Below, piece by piece: positions 1 through 47,009 of a stretch of 47,009 bases of DNA. The DNA is from a virus, in IMG/VR virus record IMGVR_UViG_3300036770_003647, positions 1 to 47,009 of that record; one strand, 5' to 3'. Numbering within the stretch: the first letter of the stretch is position 1; each line of letters begins with the position of its first letter. Made by a program: the position numbers and the translations under genes. Below the pieces are notes generated by a model. It worked only from the letters and a program-made list of their open reading frames with translations, did no database searches and was not told the DNA's origin.

Positions 1-246
1 ATTAAATTGTTAGTTATACCAATTAAGAAGTCGACTAATAACTGCGTTCCAGCTTTAGCAATGTCTTCCGCCAAATCAGCAACACCAGTTATAAACGCCC
101 CAACGACTTTACCAACGCTTTCAATTAGTACGTGAATATTATCGACAATTCCGCGTATAAACTCTTTAAGCAGGTTTAATCCAGCAGCAACAATTTCAGG
201 AATTTTTGTTGCCAAAGCGTTTAAGAATGCAATAATTAAATCGGCA
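1..246. repeat. Terminal direct repeat (left copy)
   Basis: This stretch is repeated at 46764..47009 with one difference: T at 119 versus C at 46882. It shows that the contig is circular or terminally redundant. The repeat lies inside the tape measure gene and the reading frame is preserved across it, so the ends overlap and are not a natural intergenic terminus. The mismatch changes Ser (left copy) to Gly (right copy) in the protein. Confidence 0.95.
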
Positions 247-3200
247 ACGGCTTTAACCAGATCTTGAACATTATCGACCAATCCGCTAATAAAGCCAGTT
301 AATAATCTATAACCAGCCATAAGAACGTCAACGCCTTTTTCGTCAACCACCTCAATAATCGTACTTATTAATTCTATAATAAGTTCTTTAAATTTAGGTA
401 GTAACTCAATTAACGTGTCAATTAAATGCCCAATTATAACGCCTAACTGAACAACTATAACAGGTAACGCTTCTAATACAATATCAACTATTTCCAATAA
501 CGCAATAGCTAATGCTTTTGCTAAAATCGGAATTCGCTCTAATAGATTATCTAATAGGGCAATAAACCAATCAATACCCTGTTGGCCCATATCAACTAAT
601 ACTTTAATACCTCGAGCTAGAGCATTAACGCCCAAACCAAAGACACCAACAGCAACGCCTATTAGTAATAGGGCTGCTCCAAGTGAAAGTATCGCGCCGA
701 TTGTTGGTTGAATTAAAGTCGCTGATATTGCAATAACAGCAAATGTTGCGGCAATACCAATTAATCCCTTAATTATTTCACTCCAGCTAAGATTACCAAT
801 AGTACTTAATGCATCCGCAATTAAAAGTAATGCTACTGACATAACTGTCATTGCTATGGCTCCACCTATTGCGCCTTGCATAGCGTGAGCAGCAATAGTT
901 AAGAATAACAAAGCACCCGCGATAGCAACCAAACCCTTAGCTAATTCGTTCCAAGAAAGGTTTGCAATTTCTTTAAGCGCTAACGCAATAATTACTAATG
1001 CACCGCTTATAACGATTAAACCAGCTGCGGTAATTAACATATTTGTTGGCATTAAGTGCATTGCTACAGCTATAATCGTTAAACCTAAAGCAACAGCGCC
1101 AAATCCCTTTGCCATTTCATTCCATGACATTTTGCTAAATACCGTAACGGCAATAGCAAGAATATTCAAAGCGCCAGCGACTAATATTAATCCGGCTGCT
1201 TTACTAAATGAATCAGATGGCATAAGTTGAAGCGCAGTTGATATAACTGTTAAACCAATTGTTACACCCAAAAGACCTTTTGCCATTTCGCCGAGGTCCA
1301 TTAAAGAGAATAGTTTAACTGCGGCTGCTAAAATATTTAAGGCAATACCAACACCAATTAAGCCAATACCGGCTCTAATTAAACCAGATGTGTTTCCAGA
1401 AAGTTGTTTTGCTACGAACACTAGAGTTTCGGTTATTAAAGTTATTGCAATTAAACCTTTAGCCAAATCGCCAACGCTTAAACCGGACAACGTCTTTACA
1501 GCAAACGCCATAAGTAAAACTGCACCGGATAAAGCAATTAAACCACTGCTAGCAATGGTAAACGAAGCCGCAGATTTAGGTCCAGATATCTTTGATAATA
1601 TGTTGAAAGAAACCATAAGTTGACCAAGACCAACCGCAACAGCTGTTAAAGCTTTTGTCAATGAAGCCGAATCTATACTAGCAAGAAGTAATAACGAAAC
1701 TGCTAAAATACCAATTGCCGCAGCTATTTTAAGTAATGCATTAGCCTTTAAGTCCATTTGCATCGCTTTAAGCGTTCCGGTAACTTCGTCCAGAGACTGT
1801 CGAACCTGATTAAATAATCCGCCAGCAAGGTCAACGTTTACACCCTTAGCAAGAAATGCTAATAATCCGCCAATACTTGCCACAATGGCTAAGTTTACTC
1901 CGTCCAGAACTTTACTAAAGTCTCCTGGTTCGGCTGCGTCGCCCATTTTACCAAACAGTTCTTTAAACCAGTTTATAATATAACCGGCAAAAGTGCTAAG
2001 GGCTTCTATGATCGGATCAAAAGCATCGGTTAAACTCTTAAGTCGTTCAAATCCCGTATAGAGTATAGCAAAGAATGGTGTTACATCGCCCAAACTAAAT
2101 ATAGCATCTCGAACCTTTAATAAAAAGTCAACAACACCACTAGGTAAGTTACCAAGACTTTCAGTACCAGTTGAAATAATATTAAATGCTTCAACAACTG
2201 CATCTTTTAATTTAGTTAATTCCCCAACGGGGTCTTTTGCAAATCGAATAATCGAATCGGTAATAACATCAAATACTTTTGCTATTACTTGACCGTCTAC
2301 TAGTATTTTATTCAGTTTAACGAAATCGTCAGCTAGTCCTTTTATAAAATCTAAAAGTTTAGAAGAACCTTCTGATTTTCCTAACTCCACAAATAAGCGC
2401 TTAAACGAAGAAGCTGCTTCTCTTACTATTGTGAATCCGATTTCAAGTATAGAAAATACACCTTCGAAAATGTTTCCTATATTTCGTAGCGTTTCCTGTG
2501 ACGGTATTAAATTCTTAGTAAAGTCTTCAAATGCCCAGGATAATTTTGTTAATTGCACCGCGGTTAACGGCGGGAAAACACGGGCAAATGCTGCTTGTAG
2601 TCTATTTATAACTTGCGACAAAGCTGTAGCAGCATTCATTACACCATTTATAACGGCTTTTCTACCGCCAAAGCTAGCCCAGTCCGTTAGTAATTCATTT
2701 CTAGCATCAGCCGATCTTCCGACCATTCCGCTAAATGATGCACTAATTGTACTGAATAACTCAGTTGCTTGCTCAAAGTCACCAAGAATAATTCTAAATG
2801 ACTGAGACCAACCAGATGCAACGGATTCTCTAGCAACATCGACCAACTGTGTAAATGTTCTGACTTTTGTTGCGGCTTCAACTGCTACGCCGCCCATTTC
2901 AACAATTTGATTGGCTTGCTTTTCGGTATATCCAATTGCGAGTAATTGCTCTTTTGATAATTCGCCTGTAAAGTTTCTAAGTGTCTGCGTTAAAACTTCA
3001 GATGTAATCCATCCCTTTTCTAAAGATCCTCGGAATGTATTACCAGCTTTTGTCCAATCGTCAAATGTTTGATCAATGGGAACATTGCTAATTGTACCTA
3101 AGGTTTTTCCAGTTTCAAATAAAGCTTCTTGGAAAACTTTACCACCCATACCAGCATTTACGACTGAGTTCCAGTCCATTAACTTTAATGAACCGGTCGA

Positions 3201-3818
3201 TATTGCTTGCGATAACTGATACATCGCATTAGCCGCTTGTTCCGAACTTGATCCAGAAACAGCCGCTAAGTTTGCAATACCTTTAATCGATCCGACAGCT
3301 GTATCAAGTTTAACACCTGCAGCCGTGAACGTACCGATATTCTTAGTCATTTCACTGAAGTTATAAATAGTTTGGTCTGAGTATTGGTTCAATATGTCTA
3401 ACGCATTATTGACTTGTTCCAGTGTTGCGCCTTCAGATCTGGTGTTTGCCATGATCGTCTGAATCGAGCGCATATTTGTTTCATACTCTCGAAAACCTGT
3501 AATAACTTGGTCAAGGCTAAGAGACTTACCCAAGGCTATACCGGCGTCCACCGCTTTATTGGCGACATTCACCAATGCGGTTATGCCGACAATTGAAAAT
3601 ACGTTAAACTTACTTGTGATACCGTCAAGTGCTGAACTTATTCCGCCAAAGTTTACTTCTTTAGCAGCTGCGTCAACATTTTTTAAACCTTGCGTACCTT
3701 CGGCTAACTTAAGGCTAGCGTCTAATTTTTCTATACTTTTTATTGTAGAGTCAATCTTTGTTTGAAATGCAGCATTATCGAACTTCATTTCAACAACTCT
3801 ATTATCTATACTAGCCAT
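1..3818 (-). CDS. Tape measure protein, N-terminal part (continues at 47009..45800)
   Basis: It sets tail length and probably helps DNA delivery. The ATG at 3818 has the Shine-Dalgarno site AAGGTGA just upstream. The frame is open to the window start and continues at 46763, giving one gene of about 1593 codons to the stop at 45800. The N-terminal third contains DWNSVVNAGMGGKVFQEAL, typical of the tape measure N-terminal domain. Residues from about 640 onward are long hydrophobic helices such as AAGLILVAGALNILAIAVTV, repeated as related segments with conserved S/NWxExAKGL spacers. Length and hydrophobicity fit a siphovirus tape measure. Dit and the tail hub follow, in the usual order. Confidence 0.93.
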   Translation of the reverse strand, partial: MASIDNRVVEMKFDNAAFQTKIDSTIKSIEKLDASLKLAEGTQGLKNVDAAAKEVNFGGISSALDGITSKFNVFSIVGITALVNVANKAVDAGIALGKSLSLDQVITGFREYETNMRSIQTIMANTRSEGATLEQVNNALDILNQYSDQTIYNFSEMTKNIGTFTAAGVKLDTAVGSIKGIANLAAVSGSSSEQAANAMYQLSQAISTGSLKLMDWNSVVNAGMGGKVFQEALFETGKTLGTISNVPIDQTFDDWTKAGNTFRGSLEKGWITSEVLTQTLRNFTGELSKEQLLAIGYTEKQANQIVEMGGVAVEAATKVRTFTQLVDVARESVASGWSQSFRIILGDFEQATELFSTISASFSGMVGRSADARNELLTDWASFGGRKAVINGVMNAATALSQVINRLQAAFARVFPPLTAVQLTKLSWAFEDFTKNLIPSQETLRNIGNIFEGVFSILEIGFTIVREAASSFKRLFVELGKSEGSSKLLDFIKGLADDFVKLNKILVDGQVIAKVFDVITDSIIRFAKDPVGELTKLKDAVVEAFNIISTGTESLGNLPSGVVDFLLKVRDAIFSLGDVTPFFAILYTGFERLKSLTDAFDPIIEALSTFAGYIINWFKELFGKMGDAAEPGDFSKVLDGVNLAIVASIGGLLAFLAKGVNVDLAGGLFNQVRQSLDEVTGTLKAMQMDLKANALLKIAAAIGILAVSLLLLASIDSASLTKALTAVAVGLGQLMVSFNILSKISGPKSAASFTIASSGLIALSGAVLLMAFAVKTLSGLSVGDLAKGLIAITLITETLVFVAKQLSGNTSGLIRAGIGLIGVGIALNILAAAVKLFSLMDLGEMAKGLLGVTIGLTVISTALQLMPSDSFSKAAGLILVAGALNILAIAVTVFSKMSWNEMAKGFGAVALGLTIIAVAMHLMPTNMLITAAGLIVISGALVIIALALKEIANLSWNELAKGLVAIAGALLFLTIAAHAMQGAIGGAIAMTVMSVALLLIADALSTIGNLSWSEIIKGLIGIAATFAVIAISATLIQPTIGAILSLGAALLLIGVAVGVFGLGVNALARGIKVLVDMGQQGIDWFIALLDNLLERIPILAKALAIALLEIVDIVLEALPVIVVQLGVIIGHLIDTLIELLPKFKELIIELISTIIEVVDEKGVDVLMAGYRLLTGFISGLVDNVQDLVKAVADLIIAFLNALATKIPEIVAAGLNLLKEFIRGIVDNIHVLIESVGKVVGAFITGVADLAEDIAKAGTQLLVDFLIGITNNL

Positions 3819-3831
3819 AATTCACCTTCTT

Positions 3832-4215
3832 TCACTTTTTAGTAATATTCTGCCAAACGTTTGACTCAATCTTATCAAAAATAGGCCGAATAGCCGGATT
3901 AATATAATCATAACCGGCAACATATCCACCTGTTCCAGTGGCGTGACCATACTGTAAAAGTATTGCCACATTTGTGCCATCAACAACATTATCGTTAGTC
4001 CAAATAATGGTTGTTGTCTTTTTACCCAATATGATTTTATAACTCCATGACTTTGCCGTTTCTCCAGTTTCTATTGGAGTGGCTTGCTCTAAAGCTCTAA
4101 CGCCTTCAAGTGCGTATGGTTTTAATTGACCGTAAATTTCGCTGTCTCGATTCTGCACCCTTTTCAAAAAATTCATAAGGTATGTAAAATCGCCTTTTTG
4201 TCTAACGGATATCAT
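3832..4215 (-). CDS. Putative head-tail/tail completion protein, HK97 gp10-like
   Basis: A 127-residue protein. The segment ATPIETGETAKSWSY followed by LLQYGHATGTGGYV and INPAIRPIFDKI matches the pattern of the HK97 gp10-like tail-component family (TPxxTGxLxxSW, then a surface with Y/H-G-T, then a P-x(8)-I helix). It lies directly before the tape measure gene, whereas relatives usually sit with the head-tail connector genes. The start at 4215 is 5 nt past the endolysin stop and has only a weak ribosome binding site, so translation may be coupled. The family call is by eye. A neck or tail-terminator role is an inference. Confidence 0.55.
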   Translation of the reverse strand: MISVRQKGDFTYLMNFLKRVQNRDSEIYGQLKPYALEGVRALEQATPIETGETAKSWSYKIILGKKTTTIIWTNDNVVDGTNVAILLQYGHATGTGGYVAGYDYINPAIRPIFDKIESNVWQNITKK

Positions 4216-4220
4216 AAAAA

Positions 4221-4796
4221 TTATCTAACATCTAAAGACGGAAACGCGGCAATTGCTTCTAAAACGGCTTTAGGGAGTTTGTCTCCGCAAACATAACGTA
4301 TGTGCCAAGCTTCAGCATTAGGTCCTTCTCGAACTTCCCAAGAAAAACCATACTTTAAAGCGTTGCTCGTTAAAAATCCATCACCTAAAAGCCACTCTAA
4401 ACGCTTGCCTGATGCATTGGCAACGTCAACGGCTAAACCGAGTCCATGGTTAGATGTTCCCGGCGTAGCCGAAGGCGCTTTTCCCTTTTTCAAATACCAA
4501 GTTTTACCCTGATATGTTCGAGTAACTTTTGGCGCGCGACCAGTTGGAGTTAATTGATACCGGTCTTTAAACATTTCTTCTTGTCTAGCTAAGTTTCTAT
4601 AAGCTCCGACTTGTCTCAATTCAATACCGTTAAAATAAGCATCTAATTGCATGGCATTCCAAGCAGTTGCTGCTAAACTATGCATTTTACCCGTTGGAGA
4701 TTTAATATTTCGAAGCAAACTCAAGTCTAGTGCTCCATTTTTTACGTTTTTTAAATCTGCAGGCATAATAATTGGTAACACTGGATACTTTGTCAT
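4221..4796 (-). CDS. Endolysin, peptidase M15 (VanY/D-Ala-D-Ala carboxypeptidase-like)
   Basis: A 191-residue zinc peptidase that should cut the peptide part of peptidoglycan. The metal and catalytic signature is visible: SNHGLGLAVDV (His and Asp zinc ligands) and, about 50 residues later, EAWHIRYV (third zinc His with the preceding catalytic Glu region). ELRQVGAYRNLARQEEMF matches the M15 N-terminal helix. There is no signal peptide and no separate cell-wall-binding domain, so export would need a holin. The two holin-like genes are at 43.2-43.9 kb. The gene lies inside the tail module, so a virion-associated role is also possible. The ribosome binding site is AAGGAG, 6-8 nt before the ATG at 4796. 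Confidence 0.85.
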   Translation of the reverse strand: MTKYPVLPIIMPADLKNVKNGALDLSLLRNIKSPTGKMHSLAATAWNAMQLDAYFNGIELRQVGAYRNLARQEEMFKDRYQLTPTGRAPKVTRTYQGKTWYLKKGKAPSATPGTSNHGLGLAVDVANASGKRLEWLLGDGFLTSNALKYGFSWEVREGPNAEAWHIRYVCGDKLPKAVLEAIAAFPSLDVR

Positions 4797-4857
4797 TTAG
4801 ACTCCTTAGTTTTAAAGTGTTTTACTACCATTTTGACTTTACAGTTATAAATTACTA

Positions 4858-6069
4858 TTAATTCTGTTCTAATTCTTTAACGCGAGTAGACAATTCTTGA
4901 ATTGCGCCGACAAGTAACGCTGTTAATTTTGAATAGTCGACTTGCTGTGGTTTTATGTTACCTTGATCATCCAGCTCATCTTTTTCACCTATAACTGCAT
5001 ATGGAACAATTGATTTTAACTCATGCGCAAGAAACCCGTCTTGGGTAATTTCAGGGGTTGTTATAAAGTTGTAAGTCTTAGGGCTTAATGCTTCAATTGC
5101 AGCAAGTGCACCCTCTAAACTTTTGACGTTTTCTTTTAAACGATAATCGGAAGCTGTATTGTATGAAGTATTTGCTCCGTTTTCTGAAATTGAACCGACA
5201 TTGTTTCCATTCCTATAAAAAGAAATGTGATACGCAGTTCCACTACCACCTTGTTGGTTGATAGTCATACCCGTTACATTAACGGTGTATTTACCAATTC
5301 GGATGACACCATCACCATTGGTTGTAATAGAACCAGCGTCTCCAGCGGTTATTGCTTTAGTGTAATCAATCCCGCCTAAATAGCCGCCTTGAAAATAACC
5401 AGTTCGTGCGTTAAAAGAACTATTTATGTCTCTTGCAACGATTGCCGAACTTGTATTGTCTGAGGTTGCCGTTGTTGCACTATTTGGAATGTTTGTTAGG
5501 GATGCGCCACTGCCGCTAAAAGTTGTTGCTGTAATTGTACCAGTCGTTGCAAGTTTACTTAATTCAATAGCTGCACTGTTTGAAATTTTAGCGTTTGTAA
5601 TTGCTGCATCGGCAATCTTAGTATTAGTTACATTTAAATCTGCAATTTTTGATGTCGTCACTGAGTTATTTGCAAGTTTATTAGCGGTAACATTAGCATC
5701 AACAATTTTAATTGCCGTCACGGAGTTGCTTGCCAGTTTATCGGCAGTAATATTCCCATCAAGAACTTTAACTGTTGTTACTGCTCCGGTCCCAATTTTA
5801 ATTGCGGTTACGGCACCAGATGCTAACTGTGCTTCGGTAATTGCACCGTCAGCATGAGCTGCAGCAATTGCTGCTTCTAATTCGGCTTGCGTTACTTCAC
5901 CAACAGGACCCTCCGGTCCGACTGGGCCAATAACACTTCCAGCATTAATTGTAGTGTTATCATGTTTTGTTAAAATTAAATCGCCATTTACATCGACGGT
6001 TCCGCTAACAATTGAAGCGGCTTCAATTGCCGCCATTCTTGACGCTGTAAAAACTGTTACTGTTGCCAT
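4858..6069 (-). CDS. Tail fibre/spike with C-terminal S74 intramolecular chaperone
   Basis: A 403-residue protein. Residues about 45-60 include a short GPVGPEGPVGE collagen-like piece. Residues about 75-170 are a run of roughly 10-residue repeats of the type ITADKLASNSVTAIKI, expected to form a beta-helical stalk. The last 97 residues (307-403) are a peptidase S74 domain beginning SDYRLKENV, with the Ser-Asp cleavage point at 307-308 and the Lys at 312 that S74 self-cleavage uses. It should trimerise the fibre and then release itself. The start overlaps the preceding tail-tube paralog stop (TGATG), so the two are translationally coupled. Confidence 0.85.
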   Translation of the reverse strand: MATVTVFTASRMAAIEAASIVSGTVDVNGDLILTKHDNTTINAGSVIGPVGPEGPVGEVTQAELEAAIAAAHADGAITEAQLASGAVTAIKIGTGAVTTVKVLDGNITADKLASNSVTAIKIVDANVTANKLANNSVTTSKIADLNVTNTKIADAAITNAKISNSAAIELSKLATTGTITATTFSGSGASLTNIPNSATTATSDNTSSAIVARDINSSFNARTGYFQGGYLGGIDYTKAITAGDAGSITTNGDGVIRIGKYTVNVTGMTINQQGGSGTAYHISFYRNGNNVGSISENGANTSYNTASDYRLKENVKSLEGALAAIEALSPKTYNFITTPEITQDGFLAHELKSIVPYAVIGEKDELDDQGNIKPQQVDYSKLTALLVGAIQELSTRVKELEQN

Positions 6070-6881
6070 CAGAGATCCTCCTCATTTTTATTTGAACTAC
6101 TAATGGTATAAGTTGTTCCGTTTAAATACACAATATCGTCGGACTCAATTGTATATTCAGTTTCTGAAATTTCATTTATGATTCCGTCTCTAGCTGAGAT
6201 AGCTGACCAAGTTCCATCGCCATTGTCAACAATTATTAATCTATCCCACTTTCTAATAAATGTGGTTAAAGACTTCATTGACGGTAGTGACGGTTCTCTT
6301 TCATTATTTCCATATAAAACATCTTCAATATCTAATAGTAACCAAGGGTCTATTTTTCTACTGTCAATTATTAAATGAGAAGATGGCCTATGGCCTTCTA
6401 TAACTTCTGGAATACTAGTAACATCCCAAGAAAACTCATCTGGGATAGAGTTTAAGGATAAAGTTTTTCGCACTTTATCTGCGGGTGTAGCGGTTAAGTT
6501 ATAAAGTATATGAATTTTATAACCACTACTAAAATTGTTATCGTCTTCGCCAATTAAAGTTCTATAGCAAAGGTGAAATCTTTTTAGTGGTTGATCGGTT
6601 AAATATAAACCCTCTTGATCTTCCACAATACCCTCACATACTAAAAATTCATCTGGATATGTAAATGCAGATATACTTCCTGAATAATCACCCAAAGTAA
6701 CTAAGTCGTTAAACTTTGTGGCGTTAAAGTATAGAGGTTCTACTTTAGTGTCGTTTTTTTCGGACACACTAATTAAACCGTTCCACGGAACACCATTATT
6801 GTCTTCAACGTAGAGAACGGCGCGATCTAGTCCAGCTTCATAAAATTTTGAACCGACTTCGTGCCAAGCAATAGCTGTCAT
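6069..6881 (-). CDS. Second major tail (tube) protein paralog
   Basis: A 270-residue paralog of the major tail protein at 7462..8328. The two align through almost the whole tube domain: VPWNGLISVSE/VAWNGLTSVTE, FTYPDEF/YTYPDEF, KRFHLCYRTLIGED/KRFGLSYRTRLGND, FSWDVTSIP/FSWEIATTP, and a common PSLP at the end of the domain. The C-terminal about 55 residues differ: they contain DNGDGTWSAI and a short beta-rich tail in place of the Ig-like domain of the main copy. Codons are AT-rich, unlike the GC-rich main copy, suggesting lower expression. Likely role: a special ring at the tail tip or terminus (inference). Placement downstream of the chaperone is unusual. Confidence 0.8.
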   Translation of the reverse strand: MTAIAWHEVGSKFYEAGLDRAVLYVEDNNGVPWNGLISVSEKNDTKVEPLYFNATKFNDLVTLGDYSGSISAFTYPDEFLVCEGIVEDQEGLYLTDQPLKRFHLCYRTLIGEDDNNFSSGYKIHILYNLTATPADKVRKTLSLNSIPDEFSWDVTSIPEVIEGHRPSSHLIIDSRKIDPWLLLDIEDVLYGNNEREPSLPSMKSLTTFIRKWDRLIIVDNGDGTWSAISARDGIINEISETEYTIESDDIVYLNGTTYTISSSNKNEEDL

Positions 6882-6896
6882 AGTATGTCCTTTCTT

Positions 6897-7436
6897 TTAT
6901 CCGCGTGTTTGTAATTCCGCTTTTCTTTTTGCGTTTAATTCACGATTTCGCATTGCGATTTCGTTTTTAGACATTTTTTTAGGCGTAGAATTTTTCAAGT
7001 TACAAATTCTAATCAATGCAAAAAGTCTATTTAAATGCCAAGTTTCGCATTCAAACGGTATGTTAAAAGTAACCATCCAATAATAAATTAATTCAGATGT
7101 TATTACTTCTGCTTTACCTCGTTTTTCTGGCATAACACCAAAAGTTGTTGCCGATCTTTTAGCGTCTATGTACTCATTTATTTCTTGAATGTTTTGATTT
7201 GATAGTCTTAAAAGAATTTCATTAGAACATTCATCAATTATCATAGCTTTTATATAACCATAAATTTCTTCTGGTGTTTTTTTGTCATTGTTCAAAAAAG
7301 GTTTTTCAAATTCTGACTCCCATTTTGACAGTGAGACCAGAGAATGCTCAAGTTTTAAAACAACGTCGTCTTGCGATTCAAACTCTTCAGTTGATTCGTT
7401 AAAGAATTCGTCGCCTTTGATAATTATTGTAAGCAT
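6897..7436 (-). CDS. Tail assembly chaperone
   Basis: A 179-residue protein expected to coat the tape measure during tail assembly. Recognisable family features are the N-terminal strand with LxLEHSLVSLSKWESEFEKP, then ITSELIYYWMVTFNIPFECE and TWHLNRLFALIRICNLKN, then a basic tail with KKMSKNEIAMRNRELNAKRK. These are typical of single-ORF chaperones of Gram-positive siphoviruses. I see no slippery heptamer near the 3' end, and the next gene is a tail-tube paralog, so a frameshifted long form is not evident. It sits between the two tail-tube genes. Confidence 0.8.
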   Translation of the reverse strand: MLTIIIKGDEFFNESTEEFESQDDVVLKLEHSLVSLSKWESEFEKPFLNNDKKTPEEIYGYIKAMIIDECSNEILLRLSNQNIQEINEYIDAKRSATTFGVMPEKRGKAEVITSELIYYWMVTFNIPFECETWHLNRLFALIRICNLKNSTPKKMSKNEIAMRNRELNAKRKAELQTRG

Positions 7437-7461
7437 TCTCTGGTCTCCTATCTTAAATTAA

Positions 7462-8328
7462 TCAGTTGTAAATGTACAACCAGTCATCGTCAACGCCGGC
7501 CGGGAAGTAGTATCCAGTATTGGGCTGAGCGGTGATAATGGTGTTCTCGGTAATGACATAAGCACCAGCTTCAAGCGCGGTCATACCGTCATAGTAGGTA
7601 ACACCAGTAACCGAAGGAATGGTAATGGTGTCAGTACCATTGAACGACGGCGTTGCAGGGGTGACGCTAACGGCAGTTCCGGAGAACAATGCTAACACGG
7701 CATCCGGTAAAGGAAGGCTGGGATTGGTTCCAGCGGTACCGTATAAGAAGTTCTCCAAAGTACCAAGAGCAGTTGAATCCACCTTGGTTGAGTCGACCGT
7801 CAGAATCGAAGTCGGCTTATAACCAGTGACCGAAACCGGAGTGGTTGCAATCTCCCAGCTGAACGTAATCGCCTCAGGCGAATCATTAACCGTGTTGTAC
7901 GCCTTTTCCGAGGGGCTTGCCTGACATCCGTAGATTAGGTGCAGCTTGTAGCCAAGGTCATCGCCGTCAATGTCATTACCCAAACGAGTCCGGTATGAAA
8001 GACCGAAACGCTTGCGCGACTGCTGTCCGACAGTAACACCGCTGTAAGGCGTTGCTAATCCGTCAAACTGAGCAAACTCGTCGGGGTACGTGTAAGCCTC
8101 AAGGGTTGCACCGAACTCTTCAGCCGAGTACATGTTGAGGTACTTAATGTTGTCGGCGTACATAGCGTTAGGCTCTGCTCCGGTCGGAGACTCAGTAACG
8201 CTAGTCAGTCCGTTCCAAGCAACGCCATTGGTGTAAGCGCCCGCCGTGTTGGGTAAGTAAAGGACCCCTTTGTCGACGCCAGTTTCAAAGAAACGCTCGC
8301 CTGACTGGTCCCAATATAAAGTTGCCAT
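7462..8328 (-). CDS. Major tail (tube) protein with C-terminal Ig-like domain
   Basis: A 288-residue main tail tube subunit. Residues 1-220 are the tube domain shared with the paralog at 6069..6881. Residues about 222-288 form an extra beta-rich domain (PSFNGTDTITIP, then GVTYYDG, then NTGYYFPAGVDDDWLYIYN) that also ends the major capsid protein. Codon use is markedly C-ending (gcc, acc, aac), like the capsid gene and unlike most neighbours, as expected for a very highly made protein. It is followed by the assembly chaperone, as usual in siphoviruses. Confidence 0.88.
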   Translation of the reverse strand: MATLYWDQSGERFFETGVDKGVLYLPNTAGAYTNGVAWNGLTSVTESPTGAEPNAMYADNIKYLNMYSAEEFGATLEAYTYPDEFAQFDGLATPYSGVTVGQQSRKRFGLSYRTRLGNDIDGDDLGYKLHLIYGCQASPSEKAYNTVNDSPEAITFSWEIATTPVSVTGYKPTSILTVDSTKVDSTALGTLENFLYGTAGTNPSLPLPDAVLALFSGTAVSVTPATPSFNGTDTITIPSVTGVTYYDGMTALEAGAYVITENTIITAQPNTGYYFPAGVDDDWLYIYN

Positions 8329-8341
8329 AATTGGTCTCCTT

Positions 8342-8647
8342 TTAGAAATATAGTTTGTAAACGTCGTGATTTAAATTATCAGCTGTATAAAACCGATCAA
8401 ATATGCACATAGGAAGTGCGCCAATTGCTGCCGGAATTTCGCTATCAGGATTTCTATCAATAACAGTTATCTGATATCTTGTACTCAGCATGTATGGTTT
8501 ATCATCTGCGTGTAATGTTACACCGTTATCCCTTTTATAAACAATGCAGGGATACTGTAACTGAATTGATGCGGGTGGTTGAAAATATACATTATTAGAG
8601 CCCAAAATATTAACTAATATTGCGTGCAGTTCAAGTCGTGGGGCCAT
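8342..8647 (-). CDS. Tail terminator/minor tail completion protein
   Basis: A protein of about 101 residues beginning MAPRLELHAILVNILG. I chose ATG 8647 because AGGAAG lies 8 nt upstream. A GTG three codons earlier (8656) would abut the binding site. The segment QYPCIVYKRDNGVTLHADDKPY followed by RYQITVIDRNPDSEIP is typical of phage proteins placed just before the major tail protein that cap the tail tube. It overlaps the upstream gene by 17 nt, suggesting coupled translation. The family call rests on these motifs and gene order. Confidence 0.65.
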   Translation of the reverse strand: MAPRLELHAILVNILGSNNVYFQPPASIQLQYPCIVYKRDNGVTLHADDKPYMLSTRYQITVIDRNPDSEIPAAIGALPMCIFDRFYTADNLNHDVYKLYF

Positions 8648-8960
8648 TATATACACTTCCTAAAGATAAGATTAGGCGGGGGCTTTGGACTTCTACGTTT
8701 GTAACAGTCCATAAAACCCCCGCCCATCTTACATATTTAATCTTAAAGAAATGCTCGATGGCATGCTGATCCGCAATAATACTTATAGAGTTGCCAACGG
8801 AAATATCATTATTTAAGTACTCTGCTTTTTCAAACTTTGCAGTATTTTTAACAACATCTCCAAAATACGAAATTTCAGTTATGGTGTCTTTCCAAATACC
8901 TGAGTTTGCAGGGTCTTCAATTGTATTTCCATAGCCAACTTCTCCATAGAATTTAGCCAT
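8631..8960 (-). CDS. Head closure (head-tail stopper) protein
   Basis: A 109-residue protein: MAKFYGEVGYGNTIEDP, ISYFGDVVKNTAKFEKAE, NSISIIADQHAIEHFFKIKY, WAGVLWTVTNVEVQSPRL and a C-terminal GSVYNGPT. This pattern is common to a family of phage head-closure proteins that plug the connector. It lies directly between capsid and tail-terminator genes, the expected place. Beta-rich, no membrane segments. Confidence 0.7.
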   Translation of the reverse strand: MAKFYGEVGYGNTIEDPANSGIWKDTITEISYFGDVVKNTAKFEKAEYLNNDISVGNSISIIADQHAIEHFFKIKYVRWAGVLWTVTNVEVQSPRLILSLGSVYNGPTT

Positions 8961-8977
8961 CGGTTTTTCCTTTAAAA

Positions 8978-10216
8978 TCAGTTAGCGGGGCTAAAAGTCC
9001 AGCTGTCGTCCTCGCTGGTTGCGAAGTAGTAGCCCGACGTCGGCTCAGCGTAAATGGTGGTCGTTGCCGTGATGACAACGGTACCAGTCACAACCACACC
9101 GTTCTTCAGGTAGCGAACGCCAGTCTGAGTCGGAATGGTGATCTCATCGACGCCGTCGAACGACGGAGCCTCAGGAGAAACCAGAACGGCGCTAGAAGCA
9201 ACTTTCTTAACAACCAAAGCGGACTTCATCTTAACGAGAGCTCCGCAAAGACGGGTCTCGATGAGGTACTTGTGCTGGTTGTAGTCAATGTCGAAGTCGT
9301 CAAACATCGAGATTGCGCCACCCTTGTCGGCACCAAGAACGTAGTCCTGCGGGTTCACGATGATGGCGACCAGATCGGCCTCCTCCTCCATGACCTCAAC
9401 CGGAACAATCTCAGCAACGCGAAGCTCAGCAGCAAGCTCCGACAAATCCTTGTAGATTCGACGGCCAAGGGTGTCCTTCAACAGGAGGAACTGGGCGATG
9501 TAGGTCTCAGTGGTGTACATCGTCGGCGTTCCGGTGCCCTTGTAGTGCTTGCGGTTGGTTACAATCGAGTCAACGATTTCCTGAGCAGACGAGTTAGCGT
9601 CGCCAAGGTTGACGTTAATGGTAGTGGCATAAAGCTCGTGATCCTTAGCGATGGGACGGATATTACCCTCGTTGATCTTGTCCTCATGCGAAACGTCGCG
9701 ACCGTCTCCGATAAGCACCGCACGAGCAATTTCCTCGTCCAGCATTAAACGCATCTCGGACTTCAACCAAGAAACGACGTCAAAATCGGTGATGTCGATC
9801 ATGTCGTCACGGTCAAGCTTCTGCTTCTTGTAGATGGTCGTGGGGGTCGTGATACGCTTCGAAACTCCGAAGAACTCTTCTTTCTTCAAAGCACCGGTCA
9901 CGTAACCCTTAGCACGGGCCTCGTCGAGCGTGATGTCGGCGTGGAGGGTCTTAATGCGGCTGAACGGGCTCTTGCGGGCATCGCCAAGCAACTTCGAAAC
10001 CCACTCGGTGCGGCGCTTAAGCCACTCGGGAACGTTGTCGATAGCGGTGGCCTCGGGGAAAAGCTGATCAATGTCAGTGATTCCGTGAGCCAAAGCATAC
10101 GTCTCAACGGCATCTTTTAAAGACCCGTTCTTAGTAGCATCAGCAACAATTCCACGAAGATCCTCGTGGGAAATGGTATTCTTGTTTTCGTTGTTTTCGA
10201 AAATATTGCGGGTCAT
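8978..10216 (-). other. Internal start: probable separately translated major capsid protein
   Basis: The ATG at 10216 (MTRNIFENNENK) lies inside the 669-residue frame and is preceded by AAAGGTGAA, with about 6 nt before the ATG. Downstream codons are strongly C/G-ending; upstream codons are AT-ending like the rest of the genome. A 412-residue product would be the normal size for an HK97-type capsid protein with an N-terminal delta-like region. It would supply the many capsid copies needed relative to protease. Confidence 0.65.
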
Positions 10217-10987
10217 GTCTTCTTCACCTTTCGTGTTTGAATGATTAATTTGTTTTGCTTCCTCAAAAAGAGCATCAACAAGCTCTTTCTGCTGATCATT
10301 TAAAGAGTCGTAAACTTCCTGCGCGGTTGCATTATCATCTAAATTACTCTGCGCCATTTCACCTTCGGCTGAAGCAAGTGCTTCGCCAATTAAAAAGTGA
10401 ACAACATTTTTCTGCTCTTCAGTCATTGAATTATAAATGTCTTCGATGGTCATTTCTTTATCGGCCATTTTTTCGTCTACTTTCGCTACGGCATGAAGAA
10501 TATCTGACTCATTTTCAGAAACAGAATGCTCCAGCTCTAATCCCGTATAAATAATTGCTTCATCATCAAGCTCGGTGTGCATGCCATCGGAGTGACGAAG
10601 AGTCACGCTTTCGATAACAGCTCCAGGATTTGCTCCGGATAAAACAAGACTAACTTCTCGAATAGCCCCGTGAAGAACACGACCGGCTTTCTCAATTAAC
10701 TCGTTAGCCCAGATCGACAACATATTAATATCGCCATGCTCTAATAAACTTTTAGCATGAGCAGCTTTTGCCGAGCTATTGAAATATCCATAAGCATAAA
10801 CGCCATCTTCTCGATTTTCGAGAATAGCGTGCCCAAGGACATTTTCTGGGTCATTGTGGCCGTGCTGCCAAACTAACGGAACTTTAGCCTGATCTTGGTG
10901 CTTAAAAGCGCCAGGCATAATAGTCCGCCCATCCGTACAGCGTAAGCCGGCTTTAGTAGCATAGCCACTAAAATCATGCTTAACCAT
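8978..10987 (-). CDS. Prohead protease - scaffold - major capsid fusion (HK97 fold)
   Basis: A single 669-residue frame. Residues 1-130 look like an S78 prohead protease, with a probable triad H42 (VWQHGH), S91 (MLSIW) and E111 (REVSLV). Residues about 135-257 are acidic and helical with two related EE/DxQKxxVxxLxxEA blocks, a likely scaffold. Residues 258-603 are the HK97-fold capsid protein. Residues about 604-669 are a C-terminal domain shared with the major tail protein. An internal ATG at 10216 has a good Shine-Dalgarno site (AAAGGTGAA), and codon use turns GC-rich exactly there, so free capsid protein is probably made as well. Protease and capsid are separate genes in most relatives. 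Confidence 0.88.
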   Translation of the reverse strand: MVKHDFSGYATKAGLRCTDGRTIMPGAFKHQDQAKVPLVWQHGHNDPENVLGHAILENREDGVYAYGYFNSSAKAAHAKSLLEHGDINMLSIWANELIEKAGRVLHGAIREVSLVLSGANPGAVIESVTLRHSDGMHTELDDEAIIYTGLELEHSVSENESDILHAVAKVDEKMADKEMTIEDIYNSMTEEQKNVVHFLIGEALASAEGEMAQSNLDDNATAQEVYDSLNDQQKELVDALFEEAKQINHSNTKGEEDMTRNIFENNENKNTISHEDLRGIVADATKNGSLKDAVETYALAHGITDIDQLFPEATAIDNVPEWLKRRTEWVSKLLGDARKSPFSRIKTLHADITLDEARAKGYVTGALKKEEFFGVSKRITTPTTIYKKQKLDRDDMIDITDFDVVSWLKSEMRLMLDEEIARAVLIGDGRDVSHEDKINEGNIRPIAKDHELYATTINVNLGDANSSAQEIVDSIVTNRKHYKGTGTPTMYTTETYIAQFLLLKDTLGRRIYKDLSELAAELRVAEIVPVEVMEEEADLVAIIVNPQDYVLGADKGGAISMFDDFDIDYNQHKYLIETRLCGALVKMKSALVVKKVASSAVLVSPEAPSFDGVDEITIPTQTGVRYLKNGVVVTGTVVITATTTIYAEPTSGYYFATSEDDSWTFSPAN

Positions 10988-11285
10988 TTTTATTCCTTTC
11001 TGTTAAGTTTAAGACTATTTTATCTTTGATAGTCGGTTGCTCTTCTGTGAGATTGATTATTTTTTGAACCATTGCTTTTGGAATATGGAGAATGGAGTCA
11101 ACGCAATCATGTTCGCTAAGCGACTGCGCTATTGAAATATGCTTTTTTTTACCATGTTTTTTAGAATCAATTAAATATCCAATTGACTTAACAACGTAAT
11201 CGCCATCATCTTCCAAATCATCTAAATACTCCCAGCCTTGACATGCGGCATGAGCATCGTGCCAAATAACAAGAACTGGTTTCAT
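10980..11285 (-). CDS. Conserved phage protein between portal and protease-capsid genes
   Basis: A 101-residue protein: VLVIWHDAHAACQGWEYLDDLEDDGDYVV, then SIGYLIDSKKHGKKKHISIAQSLSE. A small protein with W-x-DA...GW...D..D..V.S.GYLI is common beside capsid or portal genes in Gram-positive phages, and no function is established. It starts on the base where the portal gene ends (overlap at 11285) and overlaps the protease gene start by 8 nt, so it belongs to the head operon by coupling. Confidence 0.6.
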   Translation of the reverse strand: MKPVLVIWHDAHAACQGWEYLDDLEDDGDYVVKSIGYLIDSKKHGKKKHISIAQSLSEHDCVDSILHIPKAMVQKIINLTEEQPTIKDKIVLNLTERNKNG

Positions 11286-12571
11286 TATGCACCACTAGTG
11301 CCCATCGGCGGTAAAACCATTTGACCAACTGGAGTTGTATCGGGTTCTATTGGTGGTAAAGTCATTTGACCGACTGGAGTTGTATCTTGTTGCGATGGTT
11401 GAGGCATATTACTATTTGTCAACTCATCTGCTTTGGGGTCTGCTGCAGGCGGAATTCCCATATATCCACGAATCTCGTTAGCTGTTAATATTTCATTTCT
11501 AGAGAATATATCAGCAACGCTAGCAATGTCAATAAGAGGAACCAACTGGAATGGATCTCTAAAGTATTTTATTTTTTCCGGTTTATTAATATCTGCCGAT
11601 ACAACAAATGCTCGTTGCATTGCTTCAACAACCGACTCAATAATAGGATAAATAGTTCTATTAAAATAGTTTAACATTGATTTTTCGTCAGCAGTTCCAT
11701 TCATTATAGCTTCCGTAATTCCAAGTTGACCATAAAGCATTTGGGTTAAATATTCAACTTGCTTTAATAAATTGTTTTCAGCAGGTCGGTTTAGCTGCGT
11801 AATTTTTTCAGTACCATCAGTATAAGCAATACCGTATTGGCTGCCTTTCAACTGAAACTCAATATCTGCTCGTCGAGCCTCTGCTTGCTGCTTTCGAGCT
11901 TCAGTTTTTATAGTGTATGGTAACTGAATAATTAAATCTAATTTTCCAGAACTTGATTGTTCATCAACGGTATCTAAAAGTGTTAGTTTACGAAGTAGTC
12001 TTTGAAGCGTTGAGTTTGGTTCATTCATCACCGAATATAAAGGATTTTCAACTATAGCGACATACCTTTTTGGCAAAGTTATTTCTTCGCGCATACCTTT
12101 AGCTTCATTATAAACACTAACTCTGACATGCTTTGGATACCATTGCGTTATTTCTCCGACACGAAGAGTATAAATATCAAAGCTTTGATTTGTGTTCGGG
12201 TTTGACCCGGTATCAACAGGAACAATAGCCGCAACACCTTTATCAAAAAGAGTCATAATTAAATCTTGACGAAATGCTCTTGGCGCTTGGTCAATATTTG
12301 CTTCTAAAGTCAGACAGTCATTTAAAGAACTCTCAACATCTTTTGAATAGCGACCAATTTCATCAACATAAACATGCTTGATTTTAATATTTGAAACGTC
12401 AATTGCAATTCGCGTATAAATTGCCGTTATAATTGACCTATCATTGTAAAATAAATGTCGAACACGATCAGGACGATAAGTGCTTACTGGTCCGATATTG
12501 TAATCAAACTCTTCTTTTTCATATGTGCTAAAAGCATTAAATGCTCGTTTTATTCTATCTAAAATAGCCAA
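11285..12571 (-). CDS. Portal protein
   Basis: A 428-residue protein forming the dodecameric DNA entry ring. YNDRSIITAIYTRIAIDVSNIKIKHV at the N-terminus and the LLDTVDEQSSSGKLDLIIQLPY and AEARRADIEFQLKGSQYGIAY region match HK97-type portals. GYMGIPPAADPKADELTNSNMPQ is the usual portal tail. The start is TTG (12571) with a near-perfect AGGAGGTGA 6 nt upstream. The C-terminus carries two copies of TTPVGQM(T/V)LPP(I/M), a small tandem repeat with no obvious role. Confidence 0.9.
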   Translation of the reverse strand: MAILDRIKRAFNAFSTYEKEEFDYNIGPVSTYRPDRVRHLFYNDRSIITAIYTRIAIDVSNIKIKHVYVDEIGRYSKDVESSLNDCLTLEANIDQAPRAFRQDLIMTLFDKGVAAIVPVDTGSNPNTNQSFDIYTLRVGEITQWYPKHVRVSVYNEAKGMREEITLPKRYVAIVENPLYSVMNEPNSTLQRLLRKLTLLDTVDEQSSSGKLDLIIQLPYTIKTEARKQQAEARRADIEFQLKGSQYGIAYTDGTEKITQLNRPAENNLLKQVEYLTQMLYGQLGITEAIMNGTADEKSMLNYFNRTIYPIIESVVEAMQRAFVVSADINKPEKIKYFRDPFQLVPLIDIASVADIFSRNEILTANEIRGYMGIPPAADPKADELTNSNMPQPSQQDTTPVGQMTLPPIEPDTTPVGQMVLPPMGTSGA

Positions 12572-12602
12572 ATATCGTCACCTCCTTTGGTTTTTATAAT
12601 AA

Positions 12603-12977
12603 TTATTGAGAACGTACGTATACGCTTGCACCTAATAACCCAAGCATTGCCGCTGTAGCAAACTTTTGTCCTGTGGTGCTTTTACGAGCTAAATTACCTT
12701 CGTCTTTAAATTGTTTTTCTTTAGCCGCTAAATTTTTACTAATATAATCTTGCCCGCTTTTACTGGATGCTGTTAATTTTGCTCTGCGTAAGTCAACAAC
12801 ATCTTGTGCGGTTTGGTAAACATTTTTTTGAGCGTCTCGTATCGCTTGATTTCGTTCTTTTCTAGACATGCCTTCTGTAGGAGAAGAGGCTTTACGCTTA
12901 CCCCATTTCATACCTTTTACACCAGCGTGTTCTAAGTTATTTAAAGCTAACTCTATATCGTCTTTGTTTTCAAACAT
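12603..12977 (-). CDS. HAGVKGMKWG-tagged small virion-associated protein (putative)
   Basis: A 124-residue protein. HAGVKGMKWG lies at residues 17-26, followed by a basic, helical body (KERNQAIRDAQKNVYQTAQDVVDLRRAK). A hydrophobic C-terminal segment, FATAAMLGLLGASVYV, may cross the membrane. Layout and C-terminus resemble the last 100 residues of the 442-residue protein at 14752..16080, so the two are modular paralogs. The tag is widespread in phage proteins coded near portal and terminase, but its biochemical meaning is not established. It lies between TerL and portal. Being a virion or cargo protein is an inference from the tag and location. Confidence 0.6.
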   Translation of the reverse strand: MFENKDDIELALNNLEHAGVKGMKWGKRKASSPTEGMSRKERNQAIRDAQKNVYQTAQDVVDLRRAKLTASSKSGQDYISKNLAAKEKQFKDEGNLARKSTTGQKFATAAMLGLLGASVYVRSQ

Positions 12978-12985
12978 TTTATCTC

Positions 12986-14731
12986 CTATTCAAATGCTTC
13001 TTTATGAAGTTTATAAGCAACATATGCATCAAGCAATGCTGCAACGTTATCTATCTTTTCTTCGCTTCGTTTCTTTAAAAGTTTACGATTACCGTTTGTA
13101 TCTTCTAAAGTGACTGCGTTACCCATTGCGAATGACATTAGTTCTTGGTCAAATATAAGTTTTCGTTCTTCGGAAAGAATTTTTATTTCGCCTAAAGGTA
13201 CAGATTCAGTTTTTGCGCCCTGAATTACTTTTTGAATTCCGTAAGGCCCGTTTTCAGATTCCCACCTAGTAACAAATTCTTTTGCATTATAAGGGTCATA
13301 CCCGAAGCAACGAACGTCATACCCATTGGCCATAATAACTTGATCCAGATCGTCGTAAACTTCCATCATATCTAAAACAGTTCCTTCAAGAACATGGAGG
13401 CTGCCCTCGCTGATAAATTGCTCGTATTTATGACGCATAGCGGCCGGGAGCTTCATTAACGTTAAAGATGTTATATAACTAACTGTTTTTATACCAAAAG
13501 AGTAGTTTTGAAATGGAAATAAAAATGTAAAAGCACAAAAGTCATCGCCTTGCGATAAGTCAGCACCTAAAGCACACGGCATTTGCCAGAATTCTCTAGG
13601 GGCATGCGGAAGTGTTTCTTCATAAGTAAAGAAATACGTATAGCCTTCCATTGGTATTCCAAACCGTTTTGCTAATATGTCGTTTCTTGCCGCCGGAGCT
13701 TTTTCAGCTCTTTCAACGTCTAAGTGATAAACATCATAAGTTACGGTTCTTCCCAAATTTGGATTGGCTTTAATCCACATAGCTGGATCGCCTACTTCTT
13801 CGATGGCGTCTAATTTGTAGTACCAAATAGAAACATGCGGAGCTTGGTATTCGCCTTTTAGAATTTTATTTAATTCCATTTTTATAGTATCGCCGGAACC
13901 GTTACGAACAGTTCCTTCTGAACTAATAGCTAGAATTAAATAGTCATCTAACTTTGACGCGCCTTGCTCTATTGCGCCGACGACATCTTCCCGAATATCC
14001 CCAGAAAGCCACTCGTCTACTGTTGATACTTTTGGTCGCAAACCTTGAAGTTTGTTAATTGACATTGGGCGAATTTCAAGTAGCGAACCGGTTAAAAAGT
14101 TTTCAATGCCTTTTTTAGTTGAAGCCAGCTTTACACGCTGAGCTCTAGAGCCCGTTGTGTTTTGAATCGATCCTTCTGTTAAAAATTTAAACAAAGGACC
14201 TCGAGCTCTAGTAATAGCCGTTCTTATAGGCGACATTACTTCTTCAGCTTGTTTCATTGTCGGAGAAGTAGTTATTTGATGCGTGGTTTGCGTGTCAACG
14301 TTTAAGAAATATGATTGAATACAAGAAGCATACATTGACTTTGCTGCACCTCGCGCAATAATTAAATATTGTTTAGTTGTCAAACGCTTTTTAACCGTCT
14401 TTAAAACAAATCCACCTTTTCCATGGTATGCACTTGGATCGTATACGTTTCGGTCTACGAAATAGTACCAACCAAAAATCTGTTCGGCCCACAATTTAAA
14501 TGTGTCTAACAAATGTAAATCTGTTCCGTCGGTTAGTGTCAATTCGTTTTCACAATATTTAATAAAACCATTGACCGCATCATCGTCGTAATATATATTT
14601 GGGTCTCGAATTAGGTCATCTATTCTATTCATTTCCATAGAAATTTCTTTATTTACTATGGTTTTACCCGAAAGAACCGAGTCTCTAAATTCAGCATAGT
14701 ATTTAGGAGTAGCTGTATTTGATAATGCCAA
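12986..14731 (-). CDS. terL: Terminase large subunit
   Basis: A 581-residue packaging motor and nuclease. ATPase: a Walker A-like R127-GAAKS (LIIARGAAKSMYASC), Walker B STVDEW at 236-241 with D239 and E240, and a coupling motif ISSEGT. Nuclease: GADLSQGDDF with D391 as the first metal ligand, a second candidate in FGYDPYNAKEF, and a third in NVAALLDAYVAYK. This is the HK97/T5-like TerL_nuc form found in phages with an HNH gene next to the terminase. Length is normal. It is flanked on both sides by HAGVKGM-tagged proteins. Confidence 0.92.
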   Translation of the reverse strand: MALSNTATPKYYAEFRDSVLSGKTIVNKEISMEMNRIDDLIRDPNIYYDDDAVNGFIKYCENELTLTDGTDLHLLDTFKLWAEQIFGWYYFVDRNVYDPSAYHGKGGFVLKTVKKRLTTKQYLIIARGAAKSMYASCIQSYFLNVDTQTTHQITTSPTMKQAEEVMSPIRTAITRARGPLFKFLTEGSIQNTTGSRAQRVKLASTKKGIENFLTGSLLEIRPMSINKLQGLRPKVSTVDEWLSGDIREDVVGAIEQGASKLDDYLILAISSEGTVRNGSGDTIKMELNKILKGEYQAPHVSIWYYKLDAIEEVGDPAMWIKANPNLGRTVTYDVYHLDVERAEKAPAARNDILAKRFGIPMEGYTYFFTYEETLPHAPREFWQMPCALGADLSQGDDFCAFTFLFPFQNYSFGIKTVSYITSLTLMKLPAAMRHKYEQFISEGSLHVLEGTVLDMMEVYDDLDQVIMANGYDVRCFGYDPYNAKEFVTRWESENGPYGIQKVIQGAKTESVPLGEIKILSEERKLIFDQELMSFAMGNAVTLEDTNGNRKLLKKRSEEKIDNVAALLDAYVAYKLHKEAFE

Positions 14732-14751
14732 CTTTTTCTCCTTTCATACTT

Positions 14752-16080
14752 TTATCCCGACATTTTACTTTTAATTGCTGCGCCAGCAACACCAAGTCCG
14801 GCTCCAACAACAACTGCTGCAACCTTTGAACCGCTTTCGCTTAAAACTTTACTAGCAAATTTTTTTCCAGCTTGACTTTTTGCGGTAGTTGGATTTAAAT
14901 CGACATACCTTTTTTCAGTTTCCATTCGATTAACGCGACGCCTTAACTCAGCATCGGATAACGATTTAGGTCCTTTTTTATAAGTAGTTCGCTGAGCAGC
15001 CTGCTTTCTAGAAGACTTGCGTACGCCCCACCTCATACCTTTTACACCCGCGTGAACGAGTGCTTCTTCGATAGACATATCGTCTGATTGCTTAACTTCA
15101 GACCTTTTTAAAATCTCTTCTTTTACTAAATTTTTCATGTACTGTTCACCTCGGCTTCCTACAGCTAACCATTTTATTTGGGCTATGACTCCGGCGATTC
15201 TAAAGTCTTTATAGTGTCTAGCAACCCAAGCTTCTCTAAGCTTTAGCGCATTAACTTCCATTTCAGAATTTGGAACACCATTTCTTTTCGTTATTGGATA
15301 CAGTTTTCTATACTGATCATTACCTTTAATGTTTCCGCCTAAAGCCCAAATGTCTGGGTGCTTTGTTCGGATCATCTCAGCAAAGTCGGGATCAAACCGA
15401 TCCCACTTACTCGTTCTAAAAGATATTGAATCTTCTGAATGTTTTAGACTGGATTGTTTTACTTCTTTAAATACATATTCCATTTCAGTAAGACCACCCC
15501 AAATTGGGTCATTTGCTATCTCTTCTTTTGTTGCCTCTTTTGTTACTTTAAAGCCCATTTTTTCGTAAATATGTCTAGCATCTGGAGCATCACCAGGAAC
15601 TTCAAGAGTCATTTTTTTAGCTCCTGTAGCTTTACCAAACTCTTCTGCAGCTTTTAAACAGGCAGACGCATAACCTTTTCCTCGTTCACTTTTAGAAATG
15701 GTTATAAAGTTTAAATAAAGATTACCGTCTTCTTTTAAGTTCATGCTGCCAAAACCAACTTTTTTACCCTCTGAGTTTTTAATTGAAAAAGCGGCGCCTT
15801 TGTTATAAGATTCGGCATAGTTTTTTGAAACTCGAGCAAGTGCTTTGTTAAAATTTGACGGAGTTTGATTTTCGAGACTTAAGGTTTCACCTGTTTTTAT
15901 TTTTACTTCTAGTTTTGAAGGGCCCATTCGTTTTAAATTTGCCGCTCTAAGTTGACTTTCAGATCGACGAACGCCCCATTTCATACCTTTAACACCGGCA
16001 TGCTCTATTGAATCGTCGTTTTCAATATGAAAAGCTAAACGTTCTAAAAAGTATTGATAGTCTTCTGTTTTTAAAGTCAT
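14752..16080 (-). CDS. Double HAGVKGM-tag protein with internal GNAT acetyltransferase domain
   Basis: A 442-residue mosaic. HAGVKGMKWG lies at 27-36 and HAGVKGMRWG at 343-352. Between them, residues about 90-205 form a GNAT fold: LNFITISKSERGKGYASACL holds the R-G-K-G-Y-A acetyl-CoA loop (133-138), and MTLEVPGDAPDARHIYEKMGF is the closing strand and helix. Residues about 218-325 are a second domain (DPDFAEMIRTKHPDIWALGG, IAGVIAQIKWLAVGSRGEQY) that I recognise only as phage-conserved. The C-terminus is basic, then hydrophobic and glycine-rich. Substrate unknown. With tags at both ends and a location beside TerL, it may enter the host with the DNA and acetylate a host target (inference). Confidence 0.7.
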   Translation of the reverse strand: MTLKTEDYQYFLERLAFHIENDDSIEHAGVKGMKWGVRRSESQLRAANLKRMGPSKLEVKIKTGETLSLENQTPSNFNKALARVSKNYAESYNKGAAFSIKNSEGKKVGFGSMNLKEDGNLYLNFITISKSERGKGYASACLKAAEEFGKATGAKKMTLEVPGDAPDARHIYEKMGFKVTKEATKEEIANDPIWGGLTEMEYVFKEVKQSSLKHSEDSISFRTSKWDRFDPDFAEMIRTKHPDIWALGGNIKGNDQYRKLYPITKRNGVPNSEMEVNALKLREAWVARHYKDFRIAGVIAQIKWLAVGSRGEQYMKNLVKEEILKRSEVKQSDDMSIEEALVHAGVKGMRWGVRKSSRKQAAQRTTYKKGPKSLSDAELRRRVNRMETEKRYVDLNPTTAKSQAGKKFASKVLSESGSKVAAVVVGAGLGVAGAAIKSKMSG

Positions 16081-16089
16081 TGTTTAAAC

Positions 16090-16431
16090 TCAACTTTCGT
16101 ATTCTTTTAAAACTCTTAAACGCCACTCGTACTCTTTAATTTGATCTTCATACGCTTTTAATAAAAACGAGGTTGTGGGCGGATCAAATAACATTCTAAC
16201 TTTCAAATAAACATAGCTTTTTACCATACTAAGTAACGGAACCGATAAACCTAATGCCGCCCAGTTAGTTGTATCGTCAGAAATTGCAAATCCATTGTCC
16301 GGTAAGATTCCGATTTGCGTTAAGTTTGAAAAAGTTATGTTTATGTTAGTGAGTACATCTAAATCAAATGCAGTATAACTAGCATCTAATCCCAACATTT
16401 TTTTTGTACTTTTCAAAATGCTTTGTTCCAC
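16090..16431 (-). CDS. Head-tail connector (adaptor) protein, gp6-like
   Basis: A 113-residue, mostly helical protein: ILKSTKKMLGLDASYTAFDLDVLTNIN, then LTQIGILPDNGF, then VKSYVYLKVRMLFDPPTTSFLLKAY. The KxYVYLKVRMLFDPPTSS segment is a hallmark of gp6-type head-tail adaptors that dock on the portal. It lies upstream of TerL here; relatives often code it after the capsid gene. Confidence 0.8.
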   Translation of the reverse strand: MEQSILKSTKKMLGLDASYTAFDLDVLTNINITFSNLTQIGILPDNGFAISDDTTNWAALGLSVPLLSMVKSYVYLKVRMLFDPPTTSFLLKAYEDQIKEYEWRLRVLKEYES

Positions 16432-16449
16432 GAAGTACTCCTTTTATTG

Positions 16450-16773
16450 TTAGGACTTTGATACTAGTCCAGGGTAAATAGCCGCTAAGCGACAGTAGCC
16501 GTTTACATTTACTTGATTTTGTATGATTCGGCAAACATTTTCGCCTTCATAAAAATAACAGTTTCCGCAAACAACTCCAATTTTTAAATTGTCATTCTTT
16601 TCGGGTGGAACATAGCCAACCCAAATTCCGTTGTTATCATTATCTGATAACTTACCGTACTTTTCAGCAATATAGTCCAATGTATTAGCAAACTCCTGCT
16701 CTGCCGGAGCAAGTTTTAATTTGTTAAGCTCTTCTCGGTAGTTTTGAAAGAAGCTAGAGAAATCTTTCACCAT
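16450..16773 (-). CDS. Small cysteine-rich phage protein (putative metal binding)
   Basis: A 107-residue protein. The C-terminal half has four cysteines in the pattern C-x2-C-x(8)-C-x(12)-C: VCGNCYFYEGENVCRI, then GYCRLA. This suits a zinc or iron-sulfur site. Small proteins with CxxCxFY...GxCRL are frequent in head modules of Gram-positive phages, but no role is known to me. It overlaps the HNH gene by 7 nt. Confidence 0.55.
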   Translation of the reverse strand: MVKDFSSFFQNYREELNKLKLAPAEQEFANTLDYIAEKYGKLSDNDNNGIWVGYVPPEKNDNLKIGVVCGNCYFYEGENVCRIIQNQVNVNGYCRLAAIYPGLVSKS

Positions 16774-17174
16774 AGTTTTGTATCCTTCGGCTTTCGTTCG
16801 TTAAAACGGATTCTTAATAAACTTTCGTCGCCATAATGTATTGCATTATGCGTTCTTTCGGTAACACAAATTAAAAATTCTGGGTCAAAAATCCATGATT
16901 CACCATGAATAATATCTTCCGATGTCATAGGATTCATATGATGGACAATCAACCCAGAATTTATTTCGTGCCCTGGTATTCCAAGATCGCATGAAGCGTC
17001 TCTAATTATTACAGCTCGCCTAGCTCTTTTCCAATCACTAGACTGATAAAAGTTTTGATTTAAATATCGGTCAAAACCAAAAGTTTCTCTACCGACTTCG
17101 CCATTTAATCTTAAATAGTTGTATCGATCTTCAAAAGTATCTAATGAATTTAAATCAGAATATGTTCTAATCAT
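16767..17174 (-). CDS. HNH endonuclease of the packaging module
   Basis: About 135 residues from ATG 17174 (MIRTYSDLNSLDTF), chosen because it overlaps the upstream stop (ATGATTAG) and matches the usual family N-terminus. An in-frame start at 17282 lies far inside the upstream gene. The HNH core is IVHHMNPMTSEDI with the paired histidines and ERTHNAIHYG with the final Asn and His. The family in HK97-type phages acts with TerL to cut concatemers at cos, so this gene suggests cos packaging. The ending KPKDTKLW is typical. Confidence 0.85.
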   Translation of the reverse strand: MIRTYSDLNSLDTFEDRYNYLRLNGEVGRETFGFDRYLNQNFYQSSDWKRARRAVIIRDASCDLGIPGHEINSGLIVHHMNPMTSEDIIHGESWIFDPEFLICVTERTHNAIHYGDESLLRIRFNERKPKDTKLW

Positions 17175-17496
17175 CAAAATCAAACTCTTCATCATCAACG
17201 CTTTGCCCGGAATAATTTCGCATAGCATTGAGTGCGGCTTCGTACAATTCTTCGATTCTTTTACCCGAAGCCATCGACTCAACTCGAGCTTTAAGCACTG
17301 CGTTTTCAGCTTCTAATCTTTCTTGTTCCAACTTTTCGCGCGTAGAACCAAGTTTTAGATAGTGCGTAATCACCTGCGACGAGGCAGTTCCATCTTGAAG
17401 TTGCCGTTCTGCTAAATCTATAGCTGAGGAAATCAATTGGTTTTCTCTAGCTTCAGGAGTTGTCGCAGGACGACGCTTTCTTTTACTAGTAGCCAC
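17167..17496 (-). CDS. Putative small terminase-like protein
   Basis: A 109-residue protein: basic N-terminus (ATSKRKRRPATTPEARENQL), a helical core with SAIDLAERQLQDGTASSQVITHYLKLGS, a coiled-coil-like TREKLEQERLEAENAVLKARVE, and an acidic tail DDEEFDFDD. This family sits directly before HNH and TerL in many Gram-positive phages. It is often taken as the small terminase subunit, without a clear HTH. The TASSQVITHYLKLG segment is its signature. Role assigned mainly by position. Confidence 0.6.
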   Translation of the reverse strand: MATSKRKRRPATTPEARENQLISSAIDLAERQLQDGTASSQVITHYLKLGSTREKLEQERLEAENAVLKARVESMASGKRIEELYEAALNAMRNYSGQSVDDEEFDFDD

Positions 17497-17513
17497 TTAA
17501 TCTCCTTTCTAAA

Positions 17514-17657
17514 TTATATATTGTTAGATTTTGCCGGCTCTTGACCTGAGTTTTGCGCAATATATGCTTCTAGCATTGCAACTTTTTGGGCATATTCAGC
17601 AACTTGTCGTATGAGAGACTCAATGACTTTGTTTGCGTCTAACTGTTGTTCGTTCAC
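17514..17657 (-). CDS. Small helical protein downstream of the collagen fibre
   Basis: A 47-residue protein starting at GTG 17657, which overlaps the fibre stop (GTGA), with GGAGAAT just upstream. The sequence [20 protein letters not shown] continues as one amphipathic helix with heptad spacing and ends in a flexible, proline-containing tail. Coupled translation with the fibre gene suggests a fibre partner or assembly factor (inference). Confidence 0.65.
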
Positions 17658-19408
17658 TTATTCTCCAATATGTTAATTCTACTGTTTAAAACTTGGACAC
17701 TTGCCACAAGATCGGCAATCATAGCATCATGATTCCAATAAATTGGTGTGGCTTCATCTAATGGTAAAACTCCGTCAATAGCATCTTGTGTTTTCATTAT
17801 TTGATCTTCATCAACCCATCCCCACTGACCGTACCAATGATCGACTTCTGCTACTTCCTGAGCAATAAATCCTCTTTTAATATCTAATGGTGTTAGTTCG
17901 CTTGCGTTTATGACATATTCGGGTTTCATTGTAAACTCTACCGGCCTTAAAGAACAGATGCGTGTTAGGGCTTGACCGGAGTCAATGGATACTATGTTTT
18001 CTTTAAGTTCTCTGCGCGATGATATATACTGCAAAAATCCAAAGTTATTAACAACATATGCTCCACCGCCTGCCGACATAGCACTAAACCAAGCGGTTCC
18101 ACCGACAACGTTTAGGTTTGCATTATTGGTTGTTCCTCCGACGTTTAAACCAAATTCAGCAATAAAGCGCCTATTATAAACGCGTACCCAAGTTGTGTCG
18201 TTCATCCATATTCCGCCGCCATAAGTTTCGTTATACCAGCCAGATTGTCCAGTACTACGCCACCAGTTATTGCAAAACGCTAACCCATCAATTGTTACAC
18301 TATATAAACCGTAAGACGTATTATACCCGGCAACTAGTGTGTCTTGACCGTTTGCACCGATTCTAACAGAAGTTGCGGTTGAGTATGATCTAAGATATAT
18401 TCCTCCAGTTGTTGAACCATGGCCTAATAATAAATATCCTCGATTGGAGTCTACCGAAGCCCAGTTTGAATCTGTGGGCCATCCACGTAAAGAAATAGCT
18501 GGCGAGTTTGTATCATCGCCAATTATTATTTGTCCGCTAATAGTTCCGCTAGATGTTAAACTAGTTAAAGTTCCAACACTAGTGATGCTTGAAAGATTTC
18601 CGGTTGTAATTACTGTGCCAGAAGCATTAGGAAGAGTTAGCGTTCTATTTGCAGATAAAGTTGTTGGTGTTAATGTAACTCGCCAAGATCCAGTTCCACC
18701 ATTTCGTCCAATAATATTAACCCCATCTTGCGTTGACGCAGAGACCCAAGTTTGAATACCATTGGTGTTTTGAAACTGATTTAATCCTGTAAAAAGATTG
18801 TTTGCGGCTAAAGATACAGCTGTGACCCACTGAGTGTTATAGTCGGTAGAGTCTATTTTAGCTAAAACTTGATTTGCTGTTCCGCCCGCAGCAACACCTG
18901 GGCCGGTTGCGCCAGTAGCTCCGGTAGCTCCAGTTGCGCCAGTAGCGCCAATTGGTCCGGGATCGCCTTGTATTCCCTGAATCCCCTGAGGTCCTTGTGG
19001 TCCTGTTGGACCCGGATCGCCTTGAATTCCTTGAAGCCCTTGCGGCCCAGTCGGACCCATTGGTCCAGTAGCTCCAGTTGGACCGGGATCACCTTGAATT
19101 CCTTGCGGTCCGGTTGGTCCAGTAGCTCCTATTGGGCCTGTGGCTCCAGTTGGACCGGGATCACCTTGCAGACCTTGAAGTCCTTGCGGTCCGGTTGGTC
19201 CGGTAGCTCCAGTTGGACCAGGATCGCCTTGAATTCCTTGAAGACCTTGTGGTCCAGTCGGCCCAGTTGGTCCTTGAGGTCCAATATCGCCTTCTGGTCC
19301 TTGAGGTCCTGCGGGACCTTGGCCAACGCCAATAACTTGAACTTTTTGTGTATTCGGCACGACAATAACTTTTTGTGTTCCGGCTACAATATTTGCCTGC
19401 TGCGTCAT
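17654..19408 (-). CDS. Collagen-like tail fibre with C-terminal S74 chaperone
   Basis: A 584-residue fibre. Residues 31-171 are almost pure G-x-y triplets ([16 protein letters not shown], with GDPGPTG) forming a collagen-like triple-helical stalk, with near-identical units that could recombine. Then comes a beta-rich shaft with [11 protein letters not shown] and [18 protein letters not shown], and an S74 domain over the last about 120 residues starting [10 protein letters not shown]. The expected Ser and Lys are present, but the Asp after Ser is replaced by Arg, unlike the SD of the other fibre. It probably binds the host through the distal head. Confidence 0.87.
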
Positions 19409-19420
19409 ACATCTCCTAAC

Positions 19421-19936
19421 TTAGTTGTTGTTTACTTTTAAGTACCATCCACTAATATGAAAGCTATCACTTGTGGTTAGGCTTACTGGAGAGTTGTCAT
19501 CAAATTCTTCATCGTGGCCATTTGATCCGGTGTAACTTAAATACATAGTGTTTGAATTTGGGTTAACGTGCCCAGCAATTGAATATTGCTTGCTAGTCGA
19601 TGCATCATGTAAACAACCGCTTCTGGTCATAAATCCAGATTCTGTATCAAAAGGAATTGTTAAGTAATACTGCCCAGTACCAAAAGATGTAATGTTTGTG
19701 AATAAAACATTAATCTGAAAGTAAATTAGTTGACCTAATTGAATGTACTTTCCGCTAAAAAGTGGCGCTCCAGAAAACGTTGGTTGTGTTCCAGACGTTC
19801 CTCCAGATACAGTATAAGTAACTCCGTTTTGCCAAAAGCCTGGGCCTTGCGGGCCTATGTTAATTATGCTGACTGAGTTTGATGCCGCGTCAACAATAAT
19901 CTTTTGCATTCGAGAAATAACGTTGATGTCACTCAT
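19421..19936 (-). CDS. Short tail fibre / receptor-binding protein (putative)
   Basis: A 171-residue protein. The start MSDINVISRMQKIIVDAASN resembles the N-terminus of the collagen fibre ([15 protein letters not shown]), and a short GPQGPGFW follows. The rest is a beta-rich globular domain rich in Ser, Thr and Asn (YFQINVLFTNITSFGTGQYY, ending SFHISGWYLKVNNN), like C1q- or carbohydrate-binding heads of phage fibres. The shared N-terminus suggests both attach to the same baseplate partner. Start 19936 overlaps the upstream stop. Confidence 0.6.
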   Translation of the reverse strand: MSDINVISRMQKIIVDAASNSVSIINIGPQGPGFWQNGVTYTVSGGTSGTQPTFSGAPLFSGKYIQLGQLIYFQINVLFTNITSFGTGQYYLTIPFDTESGFMTRSGCLHDASTSKQYSIAGHVNPNSNTMYLSYTGSNGHDEEFDDNSPVSLTTSDSFHISGWYLKVNNN

Positions 19937-20253
19937 TGGGTAACAGTTCCTCTAAAGACAACTTCTAAAGGCTTATCAAAAACGGGGACAGGCTCTCCTC
20001 CGGTCACTCGTTTGATATCCATGTATCCGCTTTGCGCGGTTATCTGCGAAGTAAACGTATCATCAATCGTAAATGTCAACTCCCCGTCAGTTCCGTCAGT
20101 TGTAAAAGCAACAACCCATGTTGCTAACAGCGGTGAATCGACATTTGGTTCCGATCGAATTTCGCTTGTGATTGTATCGGACGACACATCAATGCCAAGA
20201 TCGACCAGTAAAGTATTAGTTCGCCCTTTGTGGACGATTACTTGATTGCTCAT
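19933..20253 (-). CDS. Baseplate/fibre-attachment-like protein (putative)
   Basis: A 106-residue beta-rich protein: VIVHKGRTNTLLVDLGIDVS, SEIRSEPNVDSPLLATWVVAF, LTFTIDDTFTSQI and GYMDIKRVTGGEPVPVFDKPLEVVFRG. The pattern (an N-terminal strand set followed by a D-K/R-R...GEP) resembles the small BppU-N-like domains that anchor fibres. It is the first gene after the odd GC-block region 20254..20391, with AGGAGG 5 nt before ATG 20253. Confidence 0.5.
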   Translation of the reverse strand: MSNQVIVHKGRTNTLLVDLGIDVSSDTITSEIRSEPNVDSPLLATWVVAFTTDGTDGELTFTIDDTFTSQITAQSGYMDIKRVTGGEPVPVFDKPLEVVFRGTVTQ

Positions 20254-20391
20254 TGTGCCTCCTAAAGTGAAAACATTGTGGGTTTTTTTCCCCCGGGGAA
20301 AAATATAAGGGTCCGGCGATGTATTAGGGGGGTATCTTTTGCGGGACCCCTCCCCCCTATACCAAAAATAAAATAAAATAAAATAAAATAT
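20254..20391. other. Unusual intergenic region: interleaved inverted repeats, GC blocks, AAAAT tandem repeat
   Basis: This 138-bp gap has no gene. On the minus strand it reads TAGGGGGG, then GGGTCC, then CCCCCCTA, then GGACCC, i.e. two inverted repeats in interleaved order (A-B-A'-B'). It also holds a CCCCGGGGG palindrome flanked by T and A tracts (20283..20303) and about five AAAAT units at 20365..20391. It precedes the fibre, terminase and head operon. A cos site, a promoter for the phage RNA polymerase or a terminator are candidates. None can be proved by reading. Confidence 0.5.
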
Positions 20392-20637
20392 TTAGTCAGG
20401 AATGAATCGTGTTATCTTTTTATACATTCCTGTAACATTTTCTTTAACTATTTCGTCAATTGCTAAAGTGTTTGCTTCGTTTTGTTGTTGTTCACTAAGT
20501 TCATCTGAAGTTGTTATGATCTTGGCTAGGAGGGCGGTAGAGTAGTAACCTGCTGCAACATCCCAAGTGTACCAAGCTCTAAAGTTGTCAAACGGATTGT
20601 GTGGATTGTCTATTGTTGTTAACATGGCTTTAATCAT
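20392..20637 (-). CDS. Conserved small phage protein
   Basis: An 81-residue protein: MIKAMLTTIDNPHNPFDNFRAWYTWDVAAGYYSTALLAKI, then TTSDELSEQQQNEANTLAIDEIVKENVTGMYKKI. A protein of this size with DNPxDPFxxFxxWYxxDxxxGY and ...AIDEIVxxNxxGxYKK is common in Gram-positive phages, and I know no function. It stands alone between two odd non-coding regions. Confidence 0.65.
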   Translation of the reverse strand: MIKAMLTTIDNPHNPFDNFRAWYTWDVAAGYYSTALLAKIITTSDELSEQQQNEANTLAIDEIVKENVTGMYKKITRFIPD

Positions 20638-20657
20638 TGCGCCTCCTTTCTAATTAA

Positions 20658-20716
20658 AAAGTATACCGTATAAGTGTGTCGGTCTTTTAAACTTATACAC
20701 TTATACGGTATACTTT
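20658..20716. promoter_or_regulatory. 20-bp perfect inverted repeat (possible operator, promoter element or terminator)
   Basis: The arms AAAGTATACCGTATAAGTGT (20658..20677) and its exact complement (20697..20716) are separated by 19 nt. It lies between the RNA polymerase gene and the next gene. The arms are AT-rich and no T-tract follows on the minus side, so a classical terminator is doubtful. A dimeric protein binding site or a processing hairpin is equally possible. Confidence 0.6.
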
Positions 20717-20733
20717 AAGTCCAATCATTAACT

Positions 20734-23367
20734 TTAACTAAGCGTTGCTTCATCCAATGTACTTAAAGAGACACCCAAAGCTTCGGCAACTTCAGCTCTT
20801 GTATAGCCTGAGTTTAACATTGCTCTAGCTCTAGATGTCTTAGAGTTTGTCATTAATCTTGCTTCTCTTGGCGTGGCTAGTTCTCTGACTACGTCCATGT
20901 CGGCGTTATCAATGATCTCTTTAAGTTTAGTGGTGGAGATAGCGCCCTCTTGAATCGCTTGCCATTGCTCTGGAGTAATAGTTATTTGACTTTTCTTAGC
21001 ACCAGTTTGAGCTCTAGCCTGCTCTAATGCTTGTGCTTTCATCTTCTTTAACTTATCCGGAGGCATGTTTGGCTCAGCATCCCGCTTTTGTTTAATAACA
21101 TTATTAGCTAGAACTTGTGCTTGTCTTTCAAGGGGGCGGTTTCTATAAGCTAATGCTAATTGAATATTTAATTCTTCAACTTCTTTAGCATATATCTTTT
21201 TAGCTGACTCTGACCATTTAATGTTACCAATATTTATTGCTTCTTTTCTAGCAGAATTGGCAAGCTTTTTAAGCCTGTTCGATTGATCAGCATATAAATT
21301 CTCCATCGTTGTACCAGAAGATAATTTAAATGCATCATCAACAACAGCTAAACGTTGAGCTTTTGTCGTTACAGGTTTACCAGTTTTTTTAGAAACTCTA
21401 CCTGTTTCAACATATACAACTTCTCCAGTCTTTGGATCTATAGCTCCACCTTCAGACGCTTTTCGTTCTCGTCTTTCAGGTATATATATTTGACCTTTTG
21501 CTCTGGAAATAATAGTTGAAGCGCCACCATCTGGTTGGTATTTATCCATTAAATCTTTTATACCATTAACTTTTGCTGATTCTTTATAATTTAAATTATG
21601 TTTTTCAGCATCAATAACAACCATCGAATGGCGAACAGCACGCTCAAGTTCGCTAAGTGGTGCACCTTGAAGTGTCATGTCTGTAATTAAATTTGAAATT
21701 TTACCCATTTCAGTTTGAGTATTTGACATGCGTTTCATACCAGGATAACCAGGATATGCTCTTTGTGGATCAAAGTCTTTTAATCCTTCAAGGGGCTTCT
21801 TTACGGATATTTTGTTTTGATTATTTGGAATAACTAAAACTGTATCCCCGTCGAAATCCGCTCCTGATAAAATCTCAGCAACTTTTGAATTTATACCAAT
21901 AGCATCTGGGGCATTACCTAAAAGTTTTTTAGATTCAGCGTTTTTATTATTAACAATCAACTCTGGAATTTCAAATATTCCTCCATGAGGATAACGAACT
22001 AAAACAACTCGTTCTCCATTTTTATAGTTTGGGGCATATACTTCTTTTTCAGAAAGACTGTTTATTGGTAAAATAACGTGTGTCGCTTGTCGCGGTAAAG
22101 CTTGTGCCTTTAAATGTACAGCAGCAGCATCTACACCTTCTGCATATTCAAGTAAAAGCTTTTGTTTGACAATTGGATTTGTAAGAGATAAAATGTTTTC
22201 TAACTCTTTTTGCCTAATGTCATAGGTCATATCTAATTGTGTTTTAGCCAATACTGGAGATTGTTTAGATAAAACTTGCGGAGAAATTGACTTGGACCAT
22301 TCGGACCAGCTACCTTCTTCACGAACAAGATTCATAACAGATGTTACATTTTCTTTCCCATTTTTATCGACCGAAACTATCTGTCTAGAAATTAAAGTTC
22401 CAAACGGATTATCGGGATCATCTTTTAATGGTTTCAATGCATCTAATTTATTTCCAGTATTACTTTTATTTGTATTAAAGAGTAAATCTACACCATCTGG
22501 CAGATCATCCTTATACATAGCCATACCTTTTATATAATGCGTATCATTAACTTGTATTCTAACTTGCGCGTATATTGATCCGCCAATTGAAACGTCGTCA
22601 ACGCCTGGACGAACATATATTACTCCGTCAGCGTCTTTTCCGCCTTCTTCGGCGTAGCGAATACCAACTCGATTTATATCGATTGACTTTGGCGGTAATA
22701 TACCGAGAAGTGTTCTTCCGCCATCGTTAGAATAACTAGCTATTTGTTTGATGTCGAATCGGTTTTGATAAACTTCAGAATAACCGACACCTGGAGCAGT
22801 AAGAATTTTGTAAGTGGTTTCTTTACCTGTTCCCAATTGAACAAACTTAACAAAATATACTTTATAGCCTTCTTCTTTTAATTTGGCTATGGCTGCTTTG
22901 AATTTGGTATCACTGATACCAATATATTGTTCGGCTCCGGTTCCGACATCTAAATATTTTTTTTCTGCAACTTCTTCTTTTAACTTGCCAGTGACTGCAG
23001 TTAAAATATCTGCTTTATCTTTTGCTGAGGGCGCTAATAAAGCTCGAACGGAAGACTCATTTATTCCCATTCGTCGGCCTATTGCAGAATTAGACATTCC
23101 TTTATCATGAAGTCGTTGAGCAAGCGCAATTTTTGATTGTTTTTGCTCGTTTCTGGCTATAGTTGTTGCTTCTCTAAGCTGCGTTGTAGATATACCCAAA
23201 GCTTTAGCTATTTCAACATCCGAGTAGTTTAACTCTCTTCTTAGTTCTTTTATATATTCTAAGAAATCTCGGTTTCTAGTTGATTGGTTACTTGAAGATC
23301 CCCAAGGATATCTACCAGAACGTCTTAAAATCCCATAGTGGGCTAAATATCCTTCACTAATTTCCAT
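20734..23367 (-). CDS. Single-chain two-barrel (YonO-like) RNA polymerase with flanking HTH domains
   Basis: An 877-residue protein. ADFDGD at 503-508 is the metal-binding signature of the beta-prime double-psi barrel, and VVLVRYPHG at 454-462 matches the RxP strand before it. Upstream, HYIKGMAMYKDDLPDGVDLLFNT (quoted from 277-299 in pieces: K280-G281, DDLP, FNT) matches the beta-subunit barrel with its conserved Lys. Two HTH motifs lie at about 48-112 (VEIAKALGISTTQLREA and SNSAIGRRMGINESSVRALL) and one at about 853-877. The N-terminus carries LAHYGILRRSGRYPWGS, like a virion tag. It is the last gene of the operon from the 25.56-kb promoter. In phage SPbeta, YonO transcribes late genes; the same role is inferred here. 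Start ATG overlaps the previous stop (TAATG). Confidence 0.82.
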   Translation of the reverse strand: MEISEGYLAHYGILRRSGRYPWGSSSNQSTRNRDFLEYIKELRRELNYSDVEIAKALGISTTQLREATTIARNEQKQSKIALAQRLHDKGMSNSAIGRRMGINESSVRALLAPSAKDKADILTAVTGKLKEEVAEKKYLDVGTGAEQYIGISDTKFKAAIAKLKEEGYKVYFVKFVQLGTGKETTYKILTAPGVGYSEVYQNRFDIKQIASYSNDGGRTLLGILPPKSIDINRVGIRYAEEGGKDADGVIYVRPGVDDVSIGGSIYAQVRIQVNDTHYIKGMAMYKDDLPDGVDLLFNTNKSNTGNKLDALKPLKDDPDNPFGTLISRQIVSVDKNGKENVTSVMNLVREEGSWSEWSKSISPQVLSKQSPVLAKTQLDMTYDIRQKELENILSLTNPIVKQKLLLEYAEGVDAAAVHLKAQALPRQATHVILPINSLSEKEVYAPNYKNGERVVLVRYPHGGIFEIPELIVNNKNAESKKLLGNAPDAIGINSKVAEILSGADFDGDTVLVIPNNQNKISVKKPLEGLKDFDPQRAYPGYPGMKRMSNTQTEMGKISNLITDMTLQGAPLSELERAVRHSMVVIDAEKHNLNYKESAKVNGIKDLMDKYQPDGGASTIISRAKGQIYIPERRERKASEGGAIDPKTGEVVYVETGRVSKKTGKPVTTKAQRLAVVDDAFKLSSGTTMENLYADQSNRLKKLANSARKEAINIGNIKWSESAKKIYAKEVEELNIQLALAYRNRPLERQAQVLANNVIKQKRDAEPNMPPDKLKKMKAQALEQARAQTGAKKSQITITPEQWQAIQEGAISTTKLKEIIDNADMDVVRELATPREARLMTNSKTSRARAMLNSGYTRAEVAEALGVSLSTLDEATLS

Positions 23368-23924
23368 TAAAACCCTCCGTGTTTAAACTCTTCTATTCTT
23401 AAATCGAAATCAACAATTTTATCCATTATAATGGAAATTTGTTCTGAGCTTGGCTCATAATAACTTATTTCATCATTTTGATATATTCTTAATTCAATAC
23501 TTATATCATATGGATCAACAGAATACTGTAAACAAAATAAAGCAGCATATATCTCTAACTGAATATGTGATGCTTTTGTTACACCAGTTTTTAAATCGCT
23601 AATTCTAAGCTTATTGTTTCTAAAAGATATAGCGTCTGCATGTCCAAAACAATTTTCAGAATAATAAAGAGGTACTTCACTAGACATTTTATAGCCTATT
23701 ACGTCATTAACATAAAGGTTTAATGTTTTTTGAGTTTTTGGTAATTTAATCCCAAGTTTAACAGCTTCGTGAGCAAAGGCATGTAATTCAGTTCCGTGTC
23801 TTGCAGCCATAGCTGCGGTAAATCTATCTTTTAACTTTTCGGGTGAGTAATTTATCCAGTGATATCCACTTGGACTTAAAAATGCATGCTGTCCTTCTAG
23901 CTCTGGCTTGCGAACAAATTCCAT
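23367..23924 (-). CDS. RecB/Cas4-like PD-(D/E)XK exonuclease
   Basis: About 185 residues from ATG 23924 (MEFVRKPELEGQHAFLSPSG), preferred over 23963 because AAGGGG precedes it and the longer form would overlap the phosphoesterase end. Nuclease core: GTELHAFAHE (motif with the first acidic/His residues), CFGHADAISF with the catalytic Asp, ISDLKTG with the D-x-K pair, and QLEIYAAL with the trailing Gln-Tyr. This is the RecB-like family used in phage recombination or end processing. No Fe-S cysteines, so closer to lambda-type or RecB than to Cas4. Confidence 0.75.
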   Translation of the reverse strand: MEFVRKPELEGQHAFLSPSGYHWINYSPEKLKDRFTAAMAARHGTELHAFAHEAVKLGIKLPKTQKTLNLYVNDVIGYKMSSEVPLYYSENCFGHADAISFRNNKLRISDLKTGVTKASHIQLEIYAALFCLQYSVDPYDISIELRIYQNDEISYYEPSSEQISIIMDKIVDFDLRIEEFKHGGF

Positions 23925-23938
23925 AAAACCCCTTGTTT

Positions 23939-25207
23939 CTACAATATTCTCAGGTCGCCCCATTTTCTTTGGCCAAATTCATGACTAACGGAAAATACCA
24001 ACAAACCATTTGGACTGTGTTGACCGGTCATTTCTTCGAACCAAGCTGAACCAGGATCTTGTGCCGGGCACTGAAACCATGTTCTTCCGCTAGATTCGTC
24101 TATCATTAAATGATGATAATGTCCTGTTATTAAAATATCCGCATCATGCACATCGCCTCGACCTAAAGCATGACCTTTCCACCAATTCATAACTTTAGCT
24201 CTTGGATCTTTTCCGGACCGTCCAGCATGCATGTGCGTAGCACCAATAATTATACCAATATCGGTTTCGGTTTGGCATGCTGAAAAAGTCATAGATAATT
24301 TGTTGGTTAAATATACGTGAACGTTTGAGTATCGTTCTTTATTGGCTTGTATTATTTCAGTTACTTGCTCAAATACGGCCAAGTCGTCGTTATCGGAAAA
24401 GTTAGTGAATGCTTTTCCGTTTAATCTATTTTCTCCGTGATTTCCAGGAACAGCAACCAGTACTAACTTAGAACACAATGAATATAGTTCATTTACGTAT
24501 TCTAAAAGTAGCCTGCGAACGACTCGCATTTGTTCGCGTCTATCTAAATCCACTTGAAATGCTTGCATTGCATAATGCCCCGAGCACTGTTCAACTAAAT
24601 CGCCCATACCAACCAAATATATGGTTCTAGGGTTTCGATTTAACTTTTTTAAATCTTTAATGTGTTGTGTTAAGTTGACTAGACTATTTATAATTCGATC
24701 AACGGATCCAGCAGACCCATCGCTTTCGCCTTTACCAATTTGCCAGTCGCTTATACAAACAATCAAATCATATGGACTATTGTTAGTTACTACTTTTTTA
24801 GATTTTGCTTTTTTAATTTCTAAAAGAATTTCTTCATATTCTTTTTCAAAATTTGTTTTTTGACGAAGTACTATATTGGCTTTATAGTATTTCATTCTTC
24901 GAACATATGTTCGTTTGTCTTTACCAATTCCCTCAGAGACGTTGGCGTCCCAACCACGAATTTGAATTGTACTTTGATCTATTGCAACCAACTCGGGGTC
25001 AAGTCCCCAATCCTTTATTAACTCGTCCCATAAATTAGAATATAATTCTCTATCATCTGGAACTAACGCGACAATATGGCCGCTCGAGCCATTCCATTCA
25101 ATGGCCGGTTCCCATCCTTTAGGGTGTTCATGTATTTTTTTAATTTCAGCTTTATCGATTTCATTTATTTCTAAAGCTTTCTCTAAATCCATTTTTTCTT
25201 TTTTCAT
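23939..25207 (-). CDS. Calcineurin-like metallophosphoesterase (SbcD/Mre11-like)
   Basis: A 422-residue protein. Metal-binding motifs appear in order: CISDWQIGKG (first Asp), LVGMGDLVEQ (GD), VAVPGNHGENR (GNH), IIGATHMH, and ILITGHYHHL (GHxH). The first 140 residues are a helical and beta domain with ERELY/NLWDELIKDWGLDPE. It is grouped with a RecB-like exonuclease and a VRR-NUC nuclease, suggesting DNA end processing or recombination. Start 25207 has GGAGGATG upstream. Confidence 0.8.
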   Translation of the reverse strand: MKKEKMDLEKALEINEIDKAEIKKIHEHPKGWEPAIEWNGSSGHIVALVPDDRELYSNLWDELIKDWGLDPELVAIDQSTIQIRGWDANVSEGIGKDKRTYVRRMKYYKANIVLRQKTNFEKEYEEILLEIKKAKSKKVVTNNSPYDLIVCISDWQIGKGESDGSAGSVDRIINSLVNLTQHIKDLKKLNRNPRTIYLVGMGDLVEQCSGHYAMQAFQVDLDRREQMRVVRRLLLEYVNELYSLCSKLVLVAVPGNHGENRLNGKAFTNFSDNDDLAVFEQVTEIIQANKERYSNVHVYLTNKLSMTFSACQTETDIGIIIGATHMHAGRSGKDPRAKVMNWWKGHALGRGDVHDADILITGHYHHLMIDESSGRTWFQCPAQDPGSAWFEEMTGQHSPNGLLVFSVSHEFGQRKWGDLRIL

Positions 25208-25210
25208 TAT

Positions 25211-25501
25211 TCATCCTCCAAAATGTTGATCAAGAAGTTTTATTACTTCTGATTCATTACCCGGATAAATATAAGCGGCAAAAGACATATCGTCTAATTT
25301 TTCGATATAATAATCTTGATTCGGTTGAACATGTGAATCAAAGTCTTTCTTTACTTCTAACATAGCCCACATACCATTGTGTAAGATTGTTAAATCCGGA
25401 ATGCCTTGAATATATCCAGAATCGTTTTTCATAACAACACAATCTTTGTAACGTTTATGTAGCCGTTTTATAAGTCCGGCTTGATAGTCTTTTTCTTTCA
25501 C
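25211..25501 (-). CDS. VRR-NUC domain nuclease
   Basis: A 96-residue stand-alone VRR-NUC fold: KDYQAGLIKRLHKRY (helix 1), then GIPDLTILHNGMWAMLEVKKD with the PD...ExK catalytic core, then Q-x2-YYIEKL. The family cuts branched or structured DNA. The start is GTG (25501) with GAGGTCT upstream. A hairpin and T-tract lie between the promoter at 25549..25576 and this start, so expression may be attenuated. Confidence 0.85.
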   Translation of the reverse strand: MKEKDYQAGLIKRLHKRYKDCVVMKNDSGYIQGIPDLTILHNGMWAMLEVKKDFDSHVQPNQDYYIEKLDDMSFAAYIYPGNESEVIKLLDQHFGG

Positions 25502-25523
25502 ATAGACCTCGCAAAAAATATAA

Positions 25524-25542
25524 GATGTGCTAAAAAAGCATC
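25524..25542 (-). terminator. Leader hairpin with T-tract after promoter P1
   Basis: On the minus strand GATGC pairs with GCACATC (one bulge), followed by TTATATTTTTT. It lies right after the promoter and before the VRR-NUC start, so it may act as an attenuator. Confidence 0.4.
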
Positions 25543-25548
25543 ATATCT

Positions 25549-25576
25549 CTATTATATGCGTTGTAATATCAACACG
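25549..25576 (-). promoter_or_regulatory. Early promoter P1 (weaker match)
   Basis: Minus strand: ATTACAACGCATATAATAG, with TATAAT as -10. The upstream CTCGCA box of other copies is degenerate here (CGTGTT). It would drive the VRR-NUC, phosphoesterase, exonuclease and RNA polymerase operon, and is the last member of the series. Confidence 0.6.
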
Positions 25577-25577
25577 T

Positions 25578-26120
25578 TTATACTTTATCGTGAAGCGTGA
25601 AATTCTGTCCGGTCGGGAAAACTTTTCTTTTCATGTGTATGGATTTCCAAATGTCAGAAAATAAAACGCCGTTTACAATACCAGCTTCAACAACATCTTT
25701 GTAGGCGCAAAAAATAATGCCGTTGTCGTCCAGTTCTAAGACTGGGCCTATTCGATAAAAATCTTTAACATTATTAAACTGATATGAGTAGTGCCAAGCA
25801 TGCCATCTTGGGCGCCACATAATATTATCGGCCGAGCAATCGAGTTGATCACCATTAAGTAATATTGGAGTGTTGAATATATTAGTCTTACCTTCAACGA
25901 AAGTATTAGCAACTAAAACTTTAACGGATCTTGTATATTGCTTTCCGTTTTTAACTAAGCCAACTTTAACGCCACCTTGCTTTGTCAGACTTTTTTCTAA
26001 TATAACATCTGTTTTATTGTTAGCTATATTTCCTAAATTACTAACATCATAATCTGAAAAATCTTTTATCTGTCTCCAGACTTCAAACTGTTCTCTTGTT
26101 TTTGGTGTATAATTTTGCAT
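25578..26120 (-). CDS. NUMOD4/HNH-like endonuclease (possibly inactive)
   Basis: A 180-residue protein. It begins with a NUMOD4-like motif, EVWRQIKDFSDYDVSNLGNI, followed by VLVANTFVEGKTNIFNTPILLNGDQLDCSADNIMWRPRW (key elements: VA-x-TF, GDxxDC, NI-x-WRPRW). The layout matches phage HNH/homing-like nucleases, but the usual His-His pair is replaced by LNGDQLDCSADN, so only the N of HNH is obvious. It could be a degenerate or DNA-binding-only copy. Confidence 0.6.
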   Translation of the reverse strand: MQNYTPKTREQFEVWRQIKDFSDYDVSNLGNIANNKTDVILEKSLTKQGGVKVGLVKNGKQYTRSVKVLVANTFVEGKTNIFNTPILLNGDQLDCSADNIMWRPRWHAWHYSYQFNNVKDFYRIGPVLELDDNGIIFCAYKDVVEAGIVNGVLFSDIWKSIHMKRKVFPTGQNFTLHDKV

Positions 26121-26129
26121 TGTCTTCTC

Positions 26130-26570
26130 CTATACGGGCCATAGATAAGGAATATCATTTGGCGTGTTCGGCCAAATTGGTTGGTAGTATTCCGGGTACT
26201 TTCTAATTAAGTTCGATCTGTGTGATTCCATGAGGTCGTCTAAAAATGCCGGCGGTTCCGGATTTTCATGTTTCATACTTTCATAAACATTAACAAACCT
26301 GTCAAATAAAGAATCTTTATATCCTCTATTAATCCACTCTTCACAACACATTATTCCGTAAAGAGCCAGAGCTCTTGGATAGTTGCTCCACATTCTAGTG
26401 GCCGGGTGAGATATCCACCCTCTGGAGATTAGCGGATTACCCGAATTATCTATACGACGAATTGAATTTAATATTTGCCAGGCTTCCACTCTTTGTTTAC
26501 CAAGTCTTTTGTAGTCTAAATTTTCAAAGCCCAATTCAAAGTTAAGGCCTTCGGGAACAAATGTTTGCAT
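26130..26570 (-). CDS. Endonuclease V (pyrimidine-dimer glycosylase)-like protein, MSMEG_6728 family
   Basis: About 146 residues. The core LDYKRLGKQRVEAWQILNSI and HPATRMWSNYPRALALYGIMCCEEWINRG match the MSMEG_6728/DenV-like family, expected to act on UV-damaged DNA. ATG 26570 with AAAGGG 6 nt upstream is preferred over the in-frame TTG at 26597. The ending IRKYPEYYQPIWPNTPNDIP is typical of the family. Confidence 0.75.
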   Translation of the reverse strand: MQTFVPEGLNFELGFENLDYKRLGKQRVEAWQILNSIRRIDNSGNPLISRGWISHPATRMWSNYPRALALYGIMCCEEWINRGYKDSLFDRFVNVYESMKHENPEPPAFLDDLMESHRSNLIRKYPEYYQPIWPNTPNDIPYLWPV

Positions 26571-26597
26571 ATTTGCCCTTTCTGTGTCATTTGTCAA

Positions 26598-26784
26598 ATA
26601 AATTGTCTTAGAAAAACTTTTTATATATTATACTATTATACTTATTTCTCATCCGCGTATATAGTAAGTATAATGTTAATGACATAAAAAGAATTTGTAG
26701 AAATAGTTTGACAAGACTAAAAACGTACAGAAAATCAACAAAACCGCAGATAGTCCATAGTTTTTAGCCATGTCAAAGACTATG
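26598..26784. promoter_or_regulatory. AT-rich intergenic region with promoter-like boxes and an inverted repeat
   Basis: This 187-nt gap has an inverted repeat ATTATACTTA (about 26635..26644) / TAAGTATAAT (26665..26674) and, on the minus strand, overlapping TATAAT boxes at 26630-26645 that could serve the gene at 26570. A minus-strand 31-codon frame (26771..26676, hydrophobic MAKNYGLSAVLLIFCTFLVL) is open but has no ribosome binding site, so I do not call it a gene. Confidence 0.4.
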
Positions 26785-27963
26785 TCAAACACCAACTAAA
26801 TCCATACTTTCTTTATAAAATTGCATCTCATTGAAGATTTGCTTGTTCTTTAGCGCTTTTTTCACAGCAATATCTATGCTAGAATTCGATGTTAATATGT
26901 AATAATGTAGATCTTTGAACGGTGTATTTAGTCTATCTATACGTCCTTGGGCTTGCTCAAAGTTCTTCCAAGAGTACGAAAGACTCCAAAATACCATACA
27001 ATCGGTCTCAATACAGTTCCATCCTTCTGCGCCAGCTGTGTACTGAACTAAATATATCCATGAATCATTATCCGGAATCGGCTCTTTTTTGTGCCCGTTC
27101 CATTCTGCTACTTTGGTCATCCAGTGAAAAGTTCTTAGGATTTCCAACTCATAGTCGAAGTTATAAAATACAATAATCTTGGGGTGCTTTTTAAGTAAAT
27201 CGACTAACGCGTCCACACGCGACTGATCCGTGTTAACAATTTTACGCATCAAGCGAAATAACTCACCCACATCTTTGATTGGTTGGTCTTCAAAAGTATT
27301 CCAACGTTCTCGAATTAGCTTATTGTAATTATCTTTATTGTACTCGACAACAACATTGCTTATATGTCTTGTTGTGTGCTTTAAATATGGCATTTCGACT
27401 AGAATCATGTTTCTATACTTTTCCAACGTACCTTCTCCGACGTATCGCATTACTTTAGGAAAGTTTACATAAGGCGCATAAATAACATGCTCGCGTTTAA
27501 ATTCCGTAGCGTTTCTGTATAAACCATTTGCTATAAATACTGGAATATAGTCCAGCCAGGAATCGCCAGGCGTAGCCGTAAGCAAAATCCATTCGTTCTT
27601 ACCGGTTATCTTAAGAAATGATTTGACCCATGCACCGCTACCGACCAAACGCTGCTCGTCGAAAATAAAGAATGCATCTTCGATTTTGACATACTTAGAT
27701 ATGTTATTCCAAGAGTCGATGAATATACGTCCAGCAACGGTCGCGCCAACTCGAGGGCCGATACCCAGTTTGGCGGCCTCGCGTTCCCATTCCAGACTAT
27801 CACGCTTTTTGGCGGTTGTTATAACATAAATATCTTTTGGCGCCTCAGCTTTCATGTAATATGCAAGAGCCGTCAAAGATTTTCCAGTTCCAACCCCACC
27901 ATATAAAATTTTACCGCTACGTAAATTCTCTATAGCCTTCTTTTGATGAGGCATAAGTTCCAT
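26785..27963 (-). CDS. SF2 DNA helicase (DEAD/SNF2-like)
   Basis: A 392-residue protein. Walker A YGGVGTGKS at 21-29; motif II FFIFDEQR at 98-105 (DEQR rather than DEAD/H); motif III LLTATPGDS; motif V/VI QYTAGAEGWNC and NFEQAQGRIDRLNTPF with the arginine fingers. It is shorter than host helicases, as usual for phage SNF2-like proteins. It probably works with the polymerase and nucleases in replication or recombination. It begins 3 nt after the zinc-ribbon gene stop. Confidence 0.87.
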   Translation of the reverse strand: MELMPHQKKAIENLRSGKILYGGVGTGKSLTALAYYMKAEAPKDIYVITTAKKRDSLEWEREAAKLGIGPRVGATVAGRIFIDSWNNISKYVKIEDAFFIFDEQRLVGSGAWVKSFLKITGKNEWILLTATPGDSWLDYIPVFIANGLYRNATEFKREHVIYAPYVNFPKVMRYVGEGTLEKYRNMILVEMPYLKHTTRHISNVVVEYNKDNYNKLIRERWNTFEDQPIKDVGELFRLMRKIVNTDQSRVDALVDLLKKHPKIIVFYNFDYELEILRTFHWMTKVAEWNGHKKEPIPDNDSWIYLVQYTAGAEGWNCIETDCMVFWSLSYSWKNFEQAQGRIDRLNTPFKDLHYYILTSNSSIDIAVKKALKNKQIFNEMQFYKESMDLVGV

Positions 27964-27966
27964 AAT

Positions 27967-28134
27967 TTAATCCCATCTACTTGGACTCTTTTTTACTACA
28001 GTAATCAAATCCGAACACTGCCTACAATATATTCTAGTTTGACCCGGTGTGACACCTTCCATTTTATGTAATTGAATGTGCCCGCACCAAAGTTTAAAAT
28101 AAACTGTTATCTTTTTGTTTTTTTCTTTTTCCAT
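27967..28134 (-). CDS. Small zinc-ribbon-like protein
   Basis: A 55-residue protein starting at ATG 28134 (upstream TTTTGGAGAATC gives GGAG). A lysine-rich N-terminus MEKEKNKKITVYFKLWCGHI leads to WCGH and, 16 residues later, YCRQCSDL, i.e. C-x-H...C-x2-C, suited to one zinc ion. It is the gene before the helicase and is preceded by a terminator. Function unknown. Confidence 0.7.
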   Translation of the reverse strand: MEKEKNKKITVYFKLWCGHIQLHKMEGVTPGQTRIYCRQCSDLITVVKKSPSRWD

Positions 28135-28140
28135 GATTCT

Positions 28141-28196
28141 CCAAAAGTATAAAGGTCAAAAAAGAAAACCCGTGCTTTTACACACGAGTAATTCTT
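28141..28196 (-). terminator. Intrinsic terminator (copy 1 of a duplicated terminator)
   Basis: Minus strand: ACTCGTG, loop, CACGGGT, then TTTTCTTTTTT. The stem has one mismatch. The core sequence with its flank GTATAAAGGT recurs at 29230..29275, where the stem is perfect, so the unit was duplicated. It follows the 51-residue gene. Confidence 0.7.
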
Positions 28197-28204
28197 TTTG
28201 AGTT

Positions 28205-28360
28205 TTATTTAAACTCCTTTTTAATATCGTATCTTTTGTAAAGATCGTTTAAAAATTCAACATTTTTTTTGTATTCTTTCTTACCATAAGTATTCCGTTC
28301 AATCCACCATAACACTTCTTTAATTTGGTGACTAAACGTATTTTTATGTATTTTCTTCAT
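28205..28360 (-). CDS. Small basic protein of unknown function
   Basis: A 51-residue protein starting at ATG 28360 with GGAGG 6 nt upstream: MKKIHKNTFSHQIKEVLWWI continuing as ERNTYGKKEYKKN...YDIKKEFK. Strongly basic and probably helical, with the aromatic patch LWWIERNTYG. It has its own promoter (28388..28416) and terminator (28141..28196), so it is a one-gene cassette with possible leakage into the zinc-ribbon gene. Confidence 0.7.
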   Translation of the reverse strand: MKKIHKNTFSHQIKEVLWWIERNTYGKKEYKKNVEFLNDLYKRYDIKKEFK

Positions 28361-28387
28361 TACATTCCTCCATTAAATTTTTTACTT

Positions 28388-28416
28388 CCTATTATATACG
28401 TTGTCTATTCTGCGAG
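28388..28416 (-). promoter_or_regulatory. Early promoter P2
   Basis: Minus strand: CTCGCA, GAATAG, ACAACGTATATAATAGG. The CTCGCA-GAA-TAG part is also the last codons (Leu-Ala-Glu-stop) of the upstream MazG-like gene. TATAAT is the -10 and CTCGCA stands where a -35-like contact is expected. Confidence 0.75.
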
Positions 28417-28719
28417 ATGTTCTTCTTGAACTATCGCATCGAGCAAAAATAAATAGTTTAAAGCGTCTCCTAACTTTTCATCCCAAACTTCTTGTGGCGT
28501 AAGAGTTTCGCTATTAATCAAATCAAATATTGAAACAACATGCTTTGCTAAAAATCCACCAAGAGCGCGTTCTGGCGTACAACCCTGTAGTGCTGCTGCT
28601 ACTTTAAAGTTATGTAGTTTATCGCTTTCACTAGAATATTCTGCGCTTTTGCGTAACAAAGTTGCTTTGCACATATCAACTCTAATTGAGAATATCTTTT
28701 CAAAATCTTTTCCGTTCAT
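28405..28719 (-). CDS. Putative MazG-like/DUF1599-type nucleotide-associated protein
   Basis: A 104-residue, all-helical protein: KATLLRKSAEYSSESDKLHNF, GCTPERALGGFLAKHVVSIFDLI, DEKLGDALNYLFLLDAIVQEE. The EY...DxLxNF...KH...DEKxGDxxNYxxLL pattern suits the MazG-like all-alpha NTP pyrophosphohydrolase superfamily or a nucleotide-modification-associated domain. Metal ligands would be the E/D residues of EYSSESD and EKLGD. Start 28719 has AAAGGAAG. The gene follows a terminator without its own recognisable promoter. Confidence 0.55.
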   Translation of the reverse strand: MNGKDFEKIFSIRVDMCKATLLRKSAEYSSESDKLHNFKVAAALQGCTPERALGGFLAKHVVSIFDLINSETLTPQEVWDEKLGDALNYLFLLDAIVQEEHLAE

Positions 28720-28732
28720 GATCTTCCTTTCA

Positions 28733-28762
28733 AAAAAGAAAAAGCCCTTGTTTAAGGGGCTT
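28733..28762 (-). terminator. Intrinsic terminator
   Basis: Minus strand: AAGCCCCTT, AAAC loop, AAGGGCTT (one bulged C), then TTCTTTTTT. It lies between the 54-residue gene and the MazG-like gene. A near-identical hairpin is at 42183..42213. Confidence 0.8.
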
Positions 28763-28768
28763 AATCCT

Positions 28769-28933
28769 TTATTCTGTTACGGATCTAAAACAAACACTCA
28801 AGTCAAATAAGTTCGACTCAATTCCAGCTAAATCCGTTTCACTTATACCTTTTTCGCGCATAATCTCTATTAGTTTATACACTTCAATTTTCTTTGAATG
28901 AAACTCTTCTTTTACTTTTTCGATATCCTTCAT
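28769..28933 (-). CDS. Small helical protein of unknown function
   Basis: A 54-residue protein from ATG 28933 (GGAGAA upstream): MKDIEKVKEEFHSKKIEVYK, then LIEIMREKGISETDLAGIES and a C-terminal NLFDLSVCFRSVTE. It looks like a two-helix, charged protein. The GISETDLAGIE stretch loosely resembles an HTH turn but is too short to call. It has promoter P3 directly upstream and a terminator after it. Confidence 0.7.
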   Translation of the reverse strand: MKDIEKVKEEFHSKKIEVYKLIEIMREKGISETDLAGIESNLFDLSVCFRSVTE

Positions 28934-28963
28934 TATTATTCTCCATTAATTTGTTGTTTACTT

Positions 28964-28992
28964 CCTATTATATACGTTGTCTATTTTGCGAG
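28964..28992 (-). promoter_or_regulatory. Early promoter P3
   Basis: Minus strand: CTCGCA, AAATAG, ACAACGTATATAATAGG. It begins 1-2 nt after the 3' end of tRNA-Met and drives the 54-residue gene. Confidence 0.75.
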
Positions 28993-29066
28993 TGGGACGA
29001 GTGGGACTTGAACCCACGACCAAGGCATTATGAGTGCCACGCTCTAACCGACTGAGCTATCGTCCC
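28993..29066 (-). tRNA. tRNA-Met(CAT) (or Ile2-type)
   Basis: The acceptor stem GGGACGA/TCGTCCC is fully paired, so it is not an initiator tRNA. The D arm has GCTC...GAGC, the anticodon loop is CTCATAA with CAT, and the T arm is GTGGG-TTCAAGT-CCCAC. No CCA is encoded. CAT can be elongator Met or, after lysidine modification, Ile for AUA. Confidence 0.92.
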
Positions 29067-29071
29067 GTGTT

Positions 29072-29147
29072 TGGTGAGCCAGACGGGAATTGAACCCGCG
29101 ACCTGCATTTTATAAGAATGCTACTCTAACCACTGAGTTACTGGCTC
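29072..29147 (-). tRNA. tRNA-Ile(TAT)
   Basis: Acceptor GAGCCAG/CTGGCTC, D arm ACTC...GAGT, anticodon stem GCATT/AATGC with loop CTTATAA (anticodon TAT, reading AUA), T arm GCGGG-TTCAATT-CCCGT, discriminator A and an encoded CCA. A UAU anticodon is uncommon, since bacteria mostly read AUA with lysidine-modified CAU. Confidence 0.92.
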
Positions 29148-29154
29148 ATTTCCG

Positions 29155-29227
29155 TGCTCCCTCAGGGGCTCGAACCCTGGACCAACGGATTAAAAGTCCG
29201 CTGCTCTACCGACTGAGCTAAAGGAGC
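29155..29227 (-). tRNA. tRNA-Lys(TTT)
   Basis: Acceptor GCTCCTT/AGGGAGC, D arm GCTC...GAGC, anticodon stem GCGGA/TCCGT with loop CTTTTAA (TTT), T arm CAGGG-TTCGAGC-CCCTG. No CCA encoded. It begins 3-4 nt after the duplicated terminator region. Confidence 0.95.
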
Positions 29228-29229
29228 TA

Positions 29230-29275
29230 GGTATAAAGGTAAAAAAAAGAAAACCCGTGCTTTTACACACGGATA
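29230..29275 (-). terminator. Intrinsic terminator (copy 2 of a duplicated terminator)
   Basis: Minus strand: CCGTG, TGTAAAAG loop, CACGG, then GTTTTCTTTTTTTT. It lies between the 67-residue gene and the tRNA-Lys/Ile/Met run, so the tRNAs depend on read-through or an unseen promoter. Confidence 0.75.
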
Positions 29276-29287
29276 ATCTTTTTAATA

Positions 29288-29491
29288 TCAACTATGAACT
29301 CTTGAATTGAACAATTTCATTTCGATCTCGTCCAGCATCACCTTCATCTCTTCAATGTCATCCATCAAATTCAGCAACTCAGTGCGCAGCAATTTTTCGC
29401 TACGTACTTTAGTTTGAATTCGATCAATCTCAGCATTCAGAGCGTTGACAAAACGCTTTAGAATTTCTCTTGTTTCTGCTTCAACTATCAT
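29288..29491 (-). CDS. Small coiled-coil protein
   Basis: A 67-residue protein: MIVEAETREILKRFVNALNA followed by EIDRIQTKVRSEKLLRTELL and LMDDIEEMKVMLDEIEMKLF. Leu/Ile heptads run through the whole chain, so it should be a long helix or dimeric coiled coil. Codons are C-ending, like the capsid gene, suggesting high expression. The binding site is GGAGG. It has its own promoter (P4). Unknown function. Confidence 0.75.
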   Translation of the reverse strand: MIVEAETREILKRFVNALNAEIDRIQTKVRSEKLLRTELLNLMDDIEEMKVMLDEIEMKLFNSRVHS

Positions 29492-29515
29492 TATTCCTCC
29501 ATTAAGTTAATACTT

Positions 29516-29544
29516 CCTATTATAGGCATTGTATAGTTTGCGAA
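29516..29544 (-). promoter_or_regulatory. Early promoter P4
   Basis: Minus strand: TTCGCA, AACTAT, ACAATGCCTATAATAGG. It starts on the base after the TAG stop of the upstream gene and drives the coiled-coil gene. Confidence 0.75.
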
Positions 29545-29841
29545 CTAAAATGGATTGCGAATATCATTGAACTCGACAAGTTCTAAGAACTCGACAGTAT
29601 TATTATATGCAATAATTGCGTCTTCAGTTAGATGTTCGATAACAGGCTCGAGTAAATCCATAAGAGCTTTTTCGCGAGTTTGCATAATACTTAAATTTGT
29701 ATTGTAGGTTGTAACGGCGTCCGCAAAAGAATGAAAACGCTTTTTAATGAGTTTAATTGCAAAATATCCAGTTACAGTAGAGCCAATAAAAAAACCATTT
29801 GTAAAAATTTGAAATCCTCGTAAATATTTTAACTCACGCAT
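29545..29841 (-). CDS. Small membrane-associated protein
   Basis: A 98-residue protein. MRELKYLRGFQIFTNGFFIG is followed by STVTGYFAIKLI, giving one probable membrane segment (about 10-30), then a basic KKRFHSF and an acidic, helical soluble tail (ALMDLLEPVIEHLTEDAIIA). The start ATG 29841 has AAGGAGGGT. It has its own promoter P5. Function unknown. Confidence 0.7.
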   Translation of the reverse strand: MRELKYLRGFQIFTNGFFIGSTVTGYFAIKLIKKRFHSFADAVTTYNTNLSIMQTREKALMDLLEPVIEHLTEDAIIAYNNTVEFLELVEFNDIRNPF

Positions 29842-29863
29842 AGACCCTCCTTATTTGGTATCT

Positions 29864-29890
29864 CTATTATAGGCGTTGTAATCTCGCCAG
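29864..29890 (-). promoter_or_regulatory. Early promoter P5
   Basis: Minus strand: GAGATT, ACAACGCCTATAATAGAG, with a perfect TATAAT. The upstream box is CCTGGC instead of CTCGCA. Confidence 0.65.
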
Positions 29891-29902
29891 GTTTATATTT
29901 AG

Positions 29903-29975
29903 TACCTGTGGTGGGATTCGAACCCACGCTTGAAGGATTTTAAGTCCTCTGCCTCTGCCGCTGGGCTACACAGGC
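29903..29975 (-). tRNA. tRNA-Leu(TAA) with a short variable loop
   Basis: Acceptor GCCTGTG/CACAGGT (G-U end pair), D arm GCCC...AGGC, anticodon stem GAGGA/TCCTT with loop CTTAAAA (anticodon TAA, UUA codon), T arm GTGGG-TTCGAAT-CCCAC. The variable region is only CAAGC, five bases, while bacterial tRNA-Leu normally has a long variable arm. It lies 4-5 nt after pseudoknot element A. Confidence 0.85.
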
Positions 29976-29980
29976 ATAAC

Positions 29981-30007
29981 GGGTAGTTTTAAGACATACC
30001 CAGGTCT
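29981..30007 (-). ncRNA. Repeated pseudoknot element, copy A
   Basis: Minus strand: stem AGAC/GTCT, loop CTGGGTAT, then TAAAACT and ACCC, which can pair with GGGT in the loop. It lies right after the lysozyme-like gene and just before tRNA-Leu. See copies B, C and D: the stem differs but stays paired, and the loop/tail pair changes together. Confidence 0.7.
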
Positions 30008-30014
30008 GTAAATA

Positions 30015-30590
30015 TCAGTCACCCCAAGTGGTTCCTGAAAAACGCCATGGTTTCCACCCAGAAGTTTCCCATAAGCGTAAAGCAAATGTAAGATTATTCT
30101 GGGCTGAAAACATATCGTTGGGATGCGACCACCCCATGTCAGCTAACCACTTTGAATGCACTTTATTAATTTGAGTGAGGCCGGCGTCAGCCCCATTCCA
30201 AGCGTCAGTTTGGCACCTTGACTCGCGCCAAATAACTTGCTGTAAATACTTCCATTCTTCCTCGGGCCAGCCCACGGAAATAGCGAGATCGTGATATTCA
30301 CCGCATTTGCCGTAGGTTGATCGAGCCAACTCCGTCCAGTCAACACCAGAAAGATCCGGCATTGTTGTGGTCGTAGTGGTTGTGCTAGTTGTACTTGTGG
30401 TTACTGGATTAAAAGAAATGCTCTTTACCTCAATCGGCGGCAAATTTGGCTTTTCATTATCATTACCAAAATCTGCCATTGCGGCACTAACACTCCAAAT
30501 AATAATTACAATAAACACAAAGTAACATATAACAATAAAAAGGCCAGATTTTTTATGCGCTAATTTATTGAACTTATTAAAATAGTCCAT
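30015..30590 (-). CDS. Membrane-anchored lysozyme/transglycosylase-like protein
   Basis: A 191-residue protein. One membrane segment near the N-terminus (residues about 17-40, SGLFIVICYFVFIVIIIWSV), then a Thr/Ser linker (TTSTTSTTTTTTT), then a lysozyme-like SLT-type domain (about 85-191): QQVIWRESRCQTDAWNG with the catalytic Glu in WRES, and ADAGLTQINKVHSKW with the GLxQIN motif. It should sit outside the membrane, tethered. It is coded in the tRNA cluster, far from the endolysin, so it may act at a different stage than lysis. The ribosome binding site is AAGGAGAG. Confidence 0.85.
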   Translation of the reverse strand: MDYFNKFNKLAHKKSGLFIVICYFVFIVIIIWSVSAAMADFGNDNEKPNLPPIEVKSISFNPVTTSTTSTTTTTTTMPDLSGVDWTELARSTYGKCGEYHDLAISVGWPEEEWKYLQQVIWRESRCQTDAWNGADAGLTQINKVHSKWLADMGWSHPNDMFSAQNNLTFALRLWETSGWKPWRFSGTTWGD

Positions 30591-30655
30591 GAACTCTCCT
30601 TCATCAGTACAGTTTTTTGGGCCAAATAAATTTTGACATATAAATCTAATTTTGT

Positions 30656-30802
30656 CTATCGACGGTTGCTTTTGATAACGGATCGAATTTGCTTAATCAC
30701 AATAATCAAGCAAACACCAATAAAAACGGTAGCTAAAACAGCCGTCAGGTCCCAATCTGTAATCATTTCGCAACGAACTCCATTAAGTCCGCAGTCTTCC
30801 AT
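30656..30802 (-). CDS. Small single-span membrane protein (holin-like?)
   Basis: A 48-residue protein from ATG 30802 with GGAAAGG upstream: MEDCGLNGVRCEMITDWDLT, one hydrophobic stretch ending VFIGVCLIIVIKQI, and a basic C-terminus RSVIKSNRR. This is an N-out, C-in topology by the positive-inside rule. Two cysteines lie in the N-terminal part. It directly precedes the anchored lysozyme-like gene, so it may be its partner or a pinholin-like protein (inference). Confidence 0.7.
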   Translation of the reverse strand: MEDCGLNGVRCEMITDWDLTAVLATVFIGVCLIIVIKQIRSVIKSNRR

Positions 30803-30852
30803 TTTTACCTTTCCGGTGCTCTACTTCTGTTCGAGCTCCTATTAATATGGGG

Positions 30853-30978
30853 CGTGCGCCAGGGGAATTGAACCCCTGCTAACATAGTCCAAGAATATGT
30901 GGCGTCGGTTTAAAAGCCTCGGCAAATGATAACACGTGTTATCTACATCTCAGATAATGTGGCAATCCATGCGCGCAC
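30853..30978 (-). ncRNA. Atypical tRNA-like RNA (126 nt)
   Basis: The 3' part has a perfect T arm (AGGGG-TTCAATT-CCCCT) and its 3' strand GGCGCAC pairs with the 5' strand GTGCGC about 120 nt upstream, so acceptor and T arm look tRNA-like. The middle does not form a normal cloverleaf: there is a 3-bp D-like hairpin (TGG-ATTG-CCA), a 16-nt perfect palindrome GATAACACGTGTTATC, and only a weak anticodon-like arm with loop CTTGGAC. It may be a tRNA with an insertion, a very small tmRNA-like RNA, or a decoy. Pseudoknot element B abuts its 5' end. Confidence 0.55.
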
Positions 30979-31005
30979 AAGCAGTTTAGCGTCATACTCG
31001 GGACG
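30978..31005 (-). ncRNA. Repeated pseudoknot element, copy B
   Basis: Minus strand: stem CGTC/GACG, loop CCGAGTAT, then CTAAACTG and CTTG, able to pair with CGAG of the loop (one G-U). The pairing strand touches the 5' end of the tRNA-like RNA. The stem has changed at both sides relative to copies A, C and D while pairing is kept. Confidence 0.7.
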
Positions 31006-31024
31006 TTCCCTGGCAGATGGGAAA

Positions 31025-31276
31025 TCAAATATCATTATCTAGGTTTTCACCAGGATAAAGATATATAAATCTAACATTCGGGTAACCCTTATTTGCAAAG
31101 TGCTTTCGGGCTTCTTCTTCGGTAAACGGATCCAATACGTTTTCGCTAGGATCGTCAACGTGATCAACGTCCACAAAATCGTACTCGTTATAATCATCCC
31201 CAACTTCAAGAATACCGTCCATAAACCTGGACCAATCATTGAAGAAACATAAATACTTTACCACTTGCTCTACCAT
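31025..31276 (-). CDS. Small acidic protein of unknown function
   Basis: An 83-residue, very acidic protein: MVEQVVKYLCFFNDWSRFMD, then EVGDDYNEYDFVDVDHVDDP and a C-terminal EEEARKHFANKGYPNVRFIY. Start ATG 31276 with AGGAGGGT upstream. Acidic phage proteins of this size often mimic DNA or bind host proteins, but nothing here proves that. It is followed at once by pseudoknot element B. Confidence 0.65.
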   Translation of the reverse strand: MVEQVVKYLCFFNDWSRFMDGILEVGDDYNEYDFVDVDHVDDPSENVLDPFTEEEARKHFANKGYPNVRFIYLYPGENLDNDI

Positions 31277-31295
31277 ATTACCCTCCTATTTGTTT

Positions 31296-31613
31296 TTATC
31301 GGTTCATTCTTGTAACAAGATTTAAAAAGTCAATTAAGACTTGGTCGGTTGCTTCGCCATCTGGTAAACGCTCGAGTTCAAACCAAATACTTTTAATAAT
31401 ATCATCTTTAAACTTTTTAGAGTTGTTTAAATGAAATTCAAGTTCTTCAGAAACGGTCTTCGCAATGTCTATTGCATCAGCCATATTACAATGTGTTATT
31501 TGTGCGATCTTTTCAGCGCATTCTGGATTATATTCCGGATTAACCGAATAATATGTTTTATTTGTTGGAGTTACTTTTTTAAAAACTGTAAAAATTATAT
31601 CGGTTGTTATCAT
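31296..31613 (-). CDS. Protein of unknown function
   Basis: A 105-residue helical protein: MITTDIIFTVFKKVTPTNKT, a middle CAEKIAQITHCNMADAIDIA, and C-terminal IWFELERLPDGEATDQVLID followed by FLNLVTRMNR. No recognised domain. Start 31613 has AAGGAGACC upstream, and pseudoknot element C lies in its leader. Confidence 0.65.
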   Translation of the reverse strand: MITTDIIFTVFKKVTPTNKTYYSVNPEYNPECAEKIAQITHCNMADAIDIAKTVSEELEFHLNNSKKFKDDIIKSIWFELERLPDGEATDQVLIDFLNLVTRMNR

Positions 31614-31647
31614 TACGGTCTCCTTGGTTAGTAAATATAAAAGAGGG

Positions 31648-31698
31648 TGAGCAGTTTTGCGACATACTCAGGTCGTTTTCCTATGGGGGGTAGGAAAA
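31648..31698 (-). ncRNA. Repeated pseudoknot element, copy C, with preceding hairpin
   Basis: Minus strand: a hairpin TTTTCCTA-CCCCCCA-TAGGAAAA (31675..31698) is followed by stem CGAC/GTCG with loop CTGAGTAT (31660..31675), then CAAAACTG and CTCA, which can pair with TGAG of the loop. It lies in the leader of the gene starting at 31613, directly after the stop of the previous gene. Confidence 0.7.
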
Positions 31699-31884
31699 TC
31701 AATATAGCTTTTTAGGCCACATAAATTTGGCGTAAGCAGAATATCCTCGGACAGAAGAACCTTCATCCGGAGAGTGCTTAAAACAGTACGGTTCATCATC
31801 ATAAATGATGTGATTCTCGCACCCATCCATTTCGCATTTGTGGCGAAATAAGCCATTTTCTGGATCATCTTTATACTCTGTCAT
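31699..31884 (-). CDS. Small zinc-finger-like protein
   Basis: A 61-residue protein: RHKCEMDGCENHIIYDDEPYCFKHSPDEG has C-x4-C-x2-H...C-x2-H, suited to one zinc ion (quoted in parts: KCEMDGCENH and PYCFKH). The C-terminus is SAYAKFMWPKKLY. Start 31884 has AAGGAGAT upstream. The leader of this gene carries pseudoknot element D and, before it, the large structured RNA. Function unknown. Confidence 0.7.
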   Translation of the reverse strand: MTEYKDDPENGLFRHKCEMDGCENHIIYDDEPYCFKHSPDEGSSVRGYSAYAKFMWPKKLY

Positions 31885-31910
31885 TATTATCTCCTTATTA
31901 GTTGCGAGGG

Positions 31911-31942
31911 TGAGCAGTTTAATAGAGACATACTCAGGTCTC
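31911..31942 (-). ncRNA. Repeated pseudoknot element, copy D
   Basis: Minus strand: stem GAGAC/GTCTC, loop CTGAGTAT, then TATTAAACTG and CTCA, able to pair with TGAG of the loop. It lies at the 3' end of the large structured RNA and 26 nt before the zinc-finger gene. Confidence 0.72.
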
Positions 31943-31944
31943 TA

Positions 31945-32182
31945 ACTTAAATGCGCACGAAACTGCGCGAAATAAGTGTCCTTACTTTAGCTAGAGTTTC
32001 CCCACTCTAAGCAGTGTGCCCTGGGACCGGTGCACCCGTAAGTAAGCGCTTTTTTGTTTAACCGAATATAACAGCGTCCCGTTACAATCGTGCTGAGTCT
32101 CCGTCTCAGTTTACCCCTGCCTTACTATATTTCAGGCAGGACGCACTAGGCTTAAAAGCTGTTTAATGTCGCCTAGTCGACA
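31945..32182 (-). ncRNA. Large structured non-coding RNA, family not recognised
   Basis: There is no reading frame of note in this 238-nt stretch, but on the minus strand it holds many helices. ACTAGGC/GCCTAGT comes first. GCGTCC/GGACGC encloses two hairpins (TGCC/GGCA and CTGAG-ACGGAGA-CTCAG). CTTACTT/AAGTAAG encloses GTGC/GCAC and TAGAGT-GGGGAA-ACTCTA. GCGCA/TGCGC comes last. Two multi-branch junctions in a row are unlikely by chance. It follows promoter P6 and a terminator-like hairpin, and precedes element D. I could not match it to tmRNA, RNase P RNA or a group I intron by eye. Confidence 0.7.
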
Positions 32183-32216
32183 AAAAAAAGAAAGACTATG
32201 AACTAATGTTCTATAG
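32182..32216 (-). terminator. Promoter-proximal terminator-like hairpin after P6
   Basis: Minus strand: CTAT(A)GAAC, ATTA, GTTCATAG, then TCTTTCTTTTTTTT. It ends a possible transcript of about 50 nt from P6, just before the structured RNA. The tail AGTCTTTCTTTTTTT is also found in the terminator after P9. Confidence 0.65.
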
Positions 32217-32238
32217 AATTTTGTTATTCTATCATCTT

Positions 32239-32266
32239 CCTATTATAAGCGTTGTAATTACTGCGA
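32239..32266 (-). promoter_or_regulatory. Early promoter P6
   Basis: Minus strand: CTCGCA, GTAATT, ACAACGCTTATAATAGG. It overlaps the last codons and the stop (TCG-CAG-TAA) of the gene at 32258. It should drive the structured RNA and the zinc-finger gene if the hairpin at 32182..32216 is read through. Confidence 0.78.
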
Positions 32267-32587
32267 GGCGTCTTTCTGACCGATAGACTCGATATAATCG
32301 CACCATTCGTTAACACTATTGTCCGCAAGAACAAACTGCTCAAGGAACACTCGTCGAGAATAGCAACGAATATTGTCACCCATCTTAGTCATGAAGAAAC
32401 CGGGGTAAACGCGCCAGATATTAGGCACCAAACGGCGATCGACATAAATAAACTTTGTCTTGCTGGTGTCATCCTTCTCGCGCAACTCTCCGATAAGAGG
32501 AGCGATTTCCGCAATATTATCCTCAGTAATTTCAATGGCCTCAACCCGGAAAGGCTTTCGGACATATGAATTGTATTCAATGGTCAT
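32258..32587 (-). CDS. Conserved phage protein of unknown function
   Basis: A 109-residue protein: YVRKPFRVEAIEITEDNIAE, FIYVDRRLVPNIWRVYPGFF, MTKMGDNIRCYSRRVFLEQF. The PGFxMTxMGDNIRCYSxRxFxEQFV pattern is common in Gram-positive phages, and I know of no assigned role. Codons are C-ending, suggesting high expression. It follows the putative SSB gene with a 14-nt gap. Confidence 0.65.
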   Translation of the reverse strand: MTIEYNSYVRKPFRVEAIEITEDNIAEIAPLIGELREKDDTSKTKFIYVDRRLVPNIWRVYPGFFMTKMGDNIRCYSRRVFLEQFVLADNSVNEWCDYIESIGQKDASQ

Positions 32588-32601
32588 TTTATTCTCCTTT
32601 T

Positions 32602-33072
32602 TTATTCTTCATCATCGTCGGCCAATAGACCGCCGTACTTTTGCTCAAGTGCGTCTTCTTCGATAGTAACGAACATCGACTGCAAATATGCCTTAATGCC
32701 CCGCTTGTTGTTAACGTCCCACTCGTATCCACGAGCAATTAAGTCAACCATAGCGATATCAGCATAGTCAAGAGTTTCTACCATCTCTTCACTAACTGGC
32801 GTTCTAGTAGTTGAAGTCAACATAAAAATCCTAGGCGGACGGTTTTTAAAGTTTACAGCAACAGAAATATAAGGCGTCGGCTCGTCTTCAGGCTCTCGTG
32901 GCTTTAACCACTTAACGTTCCAACCATCTTTTTCCATTTGCTCGGCAACATCGGTAGACAAAATAACGCTAAAGTTTCGATCTCCAGCGCGATTGTACTT
33001 GTCCTCCTTGCCCGCAAAGTTTTTAAATATTAACTGCGCATCTTCTACCATAAATGTCTTAGGTTCAGGCAT
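32602..33072 (-). CDS. Putative single-stranded DNA-binding protein
   Basis: A 156-residue protein: VEDAQLIFKNFAGKEDKYNR, GDRNFSVILSTDVAEQMEKD, GWNVKWLKPREPEDEPTPYI, VNFKNRPPRIFMLTSTTRTP, and an acidic C-terminus ADDDEE, as in SSB proteins. The conserved A-x-I-x-F-x-NFAG...NR-x-G-x-RNF pattern is a phage family often predicted to be SSB. It lies just before the polymerase gene set and has highly expressed-type codons. Confidence 0.65.
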   Translation of the reverse strand: MPEPKTFMVEDAQLIFKNFAGKEDKYNRAGDRNFSVILSTDVAEQMEKDGWNVKWLKPREPEDEPTPYISVAVNFKNRPPRIFMLTSTTRTPVSEEMVETLDYADIAMVDLIARGYEWDVNNKRGIKAYLQSMFVTIEEDALEQKYGGLLADDDEE

Positions 33073-33346
33073 ATCTTTCTCTCATTTCAATATGATGATT
33101 TAATAGTTTAGCATATAACTTATCCGGAACACAAATCACACAAAAAGTAGATTGAGTGTAGTCCATTCCGTATTCTTTGTACAGATAATATAGCGCGTCT
33201 CGTTCTGAATCGAAGCGCATAGCATCTATTAGCACATCGCAAAAGCTAAGTCGAGTACTAACATAGTCTGACTCATCTTCTGGCGGATATGCTTCATATC
33301 CTTTAAAATATTCGTTTCTTCTTGGGTCAAATAAAACGTAATTCAT
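33065..33346 (-). CDS. Protein of unknown function
   Basis: A 93-residue protein: MNYVLFDPRRNEYFKGYEAY, then RLSFCDVLIDAMRFDSERDA and LYYLYKEYGMDYTQSTFCVI. The end overlaps the SSB-like gene by 8 nt, so the genes are coupled. No domain recognised. Confidence 0.65.
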   Translation of the reverse strand: MNYVLFDPRRNEYFKGYEAYPPEDESDYVSTRLSFCDVLIDAMRFDSERDALYYLYKEYGMDYTQSTFCVICVPDKLYAKLLNHHIEMRERYA

Positions 33347-33348
33347 GA

Positions 33349-33591
33349 TTATCCTCTCGAGGCTATAAAAATAACGTACCCTGCATCAACTGCGTAATTA
33401 TATTTTTCTTCGTATTGCTCATCCGTTAAGAACTCAAATTTATTTGGGCTCGTCCAGACAAATCGCATATATTCGTCGACAATCTCTCGCGGCAAATCTT
33501 TACCAGAAAGAGTGCAGACCATGGAATATGTTGCGTCGGTAATAAAAATGACAACTGGCATGTTATAACTTTCTAAATTTAAAACGCTCAT
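33349..33591 (-). CDS. Protein of unknown function
   Basis: An 80-residue protein: MSVLNLESYNMPVVIFITDA, TYSMVCTLSGKDLPREIVDE, and a C-terminus YAVDAGYVIFIASRG. Start ATG 33591 with AAGGAGAAC upstream. It is the first gene after promoter P7 and its strong leader hairpin, so it heads a four-gene set (this, 33065, SSB-like, 32258). Confidence 0.65.
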   Translation of the reverse strand: MSVLNLESYNMPVVIFITDATYSMVCTLSGKDLPREIVDEYMRFVWTSPNKFEFLTDEQYEEKYNYAVDAGYVIFIASRG

Positions 33592-33608
33592 TGTTCTCCT
33601 TTTTATAA

Positions 33609-33656
33609 AAAAACAAAACGCTAGGGACTAATTATTTTTCATAACTAATCCCTAGC
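33609..33656 (-). terminator. Strong leader terminator between P7 and the first gene
   Basis: Minus strand: a 16-bp stem (GCTAGGGATTAGTTAT with ATAATTAGTCCCTAGC, two G-U pairs), GAAAA loop, followed by GTTTTGTTTTTTT. It lies within about 65 nt after the promoter and before the ribosome binding site of the 80-residue gene, so transcription of the SSB-like operon must pass it. Confidence 0.85.
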
Positions 33657-33680
33657 ATCTCGCTTTAAATCTCCTATTCT

Positions 33681-33709
33681 CTCATTATAGGAGTTGTAGA
33701 TTATGCGAT
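33681..33709 (-). promoter_or_regulatory. Early promoter P7
   Basis: Minus strand: ATCGCA, TAATCT, ACAACTCCTATAATGAG. It abuts the stop of the polymerase gene at 33709 and drives the 33591 operon. Confidence 0.75.
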
Positions 33710-36700
33710 TACGAAGTAAAATACTCAAAATCACAGAATTTACTTATTGTGTCAATTGCGCCTTTTGCTAGATCCTCAAAATAATCAGTATCTATAACTA
33801 AAGAATCTGTCATATTTCGACTCTTTGCAATTTCGCGGTCAATCCATCTGTAGCCTTTAGTTCCAGTAACAGCATATTTTTTACCGTCTTTAATTCGCCA
33901 AAGATTTCCGCCGTTATTTTTTACAGGGACAAAACTGCCGGTTCTACCGACGTGTGTCATGTCATCTATATTTTCTGAGTCTAACGGATCTAAATACATA
34001 GCGCCTTGAGTTACGTTTTTGACCTCACAGAAGTCGTTGAACTCTAGCGGTTCTTTGGTAAATAAAGATTTCATAACATAGCTATGTTGGAATTGAGCGC
34101 CAACAGCTGTCCATTTACTGCCTTCTTTTGCAATATAAACAGCATCGTTGACCAAACAGAATTTGTCATAGTTCGCTTCAAGCTCAAACTCGTACCCAAA
34201 CTTCTTGCCATACTCAGATATAAATTCAATTATTTCTGGTGTAGCATTCGGTATTTTGATTGAGTCCGTTTTAATATGAACAACCTTAAACCCACGAGAT
34301 TGGACCTCGTGCTTCAGGTCGATCATAAATAAAGCTCCACGCTTTGCTACGATATTGTCTTTATTCCTGTTGTCTCTAAATATGCTATCAAATGTGGCAC
34401 TTGTGAGGCCATAGACGATGTTGATGACGATCTTAAGAGCATACGATAAATCCTCACTACTCTTGGCATCACTTTCAGCACCGTTAAGAAACTTAGCGAG
34501 CTTGCCGTCAAGCAAACCACGGGCTCTATCGTAGTCTTTATGCTTAATTGCCAAGCGTGCTTCTTTAAGGGCAGAAAAGTTTTTTGTGTATTTGCCAAAT
34601 AGATTAAGTTGCTCGATACTCGTCGGATGCATAGACGCCACGTCCAAAACGGTAACATGTTCGTAGAAACCAGGCTCGGCGTAGACATAGCCACCCTCAC
34701 CAACAATTTCTCCTCTGTATAGACTTTCTTTCCCATCAAATTTATACCCCTCAAATATAGTAGAAAGATCAGTATAAACAAAACTGTCTTTTGGATTTTT
34801 GTCTTGCCCAAATATAATTTTAGCAGTGTGATTTTGTGTTGTATGATTTATTGTTAAACCCGACAACTCTGCCAAAATTTCACGAGCTTTAAAATCTTCT
34901 TTTCGCGAGTTAAAAACATGCTCTGTGCCAAGAACGTCGTTCACACAATATTCTTCGACCTTAGACCAAAGTTCTTCAGGAACTGGCGCATCCCACGGAA
35001 TATCCATTTCCATGTGATTAATACCAAGCTCAATCATAAACTTTTTTAAGCCCTGCTTTTTTGAACTAAAGTCATAAATATCAGCATAAGATAGATTGTA
35101 AGCTTCGCCGAAAGCTGCGTTGTAGTTATTGTCAACAATTATTTTCTGAGACAAGTCGTACAACTGCAGATTTGTATAACCTAGTGACCGAGCGTATAGA
35201 ATATGATTGTCGTACCTACGATTATTGAATCCGACAAGCTTTAACGAAAATAAAGCCTCTATTTCAGCCGGCGTTGGGTTAATCATTCGGACAACTGTGT
35301 CGCTGTCTTTATATTTCCAACAAACAATAAATAAGTTTGGATAAACTTCAACGTCATAAAATACGATTGGCTTATTGTCCACATTCGTCGGAGCAGGCAT
35401 ATCATTTTTACCAGTAAAATGCATACTCTGCACAGTCTTTATACAGGCTGTTGCTTGATTAGTACTTTTTGCAGCAAACGACAATATTTTTGGCTTTAAG
35501 TCTAAAACGTTATAGCTCAAGTCATTGTTGTAAGCATCCTCTAAAATTTTGTAGATAAAGTCGACTGACGGCTTTGTTCCGGGATGAATTTCCTTTTTTA
35601 AATTACGCTCGATTAAATCTCGCAAACTCTTCTCGCTCTGAATACTTTTATTATCGATCATTCGCTTTTCCTTTTTAGGCAGTCCGCTACTAATTGTCGC
35701 AATATCTAAAGTGTTTGCTTTTGAAAGCCTTCGACGTAAAGAACTATCTCCGAGTAATGTTTTTACCTCAATCCCGACATCATAAATTGATGCAAGTTCT
35801 TCGACATTACCGCTATATTCATAGTGAAGATGCACGCCTTTTCCACTTTTACTTAGTTCGGTATAAGTCGGTGGCCATTTTGATGCGGCTTCTAGGTTTA
35901 AATTAATGTCTTTTTCGCCGTCTTCATTTACTAAATCAAAATCAATAACAATATGATTTTCTGGAACTTTAACAAAATGAAGCGCCGTCGGATCAATATC
36001 TTTAAGCGTGGTCTTTACGTCAACCCACTTTTGTTTTGGTGTGCCAGAAGTGTTAGCCAACTGCGCCGGTTGATCTCTATATTTTTGATCAAAAGCATAG
36101 TGTTCGATTGACTCGTAAATGTCTTTAAGTTCAATAATATATGACTTGTCTGGAATAAATGGCGTGGATTTAGGAATACCCTCAAACCCATAATAATAAC
36201 TTCGCACCCAATCATCACCAACCTTTACACGGTCTTCAAAATTTCTAAAGTACATAGTTAATTCTTCTCTAAAAGCAGAATATCGCATTAGTTTTGTAAC
36301 GTTTATTTCAGAACAATACTCTTTATACATCATCCAAGCGCGTTTTAATGTAACACCGTCTTCACTTTTAAATATGTCATAATGCGCCGAAATAAAGTTA
36401 TAGAACTCATCCGTTTGATACATCATTTGGACCGGCTTATAACCATTATAATAATATTTGCCCATTAGCTTATATTTCTGCAAACACTTGTATGCGATAT
36501 GCCCGAGCTCAAAGTCGATTTGCTCCATTAGTACGTGATATCGTTCTGGCGATATTTTAACACCAGTAGGATGCACGTCGATCAATCGTCTAATCGTTCC
36601 AGCTTTTGCATCGGTAATTTGAACCGGCTTATTTGTTCCCATAAATAAGAAAGCGTTAACTCTAGCCGTATAACTAGGTTTATATTTCTCATTCATTGTC

Positions 36701-37455
36701 ATATCTTCGTGGGACGTAATTGAGTTTAACTTGGCGTTATCTTCAATCCGAGACAAGTCGCCGTCATGCTGAATGGCCACTAATGGATTGCCTTTGAAAA
36801 CGTCTGTGGAAAACGTAGAACCAGTGCTAGCTAAGGCTCGAGCGTCAAACGTTGTTGTATAACCAGCAAATAACTTTTCAATGATATTTAAAATTGTTGA
36901 TTTTCCGCTAGCAGGAGGGCCATAAAATACCAAAAACTTTTGAATACTTTTTGAGTCCCCAGCTATAATTGCGCCGATTGCCCACTCAATCTTTTCTCGT
37001 TCGCTTTCAGAATATAAAGTTTGTATTAGTTCATCCCAGGCACTAGTTTTTCCGGACTCTAATGCATAATTTAACTTTTTACTAACGTAATCGCTTTTTG
37101 TAACTTTACTGTTAATAAAAGTTAAATCTGTATCTAACTGATGATAGTTATCGGGAAAGTTTTTTATAAACTTATTTAAAGTTTCCCACATTCTAGTGCT
37201 AAAACTTTGTACCGTTAAAACCTCATACGGAATACCATCTTCTATATTTTCTTTTGCGTATCTAAATAAATCAGCGTCTATCAATTGTCGCAAGCGAAAT
37301 TCGTCCCTTGACCAAATTGCATTGTTTTCGTCCCAAAATGCATAAAAAGACTTACCTTGAACCATTAGGTCTTTAGAACTATCAACTTGCCAATCTGGAT
37401 ACACTTGAACTGTTCCGTCTTTTTTAACCTTCATTAGAATTTTATAAAAGTCCAA
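33709..37455 (-). CDS. Helicase - primase-like - family B DNA polymerase fusion
   Basis: A 1248-residue replication protein. Residues about 140-380 are an SF3/D5-like helicase: Walker A YGPPASGKST (178-187), Walker B region VAIQHDGD (226-233), sensor FMGTNKP. Residues about 480-590 resemble an archaeo-eukaryotic primase domain: VIDFDL with D505/D507 and SKSGKGVHLHYEY with H542/H544. Residues about 695-850 are a 3'-5' exonuclease: FYDVEVYPN (D701, E703), VGFNNRRYDN, YCVNDVLGTEHV. Residues about 930-1248 are the polymerase: motif A VLDVASMHPTS (D938), motif B KIVINIVYGLTSA, motif C HIKTDSIKI, where the usual DTDS has Lys in place of the first Asp. The order helicase-primase-polymerase is unusual. 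Confidence 0.85.
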   Translation of the reverse strand: MDFYKILMKVKKDGTVQVYPDWQVDSSKDLMVQGKSFYAFWDENNAIWSRDEFRLRQLIDADLFRYAKENIEDGIPYEVLTVQSFSTRMWETLNKFIKNFPDNYHQLDTDLTFINSKVTKSDYVSKKLNYALESGKTSAWDELIQTLYSESEREKIEWAIGAIIAGDSKSIQKFLVFYGPPASGKSTILNIIEKLFAGYTTTFDARALASTGSTFSTDVFKGNPLVAIQHDGDLSRIEDNAKLNSITSHEDMTMNEKYKPSYTARVNAFLFMGTNKPVQITDAKAGTIRRLIDVHPTGVKISPERYHVLMEQIDFELGHIAYKCLQKYKLMGKYYYNGYKPVQMMYQTDEFYNFISAHYDIFKSEDGVTLKRAWMMYKEYCSEINVTKLMRYSAFREELTMYFRNFEDRVKVGDDWVRSYYYGFEGIPKSTPFIPDKSYIIELKDIYESIEHYAFDQKYRDQPAQLANTSGTPKQKWVDVKTTLKDIDPTALHFVKVPENHIVIDFDLVNEDGEKDINLNLEAASKWPPTYTELSKSGKGVHLHYEYSGNVEELASIYDVGIEVKTLLGDSSLRRRLSKANTLDIATISSGLPKKEKRMIDNKSIQSEKSLRDLIERNLKKEIHPGTKPSVDFIYKILEDAYNNDLSYNVLDLKPKILSFAAKSTNQATACIKTVQSMHFTGKNDMPAPTNVDNKPIVFYDVEVYPNLFIVCWKYKDSDTVVRMINPTPAEIEALFSLKLVGFNNRRYDNHILYARSLGYTNLQLYDLSQKIIVDNNYNAAFGEAYNLSYADIYDFSSKKQGLKKFMIELGINHMEMDIPWDAPVPEELWSKVEEYCVNDVLGTEHVFNSRKEDFKAREILAELSGLTINHTTQNHTAKIIFGQDKNPKDSFVYTDLSTIFEGYKFDGKESLYRGEIVGEGGYVYAEPGFYEHVTVLDVASMHPTSIEQLNLFGKYTKNFSALKEARLAIKHKDYDRARGLLDGKLAKFLNGAESDAKSSEDLSYALKIVINIVYGLTSATFDSIFRDNRNKDNIVAKRGALFMIDLKHEVQSRGFKVVHIKTDSIKIPNATPEIIEFISEYGKKFGYEFELEANYDKFCLVNDAVYIAKEGSKWTAVGAQFQHSYVMKSLFTKEPLEFNDFCEVKNVTQGAMYLDPLDSENIDDMTHVGRTGSFVPVKNNGGNLWRIKDGKKYAVTGTKGYRWIDREIAKSRNMTDSLVIDTDYFEDLAKGAIDTISKFCDFEYFTS

Positions 37456-37467
37456 ATATATCCCCTT

Positions 37468-38019
37468 TCATCTATAGTAATTGTTTTTAAAATCTTCGTC
37501 GTCCAGATACTCAAAGAATTGGTACCATATTTCGACTTTTGTTTGATCTCTTTTAGGTTTGGATAGCGGAAATAATCCGCCGTATCCTTCTGGCTCGTAT
37601 TCCCTATAAACAAAGCGATTTAAAATATAATCTACTACGTCATAGTCGTAATCACTAGCATCGTTACAATCATCTAAGTTTAAATTCTTTAAAAAATGCC
37701 AAAACCAAAAATAAGAATCAAACTCGGTATTGAACTCAGCTCGTTTTGAAAAAGCGATTAACATTTCTAAAACTGAGCATCCTGAATATAACCAGTCTGA
37801 TTCTATTTTGGAATTGCTGTCAGACAAAAAAGATAGGCGGAGTTCAACCCCATCTTCAACGCGATTATCGTCTCCAACAATTAACCAAACATATTCTGTT
37901 TGATGTAACTGTTTTAAAAGACGATAATACGTTAAAGATGGAGTTGAAACCGCTAACTTTTTTTGTACTTGGGAAGAGAGCCAGTTGAAATACGAGTGTT
38001 CAATAGGCTCTATTCGCAT
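37468..38019 (-). CDS. Conserved phage protein linked to the polymerase
   Basis: A 183-residue protein with the order YFNWLSSQV, YYRLLKQLHQTEYVWLIVGD, NRVEDGVELRLSF, GCSVLEMLIAFSKRAEF, FWFWHFLKNLNLDD, GYGGLFPLSKPKRDQTKVEI, WYQFFEYL. This is a common companion in phages with polymerase genes of this type. Its role is unknown to me. It ends 12 nt before the polymerase start and begins on the stop of the previous gene. Confidence 0.65.
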   Translation of the reverse strand: MRIEPIEHSYFNWLSSQVQKKLAVSTPSLTYYRLLKQLHQTEYVWLIVGDDNRVEDGVELRLSFLSDSNSKIESDWLYSGCSVLEMLIAFSKRAEFNTEFDSYFWFWHFLKNLNLDDCNDASDYDYDVVDYILNRFVYREYEPEGYGGLFPLSKPKRDQTKVEIWYQFFEYLDDEDFKNNYYR

Positions 38020-38732
38020 TACTCAGGCCTAAACTTTAAAACACTACTATTTTTCAAATCGATATCGCGAAGAACTTTTTCGTATTGGTTACCCAAAACT
38101 TCAACTTCGTAAGACCCGGAATCCCTAAGGATTTCATATTCTCCAGAAAGTCTATCGTTTCGGACGTAAACCACGTTTTGATCATCAGAACCGTGACCAA
38201 ACATAAGTTCTCCAGTTACCGATTTGTAATTGTATATCGGAACTTCTCGCTCATCCACGAGAATATCATCGCCAGCATAGTAAGTCAAAGTACTTTGCGA
38301 GTACTCCGTTTCCTTGGCAAAATATTCGTCTTGATGTATAATATATGGCTTGTCTAGAGATCGTTTAGCAACCTCCGCTTCATAATCCCAATCCATATCT
38401 GAATCACTCCTAAAAATACTAACAGGATTTGGCTGTTTTTCAACAACAATATCTTCGGGATTATTTGGCTTACTTGCTGTACTATATGGAACATTATCCA
38501 CTAATATGACAGATGAATCATACTCAGCATGCTTCAAATCAAGTTCTAACTGATCCGGATCATACTGAAAAGAGCCGACTGGTTCGTCGTACTCTGTTGA
38601 CTCGTAGATAATATAATCTTTTCGCTTCTGAATATAATAGTGTGTCGCGTAGCCAAAGGCATAGGCCGCAGCCCCGCTAATAAGCAGGACTGAAGCCGAA
38701 TACCTTTTTTCGCTAAAAGAATTATCTATCAT
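38019..38732 (-). CDS. Membrane-anchored protein of unknown function
   Basis: A 237-residue protein. One membrane segment near the N-terminus (residues about 11-35, SASVLLISGAAAYAFGYATH), then YYIQKRKDYIIYE and a long acidic soluble part (QYDPDQLELDLKHAEYDSSV, DMDWDYEAEVAKRSLDKPYI). The C-terminus VLGNQYEKVLRDIDLKNSSV is followed by LKFRPE. It overlaps both neighbours by one base, so the three genes 38732, 38019 and 37468 are coupled. Confidence 0.65.
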   Translation of the reverse strand: MIDNSFSEKRYSASVLLISGAAAYAFGYATHYYIQKRKDYIIYESTEYDEPVGSFQYDPDQLELDLKHAEYDSSVILVDNVPYSTASKPNNPEDIVVEKQPNPVSIFRSDSDMDWDYEAEVAKRSLDKPYIIHQDEYFAKETEYSQSTLTYYAGDDILVDEREVPIYNYKSVTGELMFGHGSDDQNVVYVRNDRLSGEYEILRDSGSYEVEVLGNQYEKVLRDIDLKNSSVLKFRPE

Positions 38733-39601
38733 TACTTTCTCCTACCGATTTTGTCGTAAATAACACCATCAACATTAAAGTCTAGCAAAATACTGCGTTC
38801 GCTGCCGTTTACAAATCTAGCATTTTGAGCTTCAAATATACCAAAATCGATATAGTTGTCACCTTCATCGCCAATAACCCAGCCGACTACAGCGCCAGCC
38901 GTAGAACGCTCAAGTCCTAGTGCGTCATAAGCCTCGTTTAAAAACACGTGGCCGCGAACCTGTAAGACGTGATTTAGATACTGCTGCTGACAAGTCACAA
39001 ACAAACGATTCATTTCCGGATCTTTCGTCCACTCACTCGAAGCCTCGTCGAAGAATCGAGCATATGGGGAAAACTTATTCGGATCTGCTAATTTGTTTTT
39101 TACAACTTCTTTGGACCGAGTATTATCTTCTTTAACAGCATGATATATATCCAGTTCGGTTTCTTCGCCGTACTTTTCTCGAACGCGGATTCGATACTCA
39201 TCGTAAGCCTTCTGCAAAGTCACATAAGCCGCAGTCAAAGCCTTATTTCGCTTTGTAAGCTCGACATGCGAACCAGTCAACGCTGCGATAGAAAGACCCA
39301 TAACAAAAGCTGACGGCGCATATGCTTTTACAGCAATTGCTGTATTTCGAGCATACACGCTTGCCAAATCCTTATTTCGGTTACCGTCTAAACTATACTT
39401 TTTTACGTCTTCTAATTCGTCTTTAAACGTTTCATAAGATCCGCTAAGCTTCAAAGTGGCTTTACATGCAAGAACAGTTCCCGCTAAAACGCCAGCAACG
39501 CCAACGCCAAATGCAATATGCGGGGAATTCTTCTTTAAAATCAAACTTTGCCTATAAATCTTTTTGGATAAATTACTATTTACTTTTTCTATAAGTTTCA
39601 T
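38732..39601 (-). CDS. Membrane protein with C-terminal GW module (DUF6353-like)
   Basis: A 289-residue protein. A basic start (VNSNLSKKIYRQSLILKKNS) leads to two hydrophobic segments, HIAFGVGVAGVLAGTVLACK (about 28-47) and VKAYAPSAFVMGLSIAALTG (about 91-110). The rest is soluble: LQKAYDEYRIRVREKYGEE, SKEVVKNKLADPNKFSPYAR and a C-terminal domain LNEAYDALGLERSTAGAVVG-W-VIGDE. It resembles the protein at 40900..41643 in layout. The family is found in many Gram-positive phages without known role. A membrane hairpin with the soluble part inside the cell is likely. Confidence 0.65.
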   Translation of the reverse strand: MKLIEKVNSNLSKKIYRQSLILKKNSPHIAFGVGVAGVLAGTVLACKATLKLSGSYETFKDELEDVKKYSLDGNRNKDLASVYARNTAIAVKAYAPSAFVMGLSIAALTGSHVELTKRNKALTAAYVTLQKAYDEYRIRVREKYGEETELDIYHAVKEDNTRSKEVVKNKLADPNKFSPYARFFDEASSEWTKDPEMNRLFVTCQQQYLNHVLQVRGHVFLNEAYDALGLERSTAGAVVGWVIGDEGDNYIDFGIFEAQNARFVNGSERSILLDFNVDGVIYDKIGRRK

Positions 39602-39602
39602 T

Positions 39603-40244
39603 TTATATCGCTTCCATTGGTGGTAGTTGCAGTAAATAACCTTCGCGGACCTGCGTCACAAGACCATTATTTAGAAATGTCCAGCCCCATTTGTTATCTG
39701 TATGTGACGACGGCAAGCCAACAAGATCGTACAGATCTGCTAGCGATACGACTTCGTACATGTCAACAATATCGATTAGACGCTCTAAAACCAGCTCGGC
39801 TTCCTCTCGTGAAGATAAGATAATATCGCACGATTGCTGCCTTGTTTCTGCTCGAAGTGGCTTTGTTGTTCTCTGACCAGGCATAAACGGTCGATCTCGC
39901 TCGTAAGGATCAACACCACGGTTTACAGGGCGATTATACTGAATTCGATTCGAATATTCCGGAGGACGACGAGTTTGAGTTCGTCTAGACTCTCCGTAAA
40001 CAATCGTTTCGATGCCCTTGGTTGTGGCGTCTACTAGTAAATTTCGAGCGGCAGGTAAAAGAACATCCGCCAGTATATAGCGGAAAGCTCCTTTAAACTC
40101 CCCTCCGAAAAATACAGATTTGAATTTGCTACCGGTCGACTTCTTTTTCGTCAAAACCTGACCAGTAACAACTTTCTCAATCTTCTTTTCGGGTACCTGC
40201 TTTTTTGCCGTTTCTTTGTTATTGCTGTTACTGGGATATTCCAT
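39603..40244 (-). CDS. Basic protein with C-terminal DLYDLxGxP...GW module
   Basis: A 213-residue protein. The N-terminal 45 residues are Lys-rich and disordered. The middle segment GAFRYILADVLLPAARNLLV-D may be amphipathic. A linker follows, rich in Arg, Pro and Tyr (RRPPEYSNRIQYNRPVNRG). The C-terminal domain about 135-213 is SREEAELVLERLIDIVDMYE, VVSLADLYDLVGLPSSHTDN, KWGWTFLNNGLVTQVREGYL. The DLYDLxGxP...GW pattern is shared with 40900..41643 and weakly with 38732..39601. Function unknown. Confidence 0.65.
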   Translation of the reverse strand: MEYPSNSNNKETAKKQVPEKKIEKVVTGQVLTKKKSTGSKFKSVFFGGEFKGAFRYILADVLLPAARNLLVDATTKGIETIVYGESRRTQTRRPPEYSNRIQYNRPVNRGVDPYERDRPFMPGQRTTKPLRAETRQQSCDIILSSREEAELVLERLIDIVDMYEVVSLADLYDLVGLPSSHTDNKWGWTFLNNGLVTQVREGYLLQLPPMEAI

Positions 40245-40246
40245 TT

Positions 40247-40642
40247 TTATTGTCCTTTAAGCTCTTTTTGTGCGGCCTGAGCCATATCCTTAGGCATAAT
40301 ACCGAGCATGAACTCAGCCGCCAAAGCGTCATTTGTCGCAAGGTCCATAAACAAAATATCATAAGCGGCTGTCTGCGAAAACTCTTCCCGCAAAGCATCG
40401 CTTTTAATAAATCGCTTACCATCATCGCTCTTAATACCATAAGACAACAATATTAGCTTTTGAAACTCAGCAATAAGCGCTTTACCATCTTCAGCTTCAA
40501 TTATTTTTTGAATGGCGCTGTTCAAACCGTTTTCGTAACTAGCGTCAAGATTCAAAATTTCACTTTTAGTGAGATTAAAGTAGTAAGTATCCGTTACCAA
40601 ATCTCCGTTAAAGTTTTCATAGGTGATTTCTCGTTTTAACAT
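40247..40642 (-). CDS. Conserved phage protein (tail chaperone-like fold by eye)
   Basis: A 131-residue protein: REITYENFNGDLVTDTYYFN, LTKSEILNLDASYENGLNSA, IQKIIEAEDGKALIAEFQKL, ILLSYGIKSDDGKRFIKSDA, LREEFSQTAAYDILFMDLAT, FMLGIMPKDM. This family is very common in Gram-positive phages and looks like tail-assembly-chaperone proteins (YxxFNL...AxLxEL...I..ILxxSYG.KSxDGxRFIK). Here it is in the early region, far from the tail genes, so the role is open. Confidence 0.6.
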   Translation of the reverse strand: MLKREITYENFNGDLVTDTYYFNLTKSEILNLDASYENGLNSAIQKIIEAEDGKALIAEFQKLILLSYGIKSDDGKRFIKSDALREEFSQTAAYDILFMDLATNDALAAEFMLGIMPKDMAQAAQKELKGQ

Positions 40643-40659
40643 TTATTCTTCCTTTTCCT

Positions 40660-40700
40660 TTTTGAAAAGATAAAACCCTAGTTTCCTAAGATTTTATCTT
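40660..40700 (-). terminator. Intrinsic terminator (weak T-tract)
   Basis: Minus strand: AAGATAAAATCTTAG, GAAA, CTAGGGTTTTATCTT, followed by TTCAAAAAGG. A long stem but a short U run, so it is perhaps partial. It lies between the 45-residue gene and the gene at 40642. Confidence 0.6.
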
Positions 40701-40707
40701 TGTGTGT

Positions 40708-40845
40708 TTATCGCTTGAAATACTTGGGGGCAAGTTTGTTGTACGTCTTTGTAACAATTTGCTCCGTGAGGATCTGCGCTACCAGCACTAGAACACCACG
40801 CTGCAACTTATGCTGCACCGACGTCAGGTCAATTCCCTTATCCAT
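40708..40845 (-). CDS. Small helical protein of unknown function
   Basis: A 45-residue protein from ATG 40845 (AAAAGGAGAA upstream): MDKGIDLTSVQHKLQRGVLV followed by LVAQILTEQIVTKTYNKLAP and KYFKR. An amphipathic or hydrophobic central helix (GVLVLVAQILTEQIV) with a basic C-terminus; it may lie on the membrane. Codons are strongly C/G-ending, suggesting high expression. Own promoter P8. Confidence 0.72.
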   Translation of the reverse strand: MDKGIDLTSVQHKLQRGVLVLVAQILTEQIVTKTYNKLAPKYFKR

Positions 40846-40870
40846 ATTTTCTCCTTTTGTTTATAACACT

Positions 40871-40898
40871 CTATTATAGGCATTGTTTAATGTGCGAG
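40871..40898 (-). promoter_or_regulatory. Early promoter P8
   Basis: Minus strand: CTCGCA, CATTAA, ACAATGCCTATAATAG. It starts one base after the stop codon of the upstream gene (40900) and drives the 45-residue gene. Confidence 0.78.
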
Positions 40899-40899
40899 T

Positions 40900-41643
40900 T
40901 TAAACAGTTCTAATATAATTATAGTTAAAAACTAAACAGGGTTTTCCATCTGGAGTTATTGTTGTAGAAAACTCTAGTTCTAATAAGCGGCCGGAATCCC
41001 AACCCAAATCGCTAGAAACTTTAGTATCTGGTATATTTAAAAGATAATAAAGATCGCTTAACGTCGCTGTATCGTGATTATTAAGTTTAGAATTTATCTG
41101 ATTCTCAGCTTTTCGTAAACTTTCCATATCGCTATTAAAATATCGTCCAGTGTATCCTTCACAGCAAAGAACCGTACCATTTCCGGTTACGATTACCTGC
41201 CGTGAGTTAGGATCGTTTTCTGTAACTCGACTTTGCGCTATTTTGTCGCGTATTTCTTGCTCTTTCTTAGGCCCTATTTGCTCTATTACTTTATCTTTGT
41301 ATTCATTAAATACACGCTCGGATAAAGCAAAGGCTGCTTGCGCCGCTGCCGTTTTTCTACTGCTAACTTTCTGCGCGCCCAACACACAGGTGACTGTTGC
41401 TGAACCGGAAAGAATAGCTGGTATATAGTTTCTCCACACAAGTTTTGCCGATTCTTTAAAATCTAAAACCTCATCTGGATATCGCATATAAAACTCATCT
41501 AAGTCTCTGGCTGATTGAAACGAAGCTTTTGCCGATAAATAAGCTGTAGTTACAACGCCGGTGATACCAAAAGATGTTAATATGTTTTGCGAGTTTTTAT
41601 GCAATAAGCTTTGTGTTTTAACAACAAATTTGCTAAAGTTCAT
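40900..41643 (-). CDS. Membrane protein with C-terminal DLYYLLxIP...GW module
   Basis: A 247-residue protein. Two hydrophobic segments: ILTSFGITGVVTTAYLSAKA (about 19-38) and NYIPAILSGSATVTCVLGAQ (about 72-91). A helical part follows, ALSERVFNEYKDKVIEQIGP, KKEQEIRDKIAQSRVTENDP. The soluble C-terminal domain is DTATLSDLYYLLNIPDTKVS, SDLGWDSGRLLELEFSTTIT. Layout and the VFNEYKxKVxEQIGxKKEQEIxD region match the phage membrane family also seen at 38732..39601. Unknown role. Confidence 0.65.
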   Translation of the reverse strand: MNFSKFVVKTQSLLHKNSQNILTSFGITGVVTTAYLSAKASFQSARDLDEFYMRYPDEVLDFKESAKLVWRNYIPAILSGSATVTCVLGAQKVSSRKTAAAQAAFALSERVFNEYKDKVIEQIGPKKEQEIRDKIAQSRVTENDPNSRQVIVTGNGTVLCCEGYTGRYFNSDMESLRKAENQINSKLNNHDTATLSDLYYLLNIPDTKVSSDLGWDSGRLLELEFSTTITPDGKPCLVFNYNYIRTV

Positions 41644-41658
41644 TCGTCTCCCTAATAA

Positions 41659-41775
41659 TTAACGATTTCTAAGTTCTCGGCAAAAAATCCAAATCAACCA
41701 AAGACCTGCCGTTATTCCGGTCATAAAAATATCAACAATAAAATTGATAAAACTGTATTTTGTTTTTTTAGTCAT
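41659..41775 (-). CDS. Small single-span membrane protein
   Basis: A 38-residue protein from ATG 41775 with AGAGGAGAA upstream: MTKKTKYSFINFIVDIFMTG followed by ITAGLWLIWIFCRELRNR. One hydrophobic helix flanked by positive charges on both sides. It is 15 nt before the 247-residue membrane protein and probably shares its transcript. Confidence 0.7.
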   Translation of the reverse strand: MTKKTKYSFINFIVDIFMTGITAGLWLIWIFCRELRNR

Positions 41776-41793
41776 AATTCTCCTCTATAAATG

Positions 41794-41821
41794 CAAAAAA
41801 AGAAAGACTGGCTTAACGCCA
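41794..41821 (-). terminator. Promoter-proximal terminator after P9
   Basis: Minus strand: TGGC, GTTAA, GCCA, then GTCTTTCTTTTTTT. Just upstream is a second hairpin AAATTAAAT/ATTTAATTT (41828..41851). P9 is about 10 nt further, so a short RNA of about 55 nt or an attenuator is expected before the 38-residue gene. Confidence 0.7.
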
Positions 41822-41860
41822 TAGATCAAATTAAATCGTAAAATTTAATTTTATCCCTTT

Positions 41861-41888
41861 CTATCATAGGCGTTGTAGATTTAGCGAG
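41861..41888 (-). promoter_or_regulatory. Early promoter P9
   Basis: Minus strand: CTCGCT, AAATCT, ACAACGCCTATGATAG. CTCGCTAA contains the Arg codon and stop of the gene at 41881. The -10 is TATGAT. Confidence 0.72.
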
Positions 41889-42165
41889 TATATTTAAAAA
41901 TCTCGTCCCAACAATTAGAATGAATACCGGTTACTAAAATTTCAATTTGATTGGCATTTAGCCAAGTAAACACTTCTTGAACCATTTTTTTCTTACCGCC
42001 ATTTTTACCAGACCAGGCTTCGTAATCTTTTTTGTTTAATAAAATATCATTACGAACCCCGCATTCAATACAAAGATTGCTTATTGCTGTAAGCGGAAGA
42101 CTTGACGAAAGTTTACCATTTTCATCTTTATAGATATAACTTGGGTCTCTAAAATCGTGATACAT
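41881..42165 (-). CDS. Protein of unknown function
   Basis: A 94-residue protein: MYHDFRDPSYIYKDENGKLS, SLPLTAISNLCIECGVRNDI, LLNKKDYEAWSGKNGGKKKM, VQEVFTWLNANQIEILVTGI. No domain recognised. Start 42165 has AAAGGAAAA upstream. It follows a terminator, so it may be expressed by read-through from P10. Confidence 0.65.
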   Translation of the reverse strand: MYHDFRDPSYIYKDENGKLSSSLPLTAISNLCIECGVRNDILLNKKDYEAWSGKNGGKKKMVQEVFTWLNANQIEILVTGIHSNCWDEIFKYTR

Positions 42166-42182
42166 TTAATATTTTCCTTTCG

Positions 42183-42213
42183 AAAAAGAAAAGAGCCCTT
42201 GTTTAAGGGGCTC
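42183..42213 (-). terminator. Intrinsic terminator
   Basis: Minus strand: GAGCCCCTT, AAAC, AAGGGCTC, then TTTTCTTTTT. Nearly the same as the hairpin at 28733..28762, so this is a reused cassette part. Confidence 0.82.
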
Positions 42214-42227
42214 AATCCTTTTGTGTC

Positions 42228-42359
42228 TCAGACGGTCTTGTTCCGGCTGAAAAACCCGCGAATCTTATCTCGCATGACAACGACACCGCCAATGGCCAAT
42301 CCGGCCAGTGCGATAGCGATCATCTTGTTCGAGTATTCGTTCTGGTTTTCGTTCTCCAT
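42228..42359 (-). CDS. Small single-span membrane protein
   Basis: A 43-residue protein from ATG 42359 with AAAGGAGAA upstream: MENENQNEYSNKMIAIALAG, LAIGGVVVMRDKIRGFFSRN, KTV. One glycine-rich membrane helix (IAIALAGLAIGGVVVM) and a basic C-terminus, i.e. N-out/C-in. Codons are strongly C-ending, so highly expressed. One-gene cassette between P10 and the terminator at 42183..42213. Confidence 0.75.
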   Translation of the reverse strand: MENENQNEYSNKMIAIALAGLAIGGVVVMRDKIRGFFSRNKTV

Positions 42360-42388
42360 TACATTCTCCTTTGTTGTGATTGACACTT

Positions 42389-42415
42389 CATTATAGGCCA
42401 TGTAGATTCTGCGAG
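42389..42415 (-). promoter_or_regulatory. Early promoter P10
   Basis: Minus strand: CTCGCA, GAATCT, ACATGGCCTATAATGAAG. Drives the 43-residue membrane protein. Confidence 0.75.
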
Positions 42416-42618
42416 TTTCTTAAAAAAGTACCACAAAAAGGTCCCCCGGGCTATTTTTTTAGCCTAAAAAACACTATTTTGTCTAAAAGGCCCTTATTTT
42501 GCGTTCTAAGCGGCGATCGTCATTTTTGGCCACATCCATACATTTTATTAAATATAATCGATCCTGGGGCATTTTAAAGCATAGTTTTTTTTAAAAATGA
42601 AAAAAAAATAGCATTTGT
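42416..42618. other. Non-coding region with short palindromes
   Basis: About 200 nt with no supportable gene; a minus-strand 18-codon frame starting with MDVAKND has no ribosome binding site. It contains GGCTA-TTTTTTT-TAGCC-like symmetry at about 42455..42471, a GGTCCCCCGGG block at about 42440..42450 and long A/T runs. The CCCGGGGG core also occurs in the 20254..20391 region. A replication origin or regulatory site is possible but not shown. Confidence 0.35.
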
Positions 42619-42649
42619 AAAAAAGAAATCGTATTTTTCATACAATTTC
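42619..42649 (-). terminator. Intrinsic terminator
   Basis: Minus strand: GAAATTGTAT, GAAAA, ATACGATTTC (10 bp, one G-U), then TTTTTT. It ends the 25-residue peptide cassette. Confidence 0.82.
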
Positions 42650-42659
42650 CTTTTAGGTA

Positions 42660-42737
42660 TCACCAGCTTACTGGTCCAACCCCTGTTTTTTCTGCTTCTT
42701 TCAAAATATTGATTAATACTGCCTTAATTTTACGCAT
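42660..42737 (-). CDS. 25-residue microprotein
   Basis: ATG 42737 has the strong AAGGAGAT 7-8 nt upstream. The peptide is MRKIKAVLINILKEAEKTGV followed by GPVSW. A basic amphipathic helix carries a short Gly-Val-Gly-Pro-Val-Ser-Trp tail. It has its own promoter (P11) 30 nt upstream and its own strong terminator 10 nt downstream, and nothing else is in the cassette, so translation is likely real. A signalling, membrane-active or host-inhibitor peptide are options (inference). Confidence 0.7.
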   Translation of the reverse strand: MRKIKAVLINILKEAEKTGVGPVSW

Positions 42738-42765
42738 TTCTCTATCTCCTTGTTAAAGTAGCTTT

Positions 42766-42793
42766 CTATTATATGCGTTGCAGATTCCGCGAA
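42766..42793 (-). promoter_or_regulatory. Early promoter P11
   Basis: Minus strand: TTCGCG, GAATCT, GCAACGCATATAATAG. Drives the 25-residue microprotein and abuts the terminator of the previous cassette. Confidence 0.72.
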
Positions 42794-42850
42794 TTGAAAA
42801 AGAAATAAGGGTTGTAAAAGACTTATACAGTCTAATACAACCCCCATTTC
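42794..42850 (-). terminator. Intrinsic terminator with two-step stem
   Basis: Minus strand: GAAATGGGGGTTGTA ... TACAACCCTTATTTC with an inner hairpin AGACT-GTATA-AGTCT, then TTTTTC. It follows the gene at 42864. Confidence 0.83.
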
Positions 42851-42863
42851 TTCATCTTACTTA

Positions 42864-43142
42864 CTAATGTCCTTTGGGCTTCAGTGTGAAGCTAAACGCT
42901 TTAGTGGTAAAGATGTGTTTCTGCTCGTAAGCAATGACGATCAGAATTCCGAGCAAGTTACCGGCAATAATCGCGTATGTATCATGGGTGACGCGCAGTT
43001 TTTTGTTTTCTGCTTTAATGCGCGACAACCGTTCTACATGATCGATCATTTTTTGGTACTCTTCTGAATCCGGACCGGCAATGGTCATTTCTTCAAAAAC
43101 AGCATCGATAGCCACGTCCAGTTGATTCTTCTTCTTGAACAA
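42864..43142 (-). CDS. Small protein with C-terminal membrane segment
   Basis: About 92 residues from TTG 43142 (LFKKKNQLDVAIDAVFEEMT). AGAGGT lies 4-5 nt before it. An in-frame GTG at 43202 would start inside the upstream gene end and translate through promoter P12, so I prefer the TTG. Charged helical part EYQKMIDHVERLSRIKAENK, then a membrane helix YAIIAGNLLGILIVIAYEQK near the C-terminus. C-ending codons suggest high expression. Confidence 0.65.
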   Translation of the reverse strand: MFKKKNQLDVAIDAVFEEMTIAGPDSEEYQKMIDHVERLSRIKAENKKLRVTHDTYAIIAGNLLGILIVIAYEQKHIFTTKAFSFTLKPKGH

Positions 43143-43163
43143 AGTTACCTCTTTCAGTAGTTT

Positions 43164-43192
43164 CCTACTATAGGCGTTGTATAAAATGCGAT
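43164..43192 (-). promoter_or_regulatory. Early promoter P12
   Basis: Minus strand: ATCGCA, TTTTAT, ACAACGCCTATAGTAGG. First of the series in transcription order, just after the tail/lysis genes. -10 TATAGT. Confidence 0.7.
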
Positions 43193-43198
43193 AATCAA

Positions 43199-43540
43199 TC
43201 ACTTAACTTTAAATACAACATTATTCTTATCTAGTAATTCGTTAGGATCAACGTGTAACTCTAAAGTAAATAACTTAGTCCCGTCTTCACGGTTTGTGAC
43301 GACAAGTTCTCCGTCACTTGAAGAGTTATACGATTTTGTACTGATTCCCAATATAACACCGAAAAACGTAGTTAATAAAGCAATAGTTCCTATTACTACT
43401 TCTGCAGACGGTAAAAAGTCAAATGTTTGCGTTAATCCAAAATATAGCGAACTAAATGCTGGCATAACAATTTGAACACACCATTTTAAAAACTTATATG
43501 ATTTATCAGAAAGTAGCGATGTCGGGGTTGTCTCGTTCAT
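43199..43540 (-). CDS. Holin (Dp-1/r1t-like)
   Basis: A 113-residue protein. Two membrane segments: KWCVQIVMPAFSSLYFGLTQ (about 19-38) and EVVIGTIALLTTFFGVILGI (about 47-66). The pattern LLSDKSYKFLKWCVQIVMPA...YFGL...GTIALLTTFFGVILGISTKSY is typical of phage holins of Gram-positive hosts. A hydrophilic C-terminal 45 residues follow (DGELVVTNREDGTKLFTLEL). It lies with the tail-tip genes, and the endolysin is 7 kb upstream in the transcript. Confidence 0.8.
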   Translation of the reverse strand: MNETTPTSLLSDKSYKFLKWCVQIVMPAFSSLYFGLTQTFDFLPSAEVVIGTIALLTTFFGVILGISTKSYNSSSDGELVVTNREDGTKLFTLELHVDPNELLDKNNVVFKVK

Positions 43541-43860
43541 TTTTCTCCTACTATATATTTATTTGTTAGAATTGGCAATTTCTCAACTTCTTCCATAATT
43601 CTGTCTACAGTTCCGTTTCCACCCATCTTTTTATATGGTACGTACAGAAACTTGTGTAAGTCTTCATAGGCTTCTCGCGATATACCACCTTCATCAATAT
43701 AACGTAAACCTAGATGAATTATTCGATCGTGCGCCAATCCTAATAATAACTTTGAAGAAGAGCTGGTTTTATCTCGCCTAGCTAATAAGTAGGTCCAAAA
43801 CCCGGAAGAAGCGGCAAAAGTTGTAATTACACCGAATAGGGCGGCTTGAAAAGCTGTCAC
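43537..43860 (-). CDS. Small membrane protein, holin-associated
   Basis: A 107-residue protein. One membrane helix (MTAFQAALFGVITTFAASSG followed by FWTYLLARRD), then a soluble helical part: SSKLLLGLAHDRIIHLGLRY, YEDLHKFLYVPYKKMGGNGT, VDRIMEEVEKLP. The L(G)LAHDRIIHLG...YxDLxKYLYxPYxxMGGNG pattern is common beside holins in Gram-positive phages. It overlaps the holin start by 4 nt (ATGA), so the two are coupled. Confidence 0.72.
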   Translation of the reverse strand: MTAFQAALFGVITTFAASSGFWTYLLARRDKTSSSSKLLLGLAHDRIIHLGLRYIDEGGISREAYEDLHKFLYVPYKKMGGNGTVDRIMEEVEKLPILTNKYIVGEK

Positions 43861-43869
43861 ATTAACTCC

Positions 43870-44955
43870 TTAAATTCCCGATAAAGTTGGATATCCAACT
43901 TCTCCGTTTTCGTCTTCTATTTCTACAAATTCAACAACTCGTCGTTTTTCTATAACGCCATAGTTACCAGAAATAGACACAATATCACCGATATCGTAAT
44001 CTTCTCTATATTTGTAGTTTGTGGCTTTTGAAATATCAACACTACTGATGTTTACAGCGTTTTGTGTGGATAGTGATTCAAAACCTCTAGTTGCTAATTG
44101 TTCAACTAATACTAAAAGCTGAGCCGTAGTCGGTAATTCAGTGTATGCACTGTCTAAGTCTGATGCATCAACTAGCATAAATCTTATGTCGTATGGATTT
44201 AGTGTGTTGTCATCATAAACCACAACCTCAAGATAGTTACTTTGAACTAAAGCTGCATTCTTTAAAGATTTTAAACTAAATAAATAATTAGCACCTTCTA
44301 ATTCGCCAAGATTCCATGAAAATATAACATCATTACTATGATCATTACCTTTGTGCACGTACAGAGACGTGTGAGCACTAGAATATGATGTTATTGCTCC
44401 ATATGGATTTTTGCGAACAACTCTGATACCAAGATCGTCTAAAGATAATAAATCTTGAACGGCTTGCAATACTGTTTGTCTTTTTATAACTCGTTCTACC
44501 TCTATAGAAGATATATTTTCAGAGTGCGCATAAATTTCGTCGTTTAAATCTATATGATCGTTTATCAATTGCATTATTTGATTGTCAAGTTTGTCAACAG
44601 CTAAAGTGTATTGTGTAAATGGAACAGTAGGCGTTGTCATAGCAATATTTAAACCAACAATTCGATTTTCCAAATAACTGTCTAAACTACGTCCAGTAAT
44701 TGTAATAACCGGATCCAAATCAGCAGACTCAACAATTTCGTGATTCTCCACAATACAAGCATCATATGTTCGTGCGTGTGATATAATCGAACCAAGGGGT
44801 AATAAATTCTGAAGTCCAGAACTAAGTTTTGCTTTTAGCGTAAACTCCCCGGGGCTTTTATACCGTTCGATCCACATAATGCTATCGTAATTTAGTATCG
44901 GAACGCCGGAACTTAAATTCGTAGCGCTCGAATCTGTGAATTTAAAAAGATCCAT
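43870..44955 (-). CDS. Tail hub/tip protein, ReqiPepy6 gp37-like
   Basis: About 361 residues from ATG 44955 (MDLFKFTDSSATNLSSGVPI), 2 nt past the Dit stop; a longer start at 45000 would run into Dit. Motifs: SIMWIERYKSPGEFTLKAKL, IVENHEIVESADLDPVITIT, GRSLDSYLENRIVG, and a C-terminal YREDYDIGDIVSISGNYGVI. These mark the siphovirus ReqiPepy6 gp37-like family, which replaces the Tal-type hub in many phages of Gram-positive hosts. Confidence 0.82.
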   Translation of the reverse strand: MDLFKFTDSSATNLSSGVPILNYDSIMWIERYKSPGEFTLKAKLSSGLQNLLPLGSIISHARTYDACIVENHEIVESADLDPVITITGRSLDSYLENRIVGLNIAMTTPTVPFTQYTLAVDKLDNQIMQLINDHIDLNDEIYAHSENISSIEVERVIKRQTVLQAVQDLLSLDDLGIRVVRKNPYGAITSYSSAHTSLYVHKGNDHSNDVIFSWNLGELEGANYLFSLKSLKNAALVQSNYLEVVVYDDNTLNPYDIRFMLVDASDLDSAYTELPTTAQLLVLVEQLATRGFESLSTQNAVNISSVDISKATNYKYREDYDIGDIVSISGNYGVIEKRRVVEFVEIEDENGEVGYPTLSGI

Positions 44956-44957
44956 TT

Positions 44958-45803
44958 TTACAAACCCCAATACGCAGGATAATAAGAAACATAAACCCAA
45001 TCAAATTTTGTGTGATCGTAAAACTCAAATTCGTTTGATCCAGGAAACACAAGCGGCCAAGTTGAATCTGTCGAAATTTTGTCCATAAGTGGAATGGTCG
45101 TTGATCCGCGTAAAACAGAAACGTTTCTAGAATTGTACTCACTTGAAATGGTTAGTACATCTCCAGTTAAAAACCCTCCTTGCGGGGTAACAACAAAATT
45201 CCAAGACTCATTAGACAAATCGTCAGTAATCTTAAAATAACTTGAAGCCGCCGTGTATTCAATACTAAATGTCATTCCATGCGGAGCTGTTGAAATACTA
45301 TCAGAAACGTATATGTGATTTGTTGTCCCTAAAATATCAGCATCTATTTGAACGGGGTTATAACCACGTAACATAAAGTCGTCGCAGTTTATTGTAATCT
45401 GTACTTCGGGGACTTTTGAGAAATATGGAACTTCAAACTTTGTAAAATAACCAGAAATTTGAGCAACCGCCGCGCCGCCGGACCTGAATAAAATATTAAT
45501 AAGTCCGGTACGGCTCGACGATATACTTCTATAAATCTCATCTCTAATTTCTGAAAAGTCTTCATTGATGGAGTAGTTCGGGTTTAAAACAATTCGAAAT
45601 ACTATTTCTCGCTTCTTCAAGCTAAAGTTGTAGAATTTAGAATTTGAGTTAGACGCGAATGAATAAAATTTACGAATTACTTCATCCGCATCCAACCCAA
45701 ATATAGACTTAACCAAATACTTATCACTTGAGGAAACATCACTCATACCAAAGTTTATAATATTAGCATTTTCTGAAGATAATTCTACTCCTGTAACTTT
45801 CAT
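44958..45803 (-). CDS. Distal tail protein (Dit)
   Basis: A 281-residue protein. An N-terminal Dit ring domain with KREIVFRIVLNPNYSINEDF, SEIRDEIYRSISSSRTGLIN, and FEVPYFSKVPEVQITINCDD (the VPYFSKxPEVQxTI segment is characteristic). Then a C-terminal beta domain (HGMTFSIEYTAASSYFKITD). It connects tail tube to hub. The start overlaps the tape measure stop by 4 nt. Confidence 0.83.
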   Translation of the reverse strand: MKVTGVELSSENANIINFGMSDVSSSDKYLVKSIFGLDADEVIRKFYSFASNSNSKFYNFSLKKREIVFRIVLNPNYSINEDFSEIRDEIYRSISSSRTGLINILFRSGGAAVAQISGYFTKFEVPYFSKVPEVQITINCDDFMLRGYNPVQIDADILGTTNHIYVSDSISTAPHGMTFSIEYTAASSYFKITDDLSNESWNFVVTPQGGFLTGDVLTISSEYNSRNVSVLRGSTTIPLMDKISTDSTWPLVFPGSNEFEFYDHTKFDWVYVSYYPAYWGL

Positions 45804-47009
45804 GGGATACTTAACTCCTCTTTTGCTAATGTTATTTGATTTCTGGTTTGACGATAGATGTCCGCAGTGGACAACTGCGTCGGTGAATAGATGTTTTGCT
45901 CGAAAGTAACTTCCGTGTTACCGGTTTGCGTTGTAACGGTATCGTTAGTCGGCACTTCAGTATTGGCGATTGTCTGTGCTTGTTTAAATGTCAGCGTGGA
46001 ACTAATTCCATCCGAAACATTAACTAAATCGCTAATGCTTTTTGCTCCCATTTTGACGTTTGTAAGGTCTAATACTGGAGTGATTGTTGGATTGAATTCG
46101 GTACTAACTGCCAAACCATCGCTTAACGTACTTAAAGTATTCTGCATGCTTGTTATTGTTCGATTAGCTAAACGCTCAGAGTTTTTCTCCGCAGGTCTTG
46201 TATCCTGCATACCAACAGCTAGACCAGCGACTAAGTTTTCACCCATGTCTCTGAATACTCTTGACGGGGACCAGATTTTAAACACGTTTAAAGCACCGCC
46301 AATAATGTCAGTACCAACGTCCCACATGGCTTTAACTCCGTCTTTAGCTTTTCCGGCTAAACCAAAAGTCATACCGTTTATTATAGCCCCCGCCATCTTA
46401 AAGCCAGCGTCGCGGAAACCTTTAGCGTTTCTATCAATAGCGTCAGCAAGGTCATCTATAAACTGAATTATTATTTGCATGGACTCATCAGCAAACCTAA
46501 GAGACCCAGATGCTATACCGTTAATGAATGCAATCGCAAGGTCGATACCACGATCAATAATTCGCTGAATGTTTTTACCGACTTCTGTTATAAATGCGCT
46601 AACCAATTCCCAAACCGCATCGCCAAGTTCCGGTATTTTATCTGTAATTCCTTGTATAAAGCTAGTCAAGAAATCAAAGCCAGCATCAATAACCAACTGT
46701 AAATTCTTGGAGAGTTCGTCCAGGAACGTCGCGATAAGCGTAGCAACCGTTTCTGTAATCTTAATTAAATTGTTAGTTATACCAATTAAGAAGTCGACTA
46801 ATAACTGCGTTCCAGCTTTAGCAATGTCTTCCGCCAAATCAGCAACACCAGTTATAAACGCCCCAACGACTTTACCAACGCCTTCAATTAGTACGTGAAT
46901 ATTATCGACAATTCCGCGTATAAACTCTTTAAGCAGGTTTAATCCAGCAGCAACAATTTCAGGAATTTTTGTTGCCAAAGCGTTTAAGAATGCAATAATT
47001 AAATCGGCA
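45800..47009 (-). CDS. Tape measure protein, C-terminal part (continuation of 3818..1)
   Basis: This is the 3' end of the gene that begins at 3818. The frame is continuous through the circular joint: codons at 46765 match codons at position 2. The region holds repeated helices of about 30 residues (LLVDFLIGITNNLIKITETV, LAIAFINGIASGSLRFADES) and the sequence FKIWSPSRVFRDMGENLVAG-L, the common C-terminal signature of phage tape measure proteins. The stop at 45800 overlaps the Dit start. Confidence 0.93.
   Translation of the reverse strand, partial: ADLIIAFLNALATKIPEIVAAGLNLLKEFIRGIVDNIHVLIEGVGKVVGAFITGVADLAEDIAKAGTQLLVDFLIGITNNLIKITETVATLIATFLDELSKNLQLVIDAGFDFLTSFIQGITDKIPELGDAVWELVSAFITEVGKNIQRIIDRGIDLAIAFINGIASGSLRFADESMQIIIQFIDDLADAIDRNAKGFRDAGFKMAGAIINGMTFGLAGKAKDGVKAMWDVGTDIIGGALNVFKIWSPSRVFRDMGENLVAGLAVGMQDTRPAEKNSERLANRTITSMQNTLSTLSDGLAVSTEFNPTITPVLDLTNVKMGAKSISDLVNVSDGISSTLTFKQAQTIANTEVPTNDTVTTQTGNTEVTFEQNIYSPTQLSTADIYRQTRNQITLAKEELSIP
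46764..47009. repeat. Terminal direct repeat (right copy)
   Basis: A copy of 1..246 with C at 46882 against T at 119. See the left copy. Confidence 0.95.

Follow-up and report, generated by a model that had tools for sequence, protein, structure and literature searches.

The H-type pseudoknot of T4/T2 gene 32 lies in phage mRNA, has a one-base L1, and is a gene-specific leader for an ssDNA-binding protein. Pseudoknots in which an S1/L3 triplex resists unwinding have an A-rich L3; type III antitoxins are also small pseudoknots, and phages can carry antitoxin mimics. Recoding pseudoknots, such as those of the beet western yellows virus -1 frameshift and of Mo-MuLV readthrough, are found 5-9 nt from the decoding site, which in Mo-MuLV is a stop codon (PMC7618472, PMC3835772), and frameshift pseudoknots, with their usual spacer of 5-9 nt, lodge at the ribosome mRNA entry (PMC7618472). 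STAXI RNAs (RF01728) are pseudoknot units linked to mobile DNA that occur in tandem twos or threes and have UUCG loops (PMC2864571).

The window analyzed here, a stretch of viral DNA of 47,009 nt, carries four copies of a small pseudoknot on its minus strand and, by pattern and covariance-model search, no others. The pattern GTAT-N4-12-AAACTRC retrieved exactly these four copies, all on the minus strand; the plus strand gave no match and the reversed control gave one. Covariance model R1, whose training sequences included copies A-C and not copy D, detected all four at E values of 2e-6 to 1e-10, with the next-best match in the window at E = 0.42. Copy A (29980..30007; P1 AGAC/GTCT; P2 GGGTA/TACCC plus U.G; E=6e-9), which is one base longer than originally predicted, has the stop codon of a 191-aa gene 7 nt upstream and, 4 nt downstream and directly 3' of it, tRNA-Leu (TAA) (29902..29975, minus strand), called by ARAGORN and as Rfam RF00005. 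Copy B (30978..31005; P1 CGTC/GACG; P2 CGAGTA/TGCTTG; E=3e-8) lies 19 nt past a stop codon, and the space between them is filled by an abutting hairpin seen in the sequence (TTCCC/GGGAA, 31006..31023, minus strand). Directly downstream, and sharing its first base with copy B, is a tRNA-like RNA (30853..30978, minus strand) with an acceptor stem (GTGCGC/GCGCAC), a T-arm and an unusual middle, as judged from sequence and fold (z=-1.95); neither ARAGORN nor Rfam calls this RNA, and a weak partial tmRNA match covers its T-arm only. Copy C (31648..31675; P1 CGAC/GTCG; P2 TGAGTA/TGCTCA; E=1e-10) is separated from the stop codon of a 61-aa gene 23 nt upstream by a second hairpin seen in the sequence (TTTTCCTA/TAGGAAAA, 31676..31698, minus strand), and a 105-aa gene follows it. 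Copy D (31911..31942; P1 GAGAC/GTCTC, extendable to 7 bp as TAGAGAC/GTCTCTA; P2 TGAGTA/TGCTCA; E=2e-6) lies between an upstream Pistol self-cleaving ribozyme (32109..32182, minus strand; Rfam RF02679, 64.8 bits) and a downstream 61-aa gene. The original prediction was correct about the four copies and their P1 stems; its covarying loop-tail helix P2 also stood, although this helix is longer than described, at 5-6 bp. Spacer hairpins were enriched wherever the stop codon lies 13-40 nt from the pseudoknot (24/58 vs 3.8 expected).

The consensus, ~28 nt in length, comprises a P1 of 4-7 bp, a 1-base loop C, a P2 of 5-6 bp, a 1-base loop U/A and the tail nnAAAC. Like recoding pseudoknots, it is a compact H-type fold with very short L1 and L2 and an A-rich L3 (AAAC), and it shares with the T4/T2 gene 32 pseudoknot both its one-base L1 and its occurrence in phage mRNA. 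P1 and L3 may form a minor-groove triplex. The fold, predicted as a covarying H-type pseudoknot, is strongly supported: among 65 diverse copies, both-sided changes occurred at 4/4 P1 pairs and 5/6 P2 pairs, with the rows of this set picked via the structural descriptor and the P2 scans of the viral collection independent of that choice. In these exact-pattern scans of viral contigs for P2 variants, P1 paired in 108/123 and 91/124 cases among the matches listed when P2 was consistent, in contrast with only 5/49 and 0/38 among the matches listed when one P2 strand was mutated. A structure-only descriptor, containing neither loop nor P2 sequence, gave 246 matches vs 7 in reversed sequence.

The copies belong to an RNA family that Rfam 15 does not contain. 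No Rfam family overlapped copies A-D, either at gathering score or at E<=10 within 28900-33000, which agrees with the earlier impression that the loop is not that of preQ1-I, and the bacterial copies described below matched no Rfam family at gathering score; a known RNA family was rejected on these grounds. Full-text searches for the core sequence and topic searches likewise found no paper. While the motif resembles STAXI in being a pseudoknot unit (PMC2864571), the window contains no RF01728 match, and the copies are almost always single: of 371 copies, only 4 pairs stood in tandem within 200 nt.

By simple gene calls on contigs of which many are related, P1 often starts 4-10 nt past a same-strand stop codon; the distribution rises abruptly at ~4 nt and peaks at 5-7 nt, and this spacing is unchanged by what comes next, be it a tRNA or a gene close by or far away. 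The peak, which falls within the ~5-9 nt spacer of recoding pseudoknots, accounts for about half of the copies that have a called ORF end. Based on the same gene calls, the motif was present in 214/1190 own-strand gene gaps (18%) vs 2/1256 other-strand gaps, and in 34/66 gene-to-tRNA junctions vs 3/87 tRNA-to-gene junctions; where a tRNA follows, it begins 2-6 nt after the motif in 25/36 cases. Copies also occur between convergent genes, and many different genes adjoin them, among them those for ribonucleotide reductase, holin, portal, capsid and tRNA. The element goes with the stop codon of the gene before it and is not a leader of the gene after it. Accordingly, the description of what follows the copies in the window (a tRNA or tRNA-like RNA after A and B, small genes after C and D) was accurate, but the reading of the copies as leader elements was not. 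In contrast with the T4/T2 gene 32 pseudoknot, the motif adjoins many unrelated genes, usually past a stop codon, and with such diverse neighbors no association with ssDNA-binding-protein leaders was found.

A small metabolite riboswitch, one of the options first offered, is very improbable despite the small H-type fold and conserved loop bases, given the link to the preceding stop codon and the variety of neighbors, which include unrelated genes, tRNAs, promoters, terminators and convergent genes; the one-base loops leave scant room for a ligand, phages carry several copies each, and Rfam offers no match. We consider it just as improbable that the motif is a decoy mimicking the antitoxins of type III toxin-antitoxin systems, which are of similar H-type size, given that tandem repeats are so rare and that a strict stop-codon and strand rule would be unexpected.

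Several other functions were considered and rejected. Readthrough or frameshift products were discarded because the median open extension past the stop codon is 8 (0), 14 (-1) and 5 (+1) codons in 103 cases, and the motif, unlike recoding pseudoknots, has no conserved extension in any of these frames. It also differs from them in being used at a great many genes as well as ahead of tRNAs, and in that its P1 and P2 vary freely around a fixed core. An arrest peptide in phages was rejected since the C-termini ahead of the motif are diverse, and a promoter-proximal 5'-end element because the apparent TAAATA boxes upstream consist mostly of the stop codon and its spacer; downstream, promoter-like sites were no more frequent in motif gaps (28%) than in control gaps (25%). 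A terminator was rejected because the motif lacks a U tract and because phage gaps that carry it seldom contain an intrinsic terminator (2% with the motif vs 5%, not significant).

Further homologs were sought and found widely in viral contigs. Since BLAST with one long leader gave no match among annotated phages, concatenated 28-mers were used as the query instead. The motif was found in phages of actinobacteria, firmicutes, cyanobacteria and alphaproteobacteria, in crAss-like phages and in microviruses, and its presence in the last makes a special phage protein unlikely. Among the matches examined, phages of beta- and gamma-proteobacteria yielded no verified copy, which ribosome function does not explain; the 28-mer BLAST matches in Aeromonas phiA050 and Erwinia Faunus were dropped because they failed the structural descriptor.

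In bacteria, copies often follow a tiny ORF with the conserved peptide ..VAHCxxG[C/H] (for example, the tiny-ORF mRNA of MTRKRWMLRAVAHCKEGC), which has no Pfam or NCBIfam match. The pseudoknot lies exactly 7 nt past the last conserved codon in 22/25 of these ORFs, irrespective of whether a stop or a sense codon comes next. An intrinsic terminator often comes directly after the pseudoknot, and a downstream gene on the same strand is often absent. The CruR/CutF copper-responsive uORFs are small, Cys-containing and thought to stall ribosomes near copper genes (PMC9426467); the tiny ORFs are likewise small and Cys-containing, and 3/25 have a gene for a heavy-metal P-type ATPase as neighbor. Unlike CruR/CutF, however, the tiny ORFs encode a different and much shorter peptide, have a pseudoknot at a fixed distance, and often lack a same-strand gene downstream.

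Our preferred, although tentative, reading is that the pseudoknot is a cis-acting roadblock to 5'-to-3' machines, mainly to the ribosome that has reached or passed the stop codon. The fold would sit just past the ORF end, about as near as a ribosome with the stop codon in its A site allows without melting it, and could resist ribosomes pausing at the stop, reading through it or drifting beyond it, so that a following tRNA, structured RNA or gene would be kept apart from upstream-gene traffic; no dedicated protein would be required. We counted the stop-to-P1 spacing in favor of a ribosome roadblock because it equals the spacer of frameshift pseudoknots. Covariation of both helices, the A-rich L3, the strand rule, the gene-to-tRNA enrichment, the codon-exact tiny-ORF spacing and the presence in microviruses also favor this roadblock, while ~1/3 of viral copies, which have no called ORF end <=30 nt upstream, speak against it.

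The main rival, which we consider rather unlikely, is an exonuclease-resistant RNA that stops a 5'-to-3' exoribonuclease (e.g. RNase J) on the upstream message and thereby shields the downstream tRNA, gene or leader. By analogy, the motif would resemble viral Xrn1-resistant RNAs (xrRNA, coremin) as a small pseudoknotted element proposed to stop a 5'-to-3' machine and protect downstream RNA, although it differs from them in fold and hosts. Copy D follows the Pistol ribozyme at a distance of 167 nt, and the same order recurs in loci L269 (56 nt) and L337 (263 nt), with none in 149 kb of control viral loci; these three copies, coming after a ribozyme and not directly after a gene, count against the ribosome roadblock. 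The enrichment at gene-to-tRNA junctions also fits an exonuclease block, as does an RNase J-like gene in 3/3 motif-bearing Pseudomonadota genomes and its absence from the beta/gamma genomes checked. RNase J was present in most motif-bearing genomes checked; however, it was absent from a motif-bearing Aminicenantes genome (G258) and from five Bacteroidota genomes, even though crAss-like phages have the motif. Moreover, an exonuclease block does not account for the tie to the upstream stop codon when the next gene is distant, the copies between convergent genes, the scarcity of the motif at tRNA-to-gene junctions, which give rise to a new 5' end, or the codon-exact tiny-ORF spacing.

Stop-proximal placement, convergent-gene copies, tRNAs starting within a few nucleotides at the enriched gene-to-tRNA junctions, and the scarcity of terminators in phage motif gaps would all suit a 3'-end stabilizer, comparable to REP elements, that halts 3'-to-5' exonucleases and so keeps the upstream message intact, for instance after RNase P removes the tRNA. 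This is nonetheless unlikely, since in the Pistol and leader cases the pseudoknot stays on the downstream fragment, the conserved A-rich L3 should make the fold more resistant to a machine coming from its 5' side, and the terminator that often directly follows the bacterial tiny-ORF pseudoknot would make a stabilizer redundant there. Less probable still is a processing signal by which a host endonuclease recognizes the pseudoknot and separates cistrons and tRNAs: intercistronic placement near tRNAs and operation in phages of many hosts are compatible with it, the latter implying that the recognizing factor would need to be common, but the helices vary freely, few loop bases are invariant, and no unpaired site beside the pseudoknot other than AAAC is conserved.

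Returning to the ribosome roadblock, it is possible, albeit doubtful, that these RNAs constitute a new cis-RNA class, an end-of-gene pseudoknot in DNA phages of most bacterial phyla, ssDNA microviruses among them, whose target is the ribosome at the stop codon and which insulates tRNAs and structured RNAs, and that in bacteria an HCxxG[C/H] nascent peptide and the pseudoknot jointly stall the ribosome, perhaps with copper or some other metal as the trigger. The occurrence of this pseudoknot with a tiny bacterial ORF suggests an undescribed family of ribosome-stalling peptides, and the 28-nt barrier could serve as a tool for insulating cistrons and tRNAs. That an RNA element so common in phages is placed so precisely and has no Rfam entry points to an undescribed selective pressure at gene ends, and raises the testable question of what phages gain from a pseudoknot 5-7 nt past the stop codon.

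All four elements proposed on the minus strand were found, at 29980-30007 (copy A), 30978-31005 (copy B), 31648-31675 (copy C) and 31911-31942 (copy D), with no further copies in the 47,009-base IMG/VR virus record. The end of copy A lies one base beyond the position originally given, and P2 is longer than first described, with five or six pairs counting the conserved A-U pair beside L2. Each copy runs in the order P1 5' strand, C, six-base P2 5' strand, U, P1 3' strand, a spacer ending in AAAC, and P2 3' strand. Pseudoknot-free thermodynamic folding predicted the P2 hairpin in three copies and the P1 hairpin in one, as expected of a program forced to pick one of two interlocked helices. Along its length, the window's terminase large subunit shares ~80% identity with its counterparts in Streptomyces phages, which makes an actinobacterial host likely.

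An exact pattern in which loop and tail were fixed (CTGAGTAT, gap, AAACTGCTC) and the flanks left free matched at least 120 viral stretches, and a P1 stem of at least four pairs, in many different sequences, was present in the unfixed flanks of 108 of 123 occurrences among the viral matches listed. The same pattern in bacterial genomes produced mostly chance matches, with P1 in 5 of 119. A doubly changed P2 (CTGGGTAT with CCC) likewise matched at least 120 stretches, with P1 found in 91 of 124 among the viral matches listed, whereas the P2 single mutants yielded 49 and 38 matches across the entire collection, of which 5 and 0, respectively, had P1. The P1 stem thus accompanies complementary P2 and not the single mutants, which is direct, alignment-independent evidence for the pseudoknot. 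A descriptor requiring both helices and AAAC, with no loop or P2 sequence specified, matched 246 sites across 2.9 Mb of viral loci versus 7 in reversed sequence (398 versus 17 when relaxed) and recovered P2 types never searched for (GGACA/TGTCC, GGCCA/TGGCC and AAGCA/TGCTT). Among 65 diverse 28-base copies, each of the four P1 pairs and five of the six P2 pairs changed on both sides, and pairing was lost when partner columns were slid; this table illustrates rather than proves the pairing because its rows were picked with the descriptor. The consensus is nnWC-C-URRGYA-U-GWnn-nn-AAAC-URCYYA, in which the L1 C, AAAC and the A-U pair beside L2 are invariant, while a G just 3' of P2 that could pair with the L1 C is nearly absent (2%).

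Fifty virus records chosen for carrying the motif held 1-9 copies each. Annotated phages in which it was verified include Roseobacter phage SIO1, Celeribacter P12053L, Paracoccus ParKuw1, Lactobacillus phig1e and P185, thermophilic phage D6E, Geobacillus GR1, Moorella MTATph1, Corynebacterium phi673, Mycobacterium Labelle, Rhodococcus Trina, Microbacterium Count, Arthrobacter Molivia, Nostoc NMeng1, Synechococcus S-EIV1, a Kyanoviridae phage, crAss-like cr7_1 and three Microviridae. Because microviruses encode few proteins, the motif is unlikely to depend on a dedicated phage-encoded partner. Two candidate gamma-proteobacterial phage matches failed the descriptor and were rejected, and the E. 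coli genomes searched contained no motif.

The motif is an RNA pseudoknot under selection, positioned at the 3' edge of coding sequence. It is strand specific: of 1190 gaps flanked by genes on its own strand 214 contained it, versus 2 of 1256 with both neighbours on the other strand, and gaps containing it had a median length of 162 nt, compared with 41.5 nt for others. The distance from stop codon to P1 had a sharp onset, with none at 0 or 1 nt and 2, 4, 16, 35, 39, 27 and 14 cases at 2 through 8 nt; this peak was kept regardless of whether the next feature was a tRNA, a nearby gene or one far away. Where the stop lay 13-40 nt upstream, a space-filling hairpin was found in 24 of 58 cases versus 3.8 expected from shuffles, as it is at copies B and C. 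The motif occupied 34 of 66 gene-to-tRNA junctions versus 214 of 1190 gene-to-gene (Fisher p = 2e-9, under slightly different gap limits) and 3 of 87 tRNA-to-gene junctions, with the tRNA starting 2-6 nt past P2 in 25 of 36 tRNA cases. These position counts are indicative, as gene calls were simple longest ORFs and many contigs are related; for about one-third of copies, no ORF was called as ending within 30 nt.

Covariance-model searches also detected the motif in bacteria, in 36 of 199 genomes from the phylum of an Oscillibacter MAG (E<=0.01) and, with the cutoff tightened to E<=5e-4, in 11 of 246 genomes of an actinobacterial phylum set, 2 of 299 from Pseudomonadota and 8 of 192 from the phylum of a Saccharibacteria MAG. 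In most Clostridia-type matches and several others, a tiny ORF equipped with a ribosome-binding site lies just 5' of the pseudoknot and encodes peptides such as MTRKRWMLRAVAHCKEGC and MKRFMVPRVAHCGEGC (consensus ~(M)xRKR(Y/W/F)M(L/V)(R/P)(A/P/R)VAHCxxG[C/H]); this arrangement occurs in Bacillota, actinobacterial, Saccharibacteria-phylum and Aminicenantes genomes (bacterial loci L477-L480, L482-L493, L498, L503, L505, L507-L509, L513, L514 and L523). Across 25 tiny ORFs the H, C, G and final C or H are invariant despite varying synonymous codons, so the peptide itself appears to be selected. It matched no Pfam or NCBIfam family, and possibly binds metal or stalls ribosomes; a heavy-metal P-type ATPase gene lies beside 3 of the 25, and an intrinsic terminator often follows the pseudoknot. 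The tiny ORF was seen at no convincing phage copy. Exactly 7 nt separate the last conserved codon from the inner P1 pair in 22 of 29 peptide-pattern matches (one ORF counted twice, as L132 and L498), and the next codon varies between a stop and several sense codons. For a ribosome holding the last conserved codon in its P site, arithmetic would put the first pair at about +11, near the mRNA entry.

The pseudoknot may act as a roadblock facing 5'. The ribosome is the preferred candidate for the blocked machine because the stop-to-P1 peak resembles the 5-9 nt spacing of recoding pseudoknots (PMC7618472) and because spacing in the tiny ORFs is codon-exact.

The main rival, a block to a 5'-to-3' exonuclease, draws on the association with Pistol self-cleaving ribozymes. 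On the minus strand of the window, a Pistol ribozyme (32109-32182), located in the presumed leader of the operon holding all four pseudoknots, is followed by a structured stretch (31943-32108; fold z = -2.6 versus shuffles; no Rfam family match), copy D, a 61-aa gene, copy C, two genes, copy B, a tRNA-like RNA, two more ORFs, copy A and tRNA-Leu. The tRNA-like RNA (30853-30978), called by neither ARAGORN nor Rfam, has an acceptor stem and T-arm with an abnormal middle containing a GATAACAC/GTGTTATC palindrome. Promoter-like TATAATAG boxes lie at other minus-strand gene boundaries, including 32247 and 29871; the promoter-like block (~ACAAYGCNTATAATAG) is repeated at boundaries without a pseudoknot, with -10 boxes near 42773, 40878, 32247, 29871, 29524, 28972, 28396 and 25556. 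Should these boxes be promoters, a single transcript between 32247 and 29871 would hold all four copies. In a search with 31900-32260, the region spanning the structured stretch, a 45-base piece proved similar to Cellulosimicrobium phage DS1.

Pistol also precedes a tandem pair of copies by 56 nt in L269 and one copy by 263 nt in L337, two loci scanned on account of copies far from a stop codon; in L289, however, it lies ~1.8 kb from the pseudoknot. Overall it occurred in 4 of 50 motif-bearing records versus none in 149 kb of control viral loci, which are small numbers. Motif-bearing genomes also partially match those with RNase J, which adds support for the exonuclease block, although Bacteroidota and Aminicenantes are exceptions. 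A 3' stabiliser would account for the stop and tRNA positions but leaves the Pistol and terminator cases unexplained. Past the Pistol in L337, positions 7250-7420 hold three consecutive pseudoknot-like units, two of them variants (a nine-base loop; an AAAG tail). Separately, one shared structured RNA (CTCTTGTAAGTGTCCTAGGCAACGGCTTACAAGCG...), without an Rfam match, comes after the pseudoknot in viral loci L061, L266 and L329.

We favor a 5'-facing roadblock, mainly against the ribosome, as the best explanation, but with somewhat less than even confidence because no single model covers every context. No family in Rfam 15 matches the motif, and it was absent from the literature searched, in which coverage of subscription papers was thin. 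The fold type is already known; what appears to be new is the family, together with the rule for its placement and its wide distribution.
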